A DNA stretch of 64,000 nt from positions 1-64,000 of the IMG/VR virus record IMGVR_UViG_3300028392_000030; one strand, written 5' to 3'. Positions 1 to 64,000 of the stretch are shown here, piece by piece. The stretch is from a virus. A program made the position numbers and the translations under genes. Position 1 is the first letter of the stretch. Each line of letters begins with the position of its first letter. The notes under the pieces were generated by a model, which worked only from the letters and a program-made list of their open reading frames with translations, did not search any database and had not been told where the DNA came from.

Positions 1-2
1 AA

Positions 3-3000
3 CTAGACAAACCTGGCGCAACACAGACCGGCACAGGAACCTATGAACTGTTCGATAGACGCACTGGTGAGGTAATTCCCGACACTGAATTCTCTGCTCG
101 CAATCAATCAGATGTAAACACAAGATTAGATGATTATATCAATTTTGGGCCCCACGGCATAGGCACAGTAGATGCTAGATTGGTGTTTGGTGCCAGACCC
201 GTGGGTGATGCTGATCAAGGCGCCCTGCCTAACAGTCTACGACCCACCGGCCCAGGCCCTTGGGAAATCTACAACAGAGCGACTGGTAACTCGGCTGCCA
301 ACCTCAGTGTGGACGGCCGACCCATAACCGATCGTGCTCAAGCACAACGCATGGCCATGGGAAGCATTGCCGCTGAAAATTATGACCGTTTTGGTGTGAG
401 AACTAGAGGCACCGAATCAAACAGCAACTGGCGCATAATCTACAGTGCCACTGGAGAAACACTGAACACTGTAAGTGGTGCCAGTCGGGATCAGGCTCTA
501 GCCGTGCTACACGACACAGCCCGTAGAAATGGTGTGCGTCCTGACGTGCTGAGCCTGCAGTCTGCGCCAGCCTCGGATGACATTCCTGAAGTGCCTGTAG
601 ACGTGGCACAGAATTTCCCGCAGAACAGGACCGATGGTCGTGACACGAATTACTCATTCAGAGACTTGTTTGGCAACAGATATCAGACCAGTTCAGCACC
701 GGCAGGCAACAGTTTTAGTGGACAGTGGAAAGTCATGTTGGACGGAGAAGAAGTGTGGCGCTTCCGTGGTGTGGGCAACAATCAAGCAGATGCCAATCGC
801 ATTGCTCAAACCTGGTTGCAGGATCAACGCAGTCAAGGATCGTTATCTCCTGCACCGGGTGCAGATGTTGAAGTGGTGCCGATCATGACGGAAAGCGTTA
901 CAGAAAGTGCAAACCCTGCTGATACACTCTACTTCTTTGATGTGGCCAAAGGCGGCCGCAGTTTCGACCATCTTGATTTGAGAATCATGGGCCTAAGACA
1001 AACTCAAAAGGGCCGGTGGTATTATCAACCCGGTCGTGACAGCACTGACCTGCTGACAACGGCCACGCTGAAACATTTGGAAAAAACATTGAATGTGCCG
1101 GCCCGTGCTTGGACCAAGCCTGTGGCAGAAACACGTATCATTGATCCTGAACATGTGGATGTATACTATCGTCCAGTTCCAGGCAGTCAGGGCCGACGTG
1201 TGGTCGCCCAAAATATTCCTGTTGCCACGCTAGATGCACTGTTACAAAAACTCAGTGACAAATATTCAGTGCCAGTTGAAAGTTTCGAATGGACTCCGAC
1301 CGAACCAATCACAGAAGCCTTTGATCAACCTTACACTATACAATGGAGCAAACAAAATGGTGACTGGCATGCCACAGCTGACTTGGATGACGGCAGTGAA
1401 CTGATCGTGCTGTTTATGGCTCAAGGCGACAACAGTTGGATGGTAGAGTTTGAGCGTGATGAAAACATGGAAATCACCGGTGAAGGCGATGCTCCTCGTG
1501 TGTTTGCCACAGTATTGACTGCCATGCAACAATTTATTGCTAAGAAGAAACCAGCGCGGTTAAACTTCAGTGCAGAAAAAGAGGATGACCCTACCGGCAG
1601 CAGAGCTAGACTGTATGATAGAATGCTTCGACGCTACGTCACTGGTAGCGGTTACGATTTAGCAAGAAGCGATATGCCAGGCGGCGCAACTTATACTCTA
1701 ACAAAACAAGCGCCGGCGGTGGCGGAAGGCAAGGTCAAACTCCACACAGATCCTGGCTATTTTGGGGCAGAAGTAGATGACACAGGGTTTGATAGCCTAC
1801 CAGTTGTCAACATACCCGCTAATAAACTTGTGGGCTTTGAGCCAGATTCAAAGATGAATCAACCAAAAAGCCAAGCCAATGTTGAAAAGATTGTTGCTGG
1901 CTTAAAGAAGGGTGACAAGTTGCCACCATTGTTGGTTCGCAAATATAAAAATGGATATCAGGTATTAGATGGTCATCATAGATTCTGGGCATATAAATTG
2001 TCGGGTACAAAAAGTATTCCTGTGCGAATAGTAGCAGACAAGGACATAGAAGAAATTGGCAAACAAGGTGTGGCGGAAGGCAAGTTGACAGAATCTGCCA
2101 TATTCCTAAACCCCAACACCGTAATAGTTGGACAACAACACGGCCAGCCCTTGGAGTTGTCTCCTGAGACATTGAAAAAAGTTCAAGCCATAGCGGCTCA
2201 ACACGGTGCCTGGTACGAAGGCAACGGTGCTGATCGTGCCTACACTCGCGGGGTGATTGACCGCTATGTGGGCAGTTTTGATGACGAGGTAGCAAAAACT
2301 GCCAGCCCCAATGATCCAAAATGGATTTATGTTTTGTTTGCCAATGTAGATGCCAACAATAGAATACAACGAGTAGGTGTGGATCCCAAAGACACCATAT
2401 TCAATAGACTCATGGTCACTGCCCAAGACAACTCGTTCCAAGGCATGGGATTCACTGCCTCGGCACTGGAAAAATTTCTATCATTGGCCAGCGAAGGCAA
2501 ATATGATTTTGTCAAAATGAGTCAACAGCCGGCTACTGAAGAAAATCTCACTCAATTCCTCAAAGCCGGCGAGGCTTTGATGTGGCCCAGCAATTGGGAG
2601 CAATATCCCAATCGTGCAGGCAAGATAGCACGAGCGGCCACAGTTGATACTAGAGACCAATACCTAGCCACAAGAAAAGCCGGAGTCTATGTGGTGGGTG
2701 CTGGACACTTAAAAGCGGTACAAAATATCTCGGGCAAGCAAGGTGTGGCGGAAGGTGTTGACATTGGGCAAGAGTGGATGAGTGACACAGAGTTAGACCA
2801 GTATGTGCCAGATCGATTGCAACAGCAATGGCGTGAATTGCTAGGTTATGATCGGAACGGCAATCCAAGTGCGTTATGGGTCAACTTAACAGGAGGCTAC
2901 GAGCCGGATGTTCGTGATCCACAACATCGTGCCCTTATGGTTAAAGTGGCCAACAAGTGGTTTGCCGCAAAAAAGATTCCCAATGTCAAATTCTATGATG

Positions 3001-3227
3001 TCAAGGATGCTGATGATGAATTAGAGTGGTTGGTTCAAATTGGTCAGCAAGATGTGGCGGAAAACTTTGCTGATGGCAAGGGCCCTGGACGTCCAGGAGA
3101 TAGTCAGCGTCATGGCATACCTAAGGGTGCCACTATGGCTCAACTAGAAAAGGCCAGCCACGCAAAGGGTCGAAAAGGACAGCTGGCCCGTTGGCAACTA
3201 AATATGCGTAGAGGACACAAAAAATGA
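3..3227 (+). CDS. Modular internal head/virion protein with ParB-like domain, 5' end outside window
   Basis: The frame is open from base 3 with no stop, so the gene begins before the window; 1074 residues are visible. The N-terminal part holds about four diverged repeats of some 50 residues (W/Y-x-hydrophobic cores near visible residues 10, 85, 140 and 240). Residues 438-570 form a domain starting AFDQPY that recurs in the gene at 5296. A ParB/sulfiredoxin-like domain follows, with the DGHHR signature near residue 656. The rest is unrecognised and ends in a basic tail with the motif GRPGDSQRHG seen in marine T4-like phage proteins. Modules are separated by linkers KQGVAEGK, KQGVAEGV and QQDVAENF, which resemble T4 prohead-protease sites (small/hydrophobic-x-E before G or A). 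Packaging in the head and cleavage there is inference. The stop overlaps the next start (ATGA). Confidence 0.6.
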   Translation, partial: LDKPGATQTGTGTYELFDRRTGEVIPDTEFSARNQSDVNTRLDDYINFGPHGIGTVDARLVFGARPVGDADQGALPNSLRPTGPGPWEIYNRATGNSAANLSVDGRPITDRAQAQRMAMGSIAAENYDRFGVRTRGTESNSNWRIIYSATGETLNTVSGASRDQALAVLHDTARRNGVRPDVLSLQSAPASDDIPEVPVDVAQNFPQNRTDGRDTNYSFRDLFGNRYQTSSAPAGNSFSGQWKVMLDGEEVWRFRGVGNNQADANRIAQTWLQDQRSQGSLSPAPGADVEVVPIMTESVTESANPADTLYFFDVAKGGRSFDHLDLRIMGLRQTQKGRWYYQPGRDSTDLLTTATLKHLEKTLNVPARAWTKPVAETRIIDPEHVDVYYRPVPGSQGRRVVAQNIPVATLDALLQKLSDKYSVPVESFEWTPTEPITEAFDQPYTIQWSKQNGDWHATADLDDGSELIVLFMAQGDNSWMVEFERDENMEITGEGDAPRVFATVLTAMQQFIAKKKPARLNFSAEKEDDPTGSRARLYDRMLRRYVTGSGYDLARSDMPGGATYTLTKQAPAVAEGKVKLHTDPGYFGAEVDDTGFDSLPVVNIPANKLVGFEPDSKMNQPKSQANVEKIVAGLKKGDKLPPLLVRKYKNGYQVLDGHHRFWAYKLSGTKSIPVRIVADKDIEEIGKQGVAEGKLTESAIFLNPNTVIVGQQHGQPLELSPETLKKVQAIAAQHGAWYEGNGADRAYTRGVIDRYVGSFDDEVAKTASPNDPKWIYVLFANVDANNRIQRVGVDPKDTIFNRLMVTAQDNSFQGMGFTASALEKFLSLASEGKYDFVKMSQQPATEENLTQFLKAGEALMWPSNWEQYPNRAGKIARAATVDTRDQYLATRKAGVYVVGAGHLKAVQNISGKQGVAEGVDIGQEWMSDTELDQYVPDRLQQQWRELLGYDRNGNPSALWVNLTGGYEPDVRDPQHRALMVKVANKWFAAKKIPNVKFYDVKDADDELEWLVQIGQQDVAENFADGKGPGRPGDSQRHGIPKGATMAQLEKASHAKGRKGQLARWQLNMRRGHKK

Positions 3228-4372
3228 AAGCTAATGAATTTATAACTGAAAAGTGGAGTCAAAAATACAAAAGCAGTATCAACTGTAGCCACCCCAAAGG
3301 TTTCAGCCAACGGGCGCACTGTGCTGGTAAGAAAAAGCACAACGAATCGGTTGAGATGGAAATGGTGTGTGAAGACTGTGGCATGTGTGAAACACACGGC
3401 AATGTCATGGAAATCAAGAAAGGTCAAAAAGACGCAAATGGATATACCCGTTGTTGGCCAGGTAAACACGCAGAAGGTACCAAGAAGGGCAAAAATGGTG
3501 GACCAGTTCGTAACTGTGTGCCCAATGAAAGCATTAACGAAGGTCAACAACTAAGTGTTCAACAGTTGGCACAAATTAGTGATGCAGCATTGGATGCAGC
3601 ATATGGTTATGGTCGTAGTAGTCCAGGCAATACATTTGGTTGGCAGGCCAACTTAAAATCTGCGTCCTTTGCCAAACAAATGATTGATCGTGGTGTTACA
3701 GATATTGAGGCAATTAGCGATGCCATCCACAAAGGTTGGAATGTAACAGCACAGGCGTTTGTTAAAAATCCACAGATGTTTGATGATTCCAAAACAATGG
3801 CTCCAGAAAAACTACAAGCCAAGATAGCACAGCGTCAGAAACTAATGACTCAACAGTATGCTCAATTGCCCGAAGATGAAAAAGAAAAAGATCGTGTGGT
3901 TGCTCGTGCTATGCTACAAGCTATCGGGGGTCAACAAGAATTGTCTGAAGAGTTTGATCTAATAGAAAGCATTATAACTGATCTTGCTGATCGCAATGGT
4001 GTAGATGCAGAAGCAATCTGGGAAGATTTAGAAAGTTTGTCAGATGATGAGTTGTATGTGTTTGCTGTGACACAGGAACCTGCCAAAGAAAATCTATCAG
4101 AAACCGAAGCATGGCAAAAAGCCAACAATCGCGACAAAACAGATGGCATGAGTCGTAAGGCTGTTAAAACATATCGCAGAGAACACCCAGGATCAAAACT
4201 ACAAACTGCTGTGACTACCAAGCCTTCAAAGTTGAAGAAGGGTAGTAAAGCATCAAAGCGCCGCAAGAGTTATTGTAGTCGCAGTCGTGGTCAAATGAAA
4301 ATGCACAACATCAGCTGTGCTAAAACTCCAGACAAGGCCATATGTAAAGCACGTCGTAGATGGAATTGCTAA
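3224..4372 (+). CDS. Capsid-targeted protein with Cys-rich and RyR-like regions
   Basis: 382 residues. The first nine, MKANEFITE, closely match the T4 internal-protein leader MKTYQEFIAE, which targets proteins into the prohead and is cut after Glu; cleavage after residue 9 is expected by analogy. Residues 15-105 contain paired Cys/His positions (CEDCGMCETHG and others) that could bind zinc. Residues 115-245 resemble a RyR-type domain (AIHKGW, then YAQLPEDEKEKDR). A basic C-terminal tail of about 80 residues has spaced cysteines and ends CKARRRWNC, a tail type I associate with T4-like marine phages but cannot name. It sits in the head-protein run with ATGA coupling to its upstream neighbour. 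Confidence 0.55.
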   Translation: MKANEFITEKWSQKYKSSINCSHPKGFSQRAHCAGKKKHNESVEMEMVCEDCGMCETHGNVMEIKKGQKDANGYTRCWPGKHAEGTKKGKNGGPVRNCVPNESINEGQQLSVQQLAQISDAALDAAYGYGRSSPGNTFGWQANLKSASFAKQMIDRGVTDIEAISDAIHKGWNVTAQAFVKNPQMFDDSKTMAPEKLQAKIAQRQKLMTQQYAQLPEDEKEKDRVVARAMLQAIGGQQELSEEFDLIESIITDLADRNGVDAEAIWEDLESLSDDELYVFAVTQEPAKENLSETEAWQKANNRDKTDGMSRKAVKTYRREHPGSKLQTAVTTKPSKLKKGSKASKRRKSYCSRSRGQMKMHNISCAKTPDKAICKARRRWNC

Positions 4373-5299
4373 ATGAGACTACGCGAATTTGCACCCGCAG
4401 GTGGTGACGATAGACAGCCCGACGAAGAAGAAATCCTACGTCAGCTGGCCGCACAATGGTGGCAAGGTGACGAAGATCCACGTGCCGAACGCACACTGGC
4501 GTCAATGGGTTGGGAAATTGGCCAAGACGAAGGATACGACAACGGTGGTGCGTTTGTTGTGCGAGCCGGCGACATCAACGGCAATAGTTTTATCAGTTGG
4601 CCTGCTGAGGAGTTAGAAGAACTAGAAGAAGGATGGAAAAGTGCCCTAGGTGGTGCTGCACTGGCTGGAGCAATGGCCCTAGGTGGTGGCGCAGCAAATG
4701 CAAAAATGACTGCACCTGTTGCACAAGCACCAGCCGCAACAACTGCTCAATCAACAGCAGCTGCACCGGTACGACCAGCTGCCTTAACACAACAAGCGGC
4801 ACCTGCACAACAATCTTCACTAGTAGATCAATTAAAAGCAGTTGCCGTGGCCAGCGGAATCAAAGGTACCGAATTGGCACAGTTTTTGGCACAATGTGCC
4901 CATGAAAGTGCAAACTTTGCCAGTATGGAAGAACGTGGTAGTCCAACTTACTTTACTAAAAAGTACGAACAGAACCCACGCAAGGCACGGATCCTAGGCA
5001 ACAAGGTCAAAGGTGATGGTGAACGTTTCAAAGGACGTGGGTTTATACAATTGACCGGGCGTGACAATTATACTAGAGCTGGTGCTGCATTAGGATTGCC
5101 ATTAGCACAACAACCAGATTTGGCTGCTAGACCCGACGTTGCTGCCAAAGTGGCAGTATGGTATTGGCAAAATCGTGTTGCTACAAAAATAAAAGATTTC
5201 GGCAACACCGCGGCTGTAACTAAAACTATCAATCCTGCCGCAAAAGGCCTACAGTCACGCAAAGACCAATTTAAATCTTATCAAGTAGCACAACGATGA
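4373..5299 (+). CDS. GH19-type lysozyme/chitinase fold with capsid-targeting-like leader
   Basis: 308 residues. The leader MRLREFAPA resembles the short EF-containing starts of neighbouring genes. An acidic N-terminal domain (residues 10-85) is followed by a Gly/Ala hydrophobic stretch (about 92-112), an Ala/Gln/Pro linker (115-152) and a glycoside hydrolase 19 domain (about 155-300). The catalytic-Glu motif HES is at residues 177-179, with GRGFIQLTGR and WYWQNR further on, as in phage GH19 endolysins. GH19 enzymes cut chitin or the peptidoglycan glycan backbone. Position and leader suggest it is packaged in the virion and could act at entry; an ordinary endolysin is the alternative. The start ATG lies directly after the upstream TAA. 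Confidence 0.75.
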   Translation: MRLREFAPAGGDDRQPDEEEILRQLAAQWWQGDEDPRAERTLASMGWEIGQDEGYDNGGAFVVRAGDINGNSFISWPAEELEELEEGWKSALGGAALAGAMALGGGAANAKMTAPVAQAPAATTAQSTAAAPVRPAALTQQAAPAQQSSLVDQLKAVAVASGIKGTELAQFLAQCAHESANFASMEERGSPTYFTKKYEQNPRKARILGNKVKGDGERFKGRGFIQLTGRDNYTRAGAALGLPLAQQPDLAARPDVAAKVAVWYWQNRVATKIKDFGNTAAVTKTINPAAKGLQSRKDQFKSYQVAQR

Positions 5300-6585
5300 A
5301 AGCCCATGAGTTTGTTGTTGAATCTGTTAAAACTGCTTCGGCTCAACAGGTTTGGAATTATGTAGATGGTATACACCCAGACGATCAAAAGGGCGGTGGG
5401 TTCTTAAAAAAATTGATCCTGCGTTATCCGCAGTATGAACTACAACGTGTTTCACTGTCCAGTTTACACTTGCCCGATCAAGAGTATGATGATGAAGAAC
5501 AGGAACCTGAAGCGGATCCTTACAATCGAGTGCAGGTGATAGACCCTGAACATGCTGGCGAATACAGCGCAAACTTTGTAGATCGCAGACCCATTGTGGT
5601 AGATTCAGATGGTTGGATCATCGATGGCAATCACAGAGCCTGGGCTGCTGCCGAGCTGTTGAACAAGACCGATATCATGGCCTGGGTTCCTATTGAGCAA
5701 CTTACAGAATTAGGCAATGCACCAGCTGACTATAAACCCAATAGAAAAAGATCCCGCAGTTTGTTTCACGCCACAGTAGACAATCAATGGGTGGATGTAT
5801 TCTTTGACCGCAGTGAGTTCAATGATACCTTGCATATTACATTTGCCGTAAATGGCGACTATGATACACCTGAAAAACCTACCTCGGCCAGTAAGAGCAC
5901 AGTTCGCATATTGAGCACAGTTCTCAATATTATTAAGCAACAACTGCCCGAATACATAGCAAAATCCCGGCCACCTGGCATATCATTCACTGCCAAAGGT
6001 GACAACCGTGCCAACCTGTATCGCCGATATTTTGTTCCTGTGGTGCAGAACATCTTGGGACCAAAATGGCAGCATGAAGAATATCCCAGCATGGGAATGA
6101 CTGTGTTCCATTGGCGGCCAGTGAAGAAACAAGGTGTCACAGAAGCATTTGACCAACCTTATGCTTTCAGGTGGGACAACAATGACGACCTTGATCCCGA
6201 TCTTGATCGTAGATATGATGCCCTGGCGCGACTGCCAGATGGCACCAATCTAACAATCAATTTCTACACTGATTCTAACTATGCTGACAATGAAGATTGG
6301 ATGGTTGAATTCTGGCGTGGGAATCGTTTGGACATTTCCGGAGCCGGTGATGCTCAGCGTGTGTTTGCCACAGTGTTGACTGCTATTGGTCAATTCATAG
6401 AAATGGAACAGCCTGAAACCATTCGTTTCACGGCCGACAAAGATGTTGAGCCTGGACAAAAAGCCATGAGCCGAAGCAATCTCTATGATCGCTTGGTGCA
6501 ACGCTATGCTCAGTCTTGGGGTTATAGATTGGATCGCAGTGACATGGCCAACACTACAGTTTATCTACTATACCGAATAAGATGA
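5296..6585 (+). CDS. Capsid-targeted protein: ParB-like domain plus two copies of the AFDQPY-type domain
   Basis: 429 residues. It begins MKAHEFVVES, matching the T4-type capsid-targeting leader (cleavage expected after Glu9). Residues 70-140 form a ParB-like nuclease domain with DGNHRAW. Two related domains follow: residues about 152-275, and residues 283-429, which begin with the linker KKQGVTEAFDQPY. The second is clearly homologous to residues 438-570 of the gene at the window start, sharing WMVEF, GDAQRVFATVLTA and LYDRL...RYA. The function of the repeated domain is unknown to me. ATGA overlaps on both sides indicate translational coupling. Confidence 0.55.
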   Translation: MKAHEFVVESVKTASAQQVWNYVDGIHPDDQKGGGFLKKLILRYPQYELQRVSLSSLHLPDQEYDDEEQEPEADPYNRVQVIDPEHAGEYSANFVDRRPIVVDSDGWIIDGNHRAWAAAELLNKTDIMAWVPIEQLTELGNAPADYKPNRKRSRSLFHATVDNQWVDVFFDRSEFNDTLHITFAVNGDYDTPEKPTSASKSTVRILSTVLNIIKQQLPEYIAKSRPPGISFTAKGDNRANLYRRYFVPVVQNILGPKWQHEEYPSMGMTVFHWRPVKKQGVTEAFDQPYAFRWDNNDDLDPDLDRRYDALARLPDGTNLTINFYTDSNYADNEDWMVEFWRGNRLDISGAGDAQRVFATVLTAIGQFIEMEQPETIRFTADKDVEPGQKAMSRSNLYDRLVQRYAQSWGYRLDRSDMANTTVYLLYRIR

Positions 6586-7634
6586 CCGGCGCTCGTCCAA
6601 AGTATACCCTTTTTCACAAGCCCGATCGTGGCATTCTTACCGACATCAAGATGTGGTGGGATATCAATGGTGATGATTATGAGTTTGTAGATAGAGATTA
6701 TACAGGAACTGTTGATTTTTTCGTTCTAAATAGCTACAACAGTTCAGTTCAATTCAATTACCGACAAAAACTTAACTTTAGAATATTTCATGGCTTTGAA
6801 GATTTTGTTAGAGAACAATGCAATCGTCGAGACTGCTGGACAATAACCAATGGTTGGGATCCTACCATTGACAATGATCATGTAATTTTCAATGACTTTT
6901 TGTTCAATAGAACCAAGGCCTATTACAGTCAGTATCCATTCTCACCAGATACACAATTATGGTATTACTATGACGCGATCGCCTACAAGGCACCACGACT
7001 AAGCACAGCTGATGCAAAAAAGAAAATTTTTGTTTCGCCTGGAAAAACATACAATGGTACAAGAAAATATCGCAGTCAACTCGTGTCGAAAATAAGCAAT
7101 TACAGCGAGCTAGGTTATGTCGGCAATCGAGACGACGATCCCAGTTTGTTTTTATACAGCCAAGCTGAATTTCCAGGTGCTTTTACCAACATCGACCAGT
7201 TAGAAAATGCAACACAACCACAATGGGACGATCGTGGTTATTCTCCTCCGCATGTTGAATACTATAAAAATACATTCGTAAGTATCTACGGAGAAACCAT
7301 TGAATACGGCAATACCATTATGATCACTGAAAAAACCTGGGATCCCCTGATCAAAGGACATTTCATTTTACCATTTAGCTCGTGTAACTTTATACAACGA
7401 CTGCGAGACGTTGGTATCCGATTACCTGCATTTATAGACTACTCGTATGATCGTGAACCCGATGTAGAACGAAGATGGCAACTATACAGCGCCGAAATAG
7501 ATAGACTATTAGCAATGGATTTAGACACGTGGCGACAGCATTGGAAAGATAATCTAGCGTTGTTGTTGGCAAATCAAAGATATTTTCAAATTAGAGATTA
7601 TGATCGCGTAGATCTTGCACAACTCTTACCGTAG
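6582..7634 (+). CDS. Glycosyltransferase-like protein
   Basis: 350 residues, starting in the ATGA overlap with the preceding gene. The C-terminal third carries the pattern ETIEYGNTIMITEKTWDPLIKGHFILPF, then a Leu-rich x2 segment and FIDYSYD; it reads as (T/S)EKT-x5-6-G-P-F followed by FD-x-SYD. The same pattern recurs in the genes at 14613 and 56632 (minus) and recalls the donor-binding end of GT10-like glycosyltransferases. The N-terminal part has no recognisable motif. No signal peptide or membrane segment is seen. The enzyme class is inferred from this C-terminal similarity only, and the substrate is unknown. It has no EF-type leader, so it may not be a head protein despite its location. 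Confidence 0.4.
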   Translation: MTGARPKYTLFHKPDRGILTDIKMWWDINGDDYEFVDRDYTGTVDFFVLNSYNSSVQFNYRQKLNFRIFHGFEDFVREQCNRRDCWTITNGWDPTIDNDHVIFNDFLFNRTKAYYSQYPFSPDTQLWYYYDAIAYKAPRLSTADAKKKIFVSPGKTYNGTRKYRSQLVSKISNYSELGYVGNRDDDPSLFLYSQAEFPGAFTNIDQLENATQPQWDDRGYSPPHVEYYKNTFVSIYGETIEYGNTIMITEKTWDPLIKGHFILPFSSCNFIQRLRDVGIRLPAFIDYSYDREPDVERRWQLYSAEIDRLLAMDLDTWRQHWKDNLALLLANQRYFQIRDYDRVDLAQLLP

Positions 7635-7666
7635 TAATGCGATACAAAAACATATAACGATTCCCA

Positions 7667-7673
7667 CTAAATA
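7667..7673 (+). promoter_or_regulatory. Candidate late-promoter box CTAAATA
   Basis: CTAAATA lies just upstream of the start at 7678, in the 43-base gap after the glycosyltransferase-like gene. It resembles the T4 late box TATAAATA and marine T4-like variants. It is very close to the start codon, so it would give an almost leaderless message, or it serves the genes further on. Confidence 0.3.
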
Positions 7674-7677
7674 CAGC

Positions 7678-7971
7678 ATGACCAAGCAATTCATACGGGT
7701 GTTGTATAATATCGACTGCGAGTGGGAAAGTTTTGAGCCCACGTATCGCACCTATGTCAACGACGAATTATTTGCGGAAAGAACCTGGCGTTGGACTGAC
7801 TGCTATCTTGAAGAAATGTTACAAATTGAAGCAGAGCCGGGTGAGTATGTCATACGTCATGAATTGGTTCCGCCACACTTGGCCACACTCGCTGTAACAG
7901 ACATGCGGGTAGATTTTGGCCCTGCAAATGTAAAAAATAATGTGCTAAGGATTCGCAATGAGACTGCATGA
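7678..7971 (+). CDS. Small conserved phage protein
   Basis: 97 residues, acidic and aromatic-rich (IDCEWESF, RTWRWTDCYLEE). I chose ATG 7678 over an upstream in-frame ATG at 7615, because 7615 lies inside the preceding gene and 7678 follows the intergenic gap with a late-like box. Proteins of this kind are, from memory, common in T4-like marine phages, but no function is known to me. Its end overlaps the next gene by 14 bases. Confidence 0.55.
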   Translation: MTKQFIRVLYNIDCEWESFEPTYRTYVNDELFAERTWRWTDCYLEEMLQIEAEPGEYVIRHELVPPHLATLAVTDMRVDFGPANVKNNVLRIRNETA

Positions 7972-8164
7972 ATTTGTCAACTTACGAGAAGATGGTGCTA
8001 CTGTGGGCAGCACAGTCAGCGGTAGTATAGCCCCTGTAGCCATGCCGCTAGGCGGGATGATTAGTAGAAATGGTGGCCATTTCTTTACGGGTGCTAAATA
8101 CACTACTGACGACGCAACGCCTAACACGCCTGCAGAGTATAAAAAGTATAAACGGAAGAAATAA
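7958..8164 (+). CDS. Small protein with capsid-targeting-like leader
   Basis: 68 residues beginning MRLHEFVNLREDG, the fourth gene in this region with an M(K/R)xxEF start. After the leader come Ser/Gly/Thr-rich sequence and a Lys/Tyr-rich end (YKKYKRKK) suited to DNA binding. By analogy with T4 internal proteins it may be a small packaged head protein; no catalytic motif is present. It overlaps the genes on both sides and is translationally coupled to the Dps-like gene. Confidence 0.5.
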   Translation: MRLHEFVNLREDGATVGSTVSGSIAPVAMPLGGMISRNGGHFFTGAKYTTDDATPNTPAEYKKYKRKK

Positions 8165-8604
8165 TGCTAGCTGATTTACTAAAAACTTACTTGGCCTCAA
8201 CATTTGCCTATTACTTAAAGGCTCACATGTTTCATTGGAACGTGGAGGGTCCAGATTTTGGTGAATTGCACGAATTTTTCAGCAACATATATGAAGATGC
8301 ATTTGGAGCAGTAGATCCTATTGCTGAATTTATCCGTACCACAGAAGAATATGCACCCGGAAGCCTGAGTCGCTTCCAAGAATTAAGTCAAATACAGGAC
8401 CAAATCAAGGTTCCTCGTGCCCGATTGATGTTAGAAGAATTACTCGCAGATACACAGACCATGATAGACTTGAGCAAACAAGCGTTTGACGTGTCGACTC
8501 AAGAGGGTCGTGACGATGTTGCTAACTTTGCCGCAGACAGAATGGCTGCACATGGCAAGTATATGTGGCAGCTCAAGAGTTATTTAAAGGCAGTAAGGGC
8601 ATGA
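8164..8604 (+). CDS. Dps-like ferritin-family protein
   Basis: 146 residues, four-helix Dps/ferritin type. The signature around HWNVEGPDF gives His24 and His36, with Asp51 and Glu55 at the spacing of the E. coli Dps ferroxidase centre (H51, H63, D78, E82). The Dps Asp67 equivalent is Ser40, so one ligand position differs. Dps proteins oxidise and store iron and coat DNA; here the protein could protect packaged DNA or infected-cell DNA from Fenton damage. The ATG shares its A with the upstream TAA. It lacks the EF leader of its neighbours, so head packaging is not indicated by the sequence. Confidence 0.8.
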   Translation: MLADLLKTYLASTFAYYLKAHMFHWNVEGPDFGELHEFFSNIYEDAFGAVDPIAEFIRTTEEYAPGSLSRFQELSQIQDQIKVPRARLMLEELLADTQTMIDLSKQAFDVSTQEGRDDVANFAADRMAAHGKYMWQLKSYLKAVRA

Positions 8605-8607
8605 TCC

Positions 8608-9297
8608 GTGACACAAGACCATAACGATATCTATACTATTGTTGAACGTCTTCGAGTAATTGAAGAAGGACTAAACACGAATCAACGAAGTGTCAATCAA
8701 CTTTCAGCTACATTCAAACCAAAAACTGTGGCAGTGTTGACAGCCAAAACAGATCCTAAGAATCCCTTGGCTGGCAAACTAGTTGGCTGCGAAGAAGGCG
8801 AAGAGCCAGACGAGCCATTGGAAGAAGCTGTTACCAGCGAGGATGTGCTGGACCGAGTCAAATCTTCGTTTGCTGATTACTTGAAAACGGTGTCAGACGA
8901 AATCCGTCAAGACTCAGATCTCAAAGATAAAAAACACGAAGACTCAGACATAAAAGAAAAAAGCACAACAGATCGTGCGCTGGTGGCCAAACAACAAAAA
9001 ATCAAAGAAGCTGACAGTGAAATAGGTGCAGCATTGAGTGGTGAGATTCCTGCCCAACAACCTGCAGGTGAACCAGGTGTAAGTATGAAAGAATCAGCAC
9101 CAGTTAAAACTGTTACCAACGAATGCGGCCTATGGGAAGTGCATGGCAATGAGAAGTCCGGGTTTGAAATTCGTCATGGCAATCGTCGATTGCCCACACG
9201 TTTTAGAAATTTAGATGAGGCCGAAATGGCCTTGGAGATGTTTGCAGCACGTCGTCGCAAAGTAAACGACTCAGCAGATTACATCGACGAAGCATAA
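8608..9297 (+). CDS. Acidic conserved phage protein, possible head/scaffold-associated
   Basis: 229 residues; GTG start three bases after the Dps stop. The N-terminus (VERLRVIEEGLN, then QLSATFKPK and SKTDPKNP-type sequence) matches in style a protein found near internal head genes of marine T4-like phages. The middle is a highly charged Asp/Lys/Glu coiled segment (residues 95-130), and residues 160-205 form a small globular domain (CGLWEVHGNEKSGFEI). Function unknown; scaffold or core protein is a guess from charge and position. Confidence 0.45.
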   Translation: MTQDHNDIYTIVERLRVIEEGLNTNQRSVNQLSATFKPKTVAVLTAKTDPKNPLAGKLVGCEEGEEPDEPLEEAVTSEDVLDRVKSSFADYLKTVSDEIRQDSDLKDKKHEDSDIKEKSTTDRALVAKQQKIKEADSEIGAALSGEIPAQQPAGEPGVSMKESAPVKTVTNECGLWEVHGNEKSGFEIRHGNRRLPTRFRNLDEAEMALEMFAARRRKVNDSADYIDEA

Positions 9298-9307
9298 GGA
9301 AAACGAA

Positions 9308-11740
9308 ATGTTTGCATTGGATCTATTCAACACACAGTACGAACGAGCACTCAAAGAAGGTGCAGTAGACAAAGTGGTCAGCGAAGGTGGCCCATACGAT
9401 TTGCCCGGTATTGACTACAACCGTCCTGGAGACGCATCACGTCGACCAAAACCATCCGGCGGCACTACACCGAGACGTCATCCAGATGATCCTGACTTTA
9501 TGGATCCAGACCAACGTAGACTACGTGCCGAACAAGAACGCTTGAAAAAGGCCTGGGCAGAAAAAAACAAAGGTGTAGCAGAAGAAACAGATCCATTCGG
9601 CGGTTACAAACAATCACCCAGAGCATTTGGTGTTGGCAACTTTCAACGCATTGTGAAGGCCAATATGGGCAATCTTCCTACAGTTACCCTGGAGTTTGCT
9701 GATCCCAACGACAACATTGTGTTGGACAGAAAAGGTGTTGACTTAATCAGCGATTACTATGATGGATTAAAAACTGACGCAATTAAAAACCATTTTATCT
9801 ATCGTGTGTTGCCCAGCGCAGATGAAGTGTTGACCATATTGAAACGACTAGGATGGCACGATGCAGTTCAACCCGAACTTCCTGGCATACCTCGACAAGG
9901 CGAACTGCCACTGCAAGAAAAAAAAAGATTAGATCGTAATACAGATGTACCTGCTGGCGATGTCAAGGTTGCTAGAGAACTACAAAAACTTCGTGCCCAA
10001 TATCCTGCAGCACGAAGCGACGTAGAAGTTGTGGCCAAAAGTGAAATAGATTCTAATGAGCGCAGTCAACAGCAATTGGCCGCCATCAAAGGTGCCAACA
10101 ACGAACAAGACCGCTTGCTACAACAACTGGTGGCCCTGGATCGAAAACAAGGTACCGAAATTGGCAGTCTAGACAATGAAAATGATCGTCTTGATCAACA
10201 GTTAAAGCATGTAGAGAAAACCAATGCACGATTAGCACAGGCCATTGGACAGATGAGTGGTCGAGCACAATCAGTTTCGCCGCAATCTCGAGTGGTTGAT
10301 ATTCTCCCAAATGCTCCTGCTGATGCACCAAGCCAACCACAGTCACAAGCGGCTGCTGAGCCAACCGAACCCGTGCAGCAATCAAAATCAAATGCAATAG
10401 GTCGCATGGCTCAAAGTTTAGGTCAAACACGACAAGTTCAAGGCATTGATCAAGGCCCGGCACCCAGCATCAGGGGTGACAACGTAAGTTACATCGATCC
10501 GGTACGACGAGCCCAGGCCGCGATTGCCAAAAAAGACCTAGGGCCCATGGCCAAGCGCATGATCGATAAAGGAGTGCTGACCAGAACCGGTACCGACGAA
10601 GGGCTATTGGGTTTTATAGCAAATAAAAAATCTGAACCAACGAAAAAATCTGAACCGGTTGACCCAATGATTGCAAAAATAGTATCTAATAGACAGAACC
10701 CGCAATCACGAGTTCCTGGAGCAAAAGCCAAAGTGTATCACGGTTACGATGAATACAATCGTGCCAAGGCAGTGGGTGATGTAGAAGAATCCACAGTAAA
10801 TGAATTTGCATCTGGGCAAGGTGGAGATTCAGGCAACTATTTCCAGGCCCTGGCTTCGGCCTGGTATAATGGCACCTTTGACACAGGTAGCCTGCAAAAA
10901 GGTATCAAGAGTCAAGAGGACGTGGAACGCTTGTTGAATCGTGGCGTTGTTTGTCCTGATGGCAAGACTCGTAAACTGCATATTGATTACAATGCCAACT
11001 TTGACGGTGTGGAAATCTACAGTGATGACTATTATGAATACGGTGATCACGATGACACCATAGACAGTCGCACAGGCCAAAAGTGGGGACCATATGACTT
11101 TATGGCATTCTCAGATGAAGACTTGAGTGAAAGTCTGAACGAATTGTCAACAGATAAGTTGGCACAATATAAAACAGCCTCGGCACTTGATGCTGGTGCT
11201 GCTGACAAGCGTGGTGACTACGAGCGTGGTGACAAACGTTTTGCAGGAATCGTAAAAGCAACCAAAAAACAATTTGCCAACGATCTCAAGAAACATGGTC
11301 AGCAAGGTGTGGCGGAAGGCGTCTATCGCGGCGACTGGGTACGACATCCAGACAATCCATGGCAGATAGGTCAAATACAAAGTATTGACAATGGTCAAGC
11401 CGTGGTCACATGGAAAAAGACTGACAAAAGAAAAAAGGCAATGTCATCAACTCATGCAGTTGATGCCCTACAACATGCCAGGCGTGAGTTCTCTCAATTG
11501 ACACAACCCACACATACACCGGGCATGGCGGAAGGCTCCAGCACTGCCAGTGATGCAGTTGAACGGGCTATTCTCAATCGCATCATGGTAGCGCACACAG
11601 ACCTGTTGATGCGGTTTGGACCAGACAAAGTCATGCAGGCCGCTGAAGAAGTTGCTTACGGAGTAGGCGATGTTGATGAAATTGGCACCAGCGATGTCAG
11701 TGCTTATGTCAATCAAGTAAGACAAATACTAGGTGCCTAA
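9308..11740 (+). CDS. Large modular head-associated protein with QGVAEG linkers
   Basis: 810 residues; RBS-like AGGAAA before ATG 9308. The N-terminus (LFNTQYERALKEGAVDKVVSEG) is amphipathic. Coiled-coil, Gln-rich segments span residues 215-330. A folded domain with GNYFQALASAWYNGTF and an Asp/Tyr-rich loop lies near 505-590, a small beta domain (VRHPDNPWQIGQIQSI) at about 675-735, and an alpha-helical end at about 745-810. Linkers NKGVAEE, QQGVAEG and PGMAEG separate the modules, and the middle one repeats at DNA level the linker of the first gene. Likely a cleaved internal or core protein; no enzyme motif is seen. Confidence 0.45.
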   Translation: MFALDLFNTQYERALKEGAVDKVVSEGGPYDLPGIDYNRPGDASRRPKPSGGTTPRRHPDDPDFMDPDQRRLRAEQERLKKAWAEKNKGVAEETDPFGGYKQSPRAFGVGNFQRIVKANMGNLPTVTLEFADPNDNIVLDRKGVDLISDYYDGLKTDAIKNHFIYRVLPSADEVLTILKRLGWHDAVQPELPGIPRQGELPLQEKKRLDRNTDVPAGDVKVARELQKLRAQYPAARSDVEVVAKSEIDSNERSQQQLAAIKGANNEQDRLLQQLVALDRKQGTEIGSLDNENDRLDQQLKHVEKTNARLAQAIGQMSGRAQSVSPQSRVVDILPNAPADAPSQPQSQAAAEPTEPVQQSKSNAIGRMAQSLGQTRQVQGIDQGPAPSIRGDNVSYIDPVRRAQAAIAKKDLGPMAKRMIDKGVLTRTGTDEGLLGFIANKKSEPTKKSEPVDPMIAKIVSNRQNPQSRVPGAKAKVYHGYDEYNRAKAVGDVEESTVNEFASGQGGDSGNYFQALASAWYNGTFDTGSLQKGIKSQEDVERLLNRGVVCPDGKTRKLHIDYNANFDGVEIYSDDYYEYGDHDDTIDSRTGQKWGPYDFMAFSDEDLSESLNELSTDKLAQYKTASALDAGAADKRGDYERGDKRFAGIVKATKKQFANDLKKHGQQGVAEGVYRGDWVRHPDNPWQIGQIQSIDNGQAVVTWKKTDKRKKAMSSTHAVDALQHARREFSQLTQPTHTPGMAEGSSTASDAVERAILNRIMVAHTDLLMRFGPDKVMQAAEEVAYGVGDVDEIGTSDVSAYVNQVRQILGA

Positions 11741-12375
11741 TGATACTTGCTGATTTTCAAATCAGTAACCATGACAAATTAGATCGTATTCTAGTGCGTC
11801 TATGTGACATGGTTGTTGCGGGTCAACAACAGGCTCCAGATCAATATGGCATGGTTGCAGCCGCAGTATTAGATCCCGACAACCGTTGTGTAATGGGTGT
11901 CAACTATCCTGCCAGAGACGGACGACGAGTTCACGGTGAACGTGCTGCTATTGACAGCTATCATGCTCGTTTTGGTTCTATTCCTGCGGGCAGCATTATC
12001 ATTACAACCTGTAGCCCATGCACTCAAGACATGGCTGAACGTGCAGGCATTAACTGTAGTGATCTTGTTGACGAAGTTGGTGTCCACAAAGTCTATGCTG
12101 GCTATCAAGACCCTAGCCAGGAACGGATACGTAAAAAATATCACATAGAAATCACACGTAATCCCAAAATACAACAACTATGCAAGGCATTTGCTGATAC
12201 GTTTTTAAAAGATGAATTAAACGAACTCACGTTCTTAGGATCGCAATGTACCAAAGACTGTTCAGGTCATAGAGCCGGCTATGCCTGGAGTCAAAGCAAA
12301 GGTGGACGTGTGGCCAACAGTCCATGGAGCCCCAGCTTCAACAAAGGCTCACAACTACACGTGGATGGCAAGTAA
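11740..12375 (+). CDS. Cytidine-deaminase-fold protein fused to a phage C-terminal domain
   Basis: 211 residues. Residues 40-120 carry the zinc deaminase signature: HGERAA (His-x-Glu) and TTCSPCTQDM (Pro-Cys with a second Cys two before it), as in the CDA/dCMP deaminase fold. After a possible processing site (ELNE) near residue 160 comes a C-terminal domain with LGSQCTKDCSGHRAGY and SPSFNKGS, a motif block I associate with internal proteins of marine T4-like phages. The substrate (dCMP, cytidine or a base in nucleic acid) cannot be read from the sequence. The start overlaps the upstream TAA (TAATG). Confidence 0.6.
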   Translation: MILADFQISNHDKLDRILVRLCDMVVAGQQQAPDQYGMVAAAVLDPDNRCVMGVNYPARDGRRVHGERAAIDSYHARFGSIPAGSIIITTCSPCTQDMAERAGINCSDLVDEVGVHKVYAGYQDPSQERIRKKYHIEITRNPKIQQLCKAFADTFLKDELNELTFLGSQCTKDCSGHRAGYAWSQSKGGRVANSPWSPSFNKGSQLHVDGK

Positions 12376-12449
12376 TGGACTATCCATATCCTGTATATCC
12401 CGAAGACGACGGCTATGATCGCCCAAGAAATCCTTACGCCCCTTGTTGA
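12375..12449 (+). CDS. 24-residue ORF coupled to the deaminase stop
   Basis: The ATG shares its A with the TAA of the deaminase gene, the same junction type used by real genes in this cluster. It encodes a Pro/Tyr/Asp-rich peptide beginning MDYPYPVYPEDD and overlaps the next gene (12415) in another frame. It may be a tiny gene, a translational coupler for the next gene, or chance. Confidence 0.25.
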   Translation: MDYPYPVYPEDDGYDRPRNPYAPC

Positions 12450-13008
12450 ATTATCTCCGGATACTTTGACCGGTAGCAAAAGCAGTAGTCTTAATCTTGA
12501 AAGATTTTGGGCAGTTGCCACACTATCTCAAATTAAAAACCGCTTTGATACCATTTATATTTTGGGATCTTGGTACGGCAATGTGGCCTTATTGTTGTTC
12601 ATGCTTGACAAGTATATCGCGTTTGATCAAATTGTCAACGTTGATACTAATCCTACCTCACTCAAAGTTGGGCAACAACGACTGAAGCAACTGGGCTTAG
12701 ATAGCAAAACTCAAGCCATGCTCAAAGATGCCAACAAATTAGATTATCAACAACTTGGTCCCAATGGTCTAGTGATCAATTTAAGTTGCCATGACATTGA
12801 AGGACTAGCATGGTTAGATAATATCCCTAAGGGAACCATGGTTGTTCTTCAAGCTCGCAACAATAACCCCGGGGCGGTTAATCAATACAAAGATTTTAAA
12901 CAATTTGATACAGCATTGCCTATTTCTAAAACTATATATCAGGCAACACTTGATCTGATAGACTCAGATGGTCCGTATGAAGATTATATGAAAATTGGTA
13001 TCAAATAG
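12415..13008 (+). CDS. SAM-dependent methyltransferase-like protein
   Basis: 197 residues. The Rossmann-type start ILGSWYGNVALLLF (residues 48-61), an acidic strand end VNVDTN (73-78), and the later NLSCHDIEG and VLQARNNN match class I methyltransferase motifs loosely. There is no clear Shine-Dalgarno before ATG 12415, which lies inside the 24-residue ORF, so coupled translation is likely. The target is unknown. Similar small methyltransferase-like proteins are frequent in marine phages. Confidence 0.45.
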   Translation: MIAQEILTPLVELSPDTLTGSKSSSLNLERFWAVATLSQIKNRFDTIYILGSWYGNVALLLFMLDKYIAFDQIVNVDTNPTSLKVGQQRLKQLGLDSKTQAMLKDANKLDYQQLGPNGLVINLSCHDIEGLAWLDNIPKGTMVVLQARNNNPGAVNQYKDFKQFDTALPISKTIYQATLDLIDSDGPYEDYMKIGIK

Positions 13009-13055
13009 TATAAGCAAATATTTCTAGTAGTATAGGACACAATAAGTAATTGTAT

Positions 13056-14108
13056 ATGCATGTTGATCAATTAAAATTTTACAAATACAGTCCGATCAAA
13101 AAACCCAAATATCAGGGTAAATTTTGTCGCTTACCGTTTGATACTTTACAAATCGACCAAGACGGTGATGTGCAATTGTGTGACTGCCAAGCATTTATGC
13201 CCTACACGATTGGCAACATTTACAAAAATAGTTTACAAGACATTTGGACAAATGAAGCTGCTGATCGTGTAAGACAGTCAGTGGTCGACGAAGAATTTAC
13301 CTACTGTAGTTGGGCCTGTTCTCACTTGGCCACTTTGCCCAACCGTCCGGCAATAGTGCCACTGGTTCAAGATTTTCCAAAAACGATCAAGATAGATATG
13401 GATCGTAGTTGTAATCTAAAATGTCCCAGTTGCAGAGAAGACGTTATTATCGAAAAGCACTCGGATCGCATTGACAAACAAATTGAACTATACGAGCATA
13501 TAAAACAATGGGCTCTCAGCAATCCTACTAAGTTTATACGCCTTATTCCAATGAATAGCGGAGAAATTTTTGCAAGCCACAGCGGATTGGCTTTTTTAAA
13601 GTCTTTGCAAGACTATCCCCACAACAATATCAAATTGACTATTACTACCAATGGAACCTTGATTAGTCGCAATCAAACACTGCTCAGCAACATTGACCAT
13701 TTAATTGACATTTTTACCGTCAGTATCGATGCTAGCACTGCCGAAACCTATGCTCAAGTTAGAGGCGGCAATTGGGATGAACTGTTGCTGGGATTAGATT
13801 TTGTAAGGAATAATTTAAAAAAATCTGTAGACTTTCAATTTTGTATACAAAAAAATAACTATCACGAAATTGAATCATTCGCTGACTTTGCCAATCAATA
13901 CAAAGCCAACATAACTTATCAAAAGCTCACAGACTGGGGACATTGGAATATTGCCTGGTGGCACAACAATAATGTCTTAGATAGATCCAAAGATACATTT
14001 AACTCCGTAATTGACAGTATTATTCGAGTACGAGCTCAATACCCAGGACGAATATCAGTGGCGGCCGGAATTAGTAAGTATTTAGAACAACGTAACAAAT
14101 CAAACTAA
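13056..14108 (+). CDS. Radical SAM protein with N-terminal SPASM/twitch-like cysteine domain
   Basis: 350 residues from ATG 13056 (a TTG two codons upstream is less likely). The radical SAM CX3CX2C motif is CNLKCPSC, near residue 120. Before it, residues 23-95 look like a SPASM/twitch auxiliary cluster domain: FCRLPFDTLQI, LCDC, IGNI...DIW and CSWAC. This domain normally follows the radical SAM barrel, so the order here is reversed, as in N-twitch proteins. The barrel continues through ITTNGT and VSIDAS. Substrate unknown; peptide or sugar modification is typical for relatives. It stands alone between short intergenic gaps. Confidence 0.75.
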   Translation: MHVDQLKFYKYSPIKKPKYQGKFCRLPFDTLQIDQDGDVQLCDCQAFMPYTIGNIYKNSLQDIWTNEAADRVRQSVVDEEFTYCSWACSHLATLPNRPAIVPLVQDFPKTIKIDMDRSCNLKCPSCREDVIIEKHSDRIDKQIELYEHIKQWALSNPTKFIRLIPMNSGEIFASHSGLAFLKSLQDYPHNNIKLTITTNGTLISRNQTLLSNIDHLIDIFTVSIDASTAETYAQVRGGNWDELLLGLDFVRNNLKKSVDFQFCIQKNNYHEIESFADFANQYKANITYQKLTDWGHWNIAWWHNNNVLDRSKDTFNSVIDSIIRVRAQYPGRISVAAGISKYLEQRNKSN

Positions 14109-14118
14109 TACTGTAACT

Positions 14119-14156
14119 TGTTGCGAGGTGGGCCAGGTGCTGGCCTAGTCGAACAA
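14119..14156 (+). other. Extended hairpin in intergenic region
   Basis: GGCCAG-GTG-CTGGCC (14131-14145) forms a perfect 6-bp stem, flanked by CGA/TCG and TTGTT/AACAA pairings. No U-tract follows, so it is not a standard terminator; it could be an RNA processing or stability element at the end of the radical SAM message. Confidence 0.4.
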
Positions 14157-14226
14157 TTCGCTACCGTGAAACTAAAAGTGACCATTTATTAGCAATAAGT
14201 AATCAATGCCAACAAAAAAATAACGA

Positions 14227-14261
14227 GTCAATTGCTCGAATCTTCGAGTTGATCAATTGAC
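14227..14261 (+). promoter_or_regulatory. Inverted repeat overlapping the -35 box (possible operator)
   Basis: GTCAATTG (14227-14234) and CAATTGAC (14254-14261) are perfect inverted repeats, and inside them CTCGAA-TC-TTCGAG is a second perfect palindrome. The right arm overlaps the -35 hexamer of the promoter at 14257. It could be a repressor site or a terminator stem for upstream transcription; no U-tract is present. Confidence 0.45.
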
Positions 14262-14284
14262 TTTATGAAATAATCGTGTATAAT
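14257..14284 (+). promoter_or_regulatory. Sigma70-type promoter of the DsbA-like gene
   Basis: TTGACT (14257-14262), 16-bp spacer, TATAAT (14279-14284). The start codon at 14310 follows with an AGGAGA ribosome site. Confidence 0.75.
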
Positions 14285-14309
14285 AGTGAAACTTACACAG
14301 GAGAAACCA

Positions 14310-14573
14310 ATGTCCAATAGTAGAATTTTTAGCGGTGCAGAACAGGCCAAACTTACCCAAGTGATCAATGAAGGTATGCAGGTCATGATGGAAATCGAAA
14401 CACTAACTGGTGGTCTCAATGACACAGTCAAGGCCATTGCCGAAGAAATGGATATCAAACCCAACGTGCTTAAAAAAGCCATCCGCTTGGCACACAAGAG
14501 CGAATTTGGTCGTGAACAACAGGATCACGAATTGTTAGAAACAATTCTGACTTCGGTAGGCAAGACCTTATAA
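14310..14573 (+). CDS. dsbA: DsbA-like double-stranded DNA-binding protein
   Basis: 87 residues, mostly helical. The sequence NEGMQVMMEIETLTGGLNDTVKAIAEE followed by KPNVLKKAIRLAHK matches the conserved pattern of T4-like phage DsbA (late-transcription dsDNA-binding protein), especially in marine relatives. ATG 14310 is chosen because AGGAGA sits at the right spacing; an upstream in-frame ATG at 14286 lies in the leader. It has its own sigma70-type promoter, and transcription may continue towards the polymerase gene. Confidence 0.65.
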   Translation: MSNSRIFSGAEQAKLTQVINEGMQVMMEIETLTGGLNDTVKAIAEEMDIKPNVLKKAIRLAHKSEFGREQQDHELLETILTSVGKTL

Positions 14574-14576
14574 ATA
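14569..14576 (+). promoter_or_regulatory. Late-promoter box TATAAATA
   Basis: An exact T4 late consensus TATAAATA overlaps the DsbA-like stop codon and lies 36 bases before the start at 14613. Confidence 0.5.
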
Positions 14577-14612
14577 TTGTTTTCAAACAATCGAGTCGTT
14601 CACGTTACGAAC

Positions 14613-16451
14613 ATGAATCATGGCTACCCGGCCATAAACGGAGAATATATATTGCAAGACCAAAAAAAGAAGTTTTTGATTGTTAGATTTGCACCCGGTA
14701 GCGGAGGAAAATTTCTTTCAACATTATTTCAATGCAGTGACTCGGTTCATGCCTGGGACGAGGATCTTACTCTAGCCAAGCAAGAAAAAGATTATGAAAA
14801 AATTTTTAGTTACGTAAGTTCAAAATTTACAACAAACTTTGAAGATTGGCAAAAAATTGAACCGGAAGTCCCTTACCAAACTGATTTTGTAAGTAATCGT
14901 TTCCCTCGTGGTGATGACATCACTTTTGAACAGGCACAAACATTATTGATAAATGATTCAAAATATCAACATGATTTCAATACCAACGGTCAAATAGTTC
15001 TTATTTTAAATAAGTCACAGGTGCCACAGTGGATCTGGGGTCAAGCTAATATTGTCAATATTCTAATAGACAATAACAAGAGCAAAAAATGGTTTCGGGT
15101 TGCAAGACTTCAAAAATTATTTACTAAACTCGACGAACGTTCTTACGTAATCAAACAAGAACATGAAGATTATTGCTCACCCAAACGAGCAAAATTAGCT
15201 GTCAAATTCAATAATGAAAAAACATTTCAAGGATCATGGTACAGTTTTGTAAAAAAATATATCATAAATGATGAAGTTGGGAAACTGTTTACCAGTAAAC
15301 AGTTGATCGAGAATCATCCATCAAATGTTAACGTTGACAATTTCTTTTTTGATCTTTCATTATACGACAACGAAATCAAATTTATAGAACAATTTCAAGA
15401 TCTTTGTAATCAACTTGGAATAACACCAGCACCAGTGTTTTTGATTTCAAAAATATTAAAACACTATCAAAGTATACATCGCCCGGCGTTGAACAACACT
15501 ATTATGTCTGGAACAAGTTATGATTATAAAGACAGGATGCAAGCATCTAAATCTCATGTGCGTAAAGCTGTAAAACATACAAACTATATAGGTTTTCTTG
15601 GTGATCAAGTTGATTCGGTTGTTCTGGATAAATTTTTATCAAATACCAACAAAACAGTGTTGGTGACTGATAACAAAATTACAGTGCCCACAAGTGCCAA
15701 TCAAACAATATTAAATATTTCTCCTGAGTTTTACGGCATACATTATATGCCGTTTAATTTAGAAAATTTACCAAGTCCAGAACGGGCATATAACTGTTTT
15801 ATCAATCGTATTTGTGCAAATCGACAAAGTTGGTTTTACAAATTGTCTGATATTGGGCTAGATAAGGGATTTGTAAGTTTTAATATTGATTATCGACTCA
15901 CACCAAGTCACGCCTATGCCGACAAATTGGCCATATTTGATCGGTTGCATTACGAACATAATACAATATTTCAGCGGCAATATGAAAAAATTAGGCCGTT
16001 GGTTCCTTATTGTAATTTTGAGCAAACCAGCAATATTGAAAATATTATTGCCAAAAGCATGGTCTCTTTGGTAATAGAAACATACTTCGATGATAATCGA
16101 GTCATTGCACTGAGTGAAAAAACTTTTAGGGCATTACAACTACCAAGGCCATTTTTATTGTTTGCCCCTAAGGGCACAATACAATACTTGACAAGTCTTG
16201 GTTTTCGAATAATCAATGATGGACTAGACCATAGTTATGACACCAAAGAACATTGGATTACAAGACAAACATTAATTTTAGAACAGTTAGAAAGAAGTTT
16301 AAGAAACACAGACTACACTATACCTCAAAGTTGGATAGATATAGCAGACCATAATCAACAAATAATGCGTAATTGGGATAAAAGTTGGAACATTAAAATT
16401 CAATCTTCCATAGACAAAGCAACAAATATACTATATAATGAGCTACAATGA
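14613..16451 (+). CDS. Fusion of sulfotransferase/P-loop-like and glycosyltransferase-like domains
   Basis: 612 residues from ATG 14613; an in-frame TTG at 14577 would add 12, and neither has a clear Shine-Dalgarno. Near the N-terminus, FLIVRFAPGSGGKFLSTLF parallels NFLPGSAGNFISRCL in the gene at 20838, a P-loop-like PGSxG motif of the sort seen in sulfotransferases. The C-terminal 200 residues have the pattern SLVIETYFDD..ALSEKTFRALQLPRPFLLF and LGF..INDGLDHSYD shared with the genes at 6582 and 56632. This suggests a two-domain surface-glycan enzyme. Both assignments are by motif only. The stop overlaps the polymerase start (ATGA). Confidence 0.45.
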   Translation: MNHGYPAINGEYILQDQKKKFLIVRFAPGSGGKFLSTLFQCSDSVHAWDEDLTLAKQEKDYEKIFSYVSSKFTTNFEDWQKIEPEVPYQTDFVSNRFPRGDDITFEQAQTLLINDSKYQHDFNTNGQIVLILNKSQVPQWIWGQANIVNILIDNNKSKKWFRVARLQKLFTKLDERSYVIKQEHEDYCSPKRAKLAVKFNNEKTFQGSWYSFVKKYIINDEVGKLFTSKQLIENHPSNVNVDNFFFDLSLYDNEIKFIEQFQDLCNQLGITPAPVFLISKILKHYQSIHRPALNNTIMSGTSYDYKDRMQASKSHVRKAVKHTNYIGFLGDQVDSVVLDKFLSNTNKTVLVTDNKITVPTSANQTILNISPEFYGIHYMPFNLENLPSPERAYNCFINRICANRQSWFYKLSDIGLDKGFVSFNIDYRLTPSHAYADKLAIFDRLHYEHNTIFQRQYEKIRPLVPYCNFEQTSNIENIIAKSMVSLVIETYFDDNRVIALSEKTFRALQLPRPFLLFAPKGTIQYLTSLGFRIINDGLDHSYDTKEHWITRQTLILEQLERSLRNTDYTIPQSWIDIADHNQQIMRNWDKSWNIKIQSSIDKATNILYNELQ

Positions 16452-19105
16452 GTTACATAGATGCACTATTTGATCGTGAACACGATCGTATTCATGTAGT
16501 TGAACGCCGAGATGGCCAAAGACGCTATCAAGAATATCCAGCCAACTATGTTTTTTATTACGAGGATCCTCGTGGTAAATTTCAAAGTATCTTTGGTACA
16601 CCAGTCAGCAGATTCAGCACTAGAAACAACAAAGAGTTTCGCAAAGAAATTCGTATTCAATCCGGCAAAAAATTATACGAGTCTGATATCAATCCAATTT
16701 TCCGTTGCCTAGAAGAAAACTATAAAGGACAAGACGGTCCTCGATTAAACGTAGCGTTCTTTGACATTGAAGTTGACTTTGACCCTGAACGTGGTTTCTC
16801 ACCAACAACAGACCCATTCAATGCTATCACTGCTATTTCAGTATATCTGCAATGGCTAGAGCAAATGGTCACTCTGGTAGTTCCGCCCAAACACATGAGC
16901 CGTGAGACTGCTGACGAGATTGCCCAGGAGTTTGAAAATTGCGTTGTGTTTGATAAGGAAGAAGAAATGTTAAAAACTTTCTTGGACCTAATCGAAGATG
17001 CTGATGCAATATCCGGTTGGAATAGTGAGGGCTATGATATTCCTTATACTGTGAATCGTGTTACTAGGATTCTCAGCAAAGACGATACACGTAGATTCTG
17101 TTTATGGAATCAATATCCTAAGAAGCGTATATTCGAACGCTTTGGGGCCGAGAATGAGACCTACGATTTGATTGGTCGTGTGCATATGGACTATATGCAA
17201 CTGTATCGAAAATACACTTATGAAGAACGTCACAGTTATTCACTTGACGCCATTGCTGAGTATGAACTACAAGAAACCAAAACAGTATTCGAAGGCACAT
17301 TGGATCAATTGTATAATCAAAACTTTAAAAAGTTTATTGAATACAACAGACAGGACACGATGATTCTGGCTAAGTTGGATAAAAAATTAAAATTCTTAGA
17401 CCTAGCCAACACACTAGCACACGAAAATACTGTGCTACTGCAAACCACAATGGGTGCCGTGGCTGTGACTGAACAGGCAATTATCAACGAAGCCCACGAG
17501 CGTGGCATGGTCGTACCCAATCGCAAGGAACGGTATAGCGATGAGGACACACAAGCCGCTGGCGCTTATGTTGCATTTCCTAAGAAAGGTATCCATGAGT
17601 ATGTAGGGTCAATAGATATCAACTCACTATATCCCAGTGCTATTAGAGCCCTTAACATGGGTCCAGAAACTATTGTAGGACAACTTAGACCTGTAATGAC
17701 GGATCGTTATATCAGTGATAAGATGAGAGGAGGCAGTAGTTTTGCCGCGGCATGGGAAGGTTTGTTTGGCAGTTTGGAATATGAAGCAGTAATGGCTACA
17801 GAGCCAGGAACAGAAATTACCATTGACTGGAAAGATGGTGAAGAGTCAGTTCATAGTGCCGCTGACGTATGGAAGATAATTTTTGACAGCAATCGCCCTT
17901 GGATGATCACTGCCAATGGCACAATCTTTACTTTCGAAAAGGAAGCAGTTATTCCTGGGTTACTAAAACGTTGGTATGCTGAACGTAAAGAGATGCAGGC
18001 CAAATTGAAAGAGTGTAAAAATGCAGAAGATGAAGAATACTGGGACAAACGTCAGTTGGTCAAGAAGATTAACTTGAACAGTTTGTATGGCGCTATTCTT
18101 AATCCTGGTTGCAGGTTCTTTGACAAGCGTATTGGTCAATCCACAACTCTCACTGGTCGTGCAATCGCCCGGCACATGGATGCTCATGTAAATGAGTGTA
18201 TCACTGGCAAATATGATCACGTAGGTGAAGCAATCATTTATGGTGACACAGACTCGTGTTATTTTACAGCCTATCCTGTATTGCAAAAAGAAATAGAAGC
18301 AGGTAATATGACTTGGAATCGAGAAATTGCTGTGCAACTGTATAACAGTATTGCTGACCAAGTTAATGATAGCTTTCCGGGCTTTATGGAACGGGCATTC
18401 CATGTGCCCAGAGAAATGGGATCAGTAATCAAGGGCGGTCGAGAAATTGTTGCAAGCAAGGGCTTGTTCATTACCAAGAAGCGTTATGCTGTCATGTATT
18501 ACGACAAAGAGAATAAACGTGTAGATACACATGGTAGCCCCGGCAAAGTAAAAGCCATGGGTCTTGATCTCAAACGCAGTGATACTCCTAAGGTTATTCA
18601 AGAATTCTTAAGTCAAATTCTCAATGAGGTGCTGATTGGTACAAGTCGCGAGGACATTATTGAAAAGATTCGTGAATTCAAATATGTGTTTAAAGAGCGT
18701 CCAGGTTGGGAGAAAGGTAGCCCAAAACGTGTAAACAACTTGACCAAATATGGCAAAGAAGAAGAACGACTGGGCAAAGCCAACATGCCAGGGCATGTGC
18801 GAGCCGCACTCAACTGGAACAATTTGCGTCGTATGAATGGCGACAAGTATTCAATGCAGATTGTAGATGGTATGAAAACAATTGTGTGTAAATTGAAACA
18901 AAATCCACTTGGATGGACCAGTATCGGTTATCCTACAGACGAAACACATTTACCACAATGGTTTAAAGAACTTCCGTTTGCCGACAGCGAGATGGAAGCC
19001 ACAGTGGTGGACCAAAAATTAGACAACTTGTTAGGTGTATTAGAATGGGACTTGGCTAGTGCCACTAATACAGAAAACACTTTCCAAACATTGTTTGAGT
19101 GGTAA
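16448..19105 (+). CDS. 43: DNA polymerase, family B (T4 gp43 type)
   Basis: 885 residues, the usual length for T4-like DNA polymerases. The exonuclease motifs are FFDIEVDFD (104-112), NSEGYDIPY (about 192) and YNRQDTMIL (about 299). The polymerase motifs are A, DINSLYPSAIR (about 390), B, KKINLNSLYGA (about 539), and C, YGDTDS (about 598). All catalytic aspartates are present, so both proofreading and synthesis should work. It replicates the phage genome together with the sliding clamp encoded 1 kb downstream. ATGA coupling joins it to the preceding gene. Confidence 0.97.
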   Translation: MSYIDALFDREHDRIHVVERRDGQRRYQEYPANYVFYYEDPRGKFQSIFGTPVSRFSTRNNKEFRKEIRIQSGKKLYESDINPIFRCLEENYKGQDGPRLNVAFFDIEVDFDPERGFSPTTDPFNAITAISVYLQWLEQMVTLVVPPKHMSRETADEIAQEFENCVVFDKEEEMLKTFLDLIEDADAISGWNSEGYDIPYTVNRVTRILSKDDTRRFCLWNQYPKKRIFERFGAENETYDLIGRVHMDYMQLYRKYTYEERHSYSLDAIAEYELQETKTVFEGTLDQLYNQNFKKFIEYNRQDTMILAKLDKKLKFLDLANTLAHENTVLLQTTMGAVAVTEQAIINEAHERGMVVPNRKERYSDEDTQAAGAYVAFPKKGIHEYVGSIDINSLYPSAIRALNMGPETIVGQLRPVMTDRYISDKMRGGSSFAAAWEGLFGSLEYEAVMATEPGTEITIDWKDGEESVHSAADVWKIIFDSNRPWMITANGTIFTFEKEAVIPGLLKRWYAERKEMQAKLKECKNAEDEEYWDKRQLVKKINLNSLYGAILNPGCRFFDKRIGQSTTLTGRAIARHMDAHVNECITGKYDHVGEAIIYGDTDSCYFTAYPVLQKEIEAGNMTWNREIAVQLYNSIADQVNDSFPGFMERAFHVPREMGSVIKGGREIVASKGLFITKKRYAVMYYDKENKRVDTHGSPGKVKAMGLDLKRSDTPKVIQEFLSQILNEVLIGTSREDIIEKIREFKYVFKERPGWEKGSPKRVNNLTKYGKEEERLGKANMPGHVRAALNWNNLRRMNGDKYSMQIVDGMKTIVCKLKQNPLGWTSIGYPTDETHLPQWFKELPFADSEMEATVVDQKLDNLLGVLEWDLASATNTENTFQTLFEW

Positions 19106-19106
19106 C

Positions 19107-20084
19107 ATGAACCTAACTGAATTAATACGCTTACATAATCATTTGGAAGAGTTGACCATGCAAGATCTTCAATATGAATCTAGTAATAGATTCGAGTTGA
19201 TTATTGACCGGGTTGATGTGCCTCAGGCCGGAGTTGATTCAGGATTTCAACAAAGACTTAAAGAAAAAAATCATGCATTACAATCAGTATTTGTCAGTGT
19301 TGAAGAAGAATTAATAGACTTAAAATCTGAAGTATCGCGGTTAATTGCTGAACAAGGGCAAGCGTGGTTACATCGAAATTATACCGAATATGAAAGATAT
19401 TTAGAAACCGACTACGCACAAACCGAAGACTACCTAGGATTACATCGTAATAAACCAATTAGAAGAGATGCAGATACAGAATCAGTATTAAAAAGTCGAG
19501 TTGCTAGTCGATGCGACTGGAAGCATCCGTCAATGGTTATACATCCAATGTTGGAACCGTTTATACACGAAATGACAGCCAGCGATCCATTGTATCTCGT
19601 GGATGAAAGTCATTACTTGCTTGAGCCCACATTGGAACAATTTAACCCAGTATATAAAAATAGACTGCGACCTTATGTGATTAAAGAATCATTTAATCAT
19701 CCAATTTTAAATCGATTGCCTGATCAACAAATTGGTTTTTGTTTGGTCTACAACTATTTAGATTATCGTCCGTTTGAGTTGGTAAAAATATATCTTGAAG
19801 AAATTTATCAGAAGTTGTTGCCCGGCGGTGTTTTGGCCATGACCTTTAATGATTGTGATCGGCACCAGGCCATGCAAGCAGTTGAACAAGGTATTACTGG
19901 TTACACACCAGGCTCGTTGGTTAGAGGCTGGGCTGACTATTTAGGATTTGAAGAAATATTTTGTCACCAGACTGGTAGCCCTAGTGTGTGGATAGAATTT
20001 CAAAAATCAGGTGAGTTTACTTCATTGCGTGGTGGTCAAAGCCTGGCAAAAATATTACCTAAACCCGTTGCAAAATCTAAATAA
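19107..20084 (+). CDS. SAM-dependent methyltransferase-like protein
   Basis: 325 residues from ATG 19107, one base after the polymerase stop. The N-terminal half is helical and charged (a likely coiled coil at about residues 55-85). The C-terminal half has VYNYLDYRPFELVKIYLEEIYQKLLPGG and VLAMTFNDCD, the late motifs of class I methyltransferases. The glycine-rich SAM loop is not obvious, so activity is uncertain. Genes of this type next to polymerase are, from memory, common in T4-like marine phages. Confidence 0.5.
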   Translation: MNLTELIRLHNHLEELTMQDLQYESSNRFELIIDRVDVPQAGVDSGFQQRLKEKNHALQSVFVSVEEELIDLKSEVSRLIAEQGQAWLHRNYTEYERYLETDYAQTEDYLGLHRNKPIRRDADTESVLKSRVASRCDWKHPSMVIHPMLEPFIHEMTASDPLYLVDESHYLLEPTLEQFNPVYKNRLRPYVIKESFNHPILNRLPDQQIGFCLVYNYLDYRPFELVKIYLEEIYQKLLPGGVLAMTFNDCDRHQAMQAVEQGITGYTPGSLVRGWADYLGFEEIFCHQTGSPSVWIEFQKSGEFTSLRGGQSLAKILPKPVAKSK

Positions 20085-20096
20085 ACCCAGTATAAT
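20068..20096 (+). promoter_or_regulatory. Sigma70-type promoter of the sliding clamp gene
   Basis: TTGCAA (20068-20073), 17-bp spacer, TATAAT (20091-20096), starting inside the end of the methyltransferase-like gene. AAGGAG precedes the clamp start at 20116. A CTAAATA late-like box (20077-20083) lies in the spacer. Confidence 0.6.
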
Positions 20097-20115
20097 CAAA
20101 CACAAGGAGAAATAT

Positions 20116-20838
20116 ATGAAAGATCATTTACTAGACTTAGTAGAACACACATTGAAATTGGGTTGTATCGACCTGGTTAAGATCACAGGCGATGATAAGA
20201 CAACTGACATATTTGGTGTTGCCGAGGATCGTAGTGTAGTGGTAGAGGGCGAGTATGCCAACCCAGTCCCAGAATTCATTGGCCTGTTTGGTATGCCAAA
20301 CTTGGCAAAACTTAATATTCTTTTGAACCTTACAGAATATAAAGAAGGTGCTGAACTCAGTGTTACAAAGAAAGCCACAGGCGAGCCCGATGGCATTAGT
20401 TTTCAAAATGCCACTAAAGATTTTAAGAACACCTATCGCTTTATGGCATCGGAGATTGTAACTGAAAAGGCCAAGACTGTTAAATTCAAAGGTGTCAACT
20501 GGCACATCGAATTTGAACCCACAGTGTCCGCTATTCAACGCCTTAAGATGCAGGCACAGGCCAATGCTGAGGAAGTTAACTTCCAGGCCAAAACAGAAAA
20601 TGGTGATCTAAAGTTTTTCTTTGGCGACCATAGCACACACGCTGGCAACTTTGTATTCCAACCTGGTGTCAGCGGCACACTCAAACGCACATGGTCATGG
20701 CCCATCAAAACAGTTATCAGTATTCTGGACCTAACTGGTGACAAAGTTATGCGTATCAGTGATGATGGTGCGGCACAAATCACAGTTGACTCAGGATTGG
20801 CCACTTACACTTACATTATTCCAGCACAAAGCAAATAA
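20116..20838 (+). CDS. 45: DNA polymerase sliding clamp (T4 gp45 type)
   Basis: 240 residues from ATG 20116, which has AAGGAG seven bases upstream. The sequence shows the gp45 pattern of marine T4-like phages: an N-terminal DLVEHTLKLGCIDLVKI, a central GVNWHIEFEP, and near the C-terminus FFGDHSTHAGNFVF, WSWPIKTVISIL and the terminal ITVDSGLATYTYIIPAQSK. The clamp encircles DNA as a trimer, tethers gp43 and, in T4, activates late transcription, which fits the late boxes found here. It has its own early-type promoter. Confidence 0.92.
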   Translation: MKDHLLDLVEHTLKLGCIDLVKITGDDKTTDIFGVAEDRSVVVEGEYANPVPEFIGLFGMPNLAKLNILLNLTEYKEGAELSVTKKATGEPDGISFQNATKDFKNTYRFMASEIVTEKAKTVKFKGVNWHIEFEPTVSAIQRLKMQAQANAEEVNFQAKTENGDLKFFFGDHSTHAGNFVFQPGVSGTLKRTWSWPIKTVISILDLTGDKVMRISDDGAAQITVDSGLATYTYIIPAQSK

Positions 20839-21545
20839 TGAAGCGATTTGTAGTTTTAAATTTTTTACCAGGATCAGCCGGAAATTTTATCAGCAGATGT
20901 TTAAATTTGTTAACAGGATTTCATGTTTGGCAACCTAGAGACTCTCTGATGCCCACTGGTATTGATGAAAAACTCGATCAATTGAAATACACGGATGTTC
21001 TTAATTATCCAAATCAAGATAGAAAATATCGACTGAACTGGTCGAGATGGGAACATCATTTTGTAGCGTGTTGTAATGAGTTCAACCATACTGTTAAAGA
21101 TAGCGAGGTTGGAGTTATAGTCGAACATCCTAGTAATAAAATTGCTAGATACATTGATAAAAATGATAAGTTATTTGTTTTCTGTATTGACTCTACTAAC
21201 ATGTGGAATTGGATGATTGTAAGTGCCGAAATAAAAGAGTCTTTTCAGGCTATAAATTGGTTTAACGAATATAAACGAATGTTAGAGGATCCTGGTATTT
21301 TTAAAATAAATCTTAAAAATATAGTCAGCAGTCAAGAAACATTTGTTACAGAGTTTACAAAAATTTGCAATATCATCAACCACGATCTATCTGTAGAAGA
21401 ATTAGCTGCAGTAGTAATTCTATACAATCAATGGAAGACAACTACACCAAGCGATGAAATCGTGCGATCAAAAAAAGCCGAAATGCTTGCGTTAGTAGAT
21501 CGCTGGTACCATGAACTAATCGATAATTTAAATGGCCCAAGATAA
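20838..21545 (+). CDS. Sulfotransferase-like or P-loop-like protein
   Basis: 235 residues; the ATG shares a base with the clamp stop. It begins MKRFVVLNFLPGSAGNFISRCLNLL, where PGSAGNF resembles a sulfotransferase PAPS-binding loop and the N-terminal domain of the gene at 14613. HPSNKIARYIDKNDKLFVFCID and a late Trp-rich helix are compatible but not diagnostic. The role may be transfer of a group to a surface glycan. The function is not established by sequence alone. Confidence 0.35.
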   Translation: MKRFVVLNFLPGSAGNFISRCLNLLTGFHVWQPRDSLMPTGIDEKLDQLKYTDVLNYPNQDRKYRLNWSRWEHHFVACCNEFNHTVKDSEVGVIVEHPSNKIARYIDKNDKLFVFCIDSTNMWNWMIVSAEIKESFQAINWFNEYKRMLEDPGIFKINLKNIVSSQETFVTEFTKICNIINHDLSVEELAAVVILYNQWKTTTPSDEIVRSKKAEMLALVDRWYHELIDNLNGPR

Positions 21546-23214
21546 TTTAACTGCTAAACAAAACGATTACGCTGTGTTTTTGCCGGCTATATCAGGCTTC
21601 TATGCCACTTACATAGGCAAACAACGCGATCCTGTAAACGGTCCTTATGTAGACCCAGCACGTATGCCAGCTGGTATGAAAGACATGGAACAGATGAATT
21701 GGCTTAATAGTTCTAAAGGTCTGTTTCCATACCGATGGAGTTTGTATTCAGGTGGTCACGCCAACTTGGATCTTACTAAGCAAGACTGGTCCGAAGACAT
21801 GGTGCGTAACCGTGAACCAGGCACATTAATGCTAGGTGACTCAGGTGGATTCCAGATTGCTAAGGGCCTGTGGGAAGGCGAGTGGCGTGATCCAACTAGC
21901 TCAGAGGTTGTGACCAAGATGGCCGAATTTCGGGCCAAGGGTATTGAACACGTGCCAGATCTCAAACCCGACGGCACAGCCAAGCATGACAAAAATGGTA
22001 ATATCAAGTATGTCAAGATCGATCATGCAAAAAATTATCAGAACTTGCTGGATGCCGCACAGAAGAAACGTGAAGCTGTGCTCAAATGGTTAGACGGAAT
22101 TGCCAACTACGGAATGACACTAGATATTCCTACCTGGGTTATTCATGACAAGAAAGCCAGCGATGCCTGTGGTATTACCACCTTAGAAGAGGCTGTAGCG
22201 GCCACCAAGTATAACAACGACTACTACATGCGTCATCGCAAAGGTGCTCGGAATGGTGGCATGAAAGTGCTTAACGTGTTACAAGGTGCCAACCATGCCG
22301 ATGCAGATCGTTGGTATGACACAATGAAGCACTATTGTGATCCCAACATGTATCCTGACACACACTTTGATGGTTGGAGCATGGGTGGGCAGAACATGTG
22401 TGACGTTCACTTGGTATTGCGTAGACTTGTGGCATTGCGTCACGATGGATTACTTCAAGAAGGCATTCACGATTGGATGCACTTCTTAGGAACAAGTAAA
22501 TTAGAGTGGGCAGTATTACTAACAGACATCCAAAGAGCTGTGCGTAAGTATGTGAATCCAGCATTTACCATCAGTTTCGACTGTGCGTCACCGTTCCTGG
22601 CTACGGCAAATGGTCAGGTATATCATCATATCGATCTTCCGCACAACGACAAATGGTGCTATAGAATGAGTCCTATTGTAGACGACAAGAAATACAGCAC
22701 AGATACTCGTCCATTTGGTCAGGCAGTGGTAGCCGATAGACTGATTGATCATTTTGATGAAAGTCCGATCAGCCTACAACTGCAAATGAAGGACATTTGT
22801 TATTACAAGCCAGGTGACCTAAACAAGATTGGCAAAGAAGGCAAGACTAGTTGGGATAGTTTCAGTTATGCACTACTGATGGGCCATAATGTTTGGATGC
22901 ATCTCGAAGCAGTTCAACGTGCCAACCGTGAATATGACAACGGATCATGGCCGGCTATGATGTGGAATCAAAACGGAGACCATGCTCGTTTCAAAGACAT
23001 AGTAGATGCTATTTTTGCCACCGCAGATCGCGCCGAAGCCGAAGCTATTATCGAACACTATGATCGTTATTGGATGGACATTGTAGGCACTAGAGGATTC
23101 AAAGGCAAAAAAGCCAAAAATGCACACAGTCAGTTTAATGCATTGTTTGAAGAAGTTGAAGATGAAGATATCGAGTTTGATCAATCTAAATTAGATCAAC
23201 TCGAAGCATCATGA
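21532..23214 (+). CDS. dpdA: TGT-superfamily DNA transglycosylase, DpdA-like
   Basis: 560 residues. Queuine/archaeosine tRNA-guanine transglycosylase signatures are clear: DSGGFQ (103-108; its Asp is the usual base-binding/general-base residue), LTLDIP-type TLDIPTW (197-202), LQG (250-252), FDGWSMGG (279-286) and FDCASP (349-354), where Asp350 aligns with the TGT nucleophile in MFDCVMPTR. The protein is long and lacks an obvious tRNA-binding PUA domain. FolE, QueD and QueE are encoded nearby. Phage DpdA proteins swap guanine in DNA for a 7-deazaguanine, protecting against restriction, and that is the best reading. A tRNA-acting TGT is the alternative. Confidence 0.8.
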   Translation: MAQDNLTAKQNDYAVFLPAISGFYATYIGKQRDPVNGPYVDPARMPAGMKDMEQMNWLNSSKGLFPYRWSLYSGGHANLDLTKQDWSEDMVRNREPGTLMLGDSGGFQIAKGLWEGEWRDPTSSEVVTKMAEFRAKGIEHVPDLKPDGTAKHDKNGNIKYVKIDHAKNYQNLLDAAQKKREAVLKWLDGIANYGMTLDIPTWVIHDKKASDACGITTLEEAVAATKYNNDYYMRHRKGARNGGMKVLNVLQGANHADADRWYDTMKHYCDPNMYPDTHFDGWSMGGQNMCDVHLVLRRLVALRHDGLLQEGIHDWMHFLGTSKLEWAVLLTDIQRAVRKYVNPAFTISFDCASPFLATANGQVYHHIDLPHNDKWCYRMSPIVDDKKYSTDTRPFGQAVVADRLIDHFDESPISLQLQMKDICYYKPGDLNKIGKEGKTSWDSFSYALLMGHNVWMHLEAVQRANREYDNGSWPAMMWNQNGDHARFKDIVDAIFATADRAEAEAIIEHYDRYWMDIVGTRGFKGKKAKNAHSQFNALFEEVEDEDIEFDQSKLDQLEAS

Positions 23215-24272
23215 GGGAAAACTTCTGCGCAGCACCATGGGCAGGATTAAGTTTAGATCCCGACGGCCGTGGTAAAGTATGTTGCATTAACACAGCAACC
23301 GTGCCGATTGAACAGTTTAAGGATGTCAAAAATAATCCTGTGTTTACAGATATAAGAAAATCTGTAATTGACGATAAACAACATCCAAGTTGTCAAACCT
23401 GTTGGGATCGAGAAGCCAGCGGCGATGTCAATAGTCGTAGAAGCATATATCAATACGACAATTTTTTTCATAACCTCAACGGTGCTGATTCTTTTCAACT
23501 GGAGCATTTAGATCTGCGTTGGAGCAATACCTGTAATCTCAATTGTGTGTATTGTGGTCCCAGTTGGAGTAGTAAATGGGCCGAACTCAAAGGAGTGACT
23601 CGAAAGTTTCGAATATTTCCAACTGTCAGTGACGTAGATCTAATCAATTTGAAATTTCTGCAATTGGCTGGCGGTGAACCGTTTTTGATTAAAGAAAATT
23701 TTGATTTACTTGAACGTTTGTCAAAGATCAATCCATTTATCAAAATTGAAGTGACAACCAATTTAACATCAATTCGCAATAATAAAATTTACCAACTGTT
23801 AAAAAACTTTGCTAACGTAACGTTTATAGTTAGTTTTGAGAGCACTGGTTGTCGATTCGAATATATTCGCAATGGGGCTGTTTGGACCGAGTTTAAATCT
23901 AATTTAGAACAACTGTCCAGAGATTTTTCAGACATCCAAACAAATATGGTTTATTTTCCATTGAGTGCTGTTGGCATCGGTGAAGCCATTGATGTTGCGC
24001 TTGAATACACAGGTCCGGACAATATTTTTATTGTTAGCCAATCTGGAGGGCATGGATTTGACTTTGTAGGGCAAAATGTGTTACAATCTGTAAATCACAA
24101 CAACATTGAATACAGTAAGCAACTACCAATGCCGCTGCAAAAAAGATTACTAGATCAAATACACTTGGCTCAAAGTCAAAGAAAAACTACACATCTTCCT
24201 CGGTATGAAGAATTTGATCAACTAACAAATCAAAATCACCGTTCAATTTTTCCGGAATTATATAATGAATAG
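23211..24272 (+). CDS. N-twitch-type radical SAM protein
   Basis: 353 residues, ATGA-coupled to dpdA. The N-terminal auxiliary-cluster region has FCAAPWAGLSLDPDG, VCC and CQTCWD (residues 5-70). The radical SAM CX3CX2C, CNLNCVYC, follows at about residue 110, with LQLAGGEPFL as the GGE motif and VTTNLT. This is the N-terminal-twitch radical SAM arrangement common in large phages and environmental bacteria. Substrate unknown; position beside dpdA could mean a role in base modification, but many phages carry this family without dpdA. Confidence 0.8.
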   Translation: MRENFCAAPWAGLSLDPDGRGKVCCINTATVPIEQFKDVKNNPVFTDIRKSVIDDKQHPSCQTCWDREASGDVNSRRSIYQYDNFFHNLNGADSFQLEHLDLRWSNTCNLNCVYCGPSWSSKWAELKGVTRKFRIFPTVSDVDLINLKFLQLAGGEPFLIKENFDLLERLSKINPFIKIEVTTNLTSIRNNKIYQLLKNFANVTFIVSFESTGCRFEYIRNGAVWTEFKSNLEQLSRDFSDIQTNMVYFPLSAVGIGEAIDVALEYTGPDNIFIVSQSGGHGFDFVGQNVLQSVNHNNIEYSKQLPMPLQKRLLDQIHLAQSQRKTTHLPRYEEFDQLTNQNHRSIFPELYNE

Positions 24273-24804
24273 ACCCGAGCATGATAATGTTAAATTTTTT
24301 GTTGGCACCGAAGTTGAACATACTCCTGCCTACGGTAAGAAAACTCTATTTGTAGTTGGTATTCAAGACTATCATAAAATTATTGAAATAGTACGGGATT
24401 CTCGCGCACTACTAGATACCAGTCAACATATTGAACATGTGTATTTTGGAGCAAACATGAGTTTCCCTTGTCTTGCGGTAAACGATGGTGCAGGCTGGGC
24501 TCCGTGGGAAACTATGATTCATTCGGTATTGGAACGTAACATTCTATGTACCTTGGACATTGATAGCACTTGTGTAGAAGGCCTGTTGGAAAGTGGATTG
24601 ACCGAGAACCATAACTTTATTCCAATGATTTCAGTAAAGTTGCCCTACATCAATCAATTGGGTTATAATGCTACACTTAAACTGGACGACAAGGACTTTC
24701 GAGCAACCAATCCCGGAGTATGGTGTCACAGCCTACACGACTTGCAAAAACGATCAGTGTTTACAGACTGGTCTAAATACACACAAGATGAGGTAATAAA
24801 ATGA
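24265..24804 (+). CDS. Conserved phage protein of unknown function
   Basis: 179 residues, overlapping the radical SAM gene by 8 bases. Conserved-looking blocks are FFVGTEVEHTPAYGKKTLFVVG (shown as separate blocks VGTEVEHTPAYG and LFVVG), HVYFGANMSF, SVKLPYINQLGYNATLK and ATNPGVWCHSLH. I associate this protein with T4-like marine phages but know no activity. Placement between radical SAM and T-fold genes suggests a link to base modification; that is inference. Confidence 0.5.
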   Translation: MNRPEHDNVKFFVGTEVEHTPAYGKKTLFVVGIQDYHKIIEIVRDSRALLDTSQHIEHVYFGANMSFPCLAVNDGAGWAPWETMIHSVLERNILCTLDIDSTCVEGLLESGLTENHNFIPMISVKLPYINQLGYNATLKLDDKDFRATNPGVWCHSLHDLQKRSVFTDWSKYTQDEVIK

Positions 24805-25133
24805 TTAGATGGTTATGGTCAAACTTGATGAAATGGGGTTGGGATTTCAATCGCGACGTTAGAGGATATGAGGAAGAACCCAAGGTTCGTCGAAGAGGAC
24901 GTGGTGCCGTGCCTAGTTCTCTTGCCATCTGTGATGATGAGACCAACAAAATCGACTTACCGGATCCTATCAGGTTCAGTGTGCAGGCTGTCAATGGTGG
25001 CACGATCATTGAAACTCGTTGGTATGATCAACGGAAAGACGAAAGTCGTGTCAAATTACATATCGTCACTTCTGACCAAGACTTGTCAGAATCAATTGGT
25101 AAAATTGTAACTATGGAGTTATTGCAAAAATGA
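24801..25133 (+). CDS. Small basic hypothetical protein
   Basis: 110 residues, ATGA-coupled on both sides. The N-terminus is Trp-rich and amphipathic (WLWSNLMKWGWDF), followed by an Arg-rich stretch (KVRRRGRG). The C-terminal half looks like a small beta domain ending in SDQDLSESIGKIVTMELL. No family recognised; it belongs to the modification operon by position. Confidence 0.45.
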   Translation: MIRWLWSNLMKWGWDFNRDVRGYEEEPKVRRRGRGAVPSSLAICDDETNKIDLPDPIRFSVQAVNGGTIIETRWYDQRKDESRVKLHIVTSDQDLSESIGKIVTMELLQK

Positions 25134-25573
25134 TACAAGAACAAAGAGAAACTGTTGAACGCATCAAAGATGCCGCAGGTCGTCAAATTTGGGTTACATT
25201 CCGAAAAGAAGGCATTCACTGCTATCCGGCGGCAGCAACTGATCCACAACTGGCCACCGGAGATGAATACGATGTTAGCTTTTTGGCTAGTCCGCATCGT
25301 CACATATTCCATTTTAAAGTGTCAATTGATGTGTTCCATAATGATCGAGACATTGAATTTATTCAATTCAAACGTTGGTTGGAAAACTTATACAAAGACG
25401 GTGTGTTGCAACTCAACTACAAGAGCTGTGAAATGATTGCAGACGACCTATATGTCCAAATTGCTGCACGTTATCCCAGTCGTTGTGTTACAATTGAAGT
25501 GTCCGAGGACGGTGAAAACGGATGTTCGATCGCTTATAATCTCACCCGTCCTGCTCAATCAATCGTAATTTAA
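25130..25573 (+). CDS. T-fold (PTPS/QueD-like) protein
   Basis: 147 residues. The order SPHRHIFHFKVSIDV, RDIEFIQFKRWLE, CEMIADDLY and VTIEVSEDGENG follows the 6-pyruvoyl-tetrahydropterin synthase/QueD layout (His-rich strand, F-x-x-L/K helix, E-x-I-A, terminal V-x-V-x-E). The canonical C-x3-HGH motif is absent, so it may not carry out the QueD reaction. A separate QueD-like gene lies at 34600. A binding or accessory role in pterin or deazaguanine chemistry is possible. Confidence 0.4.
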   Translation: MIQEQRETVERIKDAAGRQIWVTFRKEGIHCYPAAATDPQLATGDEYDVSFLASPHRHIFHFKVSIDVFHNDRDIEFIQFKRWLENLYKDGVLQLNYKSCEMIADDLYVQIAARYPSRCVTIEVSEDGENGCSIAYNLTRPAQSIVI

Positions 25574-25584
25574 AAGGAACTATC

Positions 25585-25809
25585 ATGGGTAAATCCCAAT
25601 ATCGTACAAACCCCCGAGCCCTTCAAGCCTTTGAAGATTTGTCAAACTACTTGGAATTCTGTAAGGACTACGGCTACCGGTATCGAGAAGAAGATTTATA
25701 CAACTTTCGCAGTTATGCTTGGCAACAGTATAACAAGTTTGCACAGGGCAAACATGCCAAGAACATGTGGGACGAAGATGCTCGTAGATTTGCAGGTATT
25801 CGTCGATAA
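25585..25809 (+). CDS. Small conserved phage protein
   Basis: 74 residues; AAGGAA ribosome site before ATG 25585. Aromatic and charged (DLSNYLEFCKDYGYRY, RSYAWQQYNKF). No function known to me; similar short proteins occur in T4-like marine phages. Its stop overlaps the next start. Confidence 0.5.
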   Translation: MGKSQYRTNPRALQAFEDLSNYLEFCKDYGYRYREEDLYNFRSYAWQQYNKFAQGKHAKNMWDEDARRFAGIRR

Positions 25810-26525
25810 TGCTGTATGTCAACGGCGACAGTTGGACTTGGAATAAAAATTTACAACTGGAAACTCTTTGGTCCAATGTAGTAGCTAAAAAAATAAACAA
25901 ATCTTGTTACAATGAAGCTATGGGATGTGGTAGTAATTCTAGAATAGTCGATTGTTTAAGAAATCAACTTATTTTTGGATTAAAACCAGACTTAATTATA
26001 ATAGCATTAACGGCTCATAATCGATTTCATGTGCCTGCTGAAAATTTTGGTGCATGGAGTATTAGTCCTAGTGTTGCTCGCAATGATCGCGGTAGCGAGG
26101 CCAATGAGCAACTTAAAAATATATTAATTAAGCATTGTTACAATGAAGTAGATAGTGTATATAGATATTATCGAGACATATGGACCATGGATCTACTTTG
26201 TAAACAATTCAACTGTCCATATATTTTTGTTCAATGTTGGGACAGAGAACTGGAAGAATTGGGGTTGCTTCAATCTACTGAAAATATTTATAATTATGTA
26301 AACAAGAAGTATCCAAAAAAAACATATTATTCTCAAGAATATATTCGTGCGTTTGAAAAACTTAGAGAATTAAGTAAAGATTGGCCATATACCGAAACGG
26401 CTTTGAGTAAATTACTAGATGACAGTGTTGACTATGACGAAACCCATCACCCCAACGATCAAGGACATCGCAAGATAGCCGATAAAATTTTAGAACTATT
26501 GGAAGAAAGGTATTACAATGCGTAA
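25809..26525 (+). CDS. SGNH-hydrolase-like protein (paralogue 1)
   Basis: 238 residues. Block I is GDSWTWN near the N-terminus (nucleophile Ser8), the oxyanion Gly/Asn region is GCGSNSR, and block V is THHPNDQGH at the C-terminus, so a Ser-His triad is plausible. SGNH/GDSL enzymes are esterases or acetyltransferases acting on sugars. This is one of eight related genes in the window, lying just before a glycosyltransferase, so sugar O-acyl transfer or removal is likely. No signal peptide, hence cytoplasmic or virion-bound. Confidence 0.6.
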   Translation: MLYVNGDSWTWNKNLQLETLWSNVVAKKINKSCYNEAMGCGSNSRIVDCLRNQLIFGLKPDLIIIALTAHNRFHVPAENFGAWSISPSVARNDRGSEANEQLKNILIKHCYNEVDSVYRYYRDIWTMDLLCKQFNCPYIFVQCWDRELEELGLLQSTENIYNYVNKKYPKKTYYSQEYIRAFEKLRELSKDWPYTETALSKLLDDSVDYDETHHPNDQGHRKIADKILELLEERYYNA

Positions 26526-27756
26526 ATTATTTTACATGGGCCTGGAAAGTTACGAAGCCCGTTACACATTACAATTGACTGAGTGGAATCGACGTGTGTT
26601 TGATCAACGTGGACTAGATGTAGTCTATGTTCCTGGCACTACCATTGATAACACACAAAGTATCAGTGTAGGACAGGTGCTAGATGCACATGGCCGCAGT
26701 TATTTTGGCATGAGCCAAATGATGAATCTAGTTCAAATGATGCGTAATGGAGAAGTCACACATGAAGATGTTATCTACTTTGAAGACATGTTTCAACCCG
26801 GTATCGAGAGTCTACCTTATATTATGGACCAGATCCCTCAAAATGCTCGGCCTCGTGTGTTTGTTCGCTGTCTTGCTCAATCCATTGATCCTGATGATTT
26901 CGTACATGTATGGGGTATGGCACGATGGATGGGACTCTACGAACAAATGGTTAATGAGTTTGTTACAGGAGTTCTCGCCACAAACGAAGAAATGGTTGCT
27001 CATATGCGGATTGCTGGATGGAGTGCTCCTATATATAATATTAGTGGCCTAGCATTTGGCAAGGCAGAAGTGTTAGAACGTATTGGTGGCGTTCAAAATA
27101 TCAAGCCATTTAACAAGCGTCAGATGCGTGTGGGCTTTGCTGCCCGCTTTGACCAAGAGAAACAACCAGGCTTCTTTATGGACTTGATTGAAATGTATTA
27201 CATTCAAGGCCGTCAAAAGGATATTGAATTTGCTGTGTTCTCGGGTGGCCCATTACGCAGTAATAATCCTGAGTATGTGGCTCGTGCTCGTCAGTTAGCT
27301 GGTGAAGGCAAACTGACAATCTATGAAAACTTAACCAAGAACGACTACTATGCTCTCCTTAACGATACTCGTGTGCTGTTCAATTGTGCTCTACAAGATT
27401 GGGTCTCGAACACTGTGTCTGAAGCAGATACCCTCGGAGCCAACGTTCTATATCCTGCTTATCGCAGTTTCCCTGAAACTTTTGCAGATGATCCTAACAG
27501 GCTCTACGTTCCTTGGTCAATAGATGATGCGTATCACAAGTTAGAAAACTTGTTGCAAACGCCACATCACAACATGGGCTTGATCTCTGATTGGAACGAT
27601 GGAAGCATTGATCGTATCTGTGACATTATTGAAACTGCTGGTACTATTGTGGAAGGCTCTGCAGAATGCAAGGCTACCAAGTGGAATCGTTCTGGCAACA
27701 GATATCGAGACCATGTGAGTCAATCCAAGTATCCGGTAAGGAAAATTGAAGGATGA
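26518..27756 (+). CDS. GT-B-type glycosyltransferase
   Basis: 412 residues. The C-terminal half has the GT4-like layout: VGFAARFDQEKQPG (about residue 201), IYENLTKNDYYALLNDTRVLFN, and DWVSNTVSEADTLGANVLYP, with the conserved acidic residue in SEADTLG. The N-terminal half carries an acceptor-domain pattern (VDVIYFEDMFQPG-like). It should move a sugar from a nucleotide donor to an unknown acceptor, either a surface glycan or a modified base. Flanking SGNH and galE-like genes favour a glycan. Confidence 0.75.
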   Translation: MRKLFYMGLESYEARYTLQLTEWNRRVFDQRGLDVVYVPGTTIDNTQSISVGQVLDAHGRSYFGMSQMMNLVQMMRNGEVTHEDVIYFEDMFQPGIESLPYIMDQIPQNARPRVFVRCLAQSIDPDDFVHVWGMARWMGLYEQMVNEFVTGVLATNEEMVAHMRIAGWSAPIYNISGLAFGKAEVLERIGGVQNIKPFNKRQMRVGFAARFDQEKQPGFFMDLIEMYYIQGRQKDIEFAVFSGGPLRSNNPEYVARARQLAGEGKLTIYENLTKNDYYALLNDTRVLFNCALQDWVSNTVSEADTLGANVLYPAYRSFPETFADDPNRLYVPWSIDDAYHKLENLLQTPHHNMGLISDWNDGSIDRICDIIETAGTIVEGSAECKATKWNRSGNRYRDHVSQSKYPVRKIEG

Positions 27757-28499
27757 CCACCAAGCTATTGGTCACTGGTGGTTGCAGTTTTACAATGCCT
27801 GATGAAAATTCTCCAAGAAAATGGCCAGTTCAACTAGCTGATCATTTGGATGTGCCATTTATAAACACAGCCCTTCAGTCTCAAGGAAATGGAATGATCA
27901 GTAGAAAGATCATACATCAAGTTACTGAGACTTTGAAAACCAACAACGCTTCGGATATTTTAGTTGGTATCATGTGGAGTGGTCCAGATAGACACGATTT
28001 TTATCTAAATAACAATGATAAAAATATTGATGATCATCCTGATTATCTCCACACAAGTTTATCACCCACTACAAATAAAAAATGGATTATACTAAATGCT
28101 CATTGGAAAAATCATTATGCCAAGTCCTATTACAGCACATTCCATGACGATATAGGTTCACTCATTTACACTTATGAGCACATACTTAGAGTGCAATGGT
28201 TTTTGAAATTACATAAGATTCGATACTTTATGACTACGTATATGGGAACTGTGTTTTATAATCAAAATAAGTTGTTTCAAAATAAAATCTTAAGACATGC
28301 TGATACAGCACATCTATACAATCAAATTGATCATGATCAGTTTTTGCCAATTAACGGACAATATGAGTGGGCTGTAGACACAGGATTACCATTTTTTCCG
28401 TGCAAGTGGGGAGTCGATGATCATCCTACCACTGAGCACAACGAAAAATTTGTCAATGAAATTATTATACCGTTTTTGCTGAGAAAAAATTATATATGA
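27753..28499 (+). CDS. SGNH-hydrolase-like protein (paralogue 2)
   Basis: 248 residues, ATGA-coupled to the glycosyltransferase and to galE. Block I is GGCSFTMP (residues 8-15), with SQGNGMIS as the second block, IMWSGPDRHDF as the central strand with the conserved W-S-G-x-D-R, and VDDHPTTEHNEKF as the catalytic Asp/His end. Likely acts on the sugar made or moved by its neighbours. Confidence 0.6.
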   Translation: MTTKLLVTGGCSFTMPDENSPRKWPVQLADHLDVPFINTALQSQGNGMISRKIIHQVTETLKTNNASDILVGIMWSGPDRHDFYLNNNDKNIDDHPDYLHTSLSPTTNKKWIILNAHWKNHYAKSYYSTFHDDIGSLIYTYEHILRVQWFLKLHKIRYFMTTYMGTVFYNQNKLFQNKILRHADTAHLYNQIDHDQFLPINGQYEWAVDTGLPFFPCKWGVDDHPTTEHNEKFVNEIIIPFLLRKNYI

Positions 28500-29443
28500 G
28501 AGTAATTGTAACTGGCGGTGCTGGATTCATTGGTGGTGAAACTGTTCTTAAATTGCTAGATGCTGGGCACAGTGTCTACGCAATTGATCGTGTCGTGCCC
28601 AGTGAGCGGTTACTTGACTCAGGTGCCAAATGGCTCACCGGAGATTTCAGCGGCGATGTTGCGCTGGATTCGATTGTGTTGTTTAATCCAGATGCTATCA
28701 TTCATTGTGCAGGCACAAGTTTAGTAGGTCCCAGTGTAAAGGATCCTGCCGAATACTACGACAACAATTTTGTCAAAACTAAACGGCTATTGGATCGGTT
28801 GATACAATACAAGATCAGTGCCAGATTTATTTTTAGTTCAAGTGCCGCAACGTATGGCAATCCTATCATGACTCCGATACAGGAGGTCGATCCTACTGAA
28901 CCTATTAGCCCGTATGGCGAAAGCAAGTTGATGACCGATTGGATGTTGAAGAGTTATCATCAGGCTTATGGATTGGACTTTGTGTCATTTCGTTACTTTA
29001 ATGCGTGTGGCGCCGACAGTCAAGGTCGTCATGGACAAGCACCTGGTGCTACACACATTGTGGCTCGCATACTAGAAAGTGTGCGTGACGGCCGCGACTT
29101 TACCATGTATGGCACTGATTACCCTACCGAAGATGGCACCTGCGTTCGTGATTACATCCATGTAGAAGATTTAGCCGAGGCACATATTGCGGCCATTGAC
29201 CCTGCTGTCAAATCAGACATATACAATTTAGGCACCAACCAAGGCCATAGCAATTTACAAATATTACAAGCAGCATCTACTGTGCTGAAACGAGACATTG
29301 CTTATCTACACGGACCAAAACGTGCAGGCGACCCAGCTCAACTGATAGCAGATGCCAACAAATTTATGACCGCAAGTGGCTGGCAACCACGATTTGGATT
29401 AACTGATATCATACAACACGTATGGACCTGGTACGATCAATGA
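28496..29443 (+). CDS. galE: NAD-dependent sugar epimerase, GalE-like
   Basis: 315 residues, extended SDR family. NAD-binding GGAGFIGG lies at residues 7-14, SSSAATYG holds the catalytic Ser/Thr, SPYGESK gives the Tyr-x3-Lys pair, and GTDYPTEDGTCVRDYIHV is the typical UDP-hexose 4-epimerase substrate loop. It should interconvert UDP-glucose and UDP-galactose or the N-acetyl forms. It is slightly shorter than E. coli GalE (338). In operon with glycosyltransferase and aminotransferase-like genes. Confidence 0.88.
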   Translation: MRVIVTGGAGFIGGETVLKLLDAGHSVYAIDRVVPSERLLDSGAKWLTGDFSGDVALDSIVLFNPDAIIHCAGTSLVGPSVKDPAEYYDNNFVKTKRLLDRLIQYKISARFIFSSSAATYGNPIMTPIQEVDPTEPISPYGESKLMTDWMLKSYHQAYGLDFVSFRYFNACGADSQGRHGQAPGATHIVARILESVRDGRDFTMYGTDYPTEDGTCVRDYIHVEDLAEAHIAAIDPAVKSDIYNLGTNQGHSNLQILQAASTVLKRDIAYLHGPKRAGDPAQLIADANKFMTASGWQPRFGLTDIIQHVWTWYDQ

Positions 29444-30018
29444 GCTTTAAGACCTTGTTTGACTTTGAATCGGCATTGGCCGAATACACCGGTGCTCCTT
29501 ATGTGGTTGTAACTGATGGTTGCACCCATGCCATCGAACTGTGTATGCGGTATGAGGGTGTTAAAGAATGTCAATTTTCTGCCTACACCTATCTCAGCGT
29601 ACCAATGGCATTGACTCATCTGGGCATAGATTACACCATGACTGACGAGGCCTGGACCGGCGAATATCATTTTATAAACACTCGTATATGGGACAGTGCC
29701 CGTCGACTGGAAAGAAACATGTATCGACCTGGCTCAATGCAGTGTCTCAGTTTTGGATGGACCAAACCATTACAATTAGGAAAGATGGGTGCTATACTGC
29801 TTGATGATCCTGAAGCATATCGCATAATGAGTCGTCAACGTTCAGATGGCCGTGACCTGCATTTACCTTGGCAAAAAGAAACCGAACTAATACTAGGTTG
29901 GCATTACTGCCCTACCTTGGAATTGTGTGCAAAGGGATTGGAATTGTTGCCCGTTATCGAACCAAAAGCACAACCTGGAATCTATCCTGATTGCAGAAAA
30001 ATTACATTTAACCATTGA
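29440..30018 (+). CDS. Short DegT/DnrJ/EryC1-type aminotransferase-like protein
   Basis: 192 residues from ATG 29440, overlapping the galE stop. EYTGAPYVVVTDGCTHAIEL, PAYTYLSVPMAL-type YTYLSVPMALTHLG and IWDSARRL match the start of PLP-dependent sugar aminotransferases. SFGWTKPLQLGKMGAILLD would hold the PLP lysine. The family is usually about 370 residues; here the C-terminal half is missing, so it is either a minimal version found in phages or inactive. No frameshift remnant is seen downstream. Confidence 0.65.
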   Translation: MSFKTLFDFESALAEYTGAPYVVVTDGCTHAIELCMRYEGVKECQFSAYTYLSVPMALTHLGIDYTMTDEAWTGEYHFINTRIWDSARRLERNMYRPGSMQCLSFGWTKPLQLGKMGAILLDDPEAYRIMSRQRSDGRDLHLPWQKETELILGWHYCPTLELCAKGLELLPVIEPKAQPGIYPDCRKITFNH

Positions 30019-30043
30019 TTTAAATCTAAATACCTGTTACAAT
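30015..30043 (+). promoter_or_regulatory. Sigma70-type promoter of folE
   Basis: TTGATT (30015-30020), 17-bp spacer, TACAAT (30038-30043). The spacer also holds CTAAATA (30026-30032), a late-like box. The folE start is at 30089. Confidence 0.55.
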
Positions 30044-30088
30044 ATCAACATGACTGGTCATCCTCGACCCTAACTCGGAGAATAAAAA

Positions 30089-30832
30089 TTGACAGAAAAA
30101 AATGAAACAGCACTGGATGTGATGGATACCAAGGAATACGAAGAAGGTTATCTTGGAGACGCAATTCGTTTTGCAATGAAGCGCGATAAGAAACGTTTTT
30201 GGGCCGGTGACAACATCAGTGACTACCTATTTGAAGGTGATAAGGAAATCTTAATTGATGAAGCCGCAGAAGCATTTGAACTAGTGCTAGACCGATTGTT
30301 AATTGATCGAGAAACGGATCCTAATAGCCAAGGCACAGCACGTAGACTGGCCAAGATGTATTTTAATGAGATAATGGCAGGAAGATATGAACCAGCACCC
30401 GATGCAACAGCTTTTCCAAACGATAGCCCGGATCGTTATGAAGGTATGTTGGTGGTTAGGAGTGAGCTTCGTAGTATGTGTAGCCATCATCATCAGCCTG
30501 TGGCTGGTGTTGCCTACATCGGAATCATTGCAGCCAACAAACTCATTGGACTGTCAAAATATACACGTATTGCCCAGTGGTGCAGTCGTCGTGGAACCCT
30601 ACAAGAAGAACTGTGTAACGACATAGCCCGTGAAATTATGCGAGCTACAGACTCAGAAAACGTCGGTGTTTACATTCAAGCCACACATGGTTGCTGTGAA
30701 AACCGTGGCATTATGGCACATTCAAGTCTAACGCAGACAACTGTATTACAAGGATCATTTAATACAGATCCAGGTACAAAGAAAGAATTCTTTGACAACA
30801 TTAAACTGCAACAGGACTTTGCTCCACGATAA
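30089..30832 (+). CDS. folE: GTP cyclohydrolase I
   Basis: 247 residues. TTG 30089 is chosen as start because CGGAG lies at good spacing and the next ATG is well inside the sequence. The family core is intact: CSHHHQP (Cys131, His133) and HGCCENRG (Cys202) for the zinc site, plus GLSKYTRI and QEELCNDIA. It converts GTP to dihydroneopterin triphosphate, the first step to 7-deazaguanines and folate. With QueD and QueE in the window, the deazaguanine branch is the likely use. It has its own promoter. Confidence 0.95.
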   Translation: MTEKNETALDVMDTKEYEEGYLGDAIRFAMKRDKKRFWAGDNISDYLFEGDKEILIDEAAEAFELVLDRLLIDRETDPNSQGTARRLAKMYFNEIMAGRYEPAPDATAFPNDSPDRYEGMLVVRSELRSMCSHHHQPVAGVAYIGIIAANKLIGLSKYTRIAQWCSRRGTLQEELCNDIAREIMRATDSENVGVYIQATHGCCENRGIMAHSSLTQTTVLQGSFNTDPGTKKEFFDNIKLQQDFAPR

Positions 30833-30846
30833 CCAAGGAAAATACA

Positions 30847-31071
30847 ATGAAAGATATAAATGATTTGACAGCAGTGGCAATTGAACGAGCCAAACATCTA
30901 CAAGAATTTGCTGTATTTCGTCGAATGGATGAAATTATTTTTTCTGGCAAACCAGCGCCGTATTCTATTCGACACAATATGGGAGAATTGGCCGAAATCT
31001 CAGTGCCAGCTATCACGCAGGCAGAGGCCGAACAGCGTGTTGATGAATGGTTAGAAGGTCAACAAGCATGA
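30847..31071 (+). CDS. Small hypothetical protein
   Basis: 74 residues; AAGGAAA before ATG 30847. Predicted mainly helical (AIERAKHLQEFAVFRRMDEIIF; ITQAEAEQRVDEWLEG). No family recognised. Lies between folE and the ferredoxin gene and overlaps the latter by 4 bases, so probably one operon. Confidence 0.5.
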   Translation: MKDINDLTAVAIERAKHLQEFAVFRRMDEIIFSGKPAPYSIRHNMGELAEISVPAITQAEAEQRVDEWLEGQQA

Positions 31072-31394
31072 CCTATGTTGTAACCGACGGATGTGTTCTT
31101 TGCAAGCACACCGATTGTGTAGACGTTTGCCCAGTTGATTGTTTTGTAGAAGGCCCAAACTTTTTAGCCATTGATCCAGACGGCTGTATTGACTGTGCAG
31201 TGTGCGTTCCAGAATGCCCCGAAGATGCTATATATGCCGAATCGGATGTGCCAAAGGATCAGCAACAGTTTATTGACCTTAATCGTGAACTGGCTCGAAG
31301 TTGGAAACCCATTACCAAATCCAAAGAATCCATGCCCGATCATGAAAAATGGTCCGGTGTTGCTGATAAACTACAGTATCTAAAGCGCGATTGA
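31068..31394 (+). CDS. fdxA: 7Fe-8S ferredoxin (FdxA type)
   Basis: 108 residues from ATG 31068, close to the usual 107 of bacterial FdxA. Cysteine pattern: C9, C12, C17, C21 and C25 in the first half, and CIDCAVCVPECP in the second, fitting one 3Fe-4S and one 4Fe-4S cluster. The C-terminal tail (PKDQQQFIDLNRELARSW) is also typical. It is a low-potential electron carrier. The window has three radical SAM enzymes, including QueE, that need reducing electrons, so supply to these is a reasonable inference. Confidence 0.9.
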   Translation: MTYVVTDGCVLCKHTDCVDVCPVDCFVEGPNFLAIDPDGCIDCAVCVPECPEDAIYAESDVPKDQQQFIDLNRELARSWKPITKSKESMPDHEKWSGVADKLQYLKRD

Positions 31395-31419
31395 CCCAGA
31401 AATAGTCACCTGCTATAAT
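31391..31419 (+). promoter_or_regulatory. Sigma70-type promoter of the lipoprotein gene
   Basis: TTGACC (31391-31396, overlapping the ferredoxin stop), 17-bp spacer, TATAAT (31414-31419); the start codon is at 31453. Confidence 0.75.
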
Positions 31420-31452
31420 AGTTGCATGAACAATTATTCTTAGAGTGACTAT

Positions 31453-34089
31453 ATGAAAAAATCATGTGTAATCAAACCAACTGTTATGGCCTTGGCTGTA
31501 GCGACCGTTTGTTTACTCACAGCCTGTGGCGGTGGTGGTGGTGGCGGTGGTGGCACAACGACTTGGCCCACCAATGGCTCCAATCCGATCCTCAAACGCG
31601 ATGAACCTTATTACAGTTCTGGCACCTTGTCTAGATATGGATTTGCATCCGGCAGCCGCGATACTGTTCCGTTCAGCACACCTACACTGGCCGGCACATT
31701 CAATCCTTACACCGCGGACTCGACCAAAACCGCAGTGAGTCAACAGCATGTGGTAAACAATCTGACCGGTGACGGTGCTGACAGTATGATTGTAACCGGA
31801 CGCATGAGTCAACCGGCTACCAGTGGCGAGTGGGTCAACAGTAGTATACAACTGTTCAATTGGAAAGATGGCAGTTTTGTCAATGAAACAGCCAAATGGT
31901 TTCCCAACGGAACAAACTCAATCCTAGGAGCCGAATCCACAGGTGTGCATTTTGCCGACTTTTTTAAGACCGGCAAGACCGACATGTTGATTGTTCCAGC
32001 CACTGATATGAACTGGTATGGTTCCGCTGGATCTAGTCAGGCTTGGTTGTTTCGAAATACCGGCAGTCAGTTTACTCGTGATACCATCGAATTGGGTGCT
32101 CAGGTTTGGGGGCATGGAAGTACGATTGCTGACCTAACCCGGTCGGGTTGGACCGATGCTATTATCACAGACTATGGTCCCAACACCACATTCTTGATGA
32201 ACAATCGTGTGAACGGATTTACGGTATATCAAGCTCGTGGCAACAATGATCTGTTCTGGGGTGCAAGTAGCATTGCGGCCGCTGACTTCATAAACAATGG
32301 CTCAACACAACTGGTGGCCACTGACAGTAGGGCCTGTGTTGGTGCTACGGCATGGAGTGGATGCGGCAGTAGCACTACCAAAATGTATACCTGGGCTATA
32401 GATCCTGCTACCAACAAACTCAGCATCAATTGGGCCCGAGACTTGCCTGCGCCAATACTGGGCAACAGCAGTCACAATTACTTGATCATAAACTATGATT
32501 TCAATGCCAGTGGCAATCAAAGTTTAATTCTGTTCAGTTCACCCGGCACCAGTGGCGGAGTAAAACAATCAGCCATACAATTTTTACAAAACGACGGCGC
32601 AGGCAATTTCACCGATGTAACAGCGACCATGGTAACCGGTTATAATACCAATACCTATGGTACCTATCGTCCACAATTTGTGGATCTGGGCAACGGCTTT
32701 AAAAGTATGATCCTGAGTGGCACCGACTGGTCTGGTACTGCCAACAGCAGCACACAAATCTTGATCAAACAAAGTACCACAGGTCCTTATGTGGCGGCAT
32801 TCCAAAATATCATCACTGACTTTGCCAGCCAAGCCAACCTGGTTGCCAACACTGCCAACAGCGGCAATCAAGTAGCTGTGGTCAAAGATCGAAGCAACAA
32901 CTTGTATCTGGTCAGCACACTACAATGGCACAACGATGCCACAAGTCCTATGCGGATGTCTACCTATCTCAGTCTCATAGGATCGCAAGTCAGTCCGATC
33001 ACAGCACAAACAGCATTCAATACTGTCAAAGCAACATGGCCATGGATGAGTTCGGCACAGGTCAATCAAGTGTTGGCACAAACATCCAGCACATACCTGA
33101 CCGACGCTGGTTCTGGATTGGTATTGAATCCTGACAAATTACTAAGTCCAGCCGGAGCATTGAGCATTGCCACCCGATCCGGTGCTGTGGCATTGAACAG
33201 TATAACCGGTGGTGTTGCTGGTGTCAACATGTCGGGCTTCAATCAGATGCAGGCATTTGATTCTTTGGGGCGCAATTACAGTTTGAATTTTGCCACCACA
33301 AACTCGGTTGGACCCAACGGTTACACATTCAACACCGAACATATTGATCAATATGATCTTACCAGTCATACTGAATACATGCTGAATAGCAATACACATA
33401 CTGTGTATAATACGCAAGGCATGGCTGTGCGCCTTGGCGCAGAGAACCGTAATCAAACCAACATGATTGGTGCCCCATTACTGCCAAAAGAGTTTGGAGA
33501 ACAATCAGTCGGCATGTATCCCGGACAACCTAGACCCACTAACCAATGGAGCTTTGGTCTACCAGAAATATACCGACGTGGTAACTTTTCTACCGGTCTA
33601 CAGTTTACCAGTCTCAACACCAATCCGTGGTTGAACTTTACTGGATCCTTTGGATCAGTTAACAGTAGTAGCACCTTAGAGCAAGTGATGACATATAAGA
33701 AAGATCGATTCAGTGTTCAAGGCGCCGTGATGATGACCACTACCAATTTTAAATCTGGCATCATAACTGATGTAAGTCCAATCTTTGCTGGATGGGTCGA
33801 AACCGGTTATCGGTATAACGAATTGGGCTTTGGTGATCTTGGTGTGTATGCAGGTGTGAAACCGGTTGTATTGAGTGGCAATGTAACTGCCACTATGCCA
33901 ACTGGTGTTGACAACGCAGGCAATCCAGTGTATACTAACACTAAGATGGGTGTTGTGAGTCAAACCACTCCGTATGTTCGTGCATTATATACCGGTGTTA
34001 TTGATCGACACAATGCCTATAGATTGTCAGGTATGGCCACACAAAACGGTCAGTATCGTGCAATGGCCGAATACAGATATACATTTTAA
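31453..34089 (+). CDS. Outer-membrane lipoprotein with beta-propeller-like repeats and barrel-type C-terminus
   Basis: 878 residues. A lipoprotein signal peptide ends in the lipobox LLTAC (Cys25), followed by nine glycines. Residues about 95-430 contain repeated Asp/Gly-rich blocks (ADFFKTGKTDML, ADLTRSGWTDAI, ADFINNGSTQLV) of FG-GAP/VCBS propeller type. The C-terminal 250 residues alternate polar and aromatic residues and end in YRYTF, a terminal Phe typical of outer-membrane barrels. This is unlike phage structural proteins and like betaproteobacterial surface proteins, so host acquisition is likely. It could alter the surface of infected cells. A strong early-type promoter drives it alone. 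Confidence 0.65.
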   Translation: MKKSCVIKPTVMALAVATVCLLTACGGGGGGGGGTTTWPTNGSNPILKRDEPYYSSGTLSRYGFASGSRDTVPFSTPTLAGTFNPYTADSTKTAVSQQHVVNNLTGDGADSMIVTGRMSQPATSGEWVNSSIQLFNWKDGSFVNETAKWFPNGTNSILGAESTGVHFADFFKTGKTDMLIVPATDMNWYGSAGSSQAWLFRNTGSQFTRDTIELGAQVWGHGSTIADLTRSGWTDAIITDYGPNTTFLMNNRVNGFTVYQARGNNDLFWGASSIAAADFINNGSTQLVATDSRACVGATAWSGCGSSTTKMYTWAIDPATNKLSINWARDLPAPILGNSSHNYLIINYDFNASGNQSLILFSSPGTSGGVKQSAIQFLQNDGAGNFTDVTATMVTGYNTNTYGTYRPQFVDLGNGFKSMILSGTDWSGTANSSTQILIKQSTTGPYVAAFQNIITDFASQANLVANTANSGNQVAVVKDRSNNLYLVSTLQWHNDATSPMRMSTYLSLIGSQVSPITAQTAFNTVKATWPWMSSAQVNQVLAQTSSTYLTDAGSGLVLNPDKLLSPAGALSIATRSGAVALNSITGGVAGVNMSGFNQMQAFDSLGRNYSLNFATTNSVGPNGYTFNTEHIDQYDLTSHTEYMLNSNTHTVYNTQGMAVRLGAENRNQTNMIGAPLLPKEFGEQSVGMYPGQPRPTNQWSFGLPEIYRRGNFSTGLQFTSLNTNPWLNFTGSFGSVNSSSTLEQVMTYKKDRFSVQGAVMMTTTNFKSGIITDVSPIFAGWVETGYRYNELGFGDLGVYAGVKPVVLSGNVTATMPTGVDNAGNPVYTNTKMGVVSQTTPYVRALYTGVIDRHNAYRLSGMATQNGQYRAMAEYRYTF

Positions 34090-34107
34090 CTAAAAGGTAA
34101 CGGTAAA

Positions 34108-34266
34108 ATGGTAATAGTTGCAACATGGATAGTGGTTGGTTTCTTTTCAGCTGTTGGCTGGGGAGTTGCACAGAAGACTGTGGTAGAACCATATATCAAT
34201 CCGGCGTTTGATAAGGTTGAGACACAACCTGCAAACACTAACAACACAAATAAAGATAATAAATAG
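34108..34266 (+). CDS. Small membrane protein
   Basis: 52 residues, ATG 34108 with AAAGGTAAC upstream. One hydrophobic segment spans residues 2-20 (VIVATWIVVGFFSAVGWGV), followed by a polar Asn/Thr/Lys tail. It follows the lipoprotein gene by 18 bases and may be co-expressed. No family recognised. Confidence 0.5.
   Translation: MVIVATWIVVGFFSAVGWGVAQKTVVEPYINPAFDKVETQPANTNNTNKDNK
34258..34265 (+). promoter_or_regulatory. Candidate late-promoter box AATAAATA
   Basis: AATAAATA overlaps the end of the small membrane protein gene and lies 26 bases before the start at 34291. It fits the T4-like late pattern at seven of eight positions. Confidence 0.3.
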
Positions 34267-34290
34267 ATTCAACACAATGAAAGACACAAC

Positions 34291-34521
34291 ATGACAGGCC
34301 TCCGCACAGTAAACCTACCACAAGAACGAATTATTCAACTGCGTCTTAAAGATGATTCAGTGATCGAATTCAAGTTTTCGCCCATTGACGCCACCGGCAA
34401 TCGACTTTGGCAAATGTTTGCCACCACCGAGGCCCTTGACACAGTGGAACAATTGATTAAATCAGCTGATGTCACTGACACTAAATCGGCTAGAAAAAAA
34501 GCACCAGATAAGAAAAAGTAA
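34291..34521 (+). CDS. Small basic-tailed hypothetical protein
   Basis: 76 residues. A compact beta-like start (RIIQLRLKDDSVIEFKFSPID) is followed by a helix and a Lys/Ala-rich tail (ARKKAPDKKK). No family recognised. It sits alone before the queD promoter. Confidence 0.5.
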   Translation: MTGLRTVNLPQERIIQLRLKDDSVIEFKFSPIDATGNRLWQMFATTEALDTVEQLIKSADVTDTKSARKKAPDKKK

Positions 34522-34549
34522 TCTCAGCGGCCTATCGGCATCGTCCCGC

Positions 34550-34578
34550 TTTACAAACTCCGCCGCCTATGCTATACT
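34550..34578 (+). promoter_or_regulatory. Sigma70-type promoter of queD
   Basis: TTTACA (34550-34555), 17-bp spacer, TATACT (34573-34578), then AGGAGA before the start at 34600. Confidence 0.65.
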
Positions 34579-34599
34579 TTAACATAGGAGAAAAACAGC

Positions 34600-35106
34600 A
34601 TGACAACATTAAATCCCGTAGTTTACAAATACACTAGTACCAAAGAGTACCACGACGCATTTCCATGTGCATATAGACAATGGAGGGCAGACAGTCATTG
34701 TAACTTGATACACGGTTATTCGTTTAGTATGAAGTTCTATTTTGGAACTAACGAACTGGATGTGCGTAACTGGGCCGCCGACTATGGTGGACTTAAAGAA
34801 CTAAAGAAAACCCTAGAAGATCAGTTTGACCACACGCTTATTGTGGCACAAGATGATCCCGAGATGGAGACATTTAAGTTACTACAAGAAAAGAATATGG
34901 CCAAGATTGTAGTGCTACCTCGATTAGGGTGTGAAGGACTCAGTGATATGCTTTACAAATACGTCAACGGTGTTTACATTCCAGAGATGTGGGGACCTGG
35001 TGAGGCTGCTCGTTTATGGTGCTATCGTGTAGAAGTGCGCGAAACACAAAGTAACATGGCATTCCGCGAAGGTCATCGTGAATGGGACGAGGATCTGTTT
35101 GCGTGA
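34600..35106 (+). CDS. queD: 6-carboxy-tetrahydropterin synthase, phage QueD type
   Basis: 168 residues. FPCAYRQWRADSHCNLIHGYSF gives the catalytic Cys34 and His38; the usual HGH zinc motif is HGY (Tyr40), a variant I recall from T4-like marine phages. FDHTLIV, CEGLSDMLYKYV and the terminal VEVRETQSNMA match the other T-fold motifs. It converts dihydroneopterin triphosphate to 6-carboxy-tetrahydropterin for QueE. Its own promoter and strong ribosome site suggest early expression. The downstream SGNH gene overlaps its stop. Confidence 0.85.
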   Translation: MTTLNPVVYKYTSTKEYHDAFPCAYRQWRADSHCNLIHGYSFSMKFYFGTNELDVRNWAADYGGLKELKKTLEDQFDHTLIVAQDDPEMETFKLLQEKNMAKIVVLPRLGCEGLSDMLYKYVNGVYIPEMWGPGEAARLWCYRVEVRETQSNMAFREGHREWDEDLFA

Positions 35107-35831
35107 GCATAAAAAACAGTCGCTTGTTAGCTTCTGGTTGTAGTTATACCTCATACTGCTGGAGCACCTGGGCTGATATTTTAGGACGAGAATTTAATTC
35201 TTATTCTCGAGTTGGCATAGGCGGATGTGACAATGCCACTGTTGCAAGATCTATTGTAAAACATGCACGTCCACAGGATGTAGTTATTGTCCTGTGGACC
35301 AGTTTTGATCGCTGGAGTTTTTATAGCGAGGAGCCATACCTTATGCCCAACAAGGATCCAACAAACCATTGGCGACATCAAGGCAGTGCTGTTTTAAAAA
35401 GCAAAGAGTTTTTTGTTAACTATTATCATCCAGTGGAACGTTTTCAAACCACAATGGATTATATACAGTTGATTGATTTACACAGTAAATCTGTCGGATA
35501 TTCTGCTTATCATTTTGCAGCATTTCCTTTATTTCATGCCGAAACAGATATAAAAAATGATCCAAGGCTGGAGGAAATATATAAAGGATTTCAAATTGAT
35601 AACAATTGTCTATTAGACATTTCACTTGAAACATTTAGACAACAAAATCATAATATACATACCAGTCATAGATACAACAAAAACGACTCGCACCCAACAC
35701 CATTGGCCCACTGGGATTACGTTGAAACTGTTATTGCACCGAGATTAGGCGTAGAATTAGATCCGAGTAACAAGTCCAACATTGTTCAAGAACATGAAAA
35801 TCTTATACAACGTGGAATCACTATTCGATGA
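35103..35831 (+). CDS. SGNH-hydrolase-like protein (paralogue 3)
   Basis: 242 residues from GTG 35103, which overlaps the queD TGA. Block I SGCSYTSY (residues 11-18), then GGCDNATV, VLWTSFDRWSFY and a terminal NDSHPTPLAHWDY give the Ser, Gly/Asn and Asp-His positions. Closely related in layout to paralogues 2 and 6. Likely sugar esterase or acyltransferase; the partner glycan is unknown. Confidence 0.6.
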   Translation: MSIKNSRLLASGCSYTSYCWSTWADILGREFNSYSRVGIGGCDNATVARSIVKHARPQDVVIVLWTSFDRWSFYSEEPYLMPNKDPTNHWRHQGSAVLKSKEFFVNYYHPVERFQTTMDYIQLIDLHSKSVGYSAYHFAAFPLFHAETDIKNDPRLEEIYKGFQIDNNCLLDISLETFRQQNHNIHTSHRYNKNDSHPTPLAHWDYVETVIAPRLGVELDPSNKSNIVQEHENLIQRGITIR

Positions 35832-36025
35832 GTGAATTACAAAATCTATTAAACGAAGAAGCCCGGTTCTCTAACGAGGGGTTAGGTAATAGTGAAGAGC
35901 GTATGCAACTTCACACTGTAATTCGATTAAAACGTGGCTCAGAATCACCGTGGTGCTTTGGTCAAGACGACTGTAGCACCAACACATTATCACAGTGTCC
36001 ATGGCGTATAGATTGTGGCACATGA
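35828..36025 (+). CDS. Small Cys-containing conserved phage protein
   Basis: 65 residues, ATGA-coupled. It contains SPWCFGQDDCSTNTLSQCPWRIDCG, with four cysteines that could bind metal (cited here as the span of residues 40-64). I recall similar CPWRxDCG proteins in T4-like marine phages; no function known. Confidence 0.5.
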   Translation: MSELQNLLNEEARFSNEGLGNSEERMQLHTVIRLKRGSESPWCFGQDDCSTNTLSQCPWRIDCGT

Positions 36026-36180
36026 AAAGGATCTGGAGACTTTGGGCCAAAGCACTAGGCGAAAAAGCCGGCAACACTGATGCAGAAGCAGATCGTGTTG
36101 CCCGCATCAGAACGGTAATTGTATTGATATACGTCGTCACAAACTTTTTTATAATCGCAGGCGTCGTACGTCATTGGTGA
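36022..36180 (+). CDS. Small membrane protein
   Basis: 52 residues from ATG 36022, overlapping the upstream stop. A basic, amphipathic N-terminus (KRIWRLWAKALGEKAG) precedes one strong transmembrane segment (TVIVLIYVVTNFFIIAGVV). Function unknown. Confidence 0.5.
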   Translation: MKRIWRLWAKALGEKAGNTDAEADRVARIRTVIVLIYVVTNFFIIAGVVRHW

Positions 36181-36213
36181 TGAACAACAAATTATCACTG
36201 AATAAACGGCGCA

Positions 36214-36221
36214 TATAAATA
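36214..36221 (+). promoter_or_regulatory. Late-promoter box TATAAATA
   Basis: Exact T4 late consensus, followed by TTCGC, with the next start codon at 36230. Confidence 0.55.
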
Positions 36222-36229
36222 TTCGCACT

Positions 36230-37051
36230 ATGCCACATGAATACAAAATAGCAATCATATTGCCCACCCGGGGTCGCACTGCGGCATTAACACGCAGTCT
36301 CGTTGGCTTGCTTGAAAAAGCCGCAGATCTGTCTAGCATACAAGTGTTGTTGGGTCTAGACACAGACGACACAGTGGGCTTGGCCCATTTCGAAGAATCA
36401 TTGCAACCGCAACTGGACAAGATGGAGGTCGCATACACTGCTATGACTTTTGAACCACTTGGATACAGTCGTCTTAACGAATACATCAATACCCTAAGTA
36501 AAAATTCAGACGCAGACTGGATATTTTTCTGGAATGACGATGCACTGATGGAAAGTCAAGATTGGGATTTAGAAATTGTCAAACGCACTGGAGATTTCAA
36601 GTTGTTGGCTGTGCATACTCACCAAGACCATCCTTACAGTATATTTCCTATTGTGCCTAGAGCTTGGCTGGATCTTGTTGGACATTTGAGCTTGCACAGT
36701 ATGACTGATGCTTGGTTAAGCCAAATTGCTTATCTAGTAGATATCTGGGAACGTATTGAAGTGAATGTTCTACACGACCGTGCTGACCTCACCGGCAACA
36801 ACTTGGATGCTACCTACAAAGAAAGAGAACTGCTAGAAGGAAATCCCAGTAATCCTAGAGATTTTCACAATCCCAAAATGACTCAATTGCGTATGCAAGA
36901 GTGTGAAATCATTGACACATATTTAAAAAGTCAAGGATCAACTTCAACTTGGTGGGATCGTATCAAAACAGGCAAACAAGATCCCTGGGAAAAGCTAAGA
37001 GAAAACGATATCAACGATCAAATGCGTCAATTTATACTAAAGGCCAACTAA
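36230..37051 (+). CDS. GT-A (family 2-like) glycosyltransferase
   Basis: 273 residues. The N-terminus IAIILPTRGRTAALTRSL is the classic GT2 opening, and FFWNDDALM (about residue 100) gives the DxD-like metal/nucleotide site. The C-terminal region is charged and helical. It should use an NDP-sugar, probably one made by the downstream epimerase/dehydratase. A T4 late box directly upstream suggests late expression, which fits virion or late surface decoration. Confidence 0.7.
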   Translation: MPHEYKIAIILPTRGRTAALTRSLVGLLEKAADLSSIQVLLGLDTDDTVGLAHFEESLQPQLDKMEVAYTAMTFEPLGYSRLNEYINTLSKNSDADWIFFWNDDALMESQDWDLEIVKRTGDFKLLAVHTHQDHPYSIFPIVPRAWLDLVGHLSLHSMTDAWLSQIAYLVDIWERIEVNVLHDRADLTGNNLDATYKERELLEGNPSNPRDFHNPKMTQLRMQECEIIDTYLKSQGSTSTWWDRIKTGKQDPWEKLRENDINDQMRQFILKAN

Positions 37052-37059
37052 TCAACATT

Positions 37060-38100
37060 ATGAAAAAAACTATACTGGTAACCGGAGGCGCTGGATTTAT
37101 TGGTCATCATATGATTCGTCGATTGCTCAAACACGACGAATATAACATCATCAGCATGGATCGTTTAGACTTTTCAGGAAATTTAAATCGTTTACATGAA
37201 CTAAGTCAAGAGTTTGGAACCGATGCAATGAGTCGGTTACGAGTAATTTATCATGACCTACGTGCAGAGATTAATCCGCAATTGGCTGCACAAATCGGAC
37301 CGGTAGATCTTATTATCCATATGGCTGCAGGTAGCCATGTTACTCGTTCAATTGAAAATCCCATGTTGTTTGTGCAAGACAATGTGGTTGGTACTTGTAA
37401 CTTGCTGGATTATGCTCGACGTTATTTGCCCGACTTGGAAAAATTTATTAACTTTGGCACCGACGAAGTGTTTGGGTCAGCACCCGACGGTGTAGAATAT
37501 AAGGAGTGGGATCGTTACAACAGTCGCAGTCCATATAGTGCCACTAAAGCTGGCGCAGAAGAGTTATGTGTAGCATACGAAAACACGTTTGGCATGCCCA
37601 TCTACTGCACACATACAATGAATGTGTTTGGCGAACGTCAACTGCCAGAAAAGTTCATCGGCATTGCCATGCGCAAGATTCTAGCAGGTGAGCCAGTTTC
37701 TATCCACTGCGATGAAGAAACCGGCACCCGGAGTGGACTACGTCACTGGGTCCATGCCGCAGATGTTGCCGATGCCACTATGTTTATTATGGCGTTGCCG
37801 CACCAAGGCTTTCCACTAGCCGACGACTTTGGAGGTGCTACCTGTCCCAAGTTCAACATTGTAGGTCAACAAGAAGTCTCAAACTTTGATGTGGCACAAA
37901 AAATTGCTGACATACTCGGCAAGGAATTAAAATACACCATGGTCGGAGTTGATACACAACGTCCTGGGCATGACTTCCGTTATGCTCTCAGTGGTGAATA
38001 TATGAAACAGCTGGGTTGGGAGCCCAAGTATAGTTTTGATACTAGAATTGAGCAAATGGTTACCTGGACCTTAAAGAATGATCGCTGGTTAAAATTATGA
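37060..38100 (+). CDS. NDP-sugar 4,6-dehydratase/epimerase (RmlB-like)
   Basis: 346 residues from ATG 37060. GGAGFIGH (NAD site, residues 8-15), MAAGSHVTRSIENP, FGTDEVFGSAP (the T-D-E triad typical of 4,6-dehydratases) and SPYSATKAGAE (Tyr-x3-Lys) are all present. It should make a 4-keto-6-deoxy sugar nucleotide. The next gene, a sugar C-methyltransferase, commonly acts on such products, so the two likely build a branched deoxysugar. Confidence 0.82.
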   Translation: MKKTILVTGGAGFIGHHMIRRLLKHDEYNIISMDRLDFSGNLNRLHELSQEFGTDAMSRLRVIYHDLRAEINPQLAAQIGPVDLIIHMAAGSHVTRSIENPMLFVQDNVVGTCNLLDYARRYLPDLEKFINFGTDEVFGSAPDGVEYKEWDRYNSRSPYSATKAGAEELCVAYENTFGMPIYCTHTMNVFGERQLPEKFIGIAMRKILAGEPVSIHCDEETGTRSGLRHWVHAADVADATMFIMALPHQGFPLADDFGGATCPKFNIVGQQEVSNFDVAQKIADILGKELKYTMVGVDTQRPGHDFRYALSGEYMKQLGWEPKYSFDTRIEQMVTWTLKNDRWLKL

Positions 38101-39329
38101 ATCACGTCGTAGAAAATACACATTGTTTGGCCTGTGGGTCAGCGGATATTCATACTGCATTAGATCTTGGACAACAGCCCCTGGCTAACAGTTACAGAGA
38201 TTCAGCCAATGCAACAGAAGACCGTTATCCATTGGCTGTAAGTCTTTGCCATGATTGTTTTCACCTACAACTAAGCCACACAGTAGATCCTGCGATCATT
38301 TACAAGAATTATCTGTATGCCACTGGCACCAATCAAACCATACAGGACTATTGTAAATGGTTTGCTGATTTTTGTTTAGAGTCGTGCATCGGAGTTAGCA
38401 ATGTATTAGACATTGGATGCAACGACGGAACTCAACTTAATTATTTTAAAACAGCAAGAAGTCAACAGTTACAACCAATCAACACATACGGAATCGATCC
38501 TGCTGAAAATCTTTTTCTCCGTAGCAGTGCTAGCCATTCAGTGATTTGTGATTTCTTTGGGCCAGCCGCTGTTGAAAAATTAAAACAAGTCAACTACGAC
38601 ATTATCATAGCACAAAATGTCTGTGCCCATAATCCAGATCCTTACGAATTTATAACATCATGTGCTGAACTAATGACCGACAATACTGTGTTGTTTATAC
38701 AGACCAGTCAGGCCGACATGGTGTTGAACAATGAGTTTGATACCATCTATCACGAGCACGTTAACTTTTTTAATGTTAACTCAATGAGCCGCCTGGCCGA
38801 ACGTGCTGGTTTACATTTGGTTGACACAATTAAAACTCCTATACACGGCAACAGTTATATTTTTATTTTAAGCAAAGCCTCTGTCAATAAAAATCGTGTA
38901 AAGAATGCTATTGATCTTGAAGCTGCATATGGCTTGTTGAACAAGGATACATATACTCGTTGGGAATCTACTGTCAAGAGCAACATGAACCAGTTGATTG
39001 AGACCATCGGCGAATATCGTCGTGATGGATATACCCTAGTTGGATATGGAGCTGCGGCCAAAGGCAATACACTATTAAACTTTGGTGATATCCGGTTAGA
39101 TTTTATCATTGATGACAATCCACTCAAGCAAGGCAAGTTTACCCCCGGTACCGGTTGTGCCATTGTCGGAGTAGATCGACTTGCCGAACTTGATGCCAAT
39201 TGCCGAATCCTGTTTGTACCATTGGCCTGGAATTTCTTTAAGGAAATTAAATCAAAGATTCAAACTGCTAGAACCAATTCCAATGACCGCTTCCTTAGAT
39301 ATTTTCCAGAAGTGGAAGTTACACAGTGA
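38097..39329 (+). CDS. Deoxysugar C-methyltransferase (TylC3/NovU type)
   Basis: 410 residues. Three parts of the family are seen: an N-terminal zinc module (CLACG...QPLANSY...CHDCFHLQL), a SAM-binding domain (VLDIGCNDGTQL at about residue 103; later IIAQNVCAHNPDPYEF) and a C-terminal Rossmann-like region (YGAAAKGNTLLNF, FIIDDNPLKQGKFTPG). This three-part layout is characteristic of sugar C-3-methyltransferases. It works with the upstream RmlB-like enzyme. Confidence 0.88.
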   Translation: MNHVVENTHCLACGSADIHTALDLGQQPLANSYRDSANATEDRYPLAVSLCHDCFHLQLSHTVDPAIIYKNYLYATGTNQTIQDYCKWFADFCLESCIGVSNVLDIGCNDGTQLNYFKTARSQQLQPINTYGIDPAENLFLRSSASHSVICDFFGPAAVEKLKQVNYDIIIAQNVCAHNPDPYEFITSCAELMTDNTVLFIQTSQADMVLNNEFDTIYHEHVNFFNVNSMSRLAERAGLHLVDTIKTPIHGNSYIFILSKASVNKNRVKNAIDLEAAYGLLNKDTYTRWESTVKSNMNQLIETIGEYRRDGYTLVGYGAAAKGNTLLNFGDIRLDFIIDDNPLKQGKFTPGTGCAIVGVDRLAELDANCRILFVPLAWNFFKEIKSKIQTARTNSNDRFLRYFPEVEVTQ

Positions 39330-40093
39330 AAAATTATCTAATCAAAGGTCTACATCGCATTGGCAGCACCAAATGGTGGCCTGGACGTGATCGAGCCGAC
39401 GAAGGTGACTTGTATTCATACTATGAAAAAATGGCCGTGCTAAGTGAAGCCAGCTTCTTTCATAACCTACAAGGCGATTGGGAATTGATCCGACTAGAAT
39501 CAACAGCCACAGATGTCAATCATGTGTTTCGTCAACAGTTTCGTGCCATATGGGATATTTGGAGCACAGAACCTTGTAACATTTACTACTGTGGCAGTGA
39601 TGTGCAGGTATTAAAGCCAGTCGAAGTGTTTGGTCGATACCAACACTTTCTAATGTTCAACTACACCGATCCTAAAACCTTAGACGAACTGCCGCATTTT
39701 CTAAACGCCGATATACGTTATTACCCAGCCGAAATGGATCGTGCCATGTTCGAAGCGGCTCTTGGTAAATTAAGCAACTGCACTGAATGGAATGGTGATC
39801 AGAAATTGTATAACCACATGGTCTGGGGACAAGGACTAACTACAGAGCAAGTGATTGATCCCACAATGGCCTATCAAGGGCCTTGGTTGCTTGGTAACGA
39901 AGAAGCTCAACAATTTACCGACACATGGAACGGTTGTACCCTAAACGATGCCAAAATTGTTCACTGGCACGGTAGTAGACATGCTCCTTCAAAGTTACAT
40001 TTAATGAAAGCCATTAATGATCAGTTAGGTATACCCGACGTTCCGGTAAGGCCTAGACCAACAAAAACCTTAGATATCTCTCATTTGCCTTGA
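39326..40093 (+). CDS. GT-A-like glycosyltransferase (paralogue of 55491)
   Basis: 255 residues, ATGA-coupled. WSTEPCNIYYCGSDVQVLKPVEVFG parallels WSEQPCNILFVDLDIMAFG of the gene at 55491, placing an acidic metal site in the same position. NADIRYYPAEMDRAMFEA, the W-x-GDQ-x-LYN motif and a terminal VHWHGSRHAPSKL parallel the rest. The order resembles GT8/GT32-type transferases. The donor is probably the methylated sugar made by the two upstream genes. Confidence 0.55.
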   Translation: MKNYLIKGLHRIGSTKWWPGRDRADEGDLYSYYEKMAVLSEASFFHNLQGDWELIRLESTATDVNHVFRQQFRAIWDIWSTEPCNIYYCGSDVQVLKPVEVFGRYQHFLMFNYTDPKTLDELPHFLNADIRYYPAEMDRAMFEAALGKLSNCTEWNGDQKLYNHMVWGQGLTTEQVIDPTMAYQGPWLLGNEEAQQFTDTWNGCTLNDAKIVHWHGSRHAPSKLHLMKAINDQLGIPDVPVRPRPTKTLDISHLP

Positions 40094-40118
40094 CACTTGT
40101 GATTATAAATGTTAAAAT
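40090..40118 (+). promoter_or_regulatory. Sigma70-type promoter giving a leaderless message
   Basis: TTGACA (40090-40095), 17-bp spacer, TAAAAT (40113-40118). The start codon begins at 40125, exactly where transcription would begin (seven bases after the -10). Confidence 0.7.
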
Positions 40119-40124
40119 AGTAAC

Positions 40125-40325
40125 ATGAAAATACATTATAGAAAACCTGATTTGTTAGAAGAAATGAAAAAAGCCATTGCTGACAGCAAAGAGCCTATTG
40201 ATCATTTTGAACTAACCCCTGAAGAATTTAATCAACACTTTAGTAGTTTTGATAAATCATTCCTAAGAGACAATAGTGTGCAATACATGTTCAGAGGCAT
40301 TCCATTAAAGGTTAACAATGAGTAA
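40125..40325 (+). CDS. Small hypothetical protein before queE
   Basis: 66 residues. No ribosome site is possible if transcription starts at the predicted +1, so translation would be leaderless. Acidic, helical start (YRKPDLLEEMKKAIADSKEP). It overlaps queE by 8 bases, so it is the first gene of the queE-nadE operon. Function unknown. Confidence 0.5.
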   Translation: MKIHYRKPDLLEEMKKAIADSKEPIDHFELTPEEFNQHFSSFDKSFLRDNSVQYMFRGIPLKVNNE

Positions 40326-41175
40326 ATTAAAAATAGCAGAATTATTCTATTCAGTGCAAGGCGAAGGACGCTATATGGGTGTGCCGTCGGTATTCTTGCG
40401 TGTGTTTGGATGCAACTTCAAATGCGCTGGCTTTGGCATGCCACGTGGTGAGTTGAGCGCAGAAGCCGAAGAGCTTGCTGAAGTAGCACATCTATATAAT
40501 CGATATGAAGAACTACCATTAGTAAGCACGGGTTGCGACAGTTATGCCAGTTGGCACCCTAGTTTTAAAGACCTAAGTCCAATGCTTACAACTGATGCCA
40601 TTGTAGAACGTATTATGGAAATACTTCCACACGGTGAATGGCGTGATGAACACCTGGTCATTACAGGTGGTGAGCCGTTGTTAGGTTGGCAACGTGCTTA
40701 CCCAGATTTGTTAGATCATCCCAAGATGCAAGGGCTTAAAGAAATTACGTTTGAAACCAATGGCACTCAAGAGATATCCAAAGAGTTTGCTTCGTATTTG
40801 CATACCTGGGCACACCATCATGACCGAGACTTTTGGCGAGAGATTACATTTAGTGTCAGTGCCAAACTGCCATGCAGTGGAGAAAAGTGGGAAGAAGCCA
40901 TCTTGCCCAAGGTAGTTTGTGACTATGAAGAATATGGCACAGCATATTTAAAATTTGTTATTGCCACTGAACAAGACTTTGCAGATGCTGAGTGTGCTAT
41001 CGCCGCATATCGTAAGGCGGGTTTTACCGGACACGTTTATCTAATGCCAGTGGGTGGTGTTGAAACGGTATACGCTATGAACAATCGTAATGTAGCATTA
41101 TTGGCAATGAAACACGGACTTCGTTACAGTGACAGGCTACAAGTTCCACTCTTTAAGAATGAATGGGGGACCTGA
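40318..41175 (+). CDS. queE: 7-carboxy-7-deazaguanine synthase with interrupted radical SAM motif
   Basis: 285 residues. The QueE opening FYSVQGEGRYMGVPSVFLRVFGCNFKC is present (residues 10-36), and TGCDSY (Cys73) takes the place of the usual WCDT. So the CX3CX2C motif reads CX3CX36C, with 36 residues inserted before the third cysteine. VITGGEPLLGWQ, FETNGTQ and FSVSAKLPCSG follow as in the family. It turns 6-carboxy-tetrahydropterin into 7-carboxy-7-deazaguanine. Its product feeds QueC or, if QueC is absent, could be inserted directly by DpdA. Confidence 0.85.
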   Translation: MSKLKIAELFYSVQGEGRYMGVPSVFLRVFGCNFKCAGFGMPRGELSAEAEELAEVAHLYNRYEELPLVSTGCDSYASWHPSFKDLSPMLTTDAIVERIMEILPHGEWRDEHLVITGGEPLLGWQRAYPDLLDHPKMQGLKEITFETNGTQEISKEFASYLHTWAHHHDRDFWREITFSVSAKLPCSGEKWEEAILPKVVCDYEEYGTAYLKFVIATEQDFADAECAIAAYRKAGFTGHVYLMPVGGVETVYAMNNRNVALLAMKHGLRYSDRLQVPLFKNEWGT

Positions 41176-41930
41176 TGCCTATAACATTACAAGATCGTAT
41201 TACTGATTGGATTCGAGACTATGCTGAACAGGCCGGCATGAAATCCTTAGTTGTAGGTATCAGTGGTGGTATTGATAGTGCTGTAGTCAGCGCACTCTGC
41301 GCTAGAACTGGATTACACACAGTGGCAGTAACTATGCCTATACGTCAACGTCCCGACTTACACGATCTCAGTCTGCAACAAGGTGTTTGGTTGACACAGA
41401 ACTTTGATAATGTGCGCCACGACATTATTGATTTAACTAGTACCTTTGATGAGTTTGAAAGTCGGTTAGCCACTTATCCAAACTTGTTAGGATTGGCCAA
41501 CAGCCGCAGTCGACTACGTATGGTTACCTTGTATCAAATTGCTCAAAGCGTAAGTGGACTTGTGGTAGGCACCGGCAACAAAGTTGAAGATTTTGGTGTA
41601 GGATTTTATACCAAGTATGGTGACGGTGGCGTGGATATTAGTCCTATTGCTGACTGTTACAAAACAGAAGTATGGCAAATGGGACGTGAGCTAGGAGTGC
41701 TAGATGATATTATCAACGCGGCGCCCACAGATGGCTTATGGGATGATGGACGCACTGACGAAGATCAACTGGGCATGAGCTATGCTGATCTTGAGGTTGC
41801 TATGCGTATGGATCTTGGAGAAATTCAATCCACAGAGCCAGAACTTGTGGCTAATCTAGAAAAATTCCGTGCTATACAAGCTCGTAGTTTACACAAAATG
41901 AATCCTATTCCTGTGTTCAAGAAATCTTAA
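41175..41930 (+). CDS. nadE: NH3-dependent NAD+ synthetase
   Basis: 251 residues from ATG 41175, overlapping the queE stop and preceded by a GGGGG ribosome site. SGGIDS (residues 30-35) is the ATP pyrophosphatase loop. GTGNKVEDFGVGFYTKYGDGG and ADCYKTEVW, then PTDGLWDDGRTDEDQLG, are diagnostic of NadE and separate it from QueC, which shares the loop. It makes NAD+ from deamido-NAD. A phage copy could restore NAD+ drained by host defence NADases or feed the NAD-using sugar enzymes nearby. Confidence 0.92.
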   Translation: MPITLQDRITDWIRDYAEQAGMKSLVVGISGGIDSAVVSALCARTGLHTVAVTMPIRQRPDLHDLSLQQGVWLTQNFDNVRHDIIDLTSTFDEFESRLATYPNLLGLANSRSRLRMVTLYQIAQSVSGLVVGTGNKVEDFGVGFYTKYGDGGVDISPIADCYKTEVWQMGRELGVLDDIINAAPTDGLWDDGRTDEDQLGMSYADLEVAMRMDLGEIQSTEPELVANLEKFRAIQARSLHKMNPIPVFKKS

Positions 41931-41947
41931 TCACTGTTCAAAACACG

Positions 41948-41970
41948 GATAAATTATTATATCATTTATC
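41948..41970 (+). other. Inverted repeat upstream of the sugar dehydrogenase
   Basis: GATAAAT (41948-41954) and ATTTATC (41964-41970) form a 7-bp stem followed by TTTAAGG. Could be a weak terminator for nadE, or an operator; the left arm also resembles a late box. Confidence 0.35.
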
Positions 41971-41983
41971 TTTAAGGACTTAC

Positions 41984-43225
41984 ATGAAAAAAATTGGATT
42001 TGTAGGAATTGGGAAATTAGGATTAGACTGTGCTGAAGTATTTGCTGAAAAACACGAAGTTCGTGGTTACGACATTCATCCACGTGTTAGCAATACAGTA
42101 AAAGTATGTGACATCAGTGAAGTAGTCAACGAAAGCGAATGGATCTTTATCGCTGTTCCTACTCCACATGCTGAGGGCTATGACGGGTCAGTTCCGTCAA
42201 GTCATATGACTCCTAAAGACTTTGGGCACGATGCAGTTATTGATGCTATTACCAAGGTAAACCAATACGCTACTAGCCCTAAAAAAGTAGTGTTAATTTC
42301 TACAGTATTACCCGGAACCACTCGCAACAAATTTGTTCCGTTATTAGATAAAAAACATCAGTTTGTTTACAATCCTTATTTGATTGCCATGGGGTCAGTC
42401 AAGTGGGACATGGTCAATCCTGAAATGATTATGTTAGGTACCGAAGATGGCAATCTGACCGGAGTTGCTGGTGAACTGCGAGACTTGTATGAAACAATCA
42501 TGCAAAATAATCCACGTTATGAAATTGGCACATGGGATGAATGCGAAGCTATTAAAATTTTCTACAATACATTTATCTCGGCCAAGGTTGGGCTTGTAAA
42601 TATGATTCAAGACTTTGCTATGAAGATTGGTCACATCAATGTTGACGTGGTTACAAATGCTCTAGCACGATCAACTATGCGAATAATGGGTCCTAAATAC
42701 ATGACAGCAGGTATGGGCGATGCTGGTGCTTGTCATCCACGTGATAACATTGCCTTACGTTGGTTAGCGGAAGAATACAACATTGGGTATGACTTGTTTG
42801 ATACAGTGATGCATGCCAGAGAGATACAGGCAAAAAACTTGGCCTTGTTCCTGGTTGATCAAGCGCAACGACTCAGTTTGCCAATTGTAATTCATGGCAA
42901 GGCCTACAAGCCCGATGTTGAATACTGTATCGGCAGTTACTCAACACTGGTAGGTTTCTATATTCGTGAAGCCGGATTACCGGTAGTTTACGTTGATCCA
43001 TTAGCCGACGATCGCACCCATTGCTTGGATACCATTGACGGTCCAGCAGTATTTTTATGGGCACACAATCGTAAGATCACATACGAATATACCGGTAATA
43101 CCCCTGATACACAACCCTATTGTGAAATTCAACCGGGCAGTGTCATAGTCGATCCGTGGCGCAAATTGCCATTTGACATGCCTGGCATTGCTGTGTTACA
43201 CTACGGCAATACCAGAACTCAATAA
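41984..43225 (+). CDS. UDP-glucose/GDP-mannose dehydrogenase family protein
   Basis: 413 residues. The Rossmann start IGFVGIGKLGLDCA (residues 3-16), IFIAVPTP, STVLPGTT and VIHGKAYKPDVEY match the family. The catalytic Cys lies in GDAGACHPRDN (normally GxGGxCFPKD). It oxidises the C6 of an NDP-hexose to a uronate with two NAD+. The nearby NadE may support this demand. AAGGAC precedes ATG 41984. Confidence 0.82.
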   Translation: MKKIGFVGIGKLGLDCAEVFAEKHEVRGYDIHPRVSNTVKVCDISEVVNESEWIFIAVPTPHAEGYDGSVPSSHMTPKDFGHDAVIDAITKVNQYATSPKKVVLISTVLPGTTRNKFVPLLDKKHQFVYNPYLIAMGSVKWDMVNPEMIMLGTEDGNLTGVAGELRDLYETIMQNNPRYEIGTWDECEAIKIFYNTFISAKVGLVNMIQDFAMKIGHINVDVVTNALARSTMRIMGPKYMTAGMGDAGACHPRDNIALRWLAEEYNIGYDLFDTVMHAREIQAKNLALFLVDQAQRLSLPIVIHGKAYKPDVEYCIGSYSTLVGFYIREAGLPVVYVDPLADDRTHCLDTIDGPAVFLWAHNRKITYEYTGNTPDTQPYCEIQPGSVIVDPWRKLPFDMPGIAVLHYGNTRTQ

Positions 43226-43233
43226 GGAACCCA

Positions 43234-43626
43234 ATGGGACTATTTGATCGCTTTAAAAAGAAGCCAGATGCGGTTGCGCCCAAACCTGAGGCTAAGCCCA
43301 AGAAGGCAGAAAAAACTGCTAAAGAGTTGGCCACAGAAAAAGGCGAGCCTTATGTAACTATCCTCAGCATGGAAGTTGATCCTGAGAATATGCAAAATGG
43401 TGCTTTTGAACTTGATTGGAATGACAAGTTTGTGGCCAATCTTGTTCGTGCCGGTTATCGAATGAATCCCAAAGATACCGATTCGGACATTGTGGACCGT
43501 TGGTTCACTGCGGTATGTCGCAATATTGTGTTGGAGACATATGAGCAATACAAAGCCATGGACCCGGAACGTGATCGCGTAGTTAAATCACGTAACATTG
43601 GTGACGGAAGGTCAGAAGTGTCATGA
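43234..43626 (+). CDS. Conserved T4-like marine phage protein
   Basis: 130 residues; AAGGAA before ATG 43234. A Lys/Pro/Ala-rich start (LFDRFKKKPDAVAPKPEAKPKK) leads to a small domain with PENMQNGAFELDWNDKFV and DIVDRWFTAVCRNIVLE. I recall close relatives in cyanophages without function. ATGA-coupled to the next gene. Confidence 0.55.
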   Translation: MGLFDRFKKKPDAVAPKPEAKPKKAEKTAKELATEKGEPYVTILSMEVDPENMQNGAFELDWNDKFVANLVRAGYRMNPKDTDSDIVDRWFTAVCRNIVLETYEQYKAMDPERDRVVKSRNIGDGRSEVS

Positions 43627-44273
43627 TCCTAGCTATTGGCGACAGTAATTTATATCCGGCCTGCACCGAGTCAGAGCAACCAGTGGACCTTGATAATATG
43701 ATTGTGGTGTTTAGTCGGCAGTTTGCTGAATCATTCAGTTGCTGGGCTAAAAATGGTGCCAGCAACTATTGGATTGAAAACCATATAGATTATTTCTTGG
43801 CTGACGAAAGATGGGAACCCAACACAATGTTGTTCATCGGCTGGACCAGTTTTGAACGAGAAGAATGGCCTTGGTTGTATAACAATATTAGCGTTTGTGG
43901 TGGCCCAGACTTTGGTATGCCAGAACCAATGAAGGCTCGATTCAACCAATGGAAAACAACATTAACCGGCGACTACTATCGTAAAATGACACAGTTGTGG
44001 CATGACAGAATTCATGCCATGCATTTAAAATTGCGTGAGCGTGGCGTACCACACCTGTTTTGGACTACCTATAACAACTTCGACACCATCGCTAATCATC
44101 AAGATTGGCACGGGAGTTTTTATAAACCTTACGATGCCAACGGGTGCATGGCCAAATGGTTCGAATCAAACAATATCTTAGCCAATGCCGGTGACCCATT
44201 TCACTATGGTTCTGCTGCTCAAGCAGCCTGGGGCACTGAATTAAGTCTCCATGCTCGAAAATTCGTTCTATGA
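43623..44273 (+). CDS. SGNH-hydrolase-like protein (paralogue 4)
   Basis: 216 residues. Block I is AIGDSNLYPA (Ser7), the central strand is FIGWTSFEREEWPW, and the terminal catalytic pair is in AGDPFHYGSAAQ. The W-x-S/T-x2-ER-EEW block is shared with paralogue 5, making these two a tandem pair. Confidence 0.55.
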   Translation: MILAIGDSNLYPACTESEQPVDLDNMIVVFSRQFAESFSCWAKNGASNYWIENHIDYFLADERWEPNTMLFIGWTSFEREEWPWLYNNISVCGGPDFGMPEPMKARFNQWKTTLTGDYYRKMTQLWHDRIHAMHLKLRERGVPHLFWTTYNNFDTIANHQDWHGSFYKPYDANGCMAKWFESNNILANAGDPFHYGSAAQAAWGTELSLHARKFVL

Positions 44274-44974
44274 TTTTGTATGTCAACGGTGACAGTCATA
44301 CTGCTGGCGCCGAAGCGGTAAATGCTCATGCATTTGCTGAAGACGATCCCAAATTATATTACCTAGGGCGTCTACCGCATCCAGAAAATCTTCAAGTCAC
44401 TTGGGGTAAACTATTAAGTCTTGCGCTTAATGCTGGATTTCAATGCGAAGCAGAAAGTGCCAGTAGCAATGCTAGAATACTAAGAACTACCCGTGCTTGG
44501 CTTGCAGAACAAAAAAATAACCTACAAAATATGTTAGTTGTTATTCAATGGTCAACCTGGGAACGAGAAGAATGGTTGTATGATGGCATTTATTATCAAG
44601 TTAACGGCAGTGGTATTGATCAAGTTCCGTCCGAAGCTGCTGAACGGTATCGCAACTATGTTGTCGGGCTCGATTGGCGACAAAAAACACAAACCGCACA
44701 CGATGAAATTTGGATGTTTCATCAAGAACTTGTGTCTCAAGATATTCCTCATATTTTCTTCAACGGTAATAGTGATTTTTCATCCATCCAAGATCAAAAG
44801 GATTGGGGCGTTAATTATATTGGACCTTATGATCCAGCCAGCACATATCATGCTCAATTACAGGCTGCAGCAATCGAAACAGTCATGCCCGATTCATATC
44901 ATTATGGACGGGATGGACATGCATGGTGGTTCAAACACCTGCTCAAATACATAATGTCCAATCAGTTTGTATGA
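44270..44974 (+). CDS. SGNH-hydrolase-like protein (paralogue 5)
   Basis: 234 residues, ATGA-coupled to paralogue 4. Block I NGDSHTAGAEA, second block SASSNARIL, central IQWSTWEREEWLY, terminal PDSYHYGRDGHAWW. An intact Ser/Asn/His set is present. It probably arose with paralogue 4 by tandem duplication. Confidence 0.6.
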   Translation: MILYVNGDSHTAGAEAVNAHAFAEDDPKLYYLGRLPHPENLQVTWGKLLSLALNAGFQCEAESASSNARILRTTRAWLAEQKNNLQNMLVVIQWSTWEREEWLYDGIYYQVNGSGIDQVPSEAAERYRNYVVGLDWRQKTQTAHDEIWMFHQELVSQDIPHIFFNGNSDFSSIQDQKDWGVNYIGPYDPASTYHAQLQAAAIETVMPDSYHYGRDGHAWWFKHLLKYIMSNQFV

Positions 44975-45729
44975 TATTCAAAACAAGAAATATTCCAAAA
45001 CAAGTCAGCACAGTTTATAATTTTGGAATTAAAAAATTGATTGTAAGTGGTTGCAGTTACACTTACAATCAACTTGAAAATGTCGCAGACACTTGGCCGT
45101 ATTATCTAAGAGACCTTGGTGGATTTGAACAAGTTTTGGACAGCTCTTTGCCGGGCGCTGGCAACAGTCATATTTCAAATTCATTGATTTGGGGGTTAGA
45201 AATAGATCAACCAGATCCGGCCACAAGTCTGGTAATAGTAATGTGGTCTGGACACGACAGAGATGATTATATAGTGCCCAAGGACTATATCAACGAACAT
45301 TCATATCAATTTTATTATACTCAAAGCGTGATGTCGGCTATCAACAAGGCAGCTGACAATCACAGTGTTCAAGAAGAATTAAAGACGTTTGCTTTGGCAA
45401 AAAACAATGAATCTAGAGCTGTAGAGAGTTATCTTAACATGGTTAAAACCTACCAGTATCTAAAATCATTGAATTATAGGTTTTTATTTTTAAACTTTAT
45501 AGACACAAAAAATCCAGTGGGCGGTACAAATTCTTTTGAAATTAGAAAATATTTGCCAGAATCAGCACAGCAAAAATACAATTCAATGATCACTGATATC
45601 ATGGATCCTTATCATTTTTCGGTCAGATACAATCTATTGTCCGACGACAATTTTCATCCTAATGAATACGGGCAGTTACGGTGGACCAGATCGGTATTGA
45701 TGCCATATTTACAAACCGTAATTGTTTGA
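44971..45729 (+). CDS. SGNH-hydrolase-like protein (paralogue 6)
   Basis: 252 residues from ATG 44971, overlapping the preceding stop. Block I SGCSYTYN follows an N-terminal extension of about 25 residues; then PGAGNSHIS, VMWSGHDRDDY and DDNFHPNEYGQLRW. Closest in pattern to paralogues 2 and 3 (W-S-G-x-D-R). Third SGNH gene in a row. Confidence 0.6.
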   Translation: MIFKTRNIPKQVSTVYNFGIKKLIVSGCSYTYNQLENVADTWPYYLRDLGGFEQVLDSSLPGAGNSHISNSLIWGLEIDQPDPATSLVIVMWSGHDRDDYIVPKDYINEHSYQFYYTQSVMSAINKAADNHSVQEELKTFALAKNNESRAVESYLNMVKTYQYLKSLNYRFLFLNFIDTKNPVGGTNSFEIRKYLPESAQQKYNSMITDIMDPYHFSVRYNLLSDDNFHPNEYGQLRWTRSVLMPYLQTVIV

Positions 45730-45754
45730 CAACTTAGTCAATATCTGCTATACT
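45726..45754 (+). promoter_or_regulatory. Sigma70-type promoter giving a leaderless message
   Basis: TTGACA (45726-45731, overlapping the upstream stop), 17-bp spacer, TATACT (45749-45754). The start codon begins at 45761, the predicted +1. Confidence 0.75.
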
Positions 45755-45760
45755 AGCAGT

Positions 45761-46771
45761 ATGAAATATGTTCTTATTGATACAGCTAATATGTTCTTTC
45801 GTGCCAGGCACGGTGCTTTTCGTGCCAGTGACACGTGGGAGAAAATTGGATTTGCCCTCCATGTGACCCTGATGAGTGCCAACAAAGTAGCCCGGCGCTT
45901 TGAAGCAGATCACGTGGTTTTTGCCCTAGAAGGGCGCAGCTGGCGTAAGGACTACTACAAACCCTACAAAAATAACCGTGCAGTGGCCCGTGCTGCCTTA
46001 ACCGAAGCCCAAGCAGACGAAGACAAGATGTTTTGGGAAACTTATGATAGTTTGACTAAATACCTGGCTGAGAGGACCAATTGCTCAGTGATTAGATGTC
46101 CTACAGCAGAAGGCGACGATATTATTGCTCGCTGGATTGCACTACACCCCCAAGACGAACATATTGTTATCAGTAGCGATACAGATTTTGTTCAATTAGT
46201 AGCACCCAATGTCACGCAATACAACGGTATCACCGACGAACTAATTACCACGGAAGGAATCTTTGATGCTAAAGGTAAAGCGGTCATTGATAAAAAAACT
46301 AAAGAAGCGAAAACAATACCCAATCCGGAGTGGTTACTGTTTGAAAAGTGTATGCGAGGCGACAGCTCAGACAATGTGTTTTCAGCTTATCCGGGTGTTC
46401 GAACTAAAGGAACAAAAAATAAAGTTGGTCTCCAAGAGGCATTTGAAGATCGTAAAACTCGCGGATATAATTGGAACAACATGATGCTGCAACGCTGGAT
46501 CGATCCAGATGGTGTAGAACACAGAGTGTTGGATGATTACGAACGCAACCGAGAACTGATCGACTTGACAGCACAGCCCGAAGAGATCAAAGCCACCGTG
46601 GATGCAGCCATATGTGAACAGATCAGTCACAAAGACATCGGCCAGGTGGGTGTGCGTTTCATGCAGTTCTGTGGCAAGTATGAATTAAACAAGTGCAGTG
46701 AAAGTGCCGACAGTTTCGGCCGTTGGATGAACGAAACATACAAAGGAGTGTTAAATGACATTAATAGCTAA
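45761..46771 (+). CDS. rnh: 5'-3' exonuclease/RNase H (T4 Rnh type)
   Basis: 336 residues. FEN-family motifs: LIDTANMFFRA (metal Asp6), AEGDDIIAR (about 118), SSDTDFVQLV (about 133) and MRGDSSDNVFSAYPGVRTKGT with the helix-hairpin-helix turn (about 198-218). T4 Rnh removes RNA primers and flaps during lagging-strand synthesis. ATG 45761 is preferred because it coincides with the predicted transcription start; an upstream in-frame codon at 45722 lies before the promoter -10. Confidence 0.85.
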   Translation: MKYVLIDTANMFFRARHGAFRASDTWEKIGFALHVTLMSANKVARRFEADHVVFALEGRSWRKDYYKPYKNNRAVARAALTEAQADEDKMFWETYDSLTKYLAERTNCSVIRCPTAEGDDIIARWIALHPQDEHIVISSDTDFVQLVAPNVTQYNGITDELITTEGIFDAKGKAVIDKKTKEAKTIPNPEWLLFEKCMRGDSSDNVFSAYPGVRTKGTKNKVGLQEAFEDRKTRGYNWNNMMLQRWIDPDGVEHRVLDDYERNRELIDLTAQPEEIKATVDAAICEQISHKDIGQVGVRFMQFCGKYELNKCSESADSFGRWMNETYKGVLNDINS

Positions 46772-47213
46772 ACCTGTAGTAGACAAGCAGTTCTGGATCT
46801 TGCAAGAGAACAATCAAAAGGTCGGCAACATTGAAGCCTGTGCTGGCGGTTTCCAAGTAAAGATCAACAATCAAATCGCTCAATACAAAACTATAAAATT
46901 GGCGGCTCGCAATGCCAATATCAAATTCGAACCGGCAATAAAGATTACCCGTCCCAAGACCACCGTGGATCATGTGCATGGATATCCAGTGTCGGGCCGT
47001 GTGTGCAACCCCATGTGGGATGTCAGTCAACAGTTGCCGGTTTATACCAAGACAAACAAGAGCAAAAGTTGGTTTAGTGCCGGATGGTACAATGTTCGTA
47101 AAGGTCGCAATTGGCGCACAGTGCTGGCACCCAAGTTGATTGTGTTGCAACGCTATCCATACCAAGGTCCCTACTACTCAGAACAACAAGCTCATGACAA
47201 TTCATCTCAGTAA
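46755..47213 (+). CDS. Conserved T4-like marine phage protein
   Basis: 152 residues. Blocks HVHGYPVSGRVCNPMWDV, LPVYTKTNKSKSWFSAGWY and APKLIVLQRYPYQGPY match a protein I recall beside nuclease genes in cyanophages. Function unknown. It overlaps the nuclease gene by 17 bases. Confidence 0.6.
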   Translation: MTLIAKPVVDKQFWILQENNQKVGNIEACAGGFQVKINNQIAQYKTIKLAARNANIKFEPAIKITRPKTTVDHVHGYPVSGRVCNPMWDVSQQLPVYTKTNKSKSWFSAGWYNVRKGRNWRTVLAPKLIVLQRYPYQGPYYSEQQAHDNSSQ

Positions 47214-47409
47214 GTTTATTGAACGTGTGCAAGGCCAACAGGCTCGAGGCGCTCGAGACTTTATCATGAGCTTGAAAGATGCACAAGATCTACATGCCGA
47301 TATCACTAGACTATTGTTAGAACTTCAGGCTTTACGTGAACATGCAGTAGCAACCCTACAAAAAGACACAGAAACAATCACGGTAAAAATGGATGGTGGA
47401 ACATTCTAA
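47194..47409 (+). CDS. Small conserved phage protein
   Basis: 71 residues from ATG 47194. Helical with FIERVQGQQARGARDFIMSLKDAQDLHADITRLLLELQ-type heptads (residues 6-44). Similar small proteins follow the previous gene in T4-like marine phages. Function unknown. Confidence 0.55.
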   Translation: MTIHLSKFIERVQGQQARGARDFIMSLKDAQDLHADITRLLLELQALREHAVATLQKDTETITVKMDGGTF

Positions 47410-47426
47410 AACTACCTATATTTCTA

Positions 47427-47434
47427 GATAAATA
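47427..47434 (+). promoter_or_regulatory. Candidate late-promoter box GATAAATA
   Basis: GATAAATA lies 20 bases before the start at 47455, with AGGAG between them. Confidence 0.45.
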
Positions 47435-47454
47435 AAATATAGGAGTTTAATGAT

Positions 47455-47742
47455 ATGAGTCGTCCAAAACCCAATGTATTGATCGAGCACACTAACAAGC
47501 TCACTTACAAGAGTGAACAGGTTTTGTCCTCGGAGGGCGTATGGGCAGTGTTCTATGATGCCAAGCCGATTAATCTCAAAACATCAAACCTATTGGTTCA
47601 ATATCCAGGTCCAAAATACAAAAAGGTTTCATTCTCAAATCCGGGCCATGCCAAGAACCTGGCAAAAAAATTAAACACACAATTTAAAACCGAAAAGTTC
47701 ACAGTGGTGTTGTTGACCGCAGGCAATCAAATTTATCCTTGA
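47455..47742 (+). CDS. Small conserved phage protein
   Basis: 95 residues; AGGAG precedes ATG 47455, with a late-like box upstream. Basic, beta-rich (SEGVWAVFYDAKPINLK, YPGPKYKKVSFSNPGHA). Function unknown. Confidence 0.5.
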   Translation: MSRPKPNVLIEHTNKLTYKSEQVLSSEGVWAVFYDAKPINLKTSNLLVQYPGPKYKKVSFSNPGHAKNLAKKLNTQFKTEKFTVVLLTAGNQIYP

Positions 47743-47743
47743 T

Positions 47744-48115
47744 GTGCGCGACAAACGTAAACTCACAGAAGAACTAATTGCACTGCTGCCTGAGGAAGAC
47801 CGTATTGGTTTAAAATTTGCCATGAGTGCTTGGTGGTTTAATTTACGCCGTAATGGTGGCATGAGATTGACCAGTGTAGGTTATTCGGCATTGGCCGACA
47901 TGCTTGATCTAGAACACCACGCATACAGCATTGATGATCCATACACGTTTGACAAACACCTTATACTAAAATTAGATCGTAAAATGCAAATGCCTTATTA
48001 TATTCATGCAGTCAAAGGCATACCTAAACGGATCGTATTTTTTGGTGGCCGAGAAGCAGTTATGGTAAATCTATACGGAAATTTACAACAATTTCTTGAC
48101 AACTACGAGCCCTAG
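47744..48115 (+). CDS. Conserved phage protein of unknown function
   Basis: 123 residues from GTG 47744, two bases after the preceding stop. AMSAWWFNLRRNGGMRLTSVGY, DMLDLEHHAY and DRKMQMPYYI are its distinctive blocks; I associate them with T4-like marine phages. Function unknown. Confidence 0.55.
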   Translation: MRDKRKLTEELIALLPEEDRIGLKFAMSAWWFNLRRNGGMRLTSVGYSALADMLDLEHHAYSIDDPYTFDKHLILKLDRKMQMPYYIHAVKGIPKRIVFFGGREAVMVNLYGNLQQFLDNYEP

Positions 48116-48124
48116 TGTTATACT
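48096..48124 (+). promoter_or_regulatory. Sigma70-type promoter of the first tRNA gene
   Basis: TTGACA (48096-48101), 17-bp spacer, TATACT (48119-48124); the tRNA begins at 48133. Confidence 0.75.
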
Positions 48125-48132
48125 GTATTACA

Positions 48133-48207
48133 GGGCCAGTAGCTTAATGGTAAAGCAACCGACTCATAATCGGTCGAGTCTTGGTTCAATTCCAAGCTGG
48201 CCCACCA
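48133..48207 (+). tRNA. tRNA with CAT anticodon (Ile2 or Met)
   Basis: 75 bases. Acceptor stem GGGCCAG/CTGGCCC, anticodon stem ACCGA/TCGGT with loop CTCATAA, encoded CCA. The CGACTCATAATCG core equals that of E. coli tRNA-Ile2, so Ile(AUA) reading after lysidine modification is likely; elongator Met is the alternative. Confidence 0.9.
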
Positions 48208-48213
48208 AACATG

Positions 48214-48220
48214 CTAAATA
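48214..48220 (+). promoter_or_regulatory. Candidate late-promoter box CTAAATA
   Basis: CTAAATA seven bases after the tRNA and 94 bases before the cold-shock gene. Confidence 0.25.
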
Positions 48221-48247
48221 ACATGATCGTACGAGGCAATCTCGAGG

Positions 48248-48276
48248 TTGACAGCAAGGTTGTAAAAGGTTACAAT
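48248..48276 (+). promoter_or_regulatory. Sigma70-type promoter of the cold-shock gene
   Basis: TTGACA (48248-48253), 17-bp spacer, TACAAT (48271-48276); the start codon is at 48314 with AAGGAAG upstream. Confidence 0.7.
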
Positions 48277-48313
48277 TAGCACTCATGTTTAATTTAAAAG
48301 GAAGCAGTATATT

Positions 48314-48517
48314 ATGGTAGTAGGTAAAGTAAAATGGTTTAATGACGCAAAAGGTTTCGGATTCATTACACCAGATGACGGGGGTGAGGATGTATTTGCA
48401 CATTTTTCAGCAATCAATATTAATGGATTCAAAACATTAAAAGAAAACCAAGTGGTAAAATTTGACTTGGTTCAGGGCCCAAAAGGCAAGCAGGCATCAA
48501 ATATTATGCCTGCTTAA
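48314..48517 (+). CDS. cspA: Cold-shock domain protein
   Basis: 67 residues, full length for the family. [15 protein letters not shown] holds RNP1 and DVFAHFSAI holds RNP2; [17 protein letters not shown] ends the OB fold. Csp proteins melt RNA structure and chaperone messages. It has its own early promoter and a short leader, and may help translation of structured phage RNAs such as those in the tRNA cluster. Confidence 0.95.
48488..48515 (+). terminator. Hairpin at the end of the cold-shock gene
   Basis: AAGCAGGCAT (48488-48497) and ATGCCTGCTT (48506-48515) form a perfect 10-bp stem spanning the last codons and part of the stop. Only a short mixed A/T run follows, so termination may be partial. 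Confidence 0.5.
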
Positions 48518-48522
48518 TAAAT

Positions 48523-48530
48523 GATAAATA
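48523..48530 (+). promoter_or_regulatory. Candidate late-promoter box GATAAATA
   Basis: GATAAATA 25 bases before the start at 48556, followed by AAGGAG. Confidence 0.4.
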
Positions 48531-48555
48531 ATAGACACAAAAAAGGAGTTTTGTT

Positions 48556-48840
48556 ATGGCATGTGTAGCATCAGCAACATTTCTTGCGTTTGCTCGAACC
48601 AAAGTGGTTTTTGATCGAGAGTTAACTGAAGAAGAAGAAGTTTTGATAAAAATCAAATTGAAAAATACCCTTTGGGATGGATCAACCTGTATGGTCACTG
48701 ATCGTCAAGTTGATGCCAGTCACTACACCCCAACGACCATGTGGTCTCATTTGTCTGATGCGGAAGAATACATATCAATTGTGAATGGATTTAATCCGCC
48801 GCCAACAAGTGTAAGTTTAGAAGACATGAGTTACAAATGA
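48556..48840 (+). CDS. Small protein with FNPPPTS motif (pair member 1)
   Basis: 94 residues. AAAGGAGTTTTG precedes ATG. The central ELTEEEEVL and the later SDAEEYISIVNGFNPPPTS align with the next gene (LTDTESALV; SDAANEFVAFCNTFTPPPES), so the two are diverged tandem duplicates. Family and function not recognised. Confidence 0.5.
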   Translation: MACVASATFLAFARTKVVFDRELTEEEEVLIKIKLKNTLWDGSTCMVTDRQVDASHYTPTTMWSHLSDAEEYISIVNGFNPPPTSVSLEDMSYK

Positions 48841-48872
48841 GTTACAAGTTAAAATAATCAAAGGAGTTTTAT

Positions 48873-49139
48873 ATGTCAAAAGTCGATACTACTTTTCTCT
48901 TTCCTGCTACGGCAGAAAGCGTAATTACATGGGGCAGATCATTGACTGATACTGAATCAGCATTAGTCCAGTCCAAAAAAGGTGCAATGTTTGCGGCTGG
49001 AAATTTTGGGTCTTTTCCAGCCACAGTCAATGGCGTCAGCACATTTGCATGGGTGTCGTCGGATGCAGCGAACGAATTTGTAGCATTTTGCAATACGTTC
49101 ACTCCGCCGCCGGAATCGGCCGTAGTTAATAGTCTGTAA
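48873..49139 (+). CDS. Small protein with FTPPPES motif (pair member 2)
   Basis: 88 residues. The ribosome site AAAGGAGTTTTA nearly repeats that of the previous gene. It begins SKVDTTFLFPATAESVITWG and contains NTFTPPPES near the end. Paralogue of its neighbour; possibly a virion or regulatory small protein, function unknown. Confidence 0.5.
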   Translation: MSKVDTTFLFPATAESVITWGRSLTDTESALVQSKKGAMFAAGNFGSFPATVNGVSTFAWVSSDAANEFVAFCNTFTPPPESAVVNSL

Positions 49140-49186
49140 AGAATTGTTGTAATCCCTTCCGAGTGAAGGCATTCTGGACGGGGGTG

Positions 49187-49663
49187 TTAGACCCTGCGGA
49201 CCATAAATCCACCATTGGTTACACTACCTCTCAAACAAGCATTTCCAAAGTTGTTAGGATTATAGCCTCGGTCTACACACCACTGGCGTAATCCTTCAAC
49301 TGTTTCCACAGTCCCATCTGGGTGAGTTATTTCGTATAGTTTGCCCTGCCAAGTTTTGCCTCTATTGGCACATACTACTTTCATCTTCTTACTGGCTAAT
49401 TCTCGTTGTATCGGATCCTTCCAACGAAGGTTAGACCTTGCGGCACCTTTTCTACCACCTTCGATCATTGACTGTTTGGCAGCATCAAAGTTAGCATCAA
49501 GTTTGCTTAATCCTTGCCAGGCAACATAATCTTGCCAGTTACCGTGTTGTTCGTATAACAAACGATGTGCTTCAGCATGTTGGTCTACAGTGAGATCAAC
49601 AAGATTACTTGGATCATCTGTGCCTCCTAAATATTTTGGGACAATGTGGTGTTTGTGTAGCAT
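49187..49663 (-). CDS. HNH homing-type endonuclease
   Basis: 158 residues from ATG 49663; the upstream in-frame extension to 49711 is unlikely because a late-like box lies immediately before 49663. HKHHIVPKYLGGTDDPSNLVDLTVDQHAEAHRLL (residues 3-36) carries the HNH zinc-nuclease motif, and the C-terminal region (DGTVETVEGLRQWCVDRGYNPNNFGNACLRG, about 120-150) is a NUMOD-type DNA-recognition helix. It lies opposite to its neighbours between plus-strand genes, typical of a free-standing homing endonuclease. Confidence 0.88.
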   Translation of the reverse strand: MLHKHHIVPKYLGGTDDPSNLVDLTVDQHAEAHRLLYEQHGNWQDYVAWQGLSKLDANFDAAKQSMIEGGRKGAARSNLRWKDPIQRELASKKMKVVCANRGKTWQGKLYEITHPDGTVETVEGLRQWCVDRGYNPNNFGNACLRGSVTNGGFMVRRV

Positions 49664-49668
49664 AATAT

Positions 49669-49675
49669 TATTTAG
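49669..49675 (-). promoter_or_regulatory. Candidate late-promoter box CTAAATA (minus strand)
   Basis: CTAAATA on the minus strand, six bases before the HNH start codon. Confidence 0.4.
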
Positions 49676-49694
49676 TCGAAACCACAGTAAATGG

Positions 49695-49723
49695 TTGACA
49701 AGATTCGACAACTATGCTATACT
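49695..49723 (+). promoter_or_regulatory. Sigma70-type promoter of the 49799 gene
   Basis: TTGACA (49695-49700), 17-bp spacer, TATACT (49718-49723). A 75-base leader precedes the start at 49799; the same transcript could run into the tmRNA. Confidence 0.75.
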
Positions 49724-49798
49724 GTTAGCATATTGATATTATTTCGATATATTTTTAATCCGCCCTTACTGCTAGGGTATTAACCAAAGGAAATTATT

Positions 49799-50122
49799 AT
49801 GGCAAGAAAACACCTATATACTTGGAACAATGGCGAAGACAAAGAGCTGTTTGAGTCTTTGAAACTGATATTAGGGCCCGTGAAAAATTGGAAAGGACAA
49901 ACTTATAAAAGAACTCTTTCGTTTTTAGCGGAAACCAAATATGGAAATTCTAACACAGACATTGGAGCACTTGAAATGAGAGTTGCTTTCTTAACTAGTA
50001 AACAAAAGGCATCTTATTATAGAACTCGTGGCAGAGAAAATGTATTCAAACAAGTTGTAGTTGGTGCTGTGGCGTCGGGTGTAGCAAGTTATAAGGACCT
50101 AGCGCCAAGATTAAATGGGTAA
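49799..50122 (+). CDS. Small basic hypothetical protein upstream of tmRNA
   Basis: 107 residues; AAAGGAAA precedes ATG. Helical and basic (WKGQTYKRTLSFLAETKYG, LTSKQKASYYRTRGRENVFKQVV). It ends just before the acceptor part of the tmRNA, and no promoter is visible between them. No family recognised. Confidence 0.5.
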   Translation: MARKHLYTWNNGEDKELFESLKLILGPVKNWKGQTYKRTLSFLAETKYGNSNTDIGALEMRVAFLTSKQKASYYRTRGRENVFKQVVVGAVASGVASYKDLAPRLNG

Positions 50123-50124
50123 AT

Positions 50125-50478
50125 AAAAGTATTGCTGTAAAGCCCGTAAGGGAAGAAGCAAAGAGAAAAGTGTTCTGGACCCGGGTTCGACTCCCGGCAT
50201 CTCCACCTAAGTGTATGGGGTATATTTAGGTGGGGATGACTTGGTTTTCGACAGGGCAAAGAGTAACAGAGTGGACAGCACGGTAGGCGATGACCGTAAA
50301 TCAAGCAAATCAAGTAAATGCAAAAGCATCTACAGGCGAAGTAACTGTTTCTGGTAAGAACGTCAAGTTCTCTGCTCGCACAGTGAAAGCCGAATCTTTC
50401 GCAGTTTAATCGCCGCGATAGGGCAGGAAATGCCTCGTAACAGAAACTACCAGAACCCGCTTCGGCGGGTCTCTTTTC
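50125..50478 (+). ncRNA. ssrA: Circularly permuted (two-piece) tmRNA
   Basis: The acceptor piece comes first: T-arm CCGGG-TTCGACT-CCCGG, then CATCTCC and discriminator A (to 50205). After about 25 bases comes the coding piece from GGGGATG (50232), with tmRNA-typical GGTTTTCGACAGG. GGGGATG pairs with CATCTCC, and the pairing continues through CACCTAA/TTAGGTG, closing the precursor loop. Helix 2 forms between TGTTCTG (50171-50177) and CAGGGCA (50252-50258). A PK1-like stem ACGGT/ACCGT lies at 50280-50297. The candidate tag runs from GCA 50320 to TAA 50407-50409 and ends KAESFAV. TTCTGGTA pairs with TACCAGAA around the tag. CCA is not encoded (CCT). The 5' end is approximate. Confidence 0.88.
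50455..50478 (+). terminator. Rho-independent terminator of the tmRNA
   Basis: ACCCGC-TTCG-GCGGGT hairpin followed by CTCTTTTC. Confidence 0.8.
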
Positions 50479-50521
50479 GACTGTTTGAGTGGATAAAAAT
50501 TACTGTGTATCAGTAAAACCA

Positions 50522-50528
50522 CTAAATA
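50522..50528 (+). promoter_or_regulatory. Candidate late-promoter box CTAAATA
   Basis: CTAAATA 43 bases before the start at 50571, with AAGGA between. Confidence 0.4.
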
Positions 50529-50570
50529 ATATGTTGGGCACACGTCCACATTCTTATAAGGAAAAACTAA

Positions 50571-51119
50571 ATGAAGAAAATCTTCGCAATCTTGTCTTTG
50601 GCTGTATCAGGTTTGGCCGTTGCTGGCGACAGCGTGACCCTAGAAAGTCAACACATCAACAACGTTACTGGAAACGCACAACAGGTATATCTGTTAGGTG
50701 TTAAGAAAGAAATCAATCAAAACTTTGCCGGTGACGTGCTTATCAGTAATGCTGTAACCGACAACACCAATGCCTTGAGCACACGCATCGAAACAGGTGG
50801 CACTGTTACTGCACCGTTGTATGGTATTGTAAACGGCTACACTCGTGTTGCATTGGGACAAAAGTATAGCAATACTGCCAACTTTACATACTACTCAATC
50901 GAGCCTGGAGTTAGTGTTCCATTTGGTCCGGTGACAGCCAAAGTGGGTTGGCGCACTCGTACTGCTGTTGACAGCGGCAACAACGACCAAACACACACCA
51001 TGCGCTATACATTGGCTTATGCAGTGACTAAAGTTGATACTGTTGCTGTAAGATATGATCGTGTCAATGGCGATAACGATCAAAAGATCTGGACCGTTAA
51101 TTACACACGCGGTTTCTAA
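50571..51119 (+). CDS. Small outer-membrane beta-barrel protein
   Basis: 182 residues. Signal peptide MKKIFAILSLAVSGLAVAG with cleavage about residue 19. The mature part alternates polar and hydrophobic residues in about eight strands (YSIEPGVSVPFGPVTAKVGW, MRYTLAYAVTKVDTVAVRY) and ends NYTRGF, with the terminal Phe used by the BAM complex. It is bounded by a late-like box and a strong terminator, so it is a single-gene unit. Possible roles are changing the host surface or blocking superinfection; both are inference. Confidence 0.65.
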   Translation: MKKIFAILSLAVSGLAVAGDSVTLESQHINNVTGNAQQVYLLGVKKEINQNFAGDVLISNAVTDNTNALSTRIETGGTVTAPLYGIVNGYTRVALGQKYSNTANFTYYSIEPGVSVPFGPVTAKVGWRTRTAVDSGNNDQTHTMRYTLAYAVTKVDTVAVRYDRVNGDNDQKIWTVNYTRGF

Positions 51120-51136
51120 AATTTAAAAATCTAACA

Positions 51137-51159
51137 AAAGGCTCTTCGGAGCCTTTTTT
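51137..51159 (+). terminator. Rho-independent terminator
   Basis: AAAGGCTC-TTCG-GAGCC followed by TTTTTT, 17 bases after the outer-membrane protein stop. Confidence 0.92.
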
Positions 51160-51181
51160 AATGATCAACGGAGTTAGCAGA

Positions 51182-51904
51182 ATGGCAAAATTAATAGTAT
51201 GCGGATGTAGTTTGAGTGCTGATAGCATTGACAGGCCAGGAACAGGCTATGGCCATCAAACAGCCAAGCGGTTGGGTTGGGACGTAGAGATACTGGCACG
51301 GCAAGGATGCAGTAACGGTGGTATCCGTATACAAATAGATGAAGCACTACGCCAACAGCCTGATTTTGTCATTGTGGCACCAACATTTTGTGATCGTATA
51401 GAGATTCCTGCTGCCACTGACTGTGGCTACGATAAAACAGCCGGTATTGATAATGTTAACTATGGCACAAATCCATATCGCATGATTTGTGAAAATATAA
51501 CTACGTTGGTTGGGAATTATAACAATCCATATCGCACAGGTGAACTAGATAAAAATACACAGGAGGCGATTCGACAATACATTAACCACATATACGATGT
51601 CAATTGGAAGCGACAGCAAGATGAATGGATCATGCGCGATGGCATTATGCAGTTGTTCTATTCTGGTATACCATTTTTGATTATCGCCGGCGAACTTTGG
51701 AATACCGGAAATATACGCCAAGCTATACCTAAAGTAGTAGACGATCGATACTTGACCCTTGACTACCAAGAAACACCTAATTATGCAATAACCAATTGGC
51801 CGTTTGAAAGCACAGACCCTGGATACCACGGTAGTCCGGCTGGTCAGGAATATTTGGCAGAAATCTATGCCGACAAGATACGCAATTGGCAATATGCCAG
51901 TTGA
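51182..51904 (+). CDS. SGNH-hydrolase-like protein (paralogue 7)
   Basis: 240 residues from ATG 51182, which has CGGAG upstream; the in-frame ATG 51161 touches the terminator. Block I CGCSLSAD (Ser9), then GCSNGGIR, IVAPTFCDRIEI and TDPGYHGSPAGQEYL with the terminal Asp-His. The most diverged of the set, as W-x-S-G is replaced by APTF. Confidence 0.55.
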   Translation: MAKLIVCGCSLSADSIDRPGTGYGHQTAKRLGWDVEILARQGCSNGGIRIQIDEALRQQPDFVIVAPTFCDRIEIPAATDCGYDKTAGIDNVNYGTNPYRMICENITTLVGNYNNPYRTGELDKNTQEAIRQYINHIYDVNWKRQQDEWIMRDGIMQLFYSGIPFLIIAGELWNTGNIRQAIPKVVDDRYLTLDYQETPNYAITNWPFESTDPGYHGSPAGQEYLAEIYADKIRNWQYAS

Positions 51905-51929
51905 CAAATCATAAATAACCATGTATAAT
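51901..51929 (+). promoter_or_regulatory. Sigma70-type promoter giving a leaderless message
   Basis: TTGACA (51901-51906, overlapping the upstream stop), 17-bp spacer, TATAAT (51924-51929); ATG at 51936 is the predicted +1. Confidence 0.75.
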
Positions 51930-51935
51930 ACTACT

Positions 51936-52040
51936 ATGAAAACTAATAAATTACATCCTTCTTTAGGAAATAACCCAGTAATTGGACAAGCCGATTTATG
52001 GGTCTATGGCTGTGAAGATCGTAGAGTGGGTTTTGAATAG
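51936..52040 (+). CDS. 34-residue leaderless small protein
   Basis: Begins exactly at the predicted transcription start of a near-consensus promoter. The peptide (start MKTNKLHPSLGNN; later LWVYGCEDRRVGFE) has no known family. A terminator follows 25 bases after the stop, so this is a complete one-gene transcription unit. Confidence 0.5.
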   Translation: MKTNKLHPSLGNNPVIGQADLWVYGCEDRRVGFE

Positions 52041-52065
52041 CAGTAAGTTTTAACTTTTATTCAAC

Positions 52066-52096
52066 AACCCCGAAACTGAACATTCCGGGGTTTTTT
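52066..52096 (+). terminator. Rho-independent terminator
   Basis: AACCCCG (52066-52072) pairs with CGGGGTT (52086-52092), followed by TTTT. Confidence 0.85.
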
Positions 52097-52110
52097 ATTG
52101 GAAGAAAAAT

Positions 52111-52269
52111 ATGGAAAATAAAATACAAGATAAAATTTTTTTAGCACCCGAAGAGCGTGTGGCCTTAATTGAACGCAAGCTCGAACGTGCCCGTGTGCAA
52201 GTTGACGCAATGATAGCTCAAATGGAAGCAGTAAAAAAAGTAAAGAACAATGAACAAACTAATTCGTGA
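52111..52269 (+). CDS. Small helical protein
   Basis: 52 residues, one charged amphipathic helix (PEERVALIERKLERARVQV), likely coiled coil. It overlaps the next gene by 20 bases. No family recognised. Confidence 0.5.
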   Translation: MENKIQDKIFLAPEERVALIERKLERARVQVDAMIAQMEAVKKVKNNEQTNS

Positions 52270-52555
52270 TGGCAAGGTGGCTGTGTTGGTATCACCCGGT
52301 TATGGGGCTGGTTGGTACAGCTGGCACGGTAATGAGGAATTGCTTTACGATCCCAGTATTGCGGAATGGGTCGAACAACAAGCGTTTGATAAAGTTCTTA
52401 CCTATATGGAATTAAAGCATCCAGATGTTTATTGCGGAGGATTAGAAGACTTAGAGGTCAATTGGGTCTCAACCGGAGATCGTTTCCGTATTGATGAACA
52501 CGACGGAGCAGAAAGTTTGGTGCTGGAAAAAAACGAATATTGGCTAACTGCTTGA
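52250..52555 (+). CDS. Conserved phage protein of unknown function
   Basis: 101 residues beginning MNKLIRDGKVAVLVSPGYG, then AGWYSWHGNEELLYDP and VEQQAFDKVL. I recall this start in many phages with no function. Its initiation lies inside the preceding ORF. Confidence 0.55.
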   Translation: MNKLIRDGKVAVLVSPGYGAGWYSWHGNEELLYDPSIAEWVEQQAFDKVLTYMELKHPDVYCGGLEDLEVNWVSTGDRFRIDEHDGAESLVLEKNEYWLTA

Positions 52556-52557
52556 TG

Positions 52558-52575
52558 GTAATACAAAAGTATTAC
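52558..52575 (+). other. Short perfect inverted repeat
   Basis: GTAATAC-AAAA-GTATTAC between the conserved gene and the promoter at 52587. Too A/T-rich for a firm terminator; could be an operator. Confidence 0.35.
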
Positions 52576-52586
52576 AAACAATTTGG

Positions 52587-52615
52587 TTGACCCAAAATAG
52601 CTATTCGGCTATAAT
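52587..52615 (+). promoter_or_regulatory. Sigma70-type promoter of the phosphoesterase gene
   Basis: TTGACC (52587-52592), 17-bp spacer, TATAAT (52610-52615); GAAAGGAGGG before the start at 52643. Confidence 0.8.
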
Positions 52616-52642
52616 AGAGTAACAGTTAGAAGAAAGGAGGGC

Positions 52643-53248
52643 ATGATGCCTAGTGTATTTTTAGTAAGCGACACGCATTTCGGACATACCGGCGTCTGCC
52701 GCTTCACCCGTAATGACGGTGTTACAAAGTTAAGGCCGTGGGATAGTCCTGAAGAAATGGACGAAGCCATGGTCAAGGCCTGGAACGAACGTGTTAAGCC
52801 CACAGACAAGGTCTACCATTTGGGTGACGTTGTGATCAATCGTAAGGCCTTGGGTATTATGCATAGATTGAACGGTGATAAGGTGTTGATCCGTGGTAAT
52901 CATGACATCTTCAAAGATGCCGACTATCGTGAACATTTTCGTGAACTTCGTGCATACCATGTGATGAATGGTATGATCTTGAGTCATATTCCTGTTCACG
53001 CAGAAAGTCTTGGTCGTTTTGGTGTTAACATTCACGGACACTTGCATGCCAACCGTGTCAAGCGGGCTCGTGGTGTTGATGCTAGAACCGGAGAAGTTTT
53101 ATACAGTGATGAGAACGACGTTCGTTATCATTGTGTCTGTGTAGAGCAAACTGATTTTGCACCCATCTTGTTTGAAGACGTGATCAAGCGAATTGAAGCA
53201 GAAGGTGGTGCAGTAGGTTTTAGGAACGGAAATGGTCCTACGATGTAG
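52643..53248 (+). CDS. Calcineurin-like metallophosphoesterase
   Basis: 201 residues with a very strong Shine-Dalgarno. All family motifs are present: SDTHFGH (9-15), HLGDVV (about 60), RGNHD (about 85), SHIPVH (about 114) and HGHLH (about 128). This small form acts as a phosphodiesterase or phosphatase on nucleotides; the exact substrate is not readable. An early promoter suggests use during takeover, for example cleavage of cyclic or dinucleotide signals, which is inference. Confidence 0.88.
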   Translation: MMPSVFLVSDTHFGHTGVCRFTRNDGVTKLRPWDSPEEMDEAMVKAWNERVKPTDKVYHLGDVVINRKALGIMHRLNGDKVLIRGNHDIFKDADYREHFRELRAYHVMNGMILSHIPVHAESLGRFGVNIHGHLHANRVKRARGVDARTGEVLYSDENDVRYHCVCVEQTDFAPILFEDVIKRIEAEGGAVGFRNGNGPTM

Positions 53249-53253
53249 TTTTT

Positions 53254-53327
53254 GTATCCCTGATGTAATGGCAGCATAGCGGTCTCCAAAACCGTTCGTC
53301 GGAGTTCGAGTCTCTGGGGGTATGCCA
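53254..53327 (+). tRNA. tRNA-Trp (CCA)
   Basis: 74 bases; anticodon stem GCGGT/ACCGT with loop CTCCAAA, discriminator G, CCA encoded. Six bases after the phosphoesterase stop. Confidence 0.93.
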
Positions 53328-53335
53328 AAAATAGT

Positions 53336-53364
53336 TTGACAAGATATAGGAGTTAGTGTAAAAT
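53336..53364 (+). promoter_or_regulatory. Sigma70-type promoter of the tRNA cluster
   Basis: TTGACA (53336-53341), 17-bp spacer, TAAAAT (53359-53364); the next tRNA begins at 53376. Confidence 0.65.
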
Positions 53365-53375
53365 ACAAATTCAAT

Positions 53376-53449
53376 CGCGGATTAGAGAAACGGTATCTCG
53401 GGAGTCTCATAAGCTCCAGTTGGTGGTTCGATTCCATCATCCGCAACCA
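53376..53449 (+). tRNA. tRNA-Met (CAT) with initiator-like C1-A72 mismatch
   Basis: 74 bases; acceptor CGCGGAT/ATCCGCA leaves C1 opposite A72, the hallmark of bacterial initiator tRNA. Anticodon loop CTCATAA. The anticodon stem GGAGT/GCTCC lacks the three G-C pairs of classic initiators. CCA encoded. Confidence 0.88.
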
Positions 53450-53463
53450 ATCGAAAGGTAAAC

Positions 53464-53667
53464 ATGGACATTGATCAAGCGGCAGTATTTTTAGCAGGTA
53501 GTATTTTAACAGCACTGGGATTTATTATTATTGTAATAGCGGCAGTTGTTATTAATAATATCATTCACAAATATTGGAAAAGTTTTGGTTGGAATTTTTT
53601 TCCAGCTTATGTGCAAAAAGAAGAAAAAGAAGTGGTTTACGAAGAACCCAAGTTGGATAAGAAATAA
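53464..53667 (+). CDS. Small membrane protein
   Basis: 67 residues; AAAGGT before ATG. One long hydrophobic span (FLAGSILTALGFIIIVIAAV, residues 9-28, continuing to 32), then NNIIHKYWKSFGWNFFP and a charged tail. A similar protein is, from memory, widely found in cyanophages. Lies between tRNAs and is likely co-transcribed with them. Confidence 0.6.
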   Translation: MDIDQAAVFLAGSILTALGFIIIVIAAVVINNIIHKYWKSFGWNFFPAYVQKEEKEVVYEEPKLDKK

Positions 53668-53669
53668 GT

Positions 53670-53746
53670 CGGAGTGTAGCACAGCCTGGTAGTGCGCCTG
53701 GTTTGGGACCAGGAGGTCCGAGGTTCGATCCCTCGTACTCCGACCA
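53670..53746 (+). tRNA. tRNA-Pro (TGG)
   Basis: 77 bases; acceptor CGGAGTG/TACTCCG, anticodon stem CCTGG/CCAGG with loop TTTGGGA, CCA encoded. Confidence 0.93.
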
Positions 53747-53753
53747 AGAGTTT

Positions 53754-53828
53754 GGCTTCATAGTATAATGGTTAGTACGGTGGCTTGTCACGCCACTAAT
53801 AGGAGTTCGATTCTCCTTGAAGCCGCCA
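53754..53828 (+). tRNA. tRNA-Asp (GTC)
   Basis: 75 bases; acceptor GGCTTCA/TGAAGCC, anticodon stem GTGGC/GCCAC with loop TTGTCAC, CCA encoded. Confidence 0.92.
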
Positions 53829-54119
53829 AGTTAGGGTGCCTGAACATAAATGCATAAGACAGTTCAGGTTAAGTGGTATCCCGTTATGGGGCCAGCCCAC
53901 CTAACGTGCCAACTGTCATTGGCTAGTCTGACCCAGACGATGAGAAGTGGTATGACAACCACGGGTGGTTCTGAAACGAAAAGTTTCACACAGAAGCCAT
54001 GATAGAACATGGATGTATGTGCGGTCCAACCTAACCGGCGCTAGCAATGCGAGAACGGTCCCTGTCGGGAAGCGGGTGGAAGGTGTAAGTGACGAACAGA
54101 CTAGTTAGGGCAACTTGAC
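53829..54119 (+). ncRNA. Structured non-coding RNA, part 1 (unidentified)
   Basis: No credible ORF. Many consecutive complementary stems are visible: GTTAGG/CCTAAC closing 53830-53905, CCTGAAC/GTTCAGG, GTGG/CCAC with inner CCC/GGG, GCCAA/TTGGC, GTCTG/CAGAC, GTGGT/ACCAC, a GTTCTG..CAGAAG stem with inner AAAC/GTTT, CATG/CATG, and a late pairing ACCTAAC/GTTAGG(G) at 54029 and 54104. It does not match RNase P, 6S or tmRNA signatures I know. GOLLD-type or another large phage RNA is possible. Lies between tRNA-Asp and tRNA-Tyr. Confidence 0.6.
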
Positions 54120-54234
54120 GAAATTTCTGATACACTATAATTACCGCCGGGGGACGCAGAGCATATATGAACACATTCGGTTGGCCCATAGCCAACAGAG
54201 ACATCAGAAACGTGAGTGTGTTCTTATATGTTTT
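54120..54234 (+). ncRNA. Structured non-coding RNA, part 2 with predicted pseudoknot
   Basis: TTTCTGAT (54124-54131) pairs perfectly with ATCAGAAA (54203-54210). CATATATGAACACA (54162-54175) pairs with TGTGTTCTTATATG (54217-54230) with one mismatch. The two helices cross, forming a pseudoknot. An inner hairpin TTGGC-CCATA-GCCAA lies at 54181-54195. A weak TTGACG-15-TATAAT promoter overlaps the start, so this may be a separate RNA or the 3' domain of part 1. Confidence 0.55.
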
Positions 54235-54320
54235 GGAGATGTAGGAAAATTGGTAACCCCAGTGGACTGTAAATCCGCCGCCTTCAGGCACTGTTGGTTC
54301 GACTCCAGCCGTCTCCACCA
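54235..54320 (+). tRNA. tRNA-Tyr (GTA)
   Basis: 86 bases with a long variable arm; anticodon loop CTGTAAA, acceptor GGAGATG/CGTCTCC, CCA encoded. Confidence 0.93.
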
Positions 54321-54325
54321 AACAT

Positions 54326-54401
54326 GCTCGGTTCGTCTATCGGCTAGGACACTGCCCTTTCACGGCAGGAAGGAGGGGTTCGATTCCCCCACCGAGTACC
54401 A
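54326..54401 (+). tRNA. tRNA-Glu (TTC)
   Basis: 76 bases; anticodon stem CTGCC/GGCAG with loop CTTTCAC, CCA encoded. Confidence 0.93.
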
Positions 54402-54408
54402 GTCAGTC

Positions 54409-54492
54409 GCGATTGTGGAGAAATGGTATACTCAGCAGACTTAAAATCTGCCGTCAAAAGACATGCTGGTTCGAGTCCAGCCAGTCGCACCA
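54409..54492 (+). tRNA. tRNA-Leu (TAA)
   Basis: 84 bases with a long variable arm; anticodon stem GCAGA/TCTGC with loop CTTAAAA, acceptor GCGATTG/CAGTCGC, CCA encoded. Confidence 0.93.
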
Positions 54493-54523
54493 ATACAATG
54501 GTACTTTAACGTAAATACATAAT

Positions 54524-55501
54524 ATGCCAAAAATACTTAATTTCCAATCCGAGTTAGGCCCATTTGCAATAGAATTACTAGACAATTTATTTGTTAATCA
54601 ATGGCTAGAACATTTCTTAAAGATAGTTAACAAATATCATCTAACTGGTAGATCTGTGTCGTGGCCATTTGTTACAGACAGTATCAAGTCTACTGACTGT
54701 ATTGAAAATCTAATGAAATCAATAGAGCTGGCTAACAGTTTAACTTATATAAGTCCGTTTCCTGAAACAGTATCCAAAAATGAACTTGCACTTTTAAATT
54801 TGGATACACAAAAAATACTGAACAGACTTCATCGTTACTGTGTCGCTGCAGCTGATACGCGAAATCGCTGGGTGCGGGACCAAGAACCTACATTTGACTG
54901 GGTGCCTTATGAAGTTGAACAATTCAATTATACAGTAGACCTAATTAATCAAAATATACATCGTTTGGAACTGTATGTGCATACACCGCATAAAGATAAA
55001 TTTCGTAAGCCAGGATGGCATACCACTGAACTTATTTTTAATGCCTCGAAATATGATGATGTCACTGTGTATCATGATGATGTTGATGTCATCATCGACG
55101 ATGCCATGTTTGAATATTTACGGTTATCTGGATATGATGTTTGGATCAAAAAAGATCTATTAGGAAAAGATTTTATCACAGGGTTTGCCGATCATGACGA
55201 TCCTGGGCAAATAGACATTCGTCCACCAACTATGTATTCAGGAGGTATTCAAATCGACAATAACAACGGCAAGGAAACTATATATCAAAGTTCAGAATTT
55301 ATAAATTGGCTGGGCAAATACCCCAACAACTTTCATGGAAATTATCCATTGGGCAATGTTGTTAGTAACAAACAAAACTCACTTGCTAAACAGATACAAT
55401 TTGTTGGAATAAGTAATAGCTCACAGGTGTTTACAGACACAATAATGTCTGTTGCCCCGGTGCTTGATAAATTGTCACAAGGCCAATCAAATGAAAATTA
55501 A
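54524..55501 (+). CDS. Conserved phage protein of unknown function
   Basis: 325 residues. No clear family. Repeated acidic segments (YHDDVDVIIDDAMFEYL, FADHDDPGQIDIRPP) could bind metal, and a Gly/Asn-rich part (YSGGIQIDNNNGKE, NFHGNYPLGN) precedes the C-terminus. It overlaps the downstream glycosyltransferase by 11 bases, so a role in the glycan pathway is possible by association. Confidence 0.45.
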   Translation: MPKILNFQSELGPFAIELLDNLFVNQWLEHFLKIVNKYHLTGRSVSWPFVTDSIKSTDCIENLMKSIELANSLTYISPFPETVSKNELALLNLDTQKILNRLHRYCVAAADTRNRWVRDQEPTFDWVPYEVEQFNYTVDLINQNIHRLELYVHTPHKDKFRKPGWHTTELIFNASKYDDVTVYHDDVDVIIDDAMFEYLRLSGYDVWIKKDLLGKDFITGFADHDDPGQIDIRPPTMYSGGIQIDNNNGKETIYQSSEFINWLGKYPNNFHGNYPLGNVVSNKQNSLAKQIQFVGISNSSQVFTDTIMSVAPVLDKLSQGQSNEN

Positions 55502-56156
55502 AAATTATATAGTAAGATCTCTATACAAAATCAACAATGGAGTAGAAATTTATCCCAGTGGACAACCGTCTATAACATCTACAGATTATCGTGTATATAA
55601 AAAAATGCACGACTTAACTCTTCCTACATTGCAAAAACACATAGGTGGCGAATGGGAATTGGTATTGTTTGAAGGCGAAGTGGACTATGCTCAAGAAATG
55701 CATAGGGATGTTTTTATGAGAACTTATCAATTATGGTCCGAGCAACCATGCAATATACTTTTTGTTGACTTAGATATCATGGCATTTGGATCGATTGATT
55801 TTTTTGATCAATATAAAAATTTCGCAATGTTTACCGAAATAAGAGAGCAATTTTACAATTGCGGATTGCGTTATTTTCCTCATACTATGGATCCAGCTGT
55901 TTGGGCTGTCGGGTTAGAATTATATAAAGAGTGGGGCAATGATACCGAATGGGATAGAGATCAATTGGTTTATTCTAAAATGATATGCAGCCAACCGGAT
56001 TTTGTTTTTAAACAAGTGCCTATAAATTCTCAATTTGACGGAATTCGGTATGATCCTGAGTATGCCAATCAATACAAACTGTTACATTTTCACAGTTCAA
56101 AAGGCCCCAAACCGGTCTATGCATTGATGAAAAAATATGCCGAGCAATCGGTTTGA
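55491..56156 (+). CDS. GT-A-like glycosyltransferase (paralogue of 39326)
   Basis: 221 residues from ATG 55491. CNILFVDLDIMAFG carries a DLD metal/nucleotide motif, EWDRDQLVYSKM parallels W-x-GDQ of its paralogue, and LLHFHSSKGPKP carries a terminal His motif. The layout is GT8/GT32-like. It is shorter than the 39326 gene by about 34 residues. Together with the preceding gene it forms a two-gene unit between tRNA blocks. Confidence 0.55.
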   Translation: MKIKNYIVRSLYKINNGVEIYPSGQPSITSTDYRVYKKMHDLTLPTLQKHIGGEWELVLFEGEVDYAQEMHRDVFMRTYQLWSEQPCNILFVDLDIMAFGSIDFFDQYKNFAMFTEIREQFYNCGLRYFPHTMDPAVWAVGLELYKEWGNDTEWDRDQLVYSKMICSQPDFVFKQVPINSQFDGIRYDPEYANQYKLLHFHSSKGPKPVYALMKKYAEQSV

Positions 56157-56162
56157 CAATAT

Positions 56163-56236
56163 GCGGGGTTAGTTTAATGGTAAAACGAGATCCTTCCAAG
56201 TTCAAGTCAGGAGTTCGATTCTCCTACTCCGCTCCA
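56163..56236 (+). tRNA. tRNA-Gly (TCC) with weak anticodon stem
   Basis: 74 bases; acceptor GCGGGGT/ACTCCGC, D stem GTTT/AAAC, T stem AGGAG/CTCCT. The anticodon loop is CTTCCAA, but the stem AGATC/GTTCA has two mismatches. Discriminator T, CCA encoded. Confidence 0.8.
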
Positions 56237-56250
56237 ACCCAAGGTAATTT

Positions 56251-56502
56251 ATGTTAGAATATGCGGTTACATTCTTTGCAGTATTTGCTACTGACTTGAT
56301 TTATGTGTATTTTGTCAAGTCGATCCAGGACAACCGACCCTTGATGGCCGCTTGGTGGAGTATGGCAGTGACTTTCACTGCCAGTGTAGCAGTGATCAAT
56401 TATACTGCTGATCACTGGGCCTTGATTCCGGCCTTGGCCGGTGCCTACTGTGGCACCTTGTTTGGCATGTGGATCAAGCGAAAGATCAACGTAGGACCTT
56501 AG
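56251..56502 (+). CDS. Small polytopic membrane protein
   Basis: 83 residues with three hydrophobic spans (about 2-22, 36-51 and 56-74) and a basic end (WIKRKINVGP). The stop lies inside the tRNA-Val gene. No function known to me; similar proteins occur in other phages. Confidence 0.55.
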   Translation: MLEYAVTFFAVFATDLIYVYFVKSIQDNRPLMAAWWSMAVTFTASVAVINYTADHWALIPALAGAYCGTLFGMWIKRKINVGP

Positions 56503-56568
56503 CTCAGTTGGTAGAGTGTCTGCCTTACAAGCAGAATGTCGTCAGTTCGAACCTGGCAGGTCCTACCA
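56494..56568 (+). tRNA. tRNA-Val (TAC)
   Basis: 75 bases; anticodon stem TCTGC/GCAGA with loop CTTACAA, acceptor GGACCTT/AGGTCC-type, CCA encoded. Confidence 0.92.
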
Positions 56569-56575
56569 GTATTAT

Positions 56576-56653
56576 GCAACGGTGGCAGAGTGGCCCAATG
56601 CAACGGATTGCAAATCCGTAAAACCGCTGGTTCAAATCCAGCCCGTTGCTCCA
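56576..56653 (+). tRNA. tRNA-Cys (GCA)
   Basis: 78 bases as drawn; anticodon stem ACGGA/TCCGT with loop TTGCAAA, acceptor GCAACGG/CCGTTGC, CCA encoded. The 3' end overlaps the end of the minus-strand gene. Confidence 0.9.
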
Positions 56654-57657
56654 GTTTCGACAGATCGTAAGTATTCAGTAAGAGGATGCATCCAGTCAGT
56701 TGATAAAAAATGTTGTTGATTGTGTGTGAGTACCGACTGCAACTTTTGCATCACTGTCTCGGGATCCAACCGACACAAGAGTTCAACTTGCTGCCATGCC
56801 TGGGCAAAACGTTCAGTCTCATCATCAATAGTATCATAATTTTCGTCAATCACTGAGTTAAAAGTTTGAAAGCCTAAGCTGCGCAAATTACGTAAAAAAT
56901 ACTGGCCGCTGAACACTATAAAAGGTCTACCAGCTACAATGGGTTTGGCAGTTTTTTCAGTAAATTGACTGTAATAATTAGTGCATACCGTTTCAGCCAC
57001 TATACTATAAAAAGTTTGATTGTAGATATCAACCGGTAACAAGTTGCTGATTGCAACAAAATTTCCGTGCGTGTCCATGCGAACTCGATGTGTAGTTGCT
57101 TGAGCACCATTGATATTCTGTGACCATATGCCTTGACCAATTTGGTCTTTGAAATAGTTATACACAATATGATCTTGACAGCCACTGGATTTATACAGTT
57201 GTTCAATTTGATCTCTGTGTGATTTTTTTGTGCCCAGTAAACAATCAAAGCGTTTCGGCCGATTTGATTCAATATGCAGTTGTGACTGTAACTTTTTTGC
57301 CCAAGCGTCGGTCGCGTAGTAATTGTTGGATTGACCAAACCAACTGATCAATGGAACAACATTGGTAGTAGAAAAATTTGCAATCACAGGAGAAAAAATA
57401 ATAATTTTAGAGCTACTGTGTGCCTGAACAAACTGATAAAAATCTCCGGTAGGTTCATCAACTATCACTATCAGCAATCGAGTTTTATCTAACAATTGCT
57501 CAATCACCTTGGCATGTGCTGAATAGTTACTGTTGTAAAACGTAATTGAAATCAAATCACATGCATTGGAAATTTGGTCAATGTGTTGATAGTTTTTATA
57601 TACGTCTGAGGTCGATTCAACCAACGAGAAACAAAAATTGTCTAAAAAAAACTTCAT
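56632..57657 (-). CDS. Glycosyltransferase-like protein (minus strand)
   Basis: 341 residues from ATG 57657, four bases after the stop of its minus-strand neighbour. The C-terminal third carries FYSIVAETVCTNY, FTEKTAKPIVAGRPFIVF, LRSLGFQTF and VIDENYDTIDDETERF, the clearest copy of the pattern also seen at 6582 and 14613. LLGTKKSHRDQIEQLY in the middle is another family block. Probably transfers a sugar; donor and acceptor unknown. The stop falls within the opposite-strand tRNA-Cys. Confidence 0.5.
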   Translation of the reverse strand: MKFFLDNFCFSLVESTSDVYKNYQHIDQISNACDLISITFYNSNYSAHAKVIEQLLDKTRLLIVIVDEPTGDFYQFVQAHSSSKIIIFSPVIANFSTTNVVPLISWFGQSNNYYATDAWAKKLQSQLHIESNRPKRFDCLLGTKKSHRDQIEQLYKSSGCQDHIVYNYFKDQIGQGIWSQNINGAQATTHRVRMDTHGNFVAISNLLPVDIYNQTFYSIVAETVCTNYYSQFTEKTAKPIVAGRPFIVFSGQYFLRNLRSLGFQTFNSVIDENYDTIDDETERFAQAWQQVELLCRLDPETVMQKLQSVLTHNQQHFLSTDWMHPLTEYLRSVETGATGWI

Positions 57658-57661
57658 TTTA

Positions 57662-58360
57662 TTATAGTTTTGAAAGAAACATATCTGCAATGTGACGATT
57701 GGTAATTTCACCATAGTGTTGTAAATCTCTGGCTCGATCTGTCATTGTGATAGCAGATGCTTCTTGTTGAATGTATTTGATGCCGCGATCACTGCACAGT
57801 TGTTTAATGGCCAGCGTATTTTTTAAATAATTCATACTGCTGTTGGTATCATTACTGAGCCAACTTCTTGCAAAAGAGTCTACCATTGGAAAACCAATTG
57901 GCCAACAGCTGAGATCATAAAGTTGGTCTTCGTCAATGTGTAGTTCAAGTCTGGTTCTCTCTGTAGATAAAAAAATTACCAAGTCCGGTTTTAATTGTTC
58001 TATCCAATGGTGTGCCAAACGAAAAGCTGTGTCATTGGATGCACCCCCTACTCCAAGATTGTAGTTTTTGAGTTTCAACGCGGTGCTGACTCGATGTGCC
58101 CAGGTAGACTCAACAGGCAATCCCATACCCAGTGTGTGACTACAGCCAATGAACATCACACCAGAGCCAGCTGAATCAAATTCATCTGCTCGAAATCCAT
58201 GACTGTTAAATTTATATGTGATTGGTCGATTGATCCAATTGTATTGATCCAATTGTGTTCGATTTCGAACTAAATTTTTTTGGTATAACTCTTCCGAATC
58301 GGTTCCGTGCCACAGTATTTCTTGATTGGCCAAGGATGAATTAGAGTGTCGAGGTGTCAT
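57662..58360 (-). CDS. SGNH-hydrolase-like protein (paralogue 8, minus strand)
   Basis: 232 residues from ATG 58360, with an exact late box TATAAATA five bases upstream. Block I FIGCSHTLG (about residue 70), GGASNDTA, IFLSTERTRLEL and a terminal RDLQHYGEI give the Ser, Asn and Asp-His set. It has a longer N-terminal extension than the others. Forms a late minus-strand pair with the glycosyltransferase-like gene. Confidence 0.6.
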   Translation of the reverse strand: MTPRHSNSSLANQEILWHGTDSEELYQKNLVRNRTQLDQYNWINRPITYKFNSHGFRADEFDSAGSGVMFIGCSHTLGMGLPVESTWAHRVSTALKLKNYNLGVGGASNDTAFRLAHHWIEQLKPDLVIFLSTERTRLELHIDEDQLYDLSCWPIGFPMVDSFARSWLSNDTNSSMNYLKNTLAIKQLCSDRGIKYIQQEASAITMTDRARDLQHYGEITNRHIADMFLSKL

Positions 58361-58364
58361 TGAA

Positions 58365-58372
58365 TATTTATA
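58365..58372 (-). promoter_or_regulatory. Late-promoter box TATAAATA (minus strand)
   Basis: Exact T4 late consensus on the minus strand directly before the SGNH gene start at 58360. Confidence 0.55.
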
Positions 58373-58377
58373 GGGGC

Positions 58378-58406
58378 TTGACCAGCAACGTTTTTTCGTA
58401 TATAAT
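58378..58406 (+). promoter_or_regulatory. Sigma70-type promoter of the omega-like gene
   Basis: TTGACC (58378-58383), 17-bp spacer, TATAAT (58401-58406), then CAGGAGA before the start at 58430. It diverges from the minus-strand late promoter a few bases away. Confidence 0.8.
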
Positions 58407-58429
58407 ACACTTTTACAACAGGAGATATT

Positions 58430-58651
58430 ATGAAACCAGTTACTCTCAGTCGCGGCACCCAAATTGACCTTGAAAAATGTGTTGGTTTAGCTGACTCACG
58501 TTATGACATGGTCATTGCTGTGTCGCAACGCCTGCGTGAACTCAAACGCCGAGCCAGAGAAACCGGTGCGTATGTTACTGCTGTTGATGCCTTGTTGGAA
58601 ATGCAAGAAGGAAAAATTGATATGATTCGATACATGTCCAAAGTGAAATAA
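58430..58651 (+). CDS. RNA polymerase omega-like protein
   Basis: 73 residues. IDLEKCVGLADSRYDMVIAVSQRLRELKRRARE (residues 11-43) resembles the Rpb6/omega core, where omega reads roughly xxxRYxLVxxAAxRARxL. Omega helps assemble host RNA polymerase; a phage version expressed early could steer or stabilise the polymerase. The similarity is short, so a different helical protein remains possible. Confidence 0.5.
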   Translation: MKPVTLSRGTQIDLEKCVGLADSRYDMVIAVSQRLRELKRRARETGAYVTAVDALLEMQEGKIDMIRYMSKVK

Positions 58652-58653
58652 TG

Positions 58654-59085
58654 TCACTTGTAGATGTAGTTGATGGTGTCGCGGTTTTCTCTCAATTCTC
58701 GAGCGCCGTTTTTCAAATGAAAGCGTCGAGCCATTTCGGTCTTAGGACTCAATGTCACGTAGGTTTGAATCTCTGGAAACTCTGATTCAATTGACCGTTG
58801 AGCTGCTACAATAAGGTCTCGACCGGCCCCGGCTGTGTAACTCCAGATAGTATAAAATACCGCGGTTGTTGCACCACCAATTATCACAACCAAATCATCA
58901 ACTGCTGAAGGAATTGTTTCTAAGAATTTAACACAGGTAACGGCTAATGTTTGATCACCATCCTTTAACATGTAAATTCGACTGTTTGAGTTTACACGTT
59001 CCGACAAGGGTATCTCTGGGCGCACCGGATCGTCCTTGATAAGGCTAGCAAGATCGTCTGATATGGTGGTGATTGTGTGTAACAT
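58654..59085 (-). CDS. GNAT-like acetyltransferase or conserved phage protein
   Basis: 143 residues. LSPKTEMARRFHLKNGARELRENRDTINYIY at the C-terminus (about 112-142) resembles the last strands of GNAT folds, and a related end is, from memory, common in cyanophage proteins. The acetyl-CoA loop (Q/R-x2-G-x-G/A) is not clear; TAGAGRDLIVAAQR could be a variant. Convergent with the omega-like gene. Confidence 0.4.
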   Translation of the reverse strand: MLHTITTISDDLASLIKDDPVRPEIPLSERVNSNSRIYMLKDGDQTLAVTCVKFLETIPSAVDDLVVIIGGATTAVFYTIWSYTAGAGRDLIVAAQRSIESEFPEIQTYVTLSPKTEMARRFHLKNGARELRENRDTINYIYK

Positions 59086-59146
59086 TATATACGCCGTTTA
59101 TGTTTTATAAATTTATTTATCAAATTATGTGTGACAGTAAAATTAC

Positions 59147-59236
59147 GGAGAGTTGGGTGAGCGGCTGAAACCAACGGTCTACTAAACCGTCATAGTGGCA
59201 ACACTATCGTGGGTTCGAATCCCACACTCTCCGCCA
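59147..59236 (+). tRNA. tRNA-Ser (ACT)
   Basis: 90 bases with a long variable arm (CATAGTGG-CAAC-ACTATC). Anticodon stem ACGGT/ACCGT with loop CTACTAA gives anticodon ACT, where bacteria normally use GCT. Acceptor GGAGAGT/ACTCTCC, CCA encoded. Confidence 0.85.
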
Positions 59237-59240
59237 ATTA

Positions 59241-59317
59241 GGACCTTAGCTCAGTTGGATTAGAGCATGGAGCTTCTACCTCCAGGGTCGTGGGTTCGAA
59301 TCCAGCAGGTCCTACCA
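59241..59317 (+). tRNA. tRNA-Arg (TCT)
   Basis: 77 bases; anticodon stem TGGAG/CTCCA with loop CTTCTAC, acceptor GGACCTT/AGGTCC-type as in the tRNA-Val gene, CCA encoded. Confidence 0.88.
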
Positions 59318-59461
59318 GATAAACCCTATCAGTAAACCTAGACCAAATGCAACTATACCAAGTAAAATCATTATTGTGGCATACCAGCCAGTATGATCGA
59401 TGTAATATTCAGGCTGTTCAAATTTGGTGTGGTATCCTGTGTTGTCATAGTAAATTTTCAT
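59312..59461 (-). CDS. Small minus-strand membrane protein
   Basis: 49 residues, beginning MKIYYDNTGYHTKFEQPEYY, with one transmembrane span at the C-terminus (ATIMILLGIVAFGLGLLIGF). The stop overlaps the 3' end of tRNA-Arg on the other strand. A CATAAATA late-like box lies five bases before the start. Confidence 0.5.
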   Translation of the reverse strand: MKIYYDNTGYHTKFEQPEYYIDHTGWYATIMILLGIVAFGLGLLIGFIW

Positions 59462-59466
59462 TATGA

Positions 59467-59474
59467 TATTTATG
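59467..59474 (-). promoter_or_regulatory. Candidate late-promoter box CATAAATA (minus strand)
   Basis: One mismatch from TATAAATA and positioned like the box at 58365, directly upstream of the small membrane protein. Confidence 0.4.
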
Positions 59475-59505
59475 GATAGGGTTTGTGACAAATAAGTAGT
59501 AATAC

Positions 59506-59579
59506 GCCCTTTTAGTTAAATGGTATAACAGTTGATTTGTAATCATCAATTGGCAGTTCGATTCTGTCAAGGGGCACCA
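59506..59579 (+). tRNA. tRNA-Thr (TGT)
   Basis: 74 bases; D stem GTTA/TAAC, anticodon loop TTTGTAA, anticodon stem GTTGA/TCATC with one mismatch, acceptor GCCCTTT/AAGGGGC, CCA encoded. Confidence 0.85.
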
Positions 59580-59608
59580 AAAATATTTTTATAAAGGAAA
59601 TTATAACA

Positions 59609-60457
59609 GTGAACTCTGTTGTTAAAAACTTAATAGCATCCTACAACGCTATTAAAGACGAGTCGTGGCCCGATTGTGTTAGTTATGCTGAGTTGGAACA
59701 GTTACCAAAACACATCATTGATGAATGCAGAGATGTTCACGGATTTGATTTTTTGATTAATAGAAGCCAATTAAAATTGTTGAATCCATATTATCCAGGT
59801 GTTCCTTTTGAAACGTATCCTGATCTTGACAATAGATTATCTCAACATTTTGATTACATATACGATTCTTATTTCCCATTTTCAATAAGTCCTAGATTTT
59901 TTTACCAAAGCGGTATAAAATTTACCTTAAGAGATACCTACTGGTATATTGATCAATTATATAAATCAAACCCGACATCGGTAATCGATCTAGGTTGCGG
60001 AGAAAATGGGTTTAAAAATTGGTTCCCACACATATTTGGTGTAGATCAAGCTACTAATCCGTGGAGTCAAGCCGATCTCATTGGCGATGTAGATGATAAG
60101 TTTTTTAAAGAACATCAAGGCCGATATGATTGCGGAATGTGTATTCATGCTGTATTTTCTGGTTGGCACCGTTTTACAGATCTTATACATTCAATGATGG
60201 GTTTGGTTAACAATAGTTTTTTCTTTGCTTGTCCAATAATTACTGAAACATTTAACGATTTGCCGCTTGAGTTAAAGTCTAACTTTGATTTAATGATAAC
60301 AACACTTATTGATAGAATTTATAATTCAGGCTATGAAGTAACCCTTTTAGATTTCCCTGACTACTTAACATTAAATTGGGATACAAGTTGGCAAGGTGTA
60401 TCATACCGACGGGCACCCCATTCTAATTTAAGATTCATGTTAAAACATAAGAAGTAA
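59609..60457 (+). CDS. SAM-dependent methyltransferase-like protein
   Basis: 282 residues; GTG 59609 with AAAGGAAA upstream. The SAM loop VIDLGCGENGFKNWFPHIFGVD (residues about 123-144) and the acidic ADLIGDVDD are clear. MCIHAVFSGWHRFTDLIHSM fits motif post-I. The N-terminal 110 residues are Tyr/Asp-rich and unrecognised. Target unknown. Confidence 0.65.
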   Translation: MNSVVKNLIASYNAIKDESWPDCVSYAELEQLPKHIIDECRDVHGFDFLINRSQLKLLNPYYPGVPFETYPDLDNRLSQHFDYIYDSYFPFSISPRFFYQSGIKFTLRDTYWYIDQLYKSNPTSVIDLGCGENGFKNWFPHIFGVDQATNPWSQADLIGDVDDKFFKEHQGRYDCGMCIHAVFSGWHRFTDLIHSMMGLVNNSFFFACPIITETFNDLPLELKSNFDLMITTLIDRIYNSGYEVTLLDFPDYLTLNWDTSWQGVSYRRAPHSNLRFMLKHKK

Positions 60458-60465
60458 CAAAAATT

Positions 60466-60666
60466 ATGACATTGAACGATTTACAAGAACGAGATGTAGC
60501 AGTGATTACCAGTGTTGCCAATGAACGGTTGCAACAAATGGGCATTGTTGCTGCGCAGACTGTGACTGTGTTAAGACGCATGGCCTGTTGTCTTCACATA
60601 CGTGTGGGTTCAACTGAATGGGCCATACGTGATCAAGATGCTAGAGCAGTAAAAATTGTCAGATGA
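60466..60666 (+). CDS. FeoA-domain protein
   Basis: 66 residues, the size of a lone FeoA SH3-like domain. LNDLQERDVAVITSV, RLQQMGIVAAQTVTVLRRM and IRVGSTEWAIRDQDARAVKIV follow the FeoA pattern. In bacteria FeoA supports FeoB ferrous iron uptake. Placed directly before Fe(II)-oxygenase-like genes, it may link to iron supply; that is inference. Confidence 0.7.
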   Translation: MTLNDLQERDVAVITSVANERLQQMGIVAAQTVTVLRRMACCLHIRVGSTEWAIRDQDARAVKIVR

Positions 60667-60675
60667 GCTATTAGT

Positions 60676-61296
60676 ATGCATGTCAAACTCAACTTACCGC
60701 CACCATCAAATGCCGTAATTGAACAGATCAAAGCATGGGCCAATTCTGTTCAATTTGATCCTAGTAAAAAACAATGGCTTGAACAATTTCACAATGGTGC
60801 TATAACTGCACCTTTGCATTTGCTAGGAGTCAAAGACAAAATTATATCTGAACAGATGATTTTGGAGTTTCAAAAATTCTTTCCAAAGCACACAATTACA
60901 TCAACTGTTTGTATTATGAAAAGCCATGACAATATTCCGTCCTGTTTGCCACCACACATTGATCGAGGGCGAGCACTGGGTATCAATTATTTTGTTGAGC
61001 TGGGCGGGGATCGCGTTGAAACAATATTTTATAATTTTACAAAACAAGCAAAAGATTCAGAGGCCTCTAATATTCCATTTGATCAGACCGGTGGCATTCG
61101 AACCAAAACAGTATTTACACAAGGCTGGCATGCATTTGCGGCCGACCAATGTCATGCTGTTGATAACCTTACCGCAACTAGAATATTTACAACCATCAGA
61201 ATACTGACCAGCGACGCCGAAACAGAAGTCAACTACAATCTTGACAGTTTCATAAAAGATTATCCAGAATTAGTTGAGTTTCAACTGACAAGCTAA
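60676..61296 (+). CDS. 2OG-Fe(II)-oxygenase-like protein
   Basis: 206 residues. LPPHIDRGRALGINYFVELGG holds the His-x-Asp pair (HID), and WHAFAADQCHAVDN...TRIFTTIR holds the distal His and the Arg expected to bind 2-oxoglutarate. The double-stranded beta-helix order is consistent with phage 2OG dioxygenases. Substrate unknown. The stop overlaps a CTAAATA box. Confidence 0.6.
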   Translation: MHVKLNLPPPSNAVIEQIKAWANSVQFDPSKKQWLEQFHNGAITAPLHLLGVKDKIISEQMILEFQKFFPKHTITSTVCIMKSHDNIPSCLPPHIDRGRALGINYFVELGGDRVETIFYNFTKQAKDSEASNIPFDQTGGIRTKTVFTQGWHAFAADQCHAVDNLTATRIFTTIRILTSDAETEVNYNLDSFIKDYPELVEFQLTS

Positions 61297-61299
61297 ATA
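61293..61299 (+). promoter_or_regulatory. Candidate late-promoter box CTAAATA
   Basis: CTAAATA includes the stop codon of the oxygenase-like gene and opens the regulatory region. Confidence 0.3.
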
Positions 61300-61331
61300 A
61301 ATCTAGCAACGCCGGGTTCATCCGACGTCGG

Positions 61332-61346
61332 GTTTCGCAACGAAAC
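61332..61346 (+). other. Hairpin upstream of the promoter array
   Basis: GTTTCG-CAA-CGAAAC, preceded by the palindrome CCGACGTCGG (61322-61331). May end upstream transcription; no U-tract follows. Confidence 0.4.
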
Positions 61347-61396
61347 AGACGCTTGACATAGTGATGTCTTTACTGTAGAATATACTACAGAACGCC
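61347..61396 (+). repeat. Tandem promoter/operator repeat, unit 1
   Basis: A 50-bp unit containing TTGACA (61353-61358), 17-bp spacer, TAGAAT (61376-61381). Two palindromes lie on the promoter elements: GACAT-AGTG-ATGTC over the -35 (61355-61368) and CTGTAG-AATATA-CTACAG over the -10 (61373-61390). Confidence 0.85.
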
Positions 61397-61401
61397 AAAA
61401 A

Positions 61402-61451
61402 AGACGCTTGACATAGTGATGTCTTTACTGTAGAATATACTACAGAACGCC
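61402..61451 (+). repeat. Tandem promoter/operator repeat, unit 2
   Basis: A perfect 50-bp copy of unit 1 after a five-A spacer. TTGACA at 61408-61413 and TAGAAT at 61431-61436, with both palindromes retained. Confidence 0.85.
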
Positions 61452-61459
61452 TACCGTAA

Positions 61460-61517
61460 GTAGAGTTCTCTACCAGCAATTATAATTGTGTAATTAAACA
61501 GTCAGGTGTATTGACTG
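61460..61517 (+). promoter_or_regulatory. Structured leader of the oxygenase-like triplet
   Basis: GTAGAG-TT-CTCTAC (61460-61473) and CAGTCA-GGTGTAT-TGACTG (61499-61517) are perfect stems in the transcribed leader, 22 bases before the start at 61539. They could control message stability or translation. Confidence 0.5.
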
Positions 61518-61538
61518 CTACTTTTGGTGTGGAGAAAT

Positions 61539-62210
61539 ATGATTAAGTGTCATCAAATAATGAATCATTTGCCGCCGGTGCCTGACCATTTTGTGCAACA
61601 GGCACTGAGCATTGCAAATGCTTGGCAAAACAATCTCGATAATCTAATCACCGGCGCTGGGAGTATACAGTCCAAACCTCCTGCTGTCGACAACGATGGT
61701 AAGAAATACAGCGGCAGAAATATTCCTAGAATTTTTATCGGAAAGCAATGGGAAGAATGGGTCAACAACAATATTTCTGACTGTTATATCAACACAGGTG
61801 TAGCACAAAGTTTGTTGGTGCCACAGGACGGAGTAGAAGACACACAAGCAACATCGCTGCACAATGACACAGAAAGAAAATTTTGTTTGTTCTACCTGGT
61901 CAAGAAAGACAATGACGATCAATGGACACGATGGTATTGTCTTAAAGACGGACCGTTGATTCCAGCTAAAAAACAAGTTTATGCCTTGCAAAAAAATACA
62001 ATAGATCAAATTGTCAGCACAACCGGAGAGGAATTCCAGTTGATTGATGAAATTGTTATGCCATTGTATACCTGGGTGTATGCCGATGTAAGAATTCTTC
62101 ATCAGGCCACCAACCATCAAGGCCAACGCATTGCCATACATGTGAGTTTCAATGAAGATGTGTTTGGCCTGTTTGATCGTACCGACAAAACAAACAAGGA
62201 AGTGGTATGA
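61539..62210 (+). CDS. 2OG-Fe(II)-oxygenase-like protein, triplet member 1
   Basis: 223 residues from ATG 61539 with GGAGAAA upstream. It begins MIKCHQIMNHLPPVPDHFVQQAL; SLHNDTERKF gives His-x-Asp, and RILHQATNHQGQRIAIHVSF gives the distal His and Arg. About 40-50 percent of positions look shared with member 2 by eye. Directly behind the tandem promoters. Substrate unknown; protein, sugar or base hydroxylation are options. Confidence 0.5.
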   Translation: MIKCHQIMNHLPPVPDHFVQQALSIANAWQNNLDNLITGAGSIQSKPPAVDNDGKKYSGRNIPRIFIGKQWEEWVNNNISDCYINTGVAQSLLVPQDGVEDTQATSLHNDTERKFCLFYLVKKDNDDQWTRWYCLKDGPLIPAKKQVYALQKNTIDQIVSTTGEEFQLIDEIVMPLYTWVYADVRILHQATNHQGQRIAIHVSFNEDVFGLFDRTDKTNKEVV

Positions 62211-62869
62211 TTAAATGCCATCATGTCATGGATCATTTACCAGCTGTTCCTAAGCATTTTGTTCAGCAGTCCATATCAATTGCTGAAAATTGGCAAGAAA
62301 ATCTTGTGGATCACCCTGTATTAAATTCTACCTTGGAACCCAGTATCAATCCCAGATTGATAGTCAACAACAACGGGGATTACGAAACATTGAGATGGAT
62401 TCCAAGATTTCAACTTGACAACGAATGGGAACAATGGGTTGGAGAAAATATTTCAGATAAATTCACCGACACCGGAGTGGCATCTAGTGTGGTAGTTCCT
62501 AGCGACGCATATAAAGATTCTGGCCTATCATCAATTCACAGTGACAAAAATAGAAAATTCGCATTGTTCTACACAATAAAGCAAGGCAATGCTGATCAAT
62601 GGACTCGATGGTATCATCAGTCAGGCCAACCATTGCGTAGACCGCTTGCTATCACATTGACCGGTCAGCAAGGCATAGAGAAAATTGACCAGGCCTACAT
62701 GCCATTGGTAGAGAAAATCGACCAAGCCTACATGCCATTGAACTCATGGGTATATTGTGAAACCGGTATACTACACCAAACTGGTAACCATCAAGGCGAA
62801 CGCATTGCCATACATGTGAGTTTCAATGAAGATGTGTTTGGCCTGTTTGAACACAACAATCAACCCTAA
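62207..62869 (+). CDS. 2OG-Fe(II)-oxygenase-like protein, triplet member 2
   Basis: 220 residues, ATGA-coupled to member 1. IHSDKNRKF and GILHQTGNHQGERIAIHVSF supply the His-x-Asp, His and Arg. A 10-residue unit EKIDQAYMPL is repeated in tandem (about residues 158-178), a recent small duplication absent from the other members. Confidence 0.5.
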   Translation: MIKCHHVMDHLPAVPKHFVQQSISIAENWQENLVDHPVLNSTLEPSINPRLIVNNNGDYETLRWIPRFQLDNEWEQWVGENISDKFTDTGVASSVVVPSDAYKDSGLSSIHSDKNRKFALFYTIKQGNADQWTRWYHQSGQPLRRPLAITLTGQQGIEKIDQAYMPLVEKIDQAYMPLNSWVYCETGILHQTGNHQGERIAIHVSFNEDVFGLFEHNNQP

Positions 62870-62879
62870 AAGGACACAT

Positions 62880-63521
62880 ATGACTAAATGCTATCAAATC
62901 ATGGACCAACTGCCGGCAGTGCCCGAGCATTTGGTACAGCAGGCTCTGACTGCAGCTCGCAAGGCCAAACAGGATTGGTACGATCCAGACAAAAGACCAC
63001 CTGTGGTCAATACCGGCGGTTCCGGCATTGTGTTTGGTACCAAAATAGTGTATGATCAAGATGATCAACCAATTGTTACCAGAAGCAATCCGAGATTTCC
63101 TCTAGACGATGAATGGAACACCTGGGTGCGAGACAACATTGCGCCAGTAGTGGTCGAGTCTGGAGTCAGTGTGTGTCTCATGCCCAGAGCCGACGACACA
63201 GAAACCACCATGGGCGGGCCACACACAGATACCACTAGAAATTTTGCCTTGTTGTATCTAATAGAAAAAGGCAACGATGATCAATGGACTGAATTCTATC
63301 AAGAAACAGGAGAGGATGTATACCGACCTTACAACTGTAGGCCAACCCAATTGGCCAAGTTGACCTTGATCGACCGAGTATGTGCCCCACTACACAAATG
63401 GCTCATGATCGATGGTAGAATTTTACACGCACAAAAAAATATCTCCAAGGATCGTATTGCCTTGCAAGTCAGTCTTGCGTATGATCCATACAATGTGTTT
63501 GACCGTCCAGTAGTGGATTAA
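62880..63521 (+). CDS. 2OG-Fe(II)-oxygenase-like protein, triplet member 3
   Basis: 213 residues from ATG 62880, AAAGGAC upstream. MTKCYQIMDQLPAVPEHLVQQAL parallels the starts of members 1 and 2. PHTDTTRNF gives His-x-Asp; GRILHAQKNISKDRIALQVSL gives His and Arg. The most diverged of the three. Confidence 0.5.
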   Translation: MTKCYQIMDQLPAVPEHLVQQALTAARKAKQDWYDPDKRPPVVNTGGSGIVFGTKIVYDQDDQPIVTRSNPRFPLDDEWNTWVRDNIAPVVVESGVSVCLMPRADDTETTMGGPHTDTTRNFALLYLIEKGNDDQWTEFYQETGEDVYRPYNCRPTQLAKLTLIDRVCAPLHKWLMIDGRILHAQKNISKDRIALQVSLAYDPYNVFDRPVVD

Positions 63522-63540
63522 CATTTAAAAAGGAAAACGT

Positions 63541-64000
63541 ATGAACTTGAGAATTTTGTTTGCAACTGTATTGTTTTGTGTTTCTCTCAATGCTTTGGCC
63601 GCAGAATATCGTGCCATGCTGCCGTGGCCAGTTGGCTCACTGTCTGATACCGTGCTGAGAAAAATTGCCGAAACATTCAAGAACAACACTGGCGATACCA
63701 TTGTGGTAGAAAACGTACCAGGTGCCAGTGGATTGATCGGAACCGAACGCTGGAAAAGCAGCAGAGATATAGAAATATATCTAACTACAACCTCGTCACT
63801 GGTTGCAGACCCGGTGATACGACCTGAACAATTGACTTACACCGACGATGATTTTGACCTAGTGCTAAACATCTTCACTGGAACAGGAGTATGGGTAACT
63901 AGGCCCGATACCAATATCAAACGTCCAGCAGACTTGATAACTCGCATGCCAGATCTAGTCGGCGGCTACAGTCCATACTGGGATTTAAATACGCAGGCCA
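63541..64000 (+). CDS. TctC/Bug-family solute-binding protein, 3' end outside window
   Basis: 153 residues visible; AAAAGGAAA before ATG. Signal peptide MNLRILFATVLFCVSLNALA. The mature start EYRAMLPWPVGSLSDTVLRKIAE and the motif VVENVPGASGLIGTERWKSS are typical of tripartite tricarboxylate transporter (Bug) receptors: P-x-x-G-x-x-D and N-x-P-G-A-x-G. These periplasmic proteins bind carboxylates and are hugely expanded in betaproteobacteria. A phage copy is unusual and likely host-derived. Confidence 0.85.
   Translation, partial: MNLRILFATVLFCVSLNALAAEYRAMLPWPVGSLSDTVLRKIAETFKNNTGDTIVVENVPGASGLIGTERWKSSRDIEIYLTTTSSLVADPVIRPEQLTYTDDDFDLVLNIFTGTGVWVTRPDTNIKRPADLITRMPDLVGGYSPYWDLNTQA

Follow-up and report, generated by a model that had tools for sequence, protein, structure and literature searches.

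A permuted tmRNA gene with a 29-residue tag ending in AV, apparently mosaic, in a probable T4-like phage

The tag encoded by a tmRNA is usually short and ends in AA. We asked whether a plus-strand locus in a viral DNA encodes a genuine tmRNA in permuted (two-piece) form, where such a gene came from, and what it might do in infection. The DNA analysed, hereafter the window, is 64,000 nucleotides long and covers positions 1 to 64,000 of IMG/VR virus record IMGVR_UViG_3300028392_000030, a possibly incomplete record of 197,025 bp. An earlier note, made from the sequence alone, had placed a permuted tmRNA gene at 50125–50478 and read it as one captured by a T4-like phage from a bacterial host.

Of the 15 RNA genes that ARAGORN called in the window, 14 were tRNAs and the other was a permuted tmRNA (tmRNA*) at 50116–50500 on the plus strand. 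The gene was thus borne out, and its span proved wider than first drawn. A covariance-model search, one of the checks that the earlier note had proposed, did not reject the fold: Rfam model RF04321 (tmRNA_permuted) matched 50152–50409 at 98.5 bits (E = 6.3e-18) against a gathering score of 47. The beta_tmRNA model (RF01850) was matched barely above its cut-off (89.1 bits versus a gathering score of 84). The parts of the gene were as follows.

50171–50177 (+), 5′ strand of helix 2, TGTTCTG (Rfam and fold of 50170–50262)
50181–50197 (+), T-arm, CCGGG TTCGACT CCCGG (Rfam, parsing script and fold)
50198–50207 (+), 3′ acceptor strand CATCTCC (50198–50204) plus ACC
50208–50231 (+), intervening segment of 24 nt, part of a hairpin and too short for a gene
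50232–50238 (+), 5′ acceptor strand, GGGGATG (Rfam, parsing script and fold)
50239–50251 (+), D-loop equivalent, a base longer than its counterpart in the majority of parsed relatives
50252–50258 (+), 3′ strand of helix 2, CAGGGCA (Rfam and fold of 50170–50262)
50320–50409 (+), tag frame AKASTGEVTVSGKNVKFSARTVKAESFAV, with resume codon GCA at 50320 and stop TAA at 50407–50409 (ARAGORN)
50349–50356 (+), candidate 5′ strand of helix 5, TTCTGGTA, complementary by inspection to TACCAGAA at 50448–50455

The T-arm and 3′ acceptor strand therefore lie 5′ of the 5′ acceptor strand and the tag, and the resume codon follows a conserved leader and opens a frame closed by a stop. We concluded that this is a genuine permuted tmRNA gene. 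All the pairings claimed from the sequence exist: GGGGATG with CATCTCC, the extension of the acceptor helix by CACCTAA with TTAGGTG, and the seven pairs of helix 2, which joins both pieces. Folded alone, the region 50170–50262 (z = −4.4, −41.6 kcal/mol) formed helix 2, the T-arm and a 19-bp helix in which the acceptor runs without a break into the intervening segment; none of 200 shuffled sequences reached that stability. When all 385 nt of the gene were folded for minimum energy (z = −3.3) by a method that allows no pseudoknots, the T-arm and the 19-bp helix were kept, but the 5′ strand of helix 2 paired elsewhere; the candidate helix 5 was also missing from this fold. Within the 7-bp acceptor stem, 50234 pairs with 50202 as G3.U70, a putative alanine identity element. 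The terminal A of CCA is not encoded, because ACC, which ends at 50207, is followed by T.

The phage itself is probably T4-like, and the affiliation given in the earlier note stands at that strength, because of its DNA polymerase and portal. The polymerase matched phrog_262 (E = 5e-195) and the portal phrog_213 (E = 5e-107), both families common to T4-type phages. The polymerase was closest to those of very large phages (identity up to 50.5%). By tblastn the portal matched 2466 phage records, and the 20 that were sampled included a Tequatrovirus, 29% identical across 41% of the query.

A two-piece tmRNA in a T4-like phage, which had been taken as a novelty, is already in print: the Methylophilales phage Melnitz is T4-like and carries a permuted gene, as does the phage studied here (PMC9004378). 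The same paper counts 53 two-piece forms among 133 distinct phage tmRNA structures, and permuted genes as such had been seen in phages before. The Melnitz gene lies downstream of a promoter and between terminators, and use of the host machinery was proposed for it; it differs from ours in grouping with the ssrA genes of alphaproteobacteria and in its link to a glutamine riboswitch (PMC9004378). A term search of the main text of that paper did not find the Melnitz tag sequence. Relative to the Rfam families RF04321 and RF01850, the window gene has the same order of parts, acceptor, T-arm, helix 2 and resume site, and it departs from them in its 29-residue tag ending in AV and in barely passing the beta_tmRNA cut-off. 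What is less ordinary is the long -AV tag, the mosaic make-up, and the small genes that lie between the halves in relatives.

The window tag is 29 amino acids long and ends in FAV, that is, in -AV rather than -AA, and so is not the usual short tag. A script sought the window leader and tag start in all collected loci and recovered 72 complete tags of 13–34 amino acids, representing 55 distinct genes, with 5 tags cut by contig ends and 3 unrelated matches left out. Simple text rules sorted the 55 genes into class I (n = 23, TGE-type, 28–29 amino acids), class II (n = 17, mostly TFEYF-type) and class III (n = 15, ADT-type, one of only 13 amino acids). All 23 distinct complete tags containing TGE end in -AV, an ending that the class I rule itself uses, and three of these are one codon shorter, at 28 residues. 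Tags without TGE end in AA in 30 of 32 cases, the exceptions being loci L242 and L274. A second IMG/VR contig (L094/L108) encodes a tag identical to the window's and may come from the same virus population.

Comparison of substitutions in the three classes gave graded results. The class III tag is clearly constrained (pN/pS of 0.27 and 0.25 in sets of 5 and 6 sequences, versus 1.19–5.67 in shifted frames), and class II shows weak constraint (0.64; 11 of 200 shuffles as low). For class I, pN/pS was 0.78 in frame versus 0.67 and 1.29 in the shifted frames, with 75 of 200 column shuffles as low, and did not demonstrate purifying constraint on the tag as a protein. A tblastn search with the window tag against 50,697 phage records found no match at E up to 10; one class III tag, searched against isolated phages, gave matches at E = 9 only. 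The tmRNA of Mesoplasma florum also has a long tag and in that respect resembles the window gene; it is bacterial, and its sequence is unrelated. That tag is recognised by the organism's own Lon protease, so tags can be matched to another protease (PMC9097571). Because ends of AAV or ASV signal degradation less strongly in E. coli than LAA or LVA do (PMC9097571), our leading guess is that an -AV end would lead to slower or different turnover of tagged peptides.

The tRNA-like part was compared across the same long-tag genes, 38 of the 55 being read by the parsing script. All 12 pairs of the acceptor and T-stem form in 38 of 38, a result favoured by design, as the script accepted only placements with a TTCRA T-loop and ACC and kept whichever scored best. 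These 38 genes have 12 different acceptor helices, and G3.U70 occurs in every one. The remaining 17 comprised 3 cut by contig ends and 14 others, of which 11 were read and either lacked ACC or differed in the sequence of the T- or D-loop. The D-loop spacing of the window gene was found in 6 of the 38, the window included; an assembly error is an unlikely source of the extra base, since five other parsed relatives have the same spacing and the stretch GGTTTTCGAC is common to the window and loci L451 and L453. A T-loop of the form GGCAGNN in place of TTCGA, seen in L195, L239 and L264, was considered as a novelty and rejected, being common (at least 120 stretches in the scan). It is not specific to a group either: of six loci tested for an alphaproteobacterial mark, three matched alpha_tmRNA (one partially) and three beta_tmRNA.

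Where did the gene come from? Its two parts matched different relatives, as listed here.

50155–50281 (+), tRNA-like module, matching L453 and L451 exactly at 50155–50207, 50231–50242 and 50243–50281
50279–50470 (+), mRNA-like module, 190 of 192 nt identical to L113, with differences at 50355 and 50412

The modules meet at 50279–50282. Across the tRNA-like module, L453 and L451 show no mismatch to the window and carry one extra base after 50242, yet they encode a different tag, ANAANDEVFALAA, and their intervening segment is different and longer. Conversely, L113 and other class I phage tmRNAs have the tag and mRNA-like module of the window, whereas their tRNA-like module differs and their intervening segment is longer; upstream of the equivalent of 50279, L113 shares with the window only one exact block of at least 12 nt (15 nt). 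Other genes are combined in similar ways: L450 has a tRNA-like module similar to the window's yet another tag, and L222 and L256 share a tRNA-like module and have similar intervening segments, with tags of class III and class II, respectively.

We then compared identities in the two modules across gene sets. Among 46 distinct long-tag phage genes, drawn from the 55 supplied, the identities were uncorrelated (r = 0.034, Mantel p = 0.31), although picking this set by its leader and the start of its tag leaves less room for the tag module to vary and may on its own depress r. They were correlated among 13 Burkholderiales genes (L290–L302; r = 0.725, p = 0.001), a small set from one order with the odd L303 left out. 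Sixty-five distinct genes from the viral scan for the permuted tRNA-like pattern gave r = 0.295 (p = 0.001), with variation limited on the side of the tRNA-like module by which they were picked. The window gene looks like a mosaic of two phage tmRNA versions joined at 50279–50282, and its immediate origin looks like phage–phage recombination, because each half finds its best matches in other viral contigs, where it has a different partner. This structure suggests that one cassette, for charging and ribosome entry, evolves separately from another that holds the tag.

The gene has its own apparent transcription signals, listed below.

49695–49723 (+), sigma-70-like promoter TTGACA-17-TATACT, 11 of 12 bases agreeing with the consensus and TG preceding the second hexamer
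49799–50122 (+), 107-aa ORF of no assigned function directly upstream of the tmRNA, with no PHROG and no PADLOC match
50455–50470 (+), intrinsic-terminator-like stem-loop followed by a T-rich tail

The promoter, judged by consensus match, is a possible source of the tmRNA transcript, and the 107-aa ORF is possibly co-transcribed with the tmRNA. Homologues of this ORF at 88% identity occur in L109 and L110, and no tmRNA was found in the fetched flanks of either. A homing endonuclease-like gene (phrog_655, E = 1.3e-17) occupies 49187–49711 on the minus strand, upstream of the tmRNA transcript. SmpB, SspB and ClpP were not found in the 197-kb record, an absence of little weight because the record may be incomplete.

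Taken together, we consider it likely, judging from the sequence, that the gene specifies a functional phage two-piece tmRNA that depends on its host, adds a 29-residue tag ending in FAV and is a mosaic of two phage tmRNAs. The RNA would be transcribed, probably with the small upstream gene, up to its own terminator. Host tRNA-processing enzymes would remove the 24-nt intervening segment, presumably as in known permuted tmRNAs; the host CCA enzyme would add the last A; and host AlaRS would charge the molecule through G3.U70. Host SmpB would then bring it to ribosomes stalled during infection, where translation would resume at GCA 50320 and append the phage-type tag, whose -AV end may leave tagged peptides less prone to host proteases or differently handled by them. 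The suggestion in the earlier note that such an RNA redirects ribosome rescue is plausible on this basis, and the long -AV tag makes it more specific: the phage tmRNA may mark rescued proteins differently from the host tag. Because a group of phages keeps a tag unlike the bacterial one in both length and ending, the question of why phages carry tmRNA becomes testable: are rescued peptides destroyed, spared or sent elsewhere?

Several other explanations were weighed. A pseudogene or chance resemblance is disfavoured by ARAGORN, Rfam, the fold of 50170–50262 and the pairing kept in relatives. That the gene is a non-functional remnant, for example of integration into a host ssrA, might be suggested by the fact that tmRNA genes are common integration sites (PMC9004378, PMC11590407); we hold this to be extremely unlikely, as the gene is complete with the claimed helices intact, relatives keep their pairing through compensatory changes, and a terminator-like site follows it. 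A phage RNA might instead act chiefly as a decoy that competes for SmpB and AlaRS and so dampens host trans-translation, its tag being incidental. In favour of such a role, phage DS6A is reported to have a tmRNA that is little more than a TLD, a kind of molecule reported to inhibit tmRNA (PMC11915505, PMC4131195), and the class I tag shows no clear coding constraint. Against it, the mRNA-like part is retained in full and its frame is open, the last two residues are the same in 23 of 23 distinct class I genes, and the sister class III tag is constrained as a protein at the pN/pS values given above. We regard a decoy as unlikely.

Very unlikely, in our judgement, is the origin favoured in the earlier note, namely a recent, direct capture of a betaproteobacterial host ssrA whose host job is unchanged. 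The match to the beta_tmRNA model speaks for it, and in our single scan of bacterial genomes the leader pattern of the window also occurred in Brackiella (Burkholderiales) and Pelistega, both of which have permuted tmRNAs. However, the tag of those two is the 10-residue ANDESYALAA, and 13 of the 14 permuted tmRNAs of Burkholderiales have tags of 10–11 residues ending in AA. No permuted tmRNA was matched in the third genome that has the leader pattern, a MAG labelled Mycoplasma, and the best matches to both halves of the window gene were other viral contigs. Recombination between phages thus remains our preferred account of the immediate origin.

In a scan of viral contigs, the permuted tRNA-like pattern was matched by 104 stretches, and ARAGORN called a permuted tmRNA in 102 of them, 21 with a tag of at least 20 residues and 7 with a tag not ending in AA. 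Among isolated phages, ARAGORN found permuted tmRNAs in Alcaligenes phage vB_Af_QDWS595 and Acinetobacter phage BUCT628. Searched against isolated phages, the DNA at 50100–50520 gave short T-arm matches in 117 records, none covering 80% among the 30 matches listed, and the DNA at 49000–51200 gave no match. The distribution of the gene is patchy: a tmRNA was found in one of three contigs carrying the upstream 107-aa ORF and, among 80 contigs that have a relative of the phosphoesterase lying nearby, in the fetched and often short flanks of 5, all with class I tags. Viral contigs L006, L022, L023, L047 and L058 encode long tags ending in ATV, ATA, VPA or VTA around an ANNIV core, which we take to be of cyanobacterial type.

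Long tags are not strictly phage-specific, as the fourteenth Burkholderiales gene, L303, has a tag of 28 residues. This gene (L303 and L447, genome G252) is a permuted tmRNA whose tag ends in NVA and which sits beside ordinary metabolic genes; five of seven neighbouring ORFs tested have Pfam matches, none to a phage family. A second match in G252, below the cut-off, may be its standard tmRNA. An extra permuted call in Burkholderiales, on L314, overlaps the standard tmRNA there and looks spurious.

The intervening segment of the window gene holds no gene, but segments in relatives differ. We parsed 217 distinct phage permuted genes from 320 loci and found segments of at least 60 nt in 105 of them. 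Ten of the 105 (L418, L344, L356, L345, L414, L374, L416, L222, L256 and L210) contain an ORF of 30 or more amino acids with a Shine–Dalgarno-like motif; these ten are not all independent, since L222 and L256 are homologues. In 50 approximate shuffles that moved two-base blocks, such ORFs averaged 0.78 and never exceeded 3. Under a stricter parser, 203 places were read in the 320 loci, with 117 loci unread. Homologues of two segment ORFs were found, in L385 (for L345) and L243 (for L210). Three homologous pairs show protein-level constraint, with pN/pS of 0.28 (L222/L256), 0.13 (L210/L243) and 0.07 (L345/L385) and at least 0.82 in shifted frames. The L414 segment encodes a DUF2061 protein over the full profile (PF09834, E = 3.5e-20); none of the eight other segment peptides searched matched a Pfam family, and none of ten matched a PHROG. 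In several segments the ribosome-binding motif sits at the 5′ end, and the 3′ end carries the stop codon.

These small genes between the halves suggest a gene-within-RNA arrangement, for which we found no description in the open-licence literature searched. The tmRNA database paper of 2025 reports that intervening segments can contain a tRNA gene or a repetitive element (PMC11915505), and in the parts of it consulted we found no mention of protein genes there. We suggest tentatively, as a possibility that may well prove wrong, that large aquatic phages run a modular, phage-adapted trans-translation in which tRNA-like and tag cassettes are freely swapped, tags are lengthened, one class with an -AV end changes the fate of rescued proteins, and the segment between the halves serves part of the family as a slot for small protein genes.

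Unusual tRNA-like parts were also seen. Loci L257 and L272 differ in their class I tags but share one aberrant tRNA-like region; its T-arm and D-loop depart from the usual form, and it may be decayed or specialised. Viral contigs L448, L454, L455 and L456 carry a standard one-piece tmRNA encoding ANNNLHFDEAARLAA, which shares with the window gene the T-arm (two loop bases free) and the 3′ acceptor strand.
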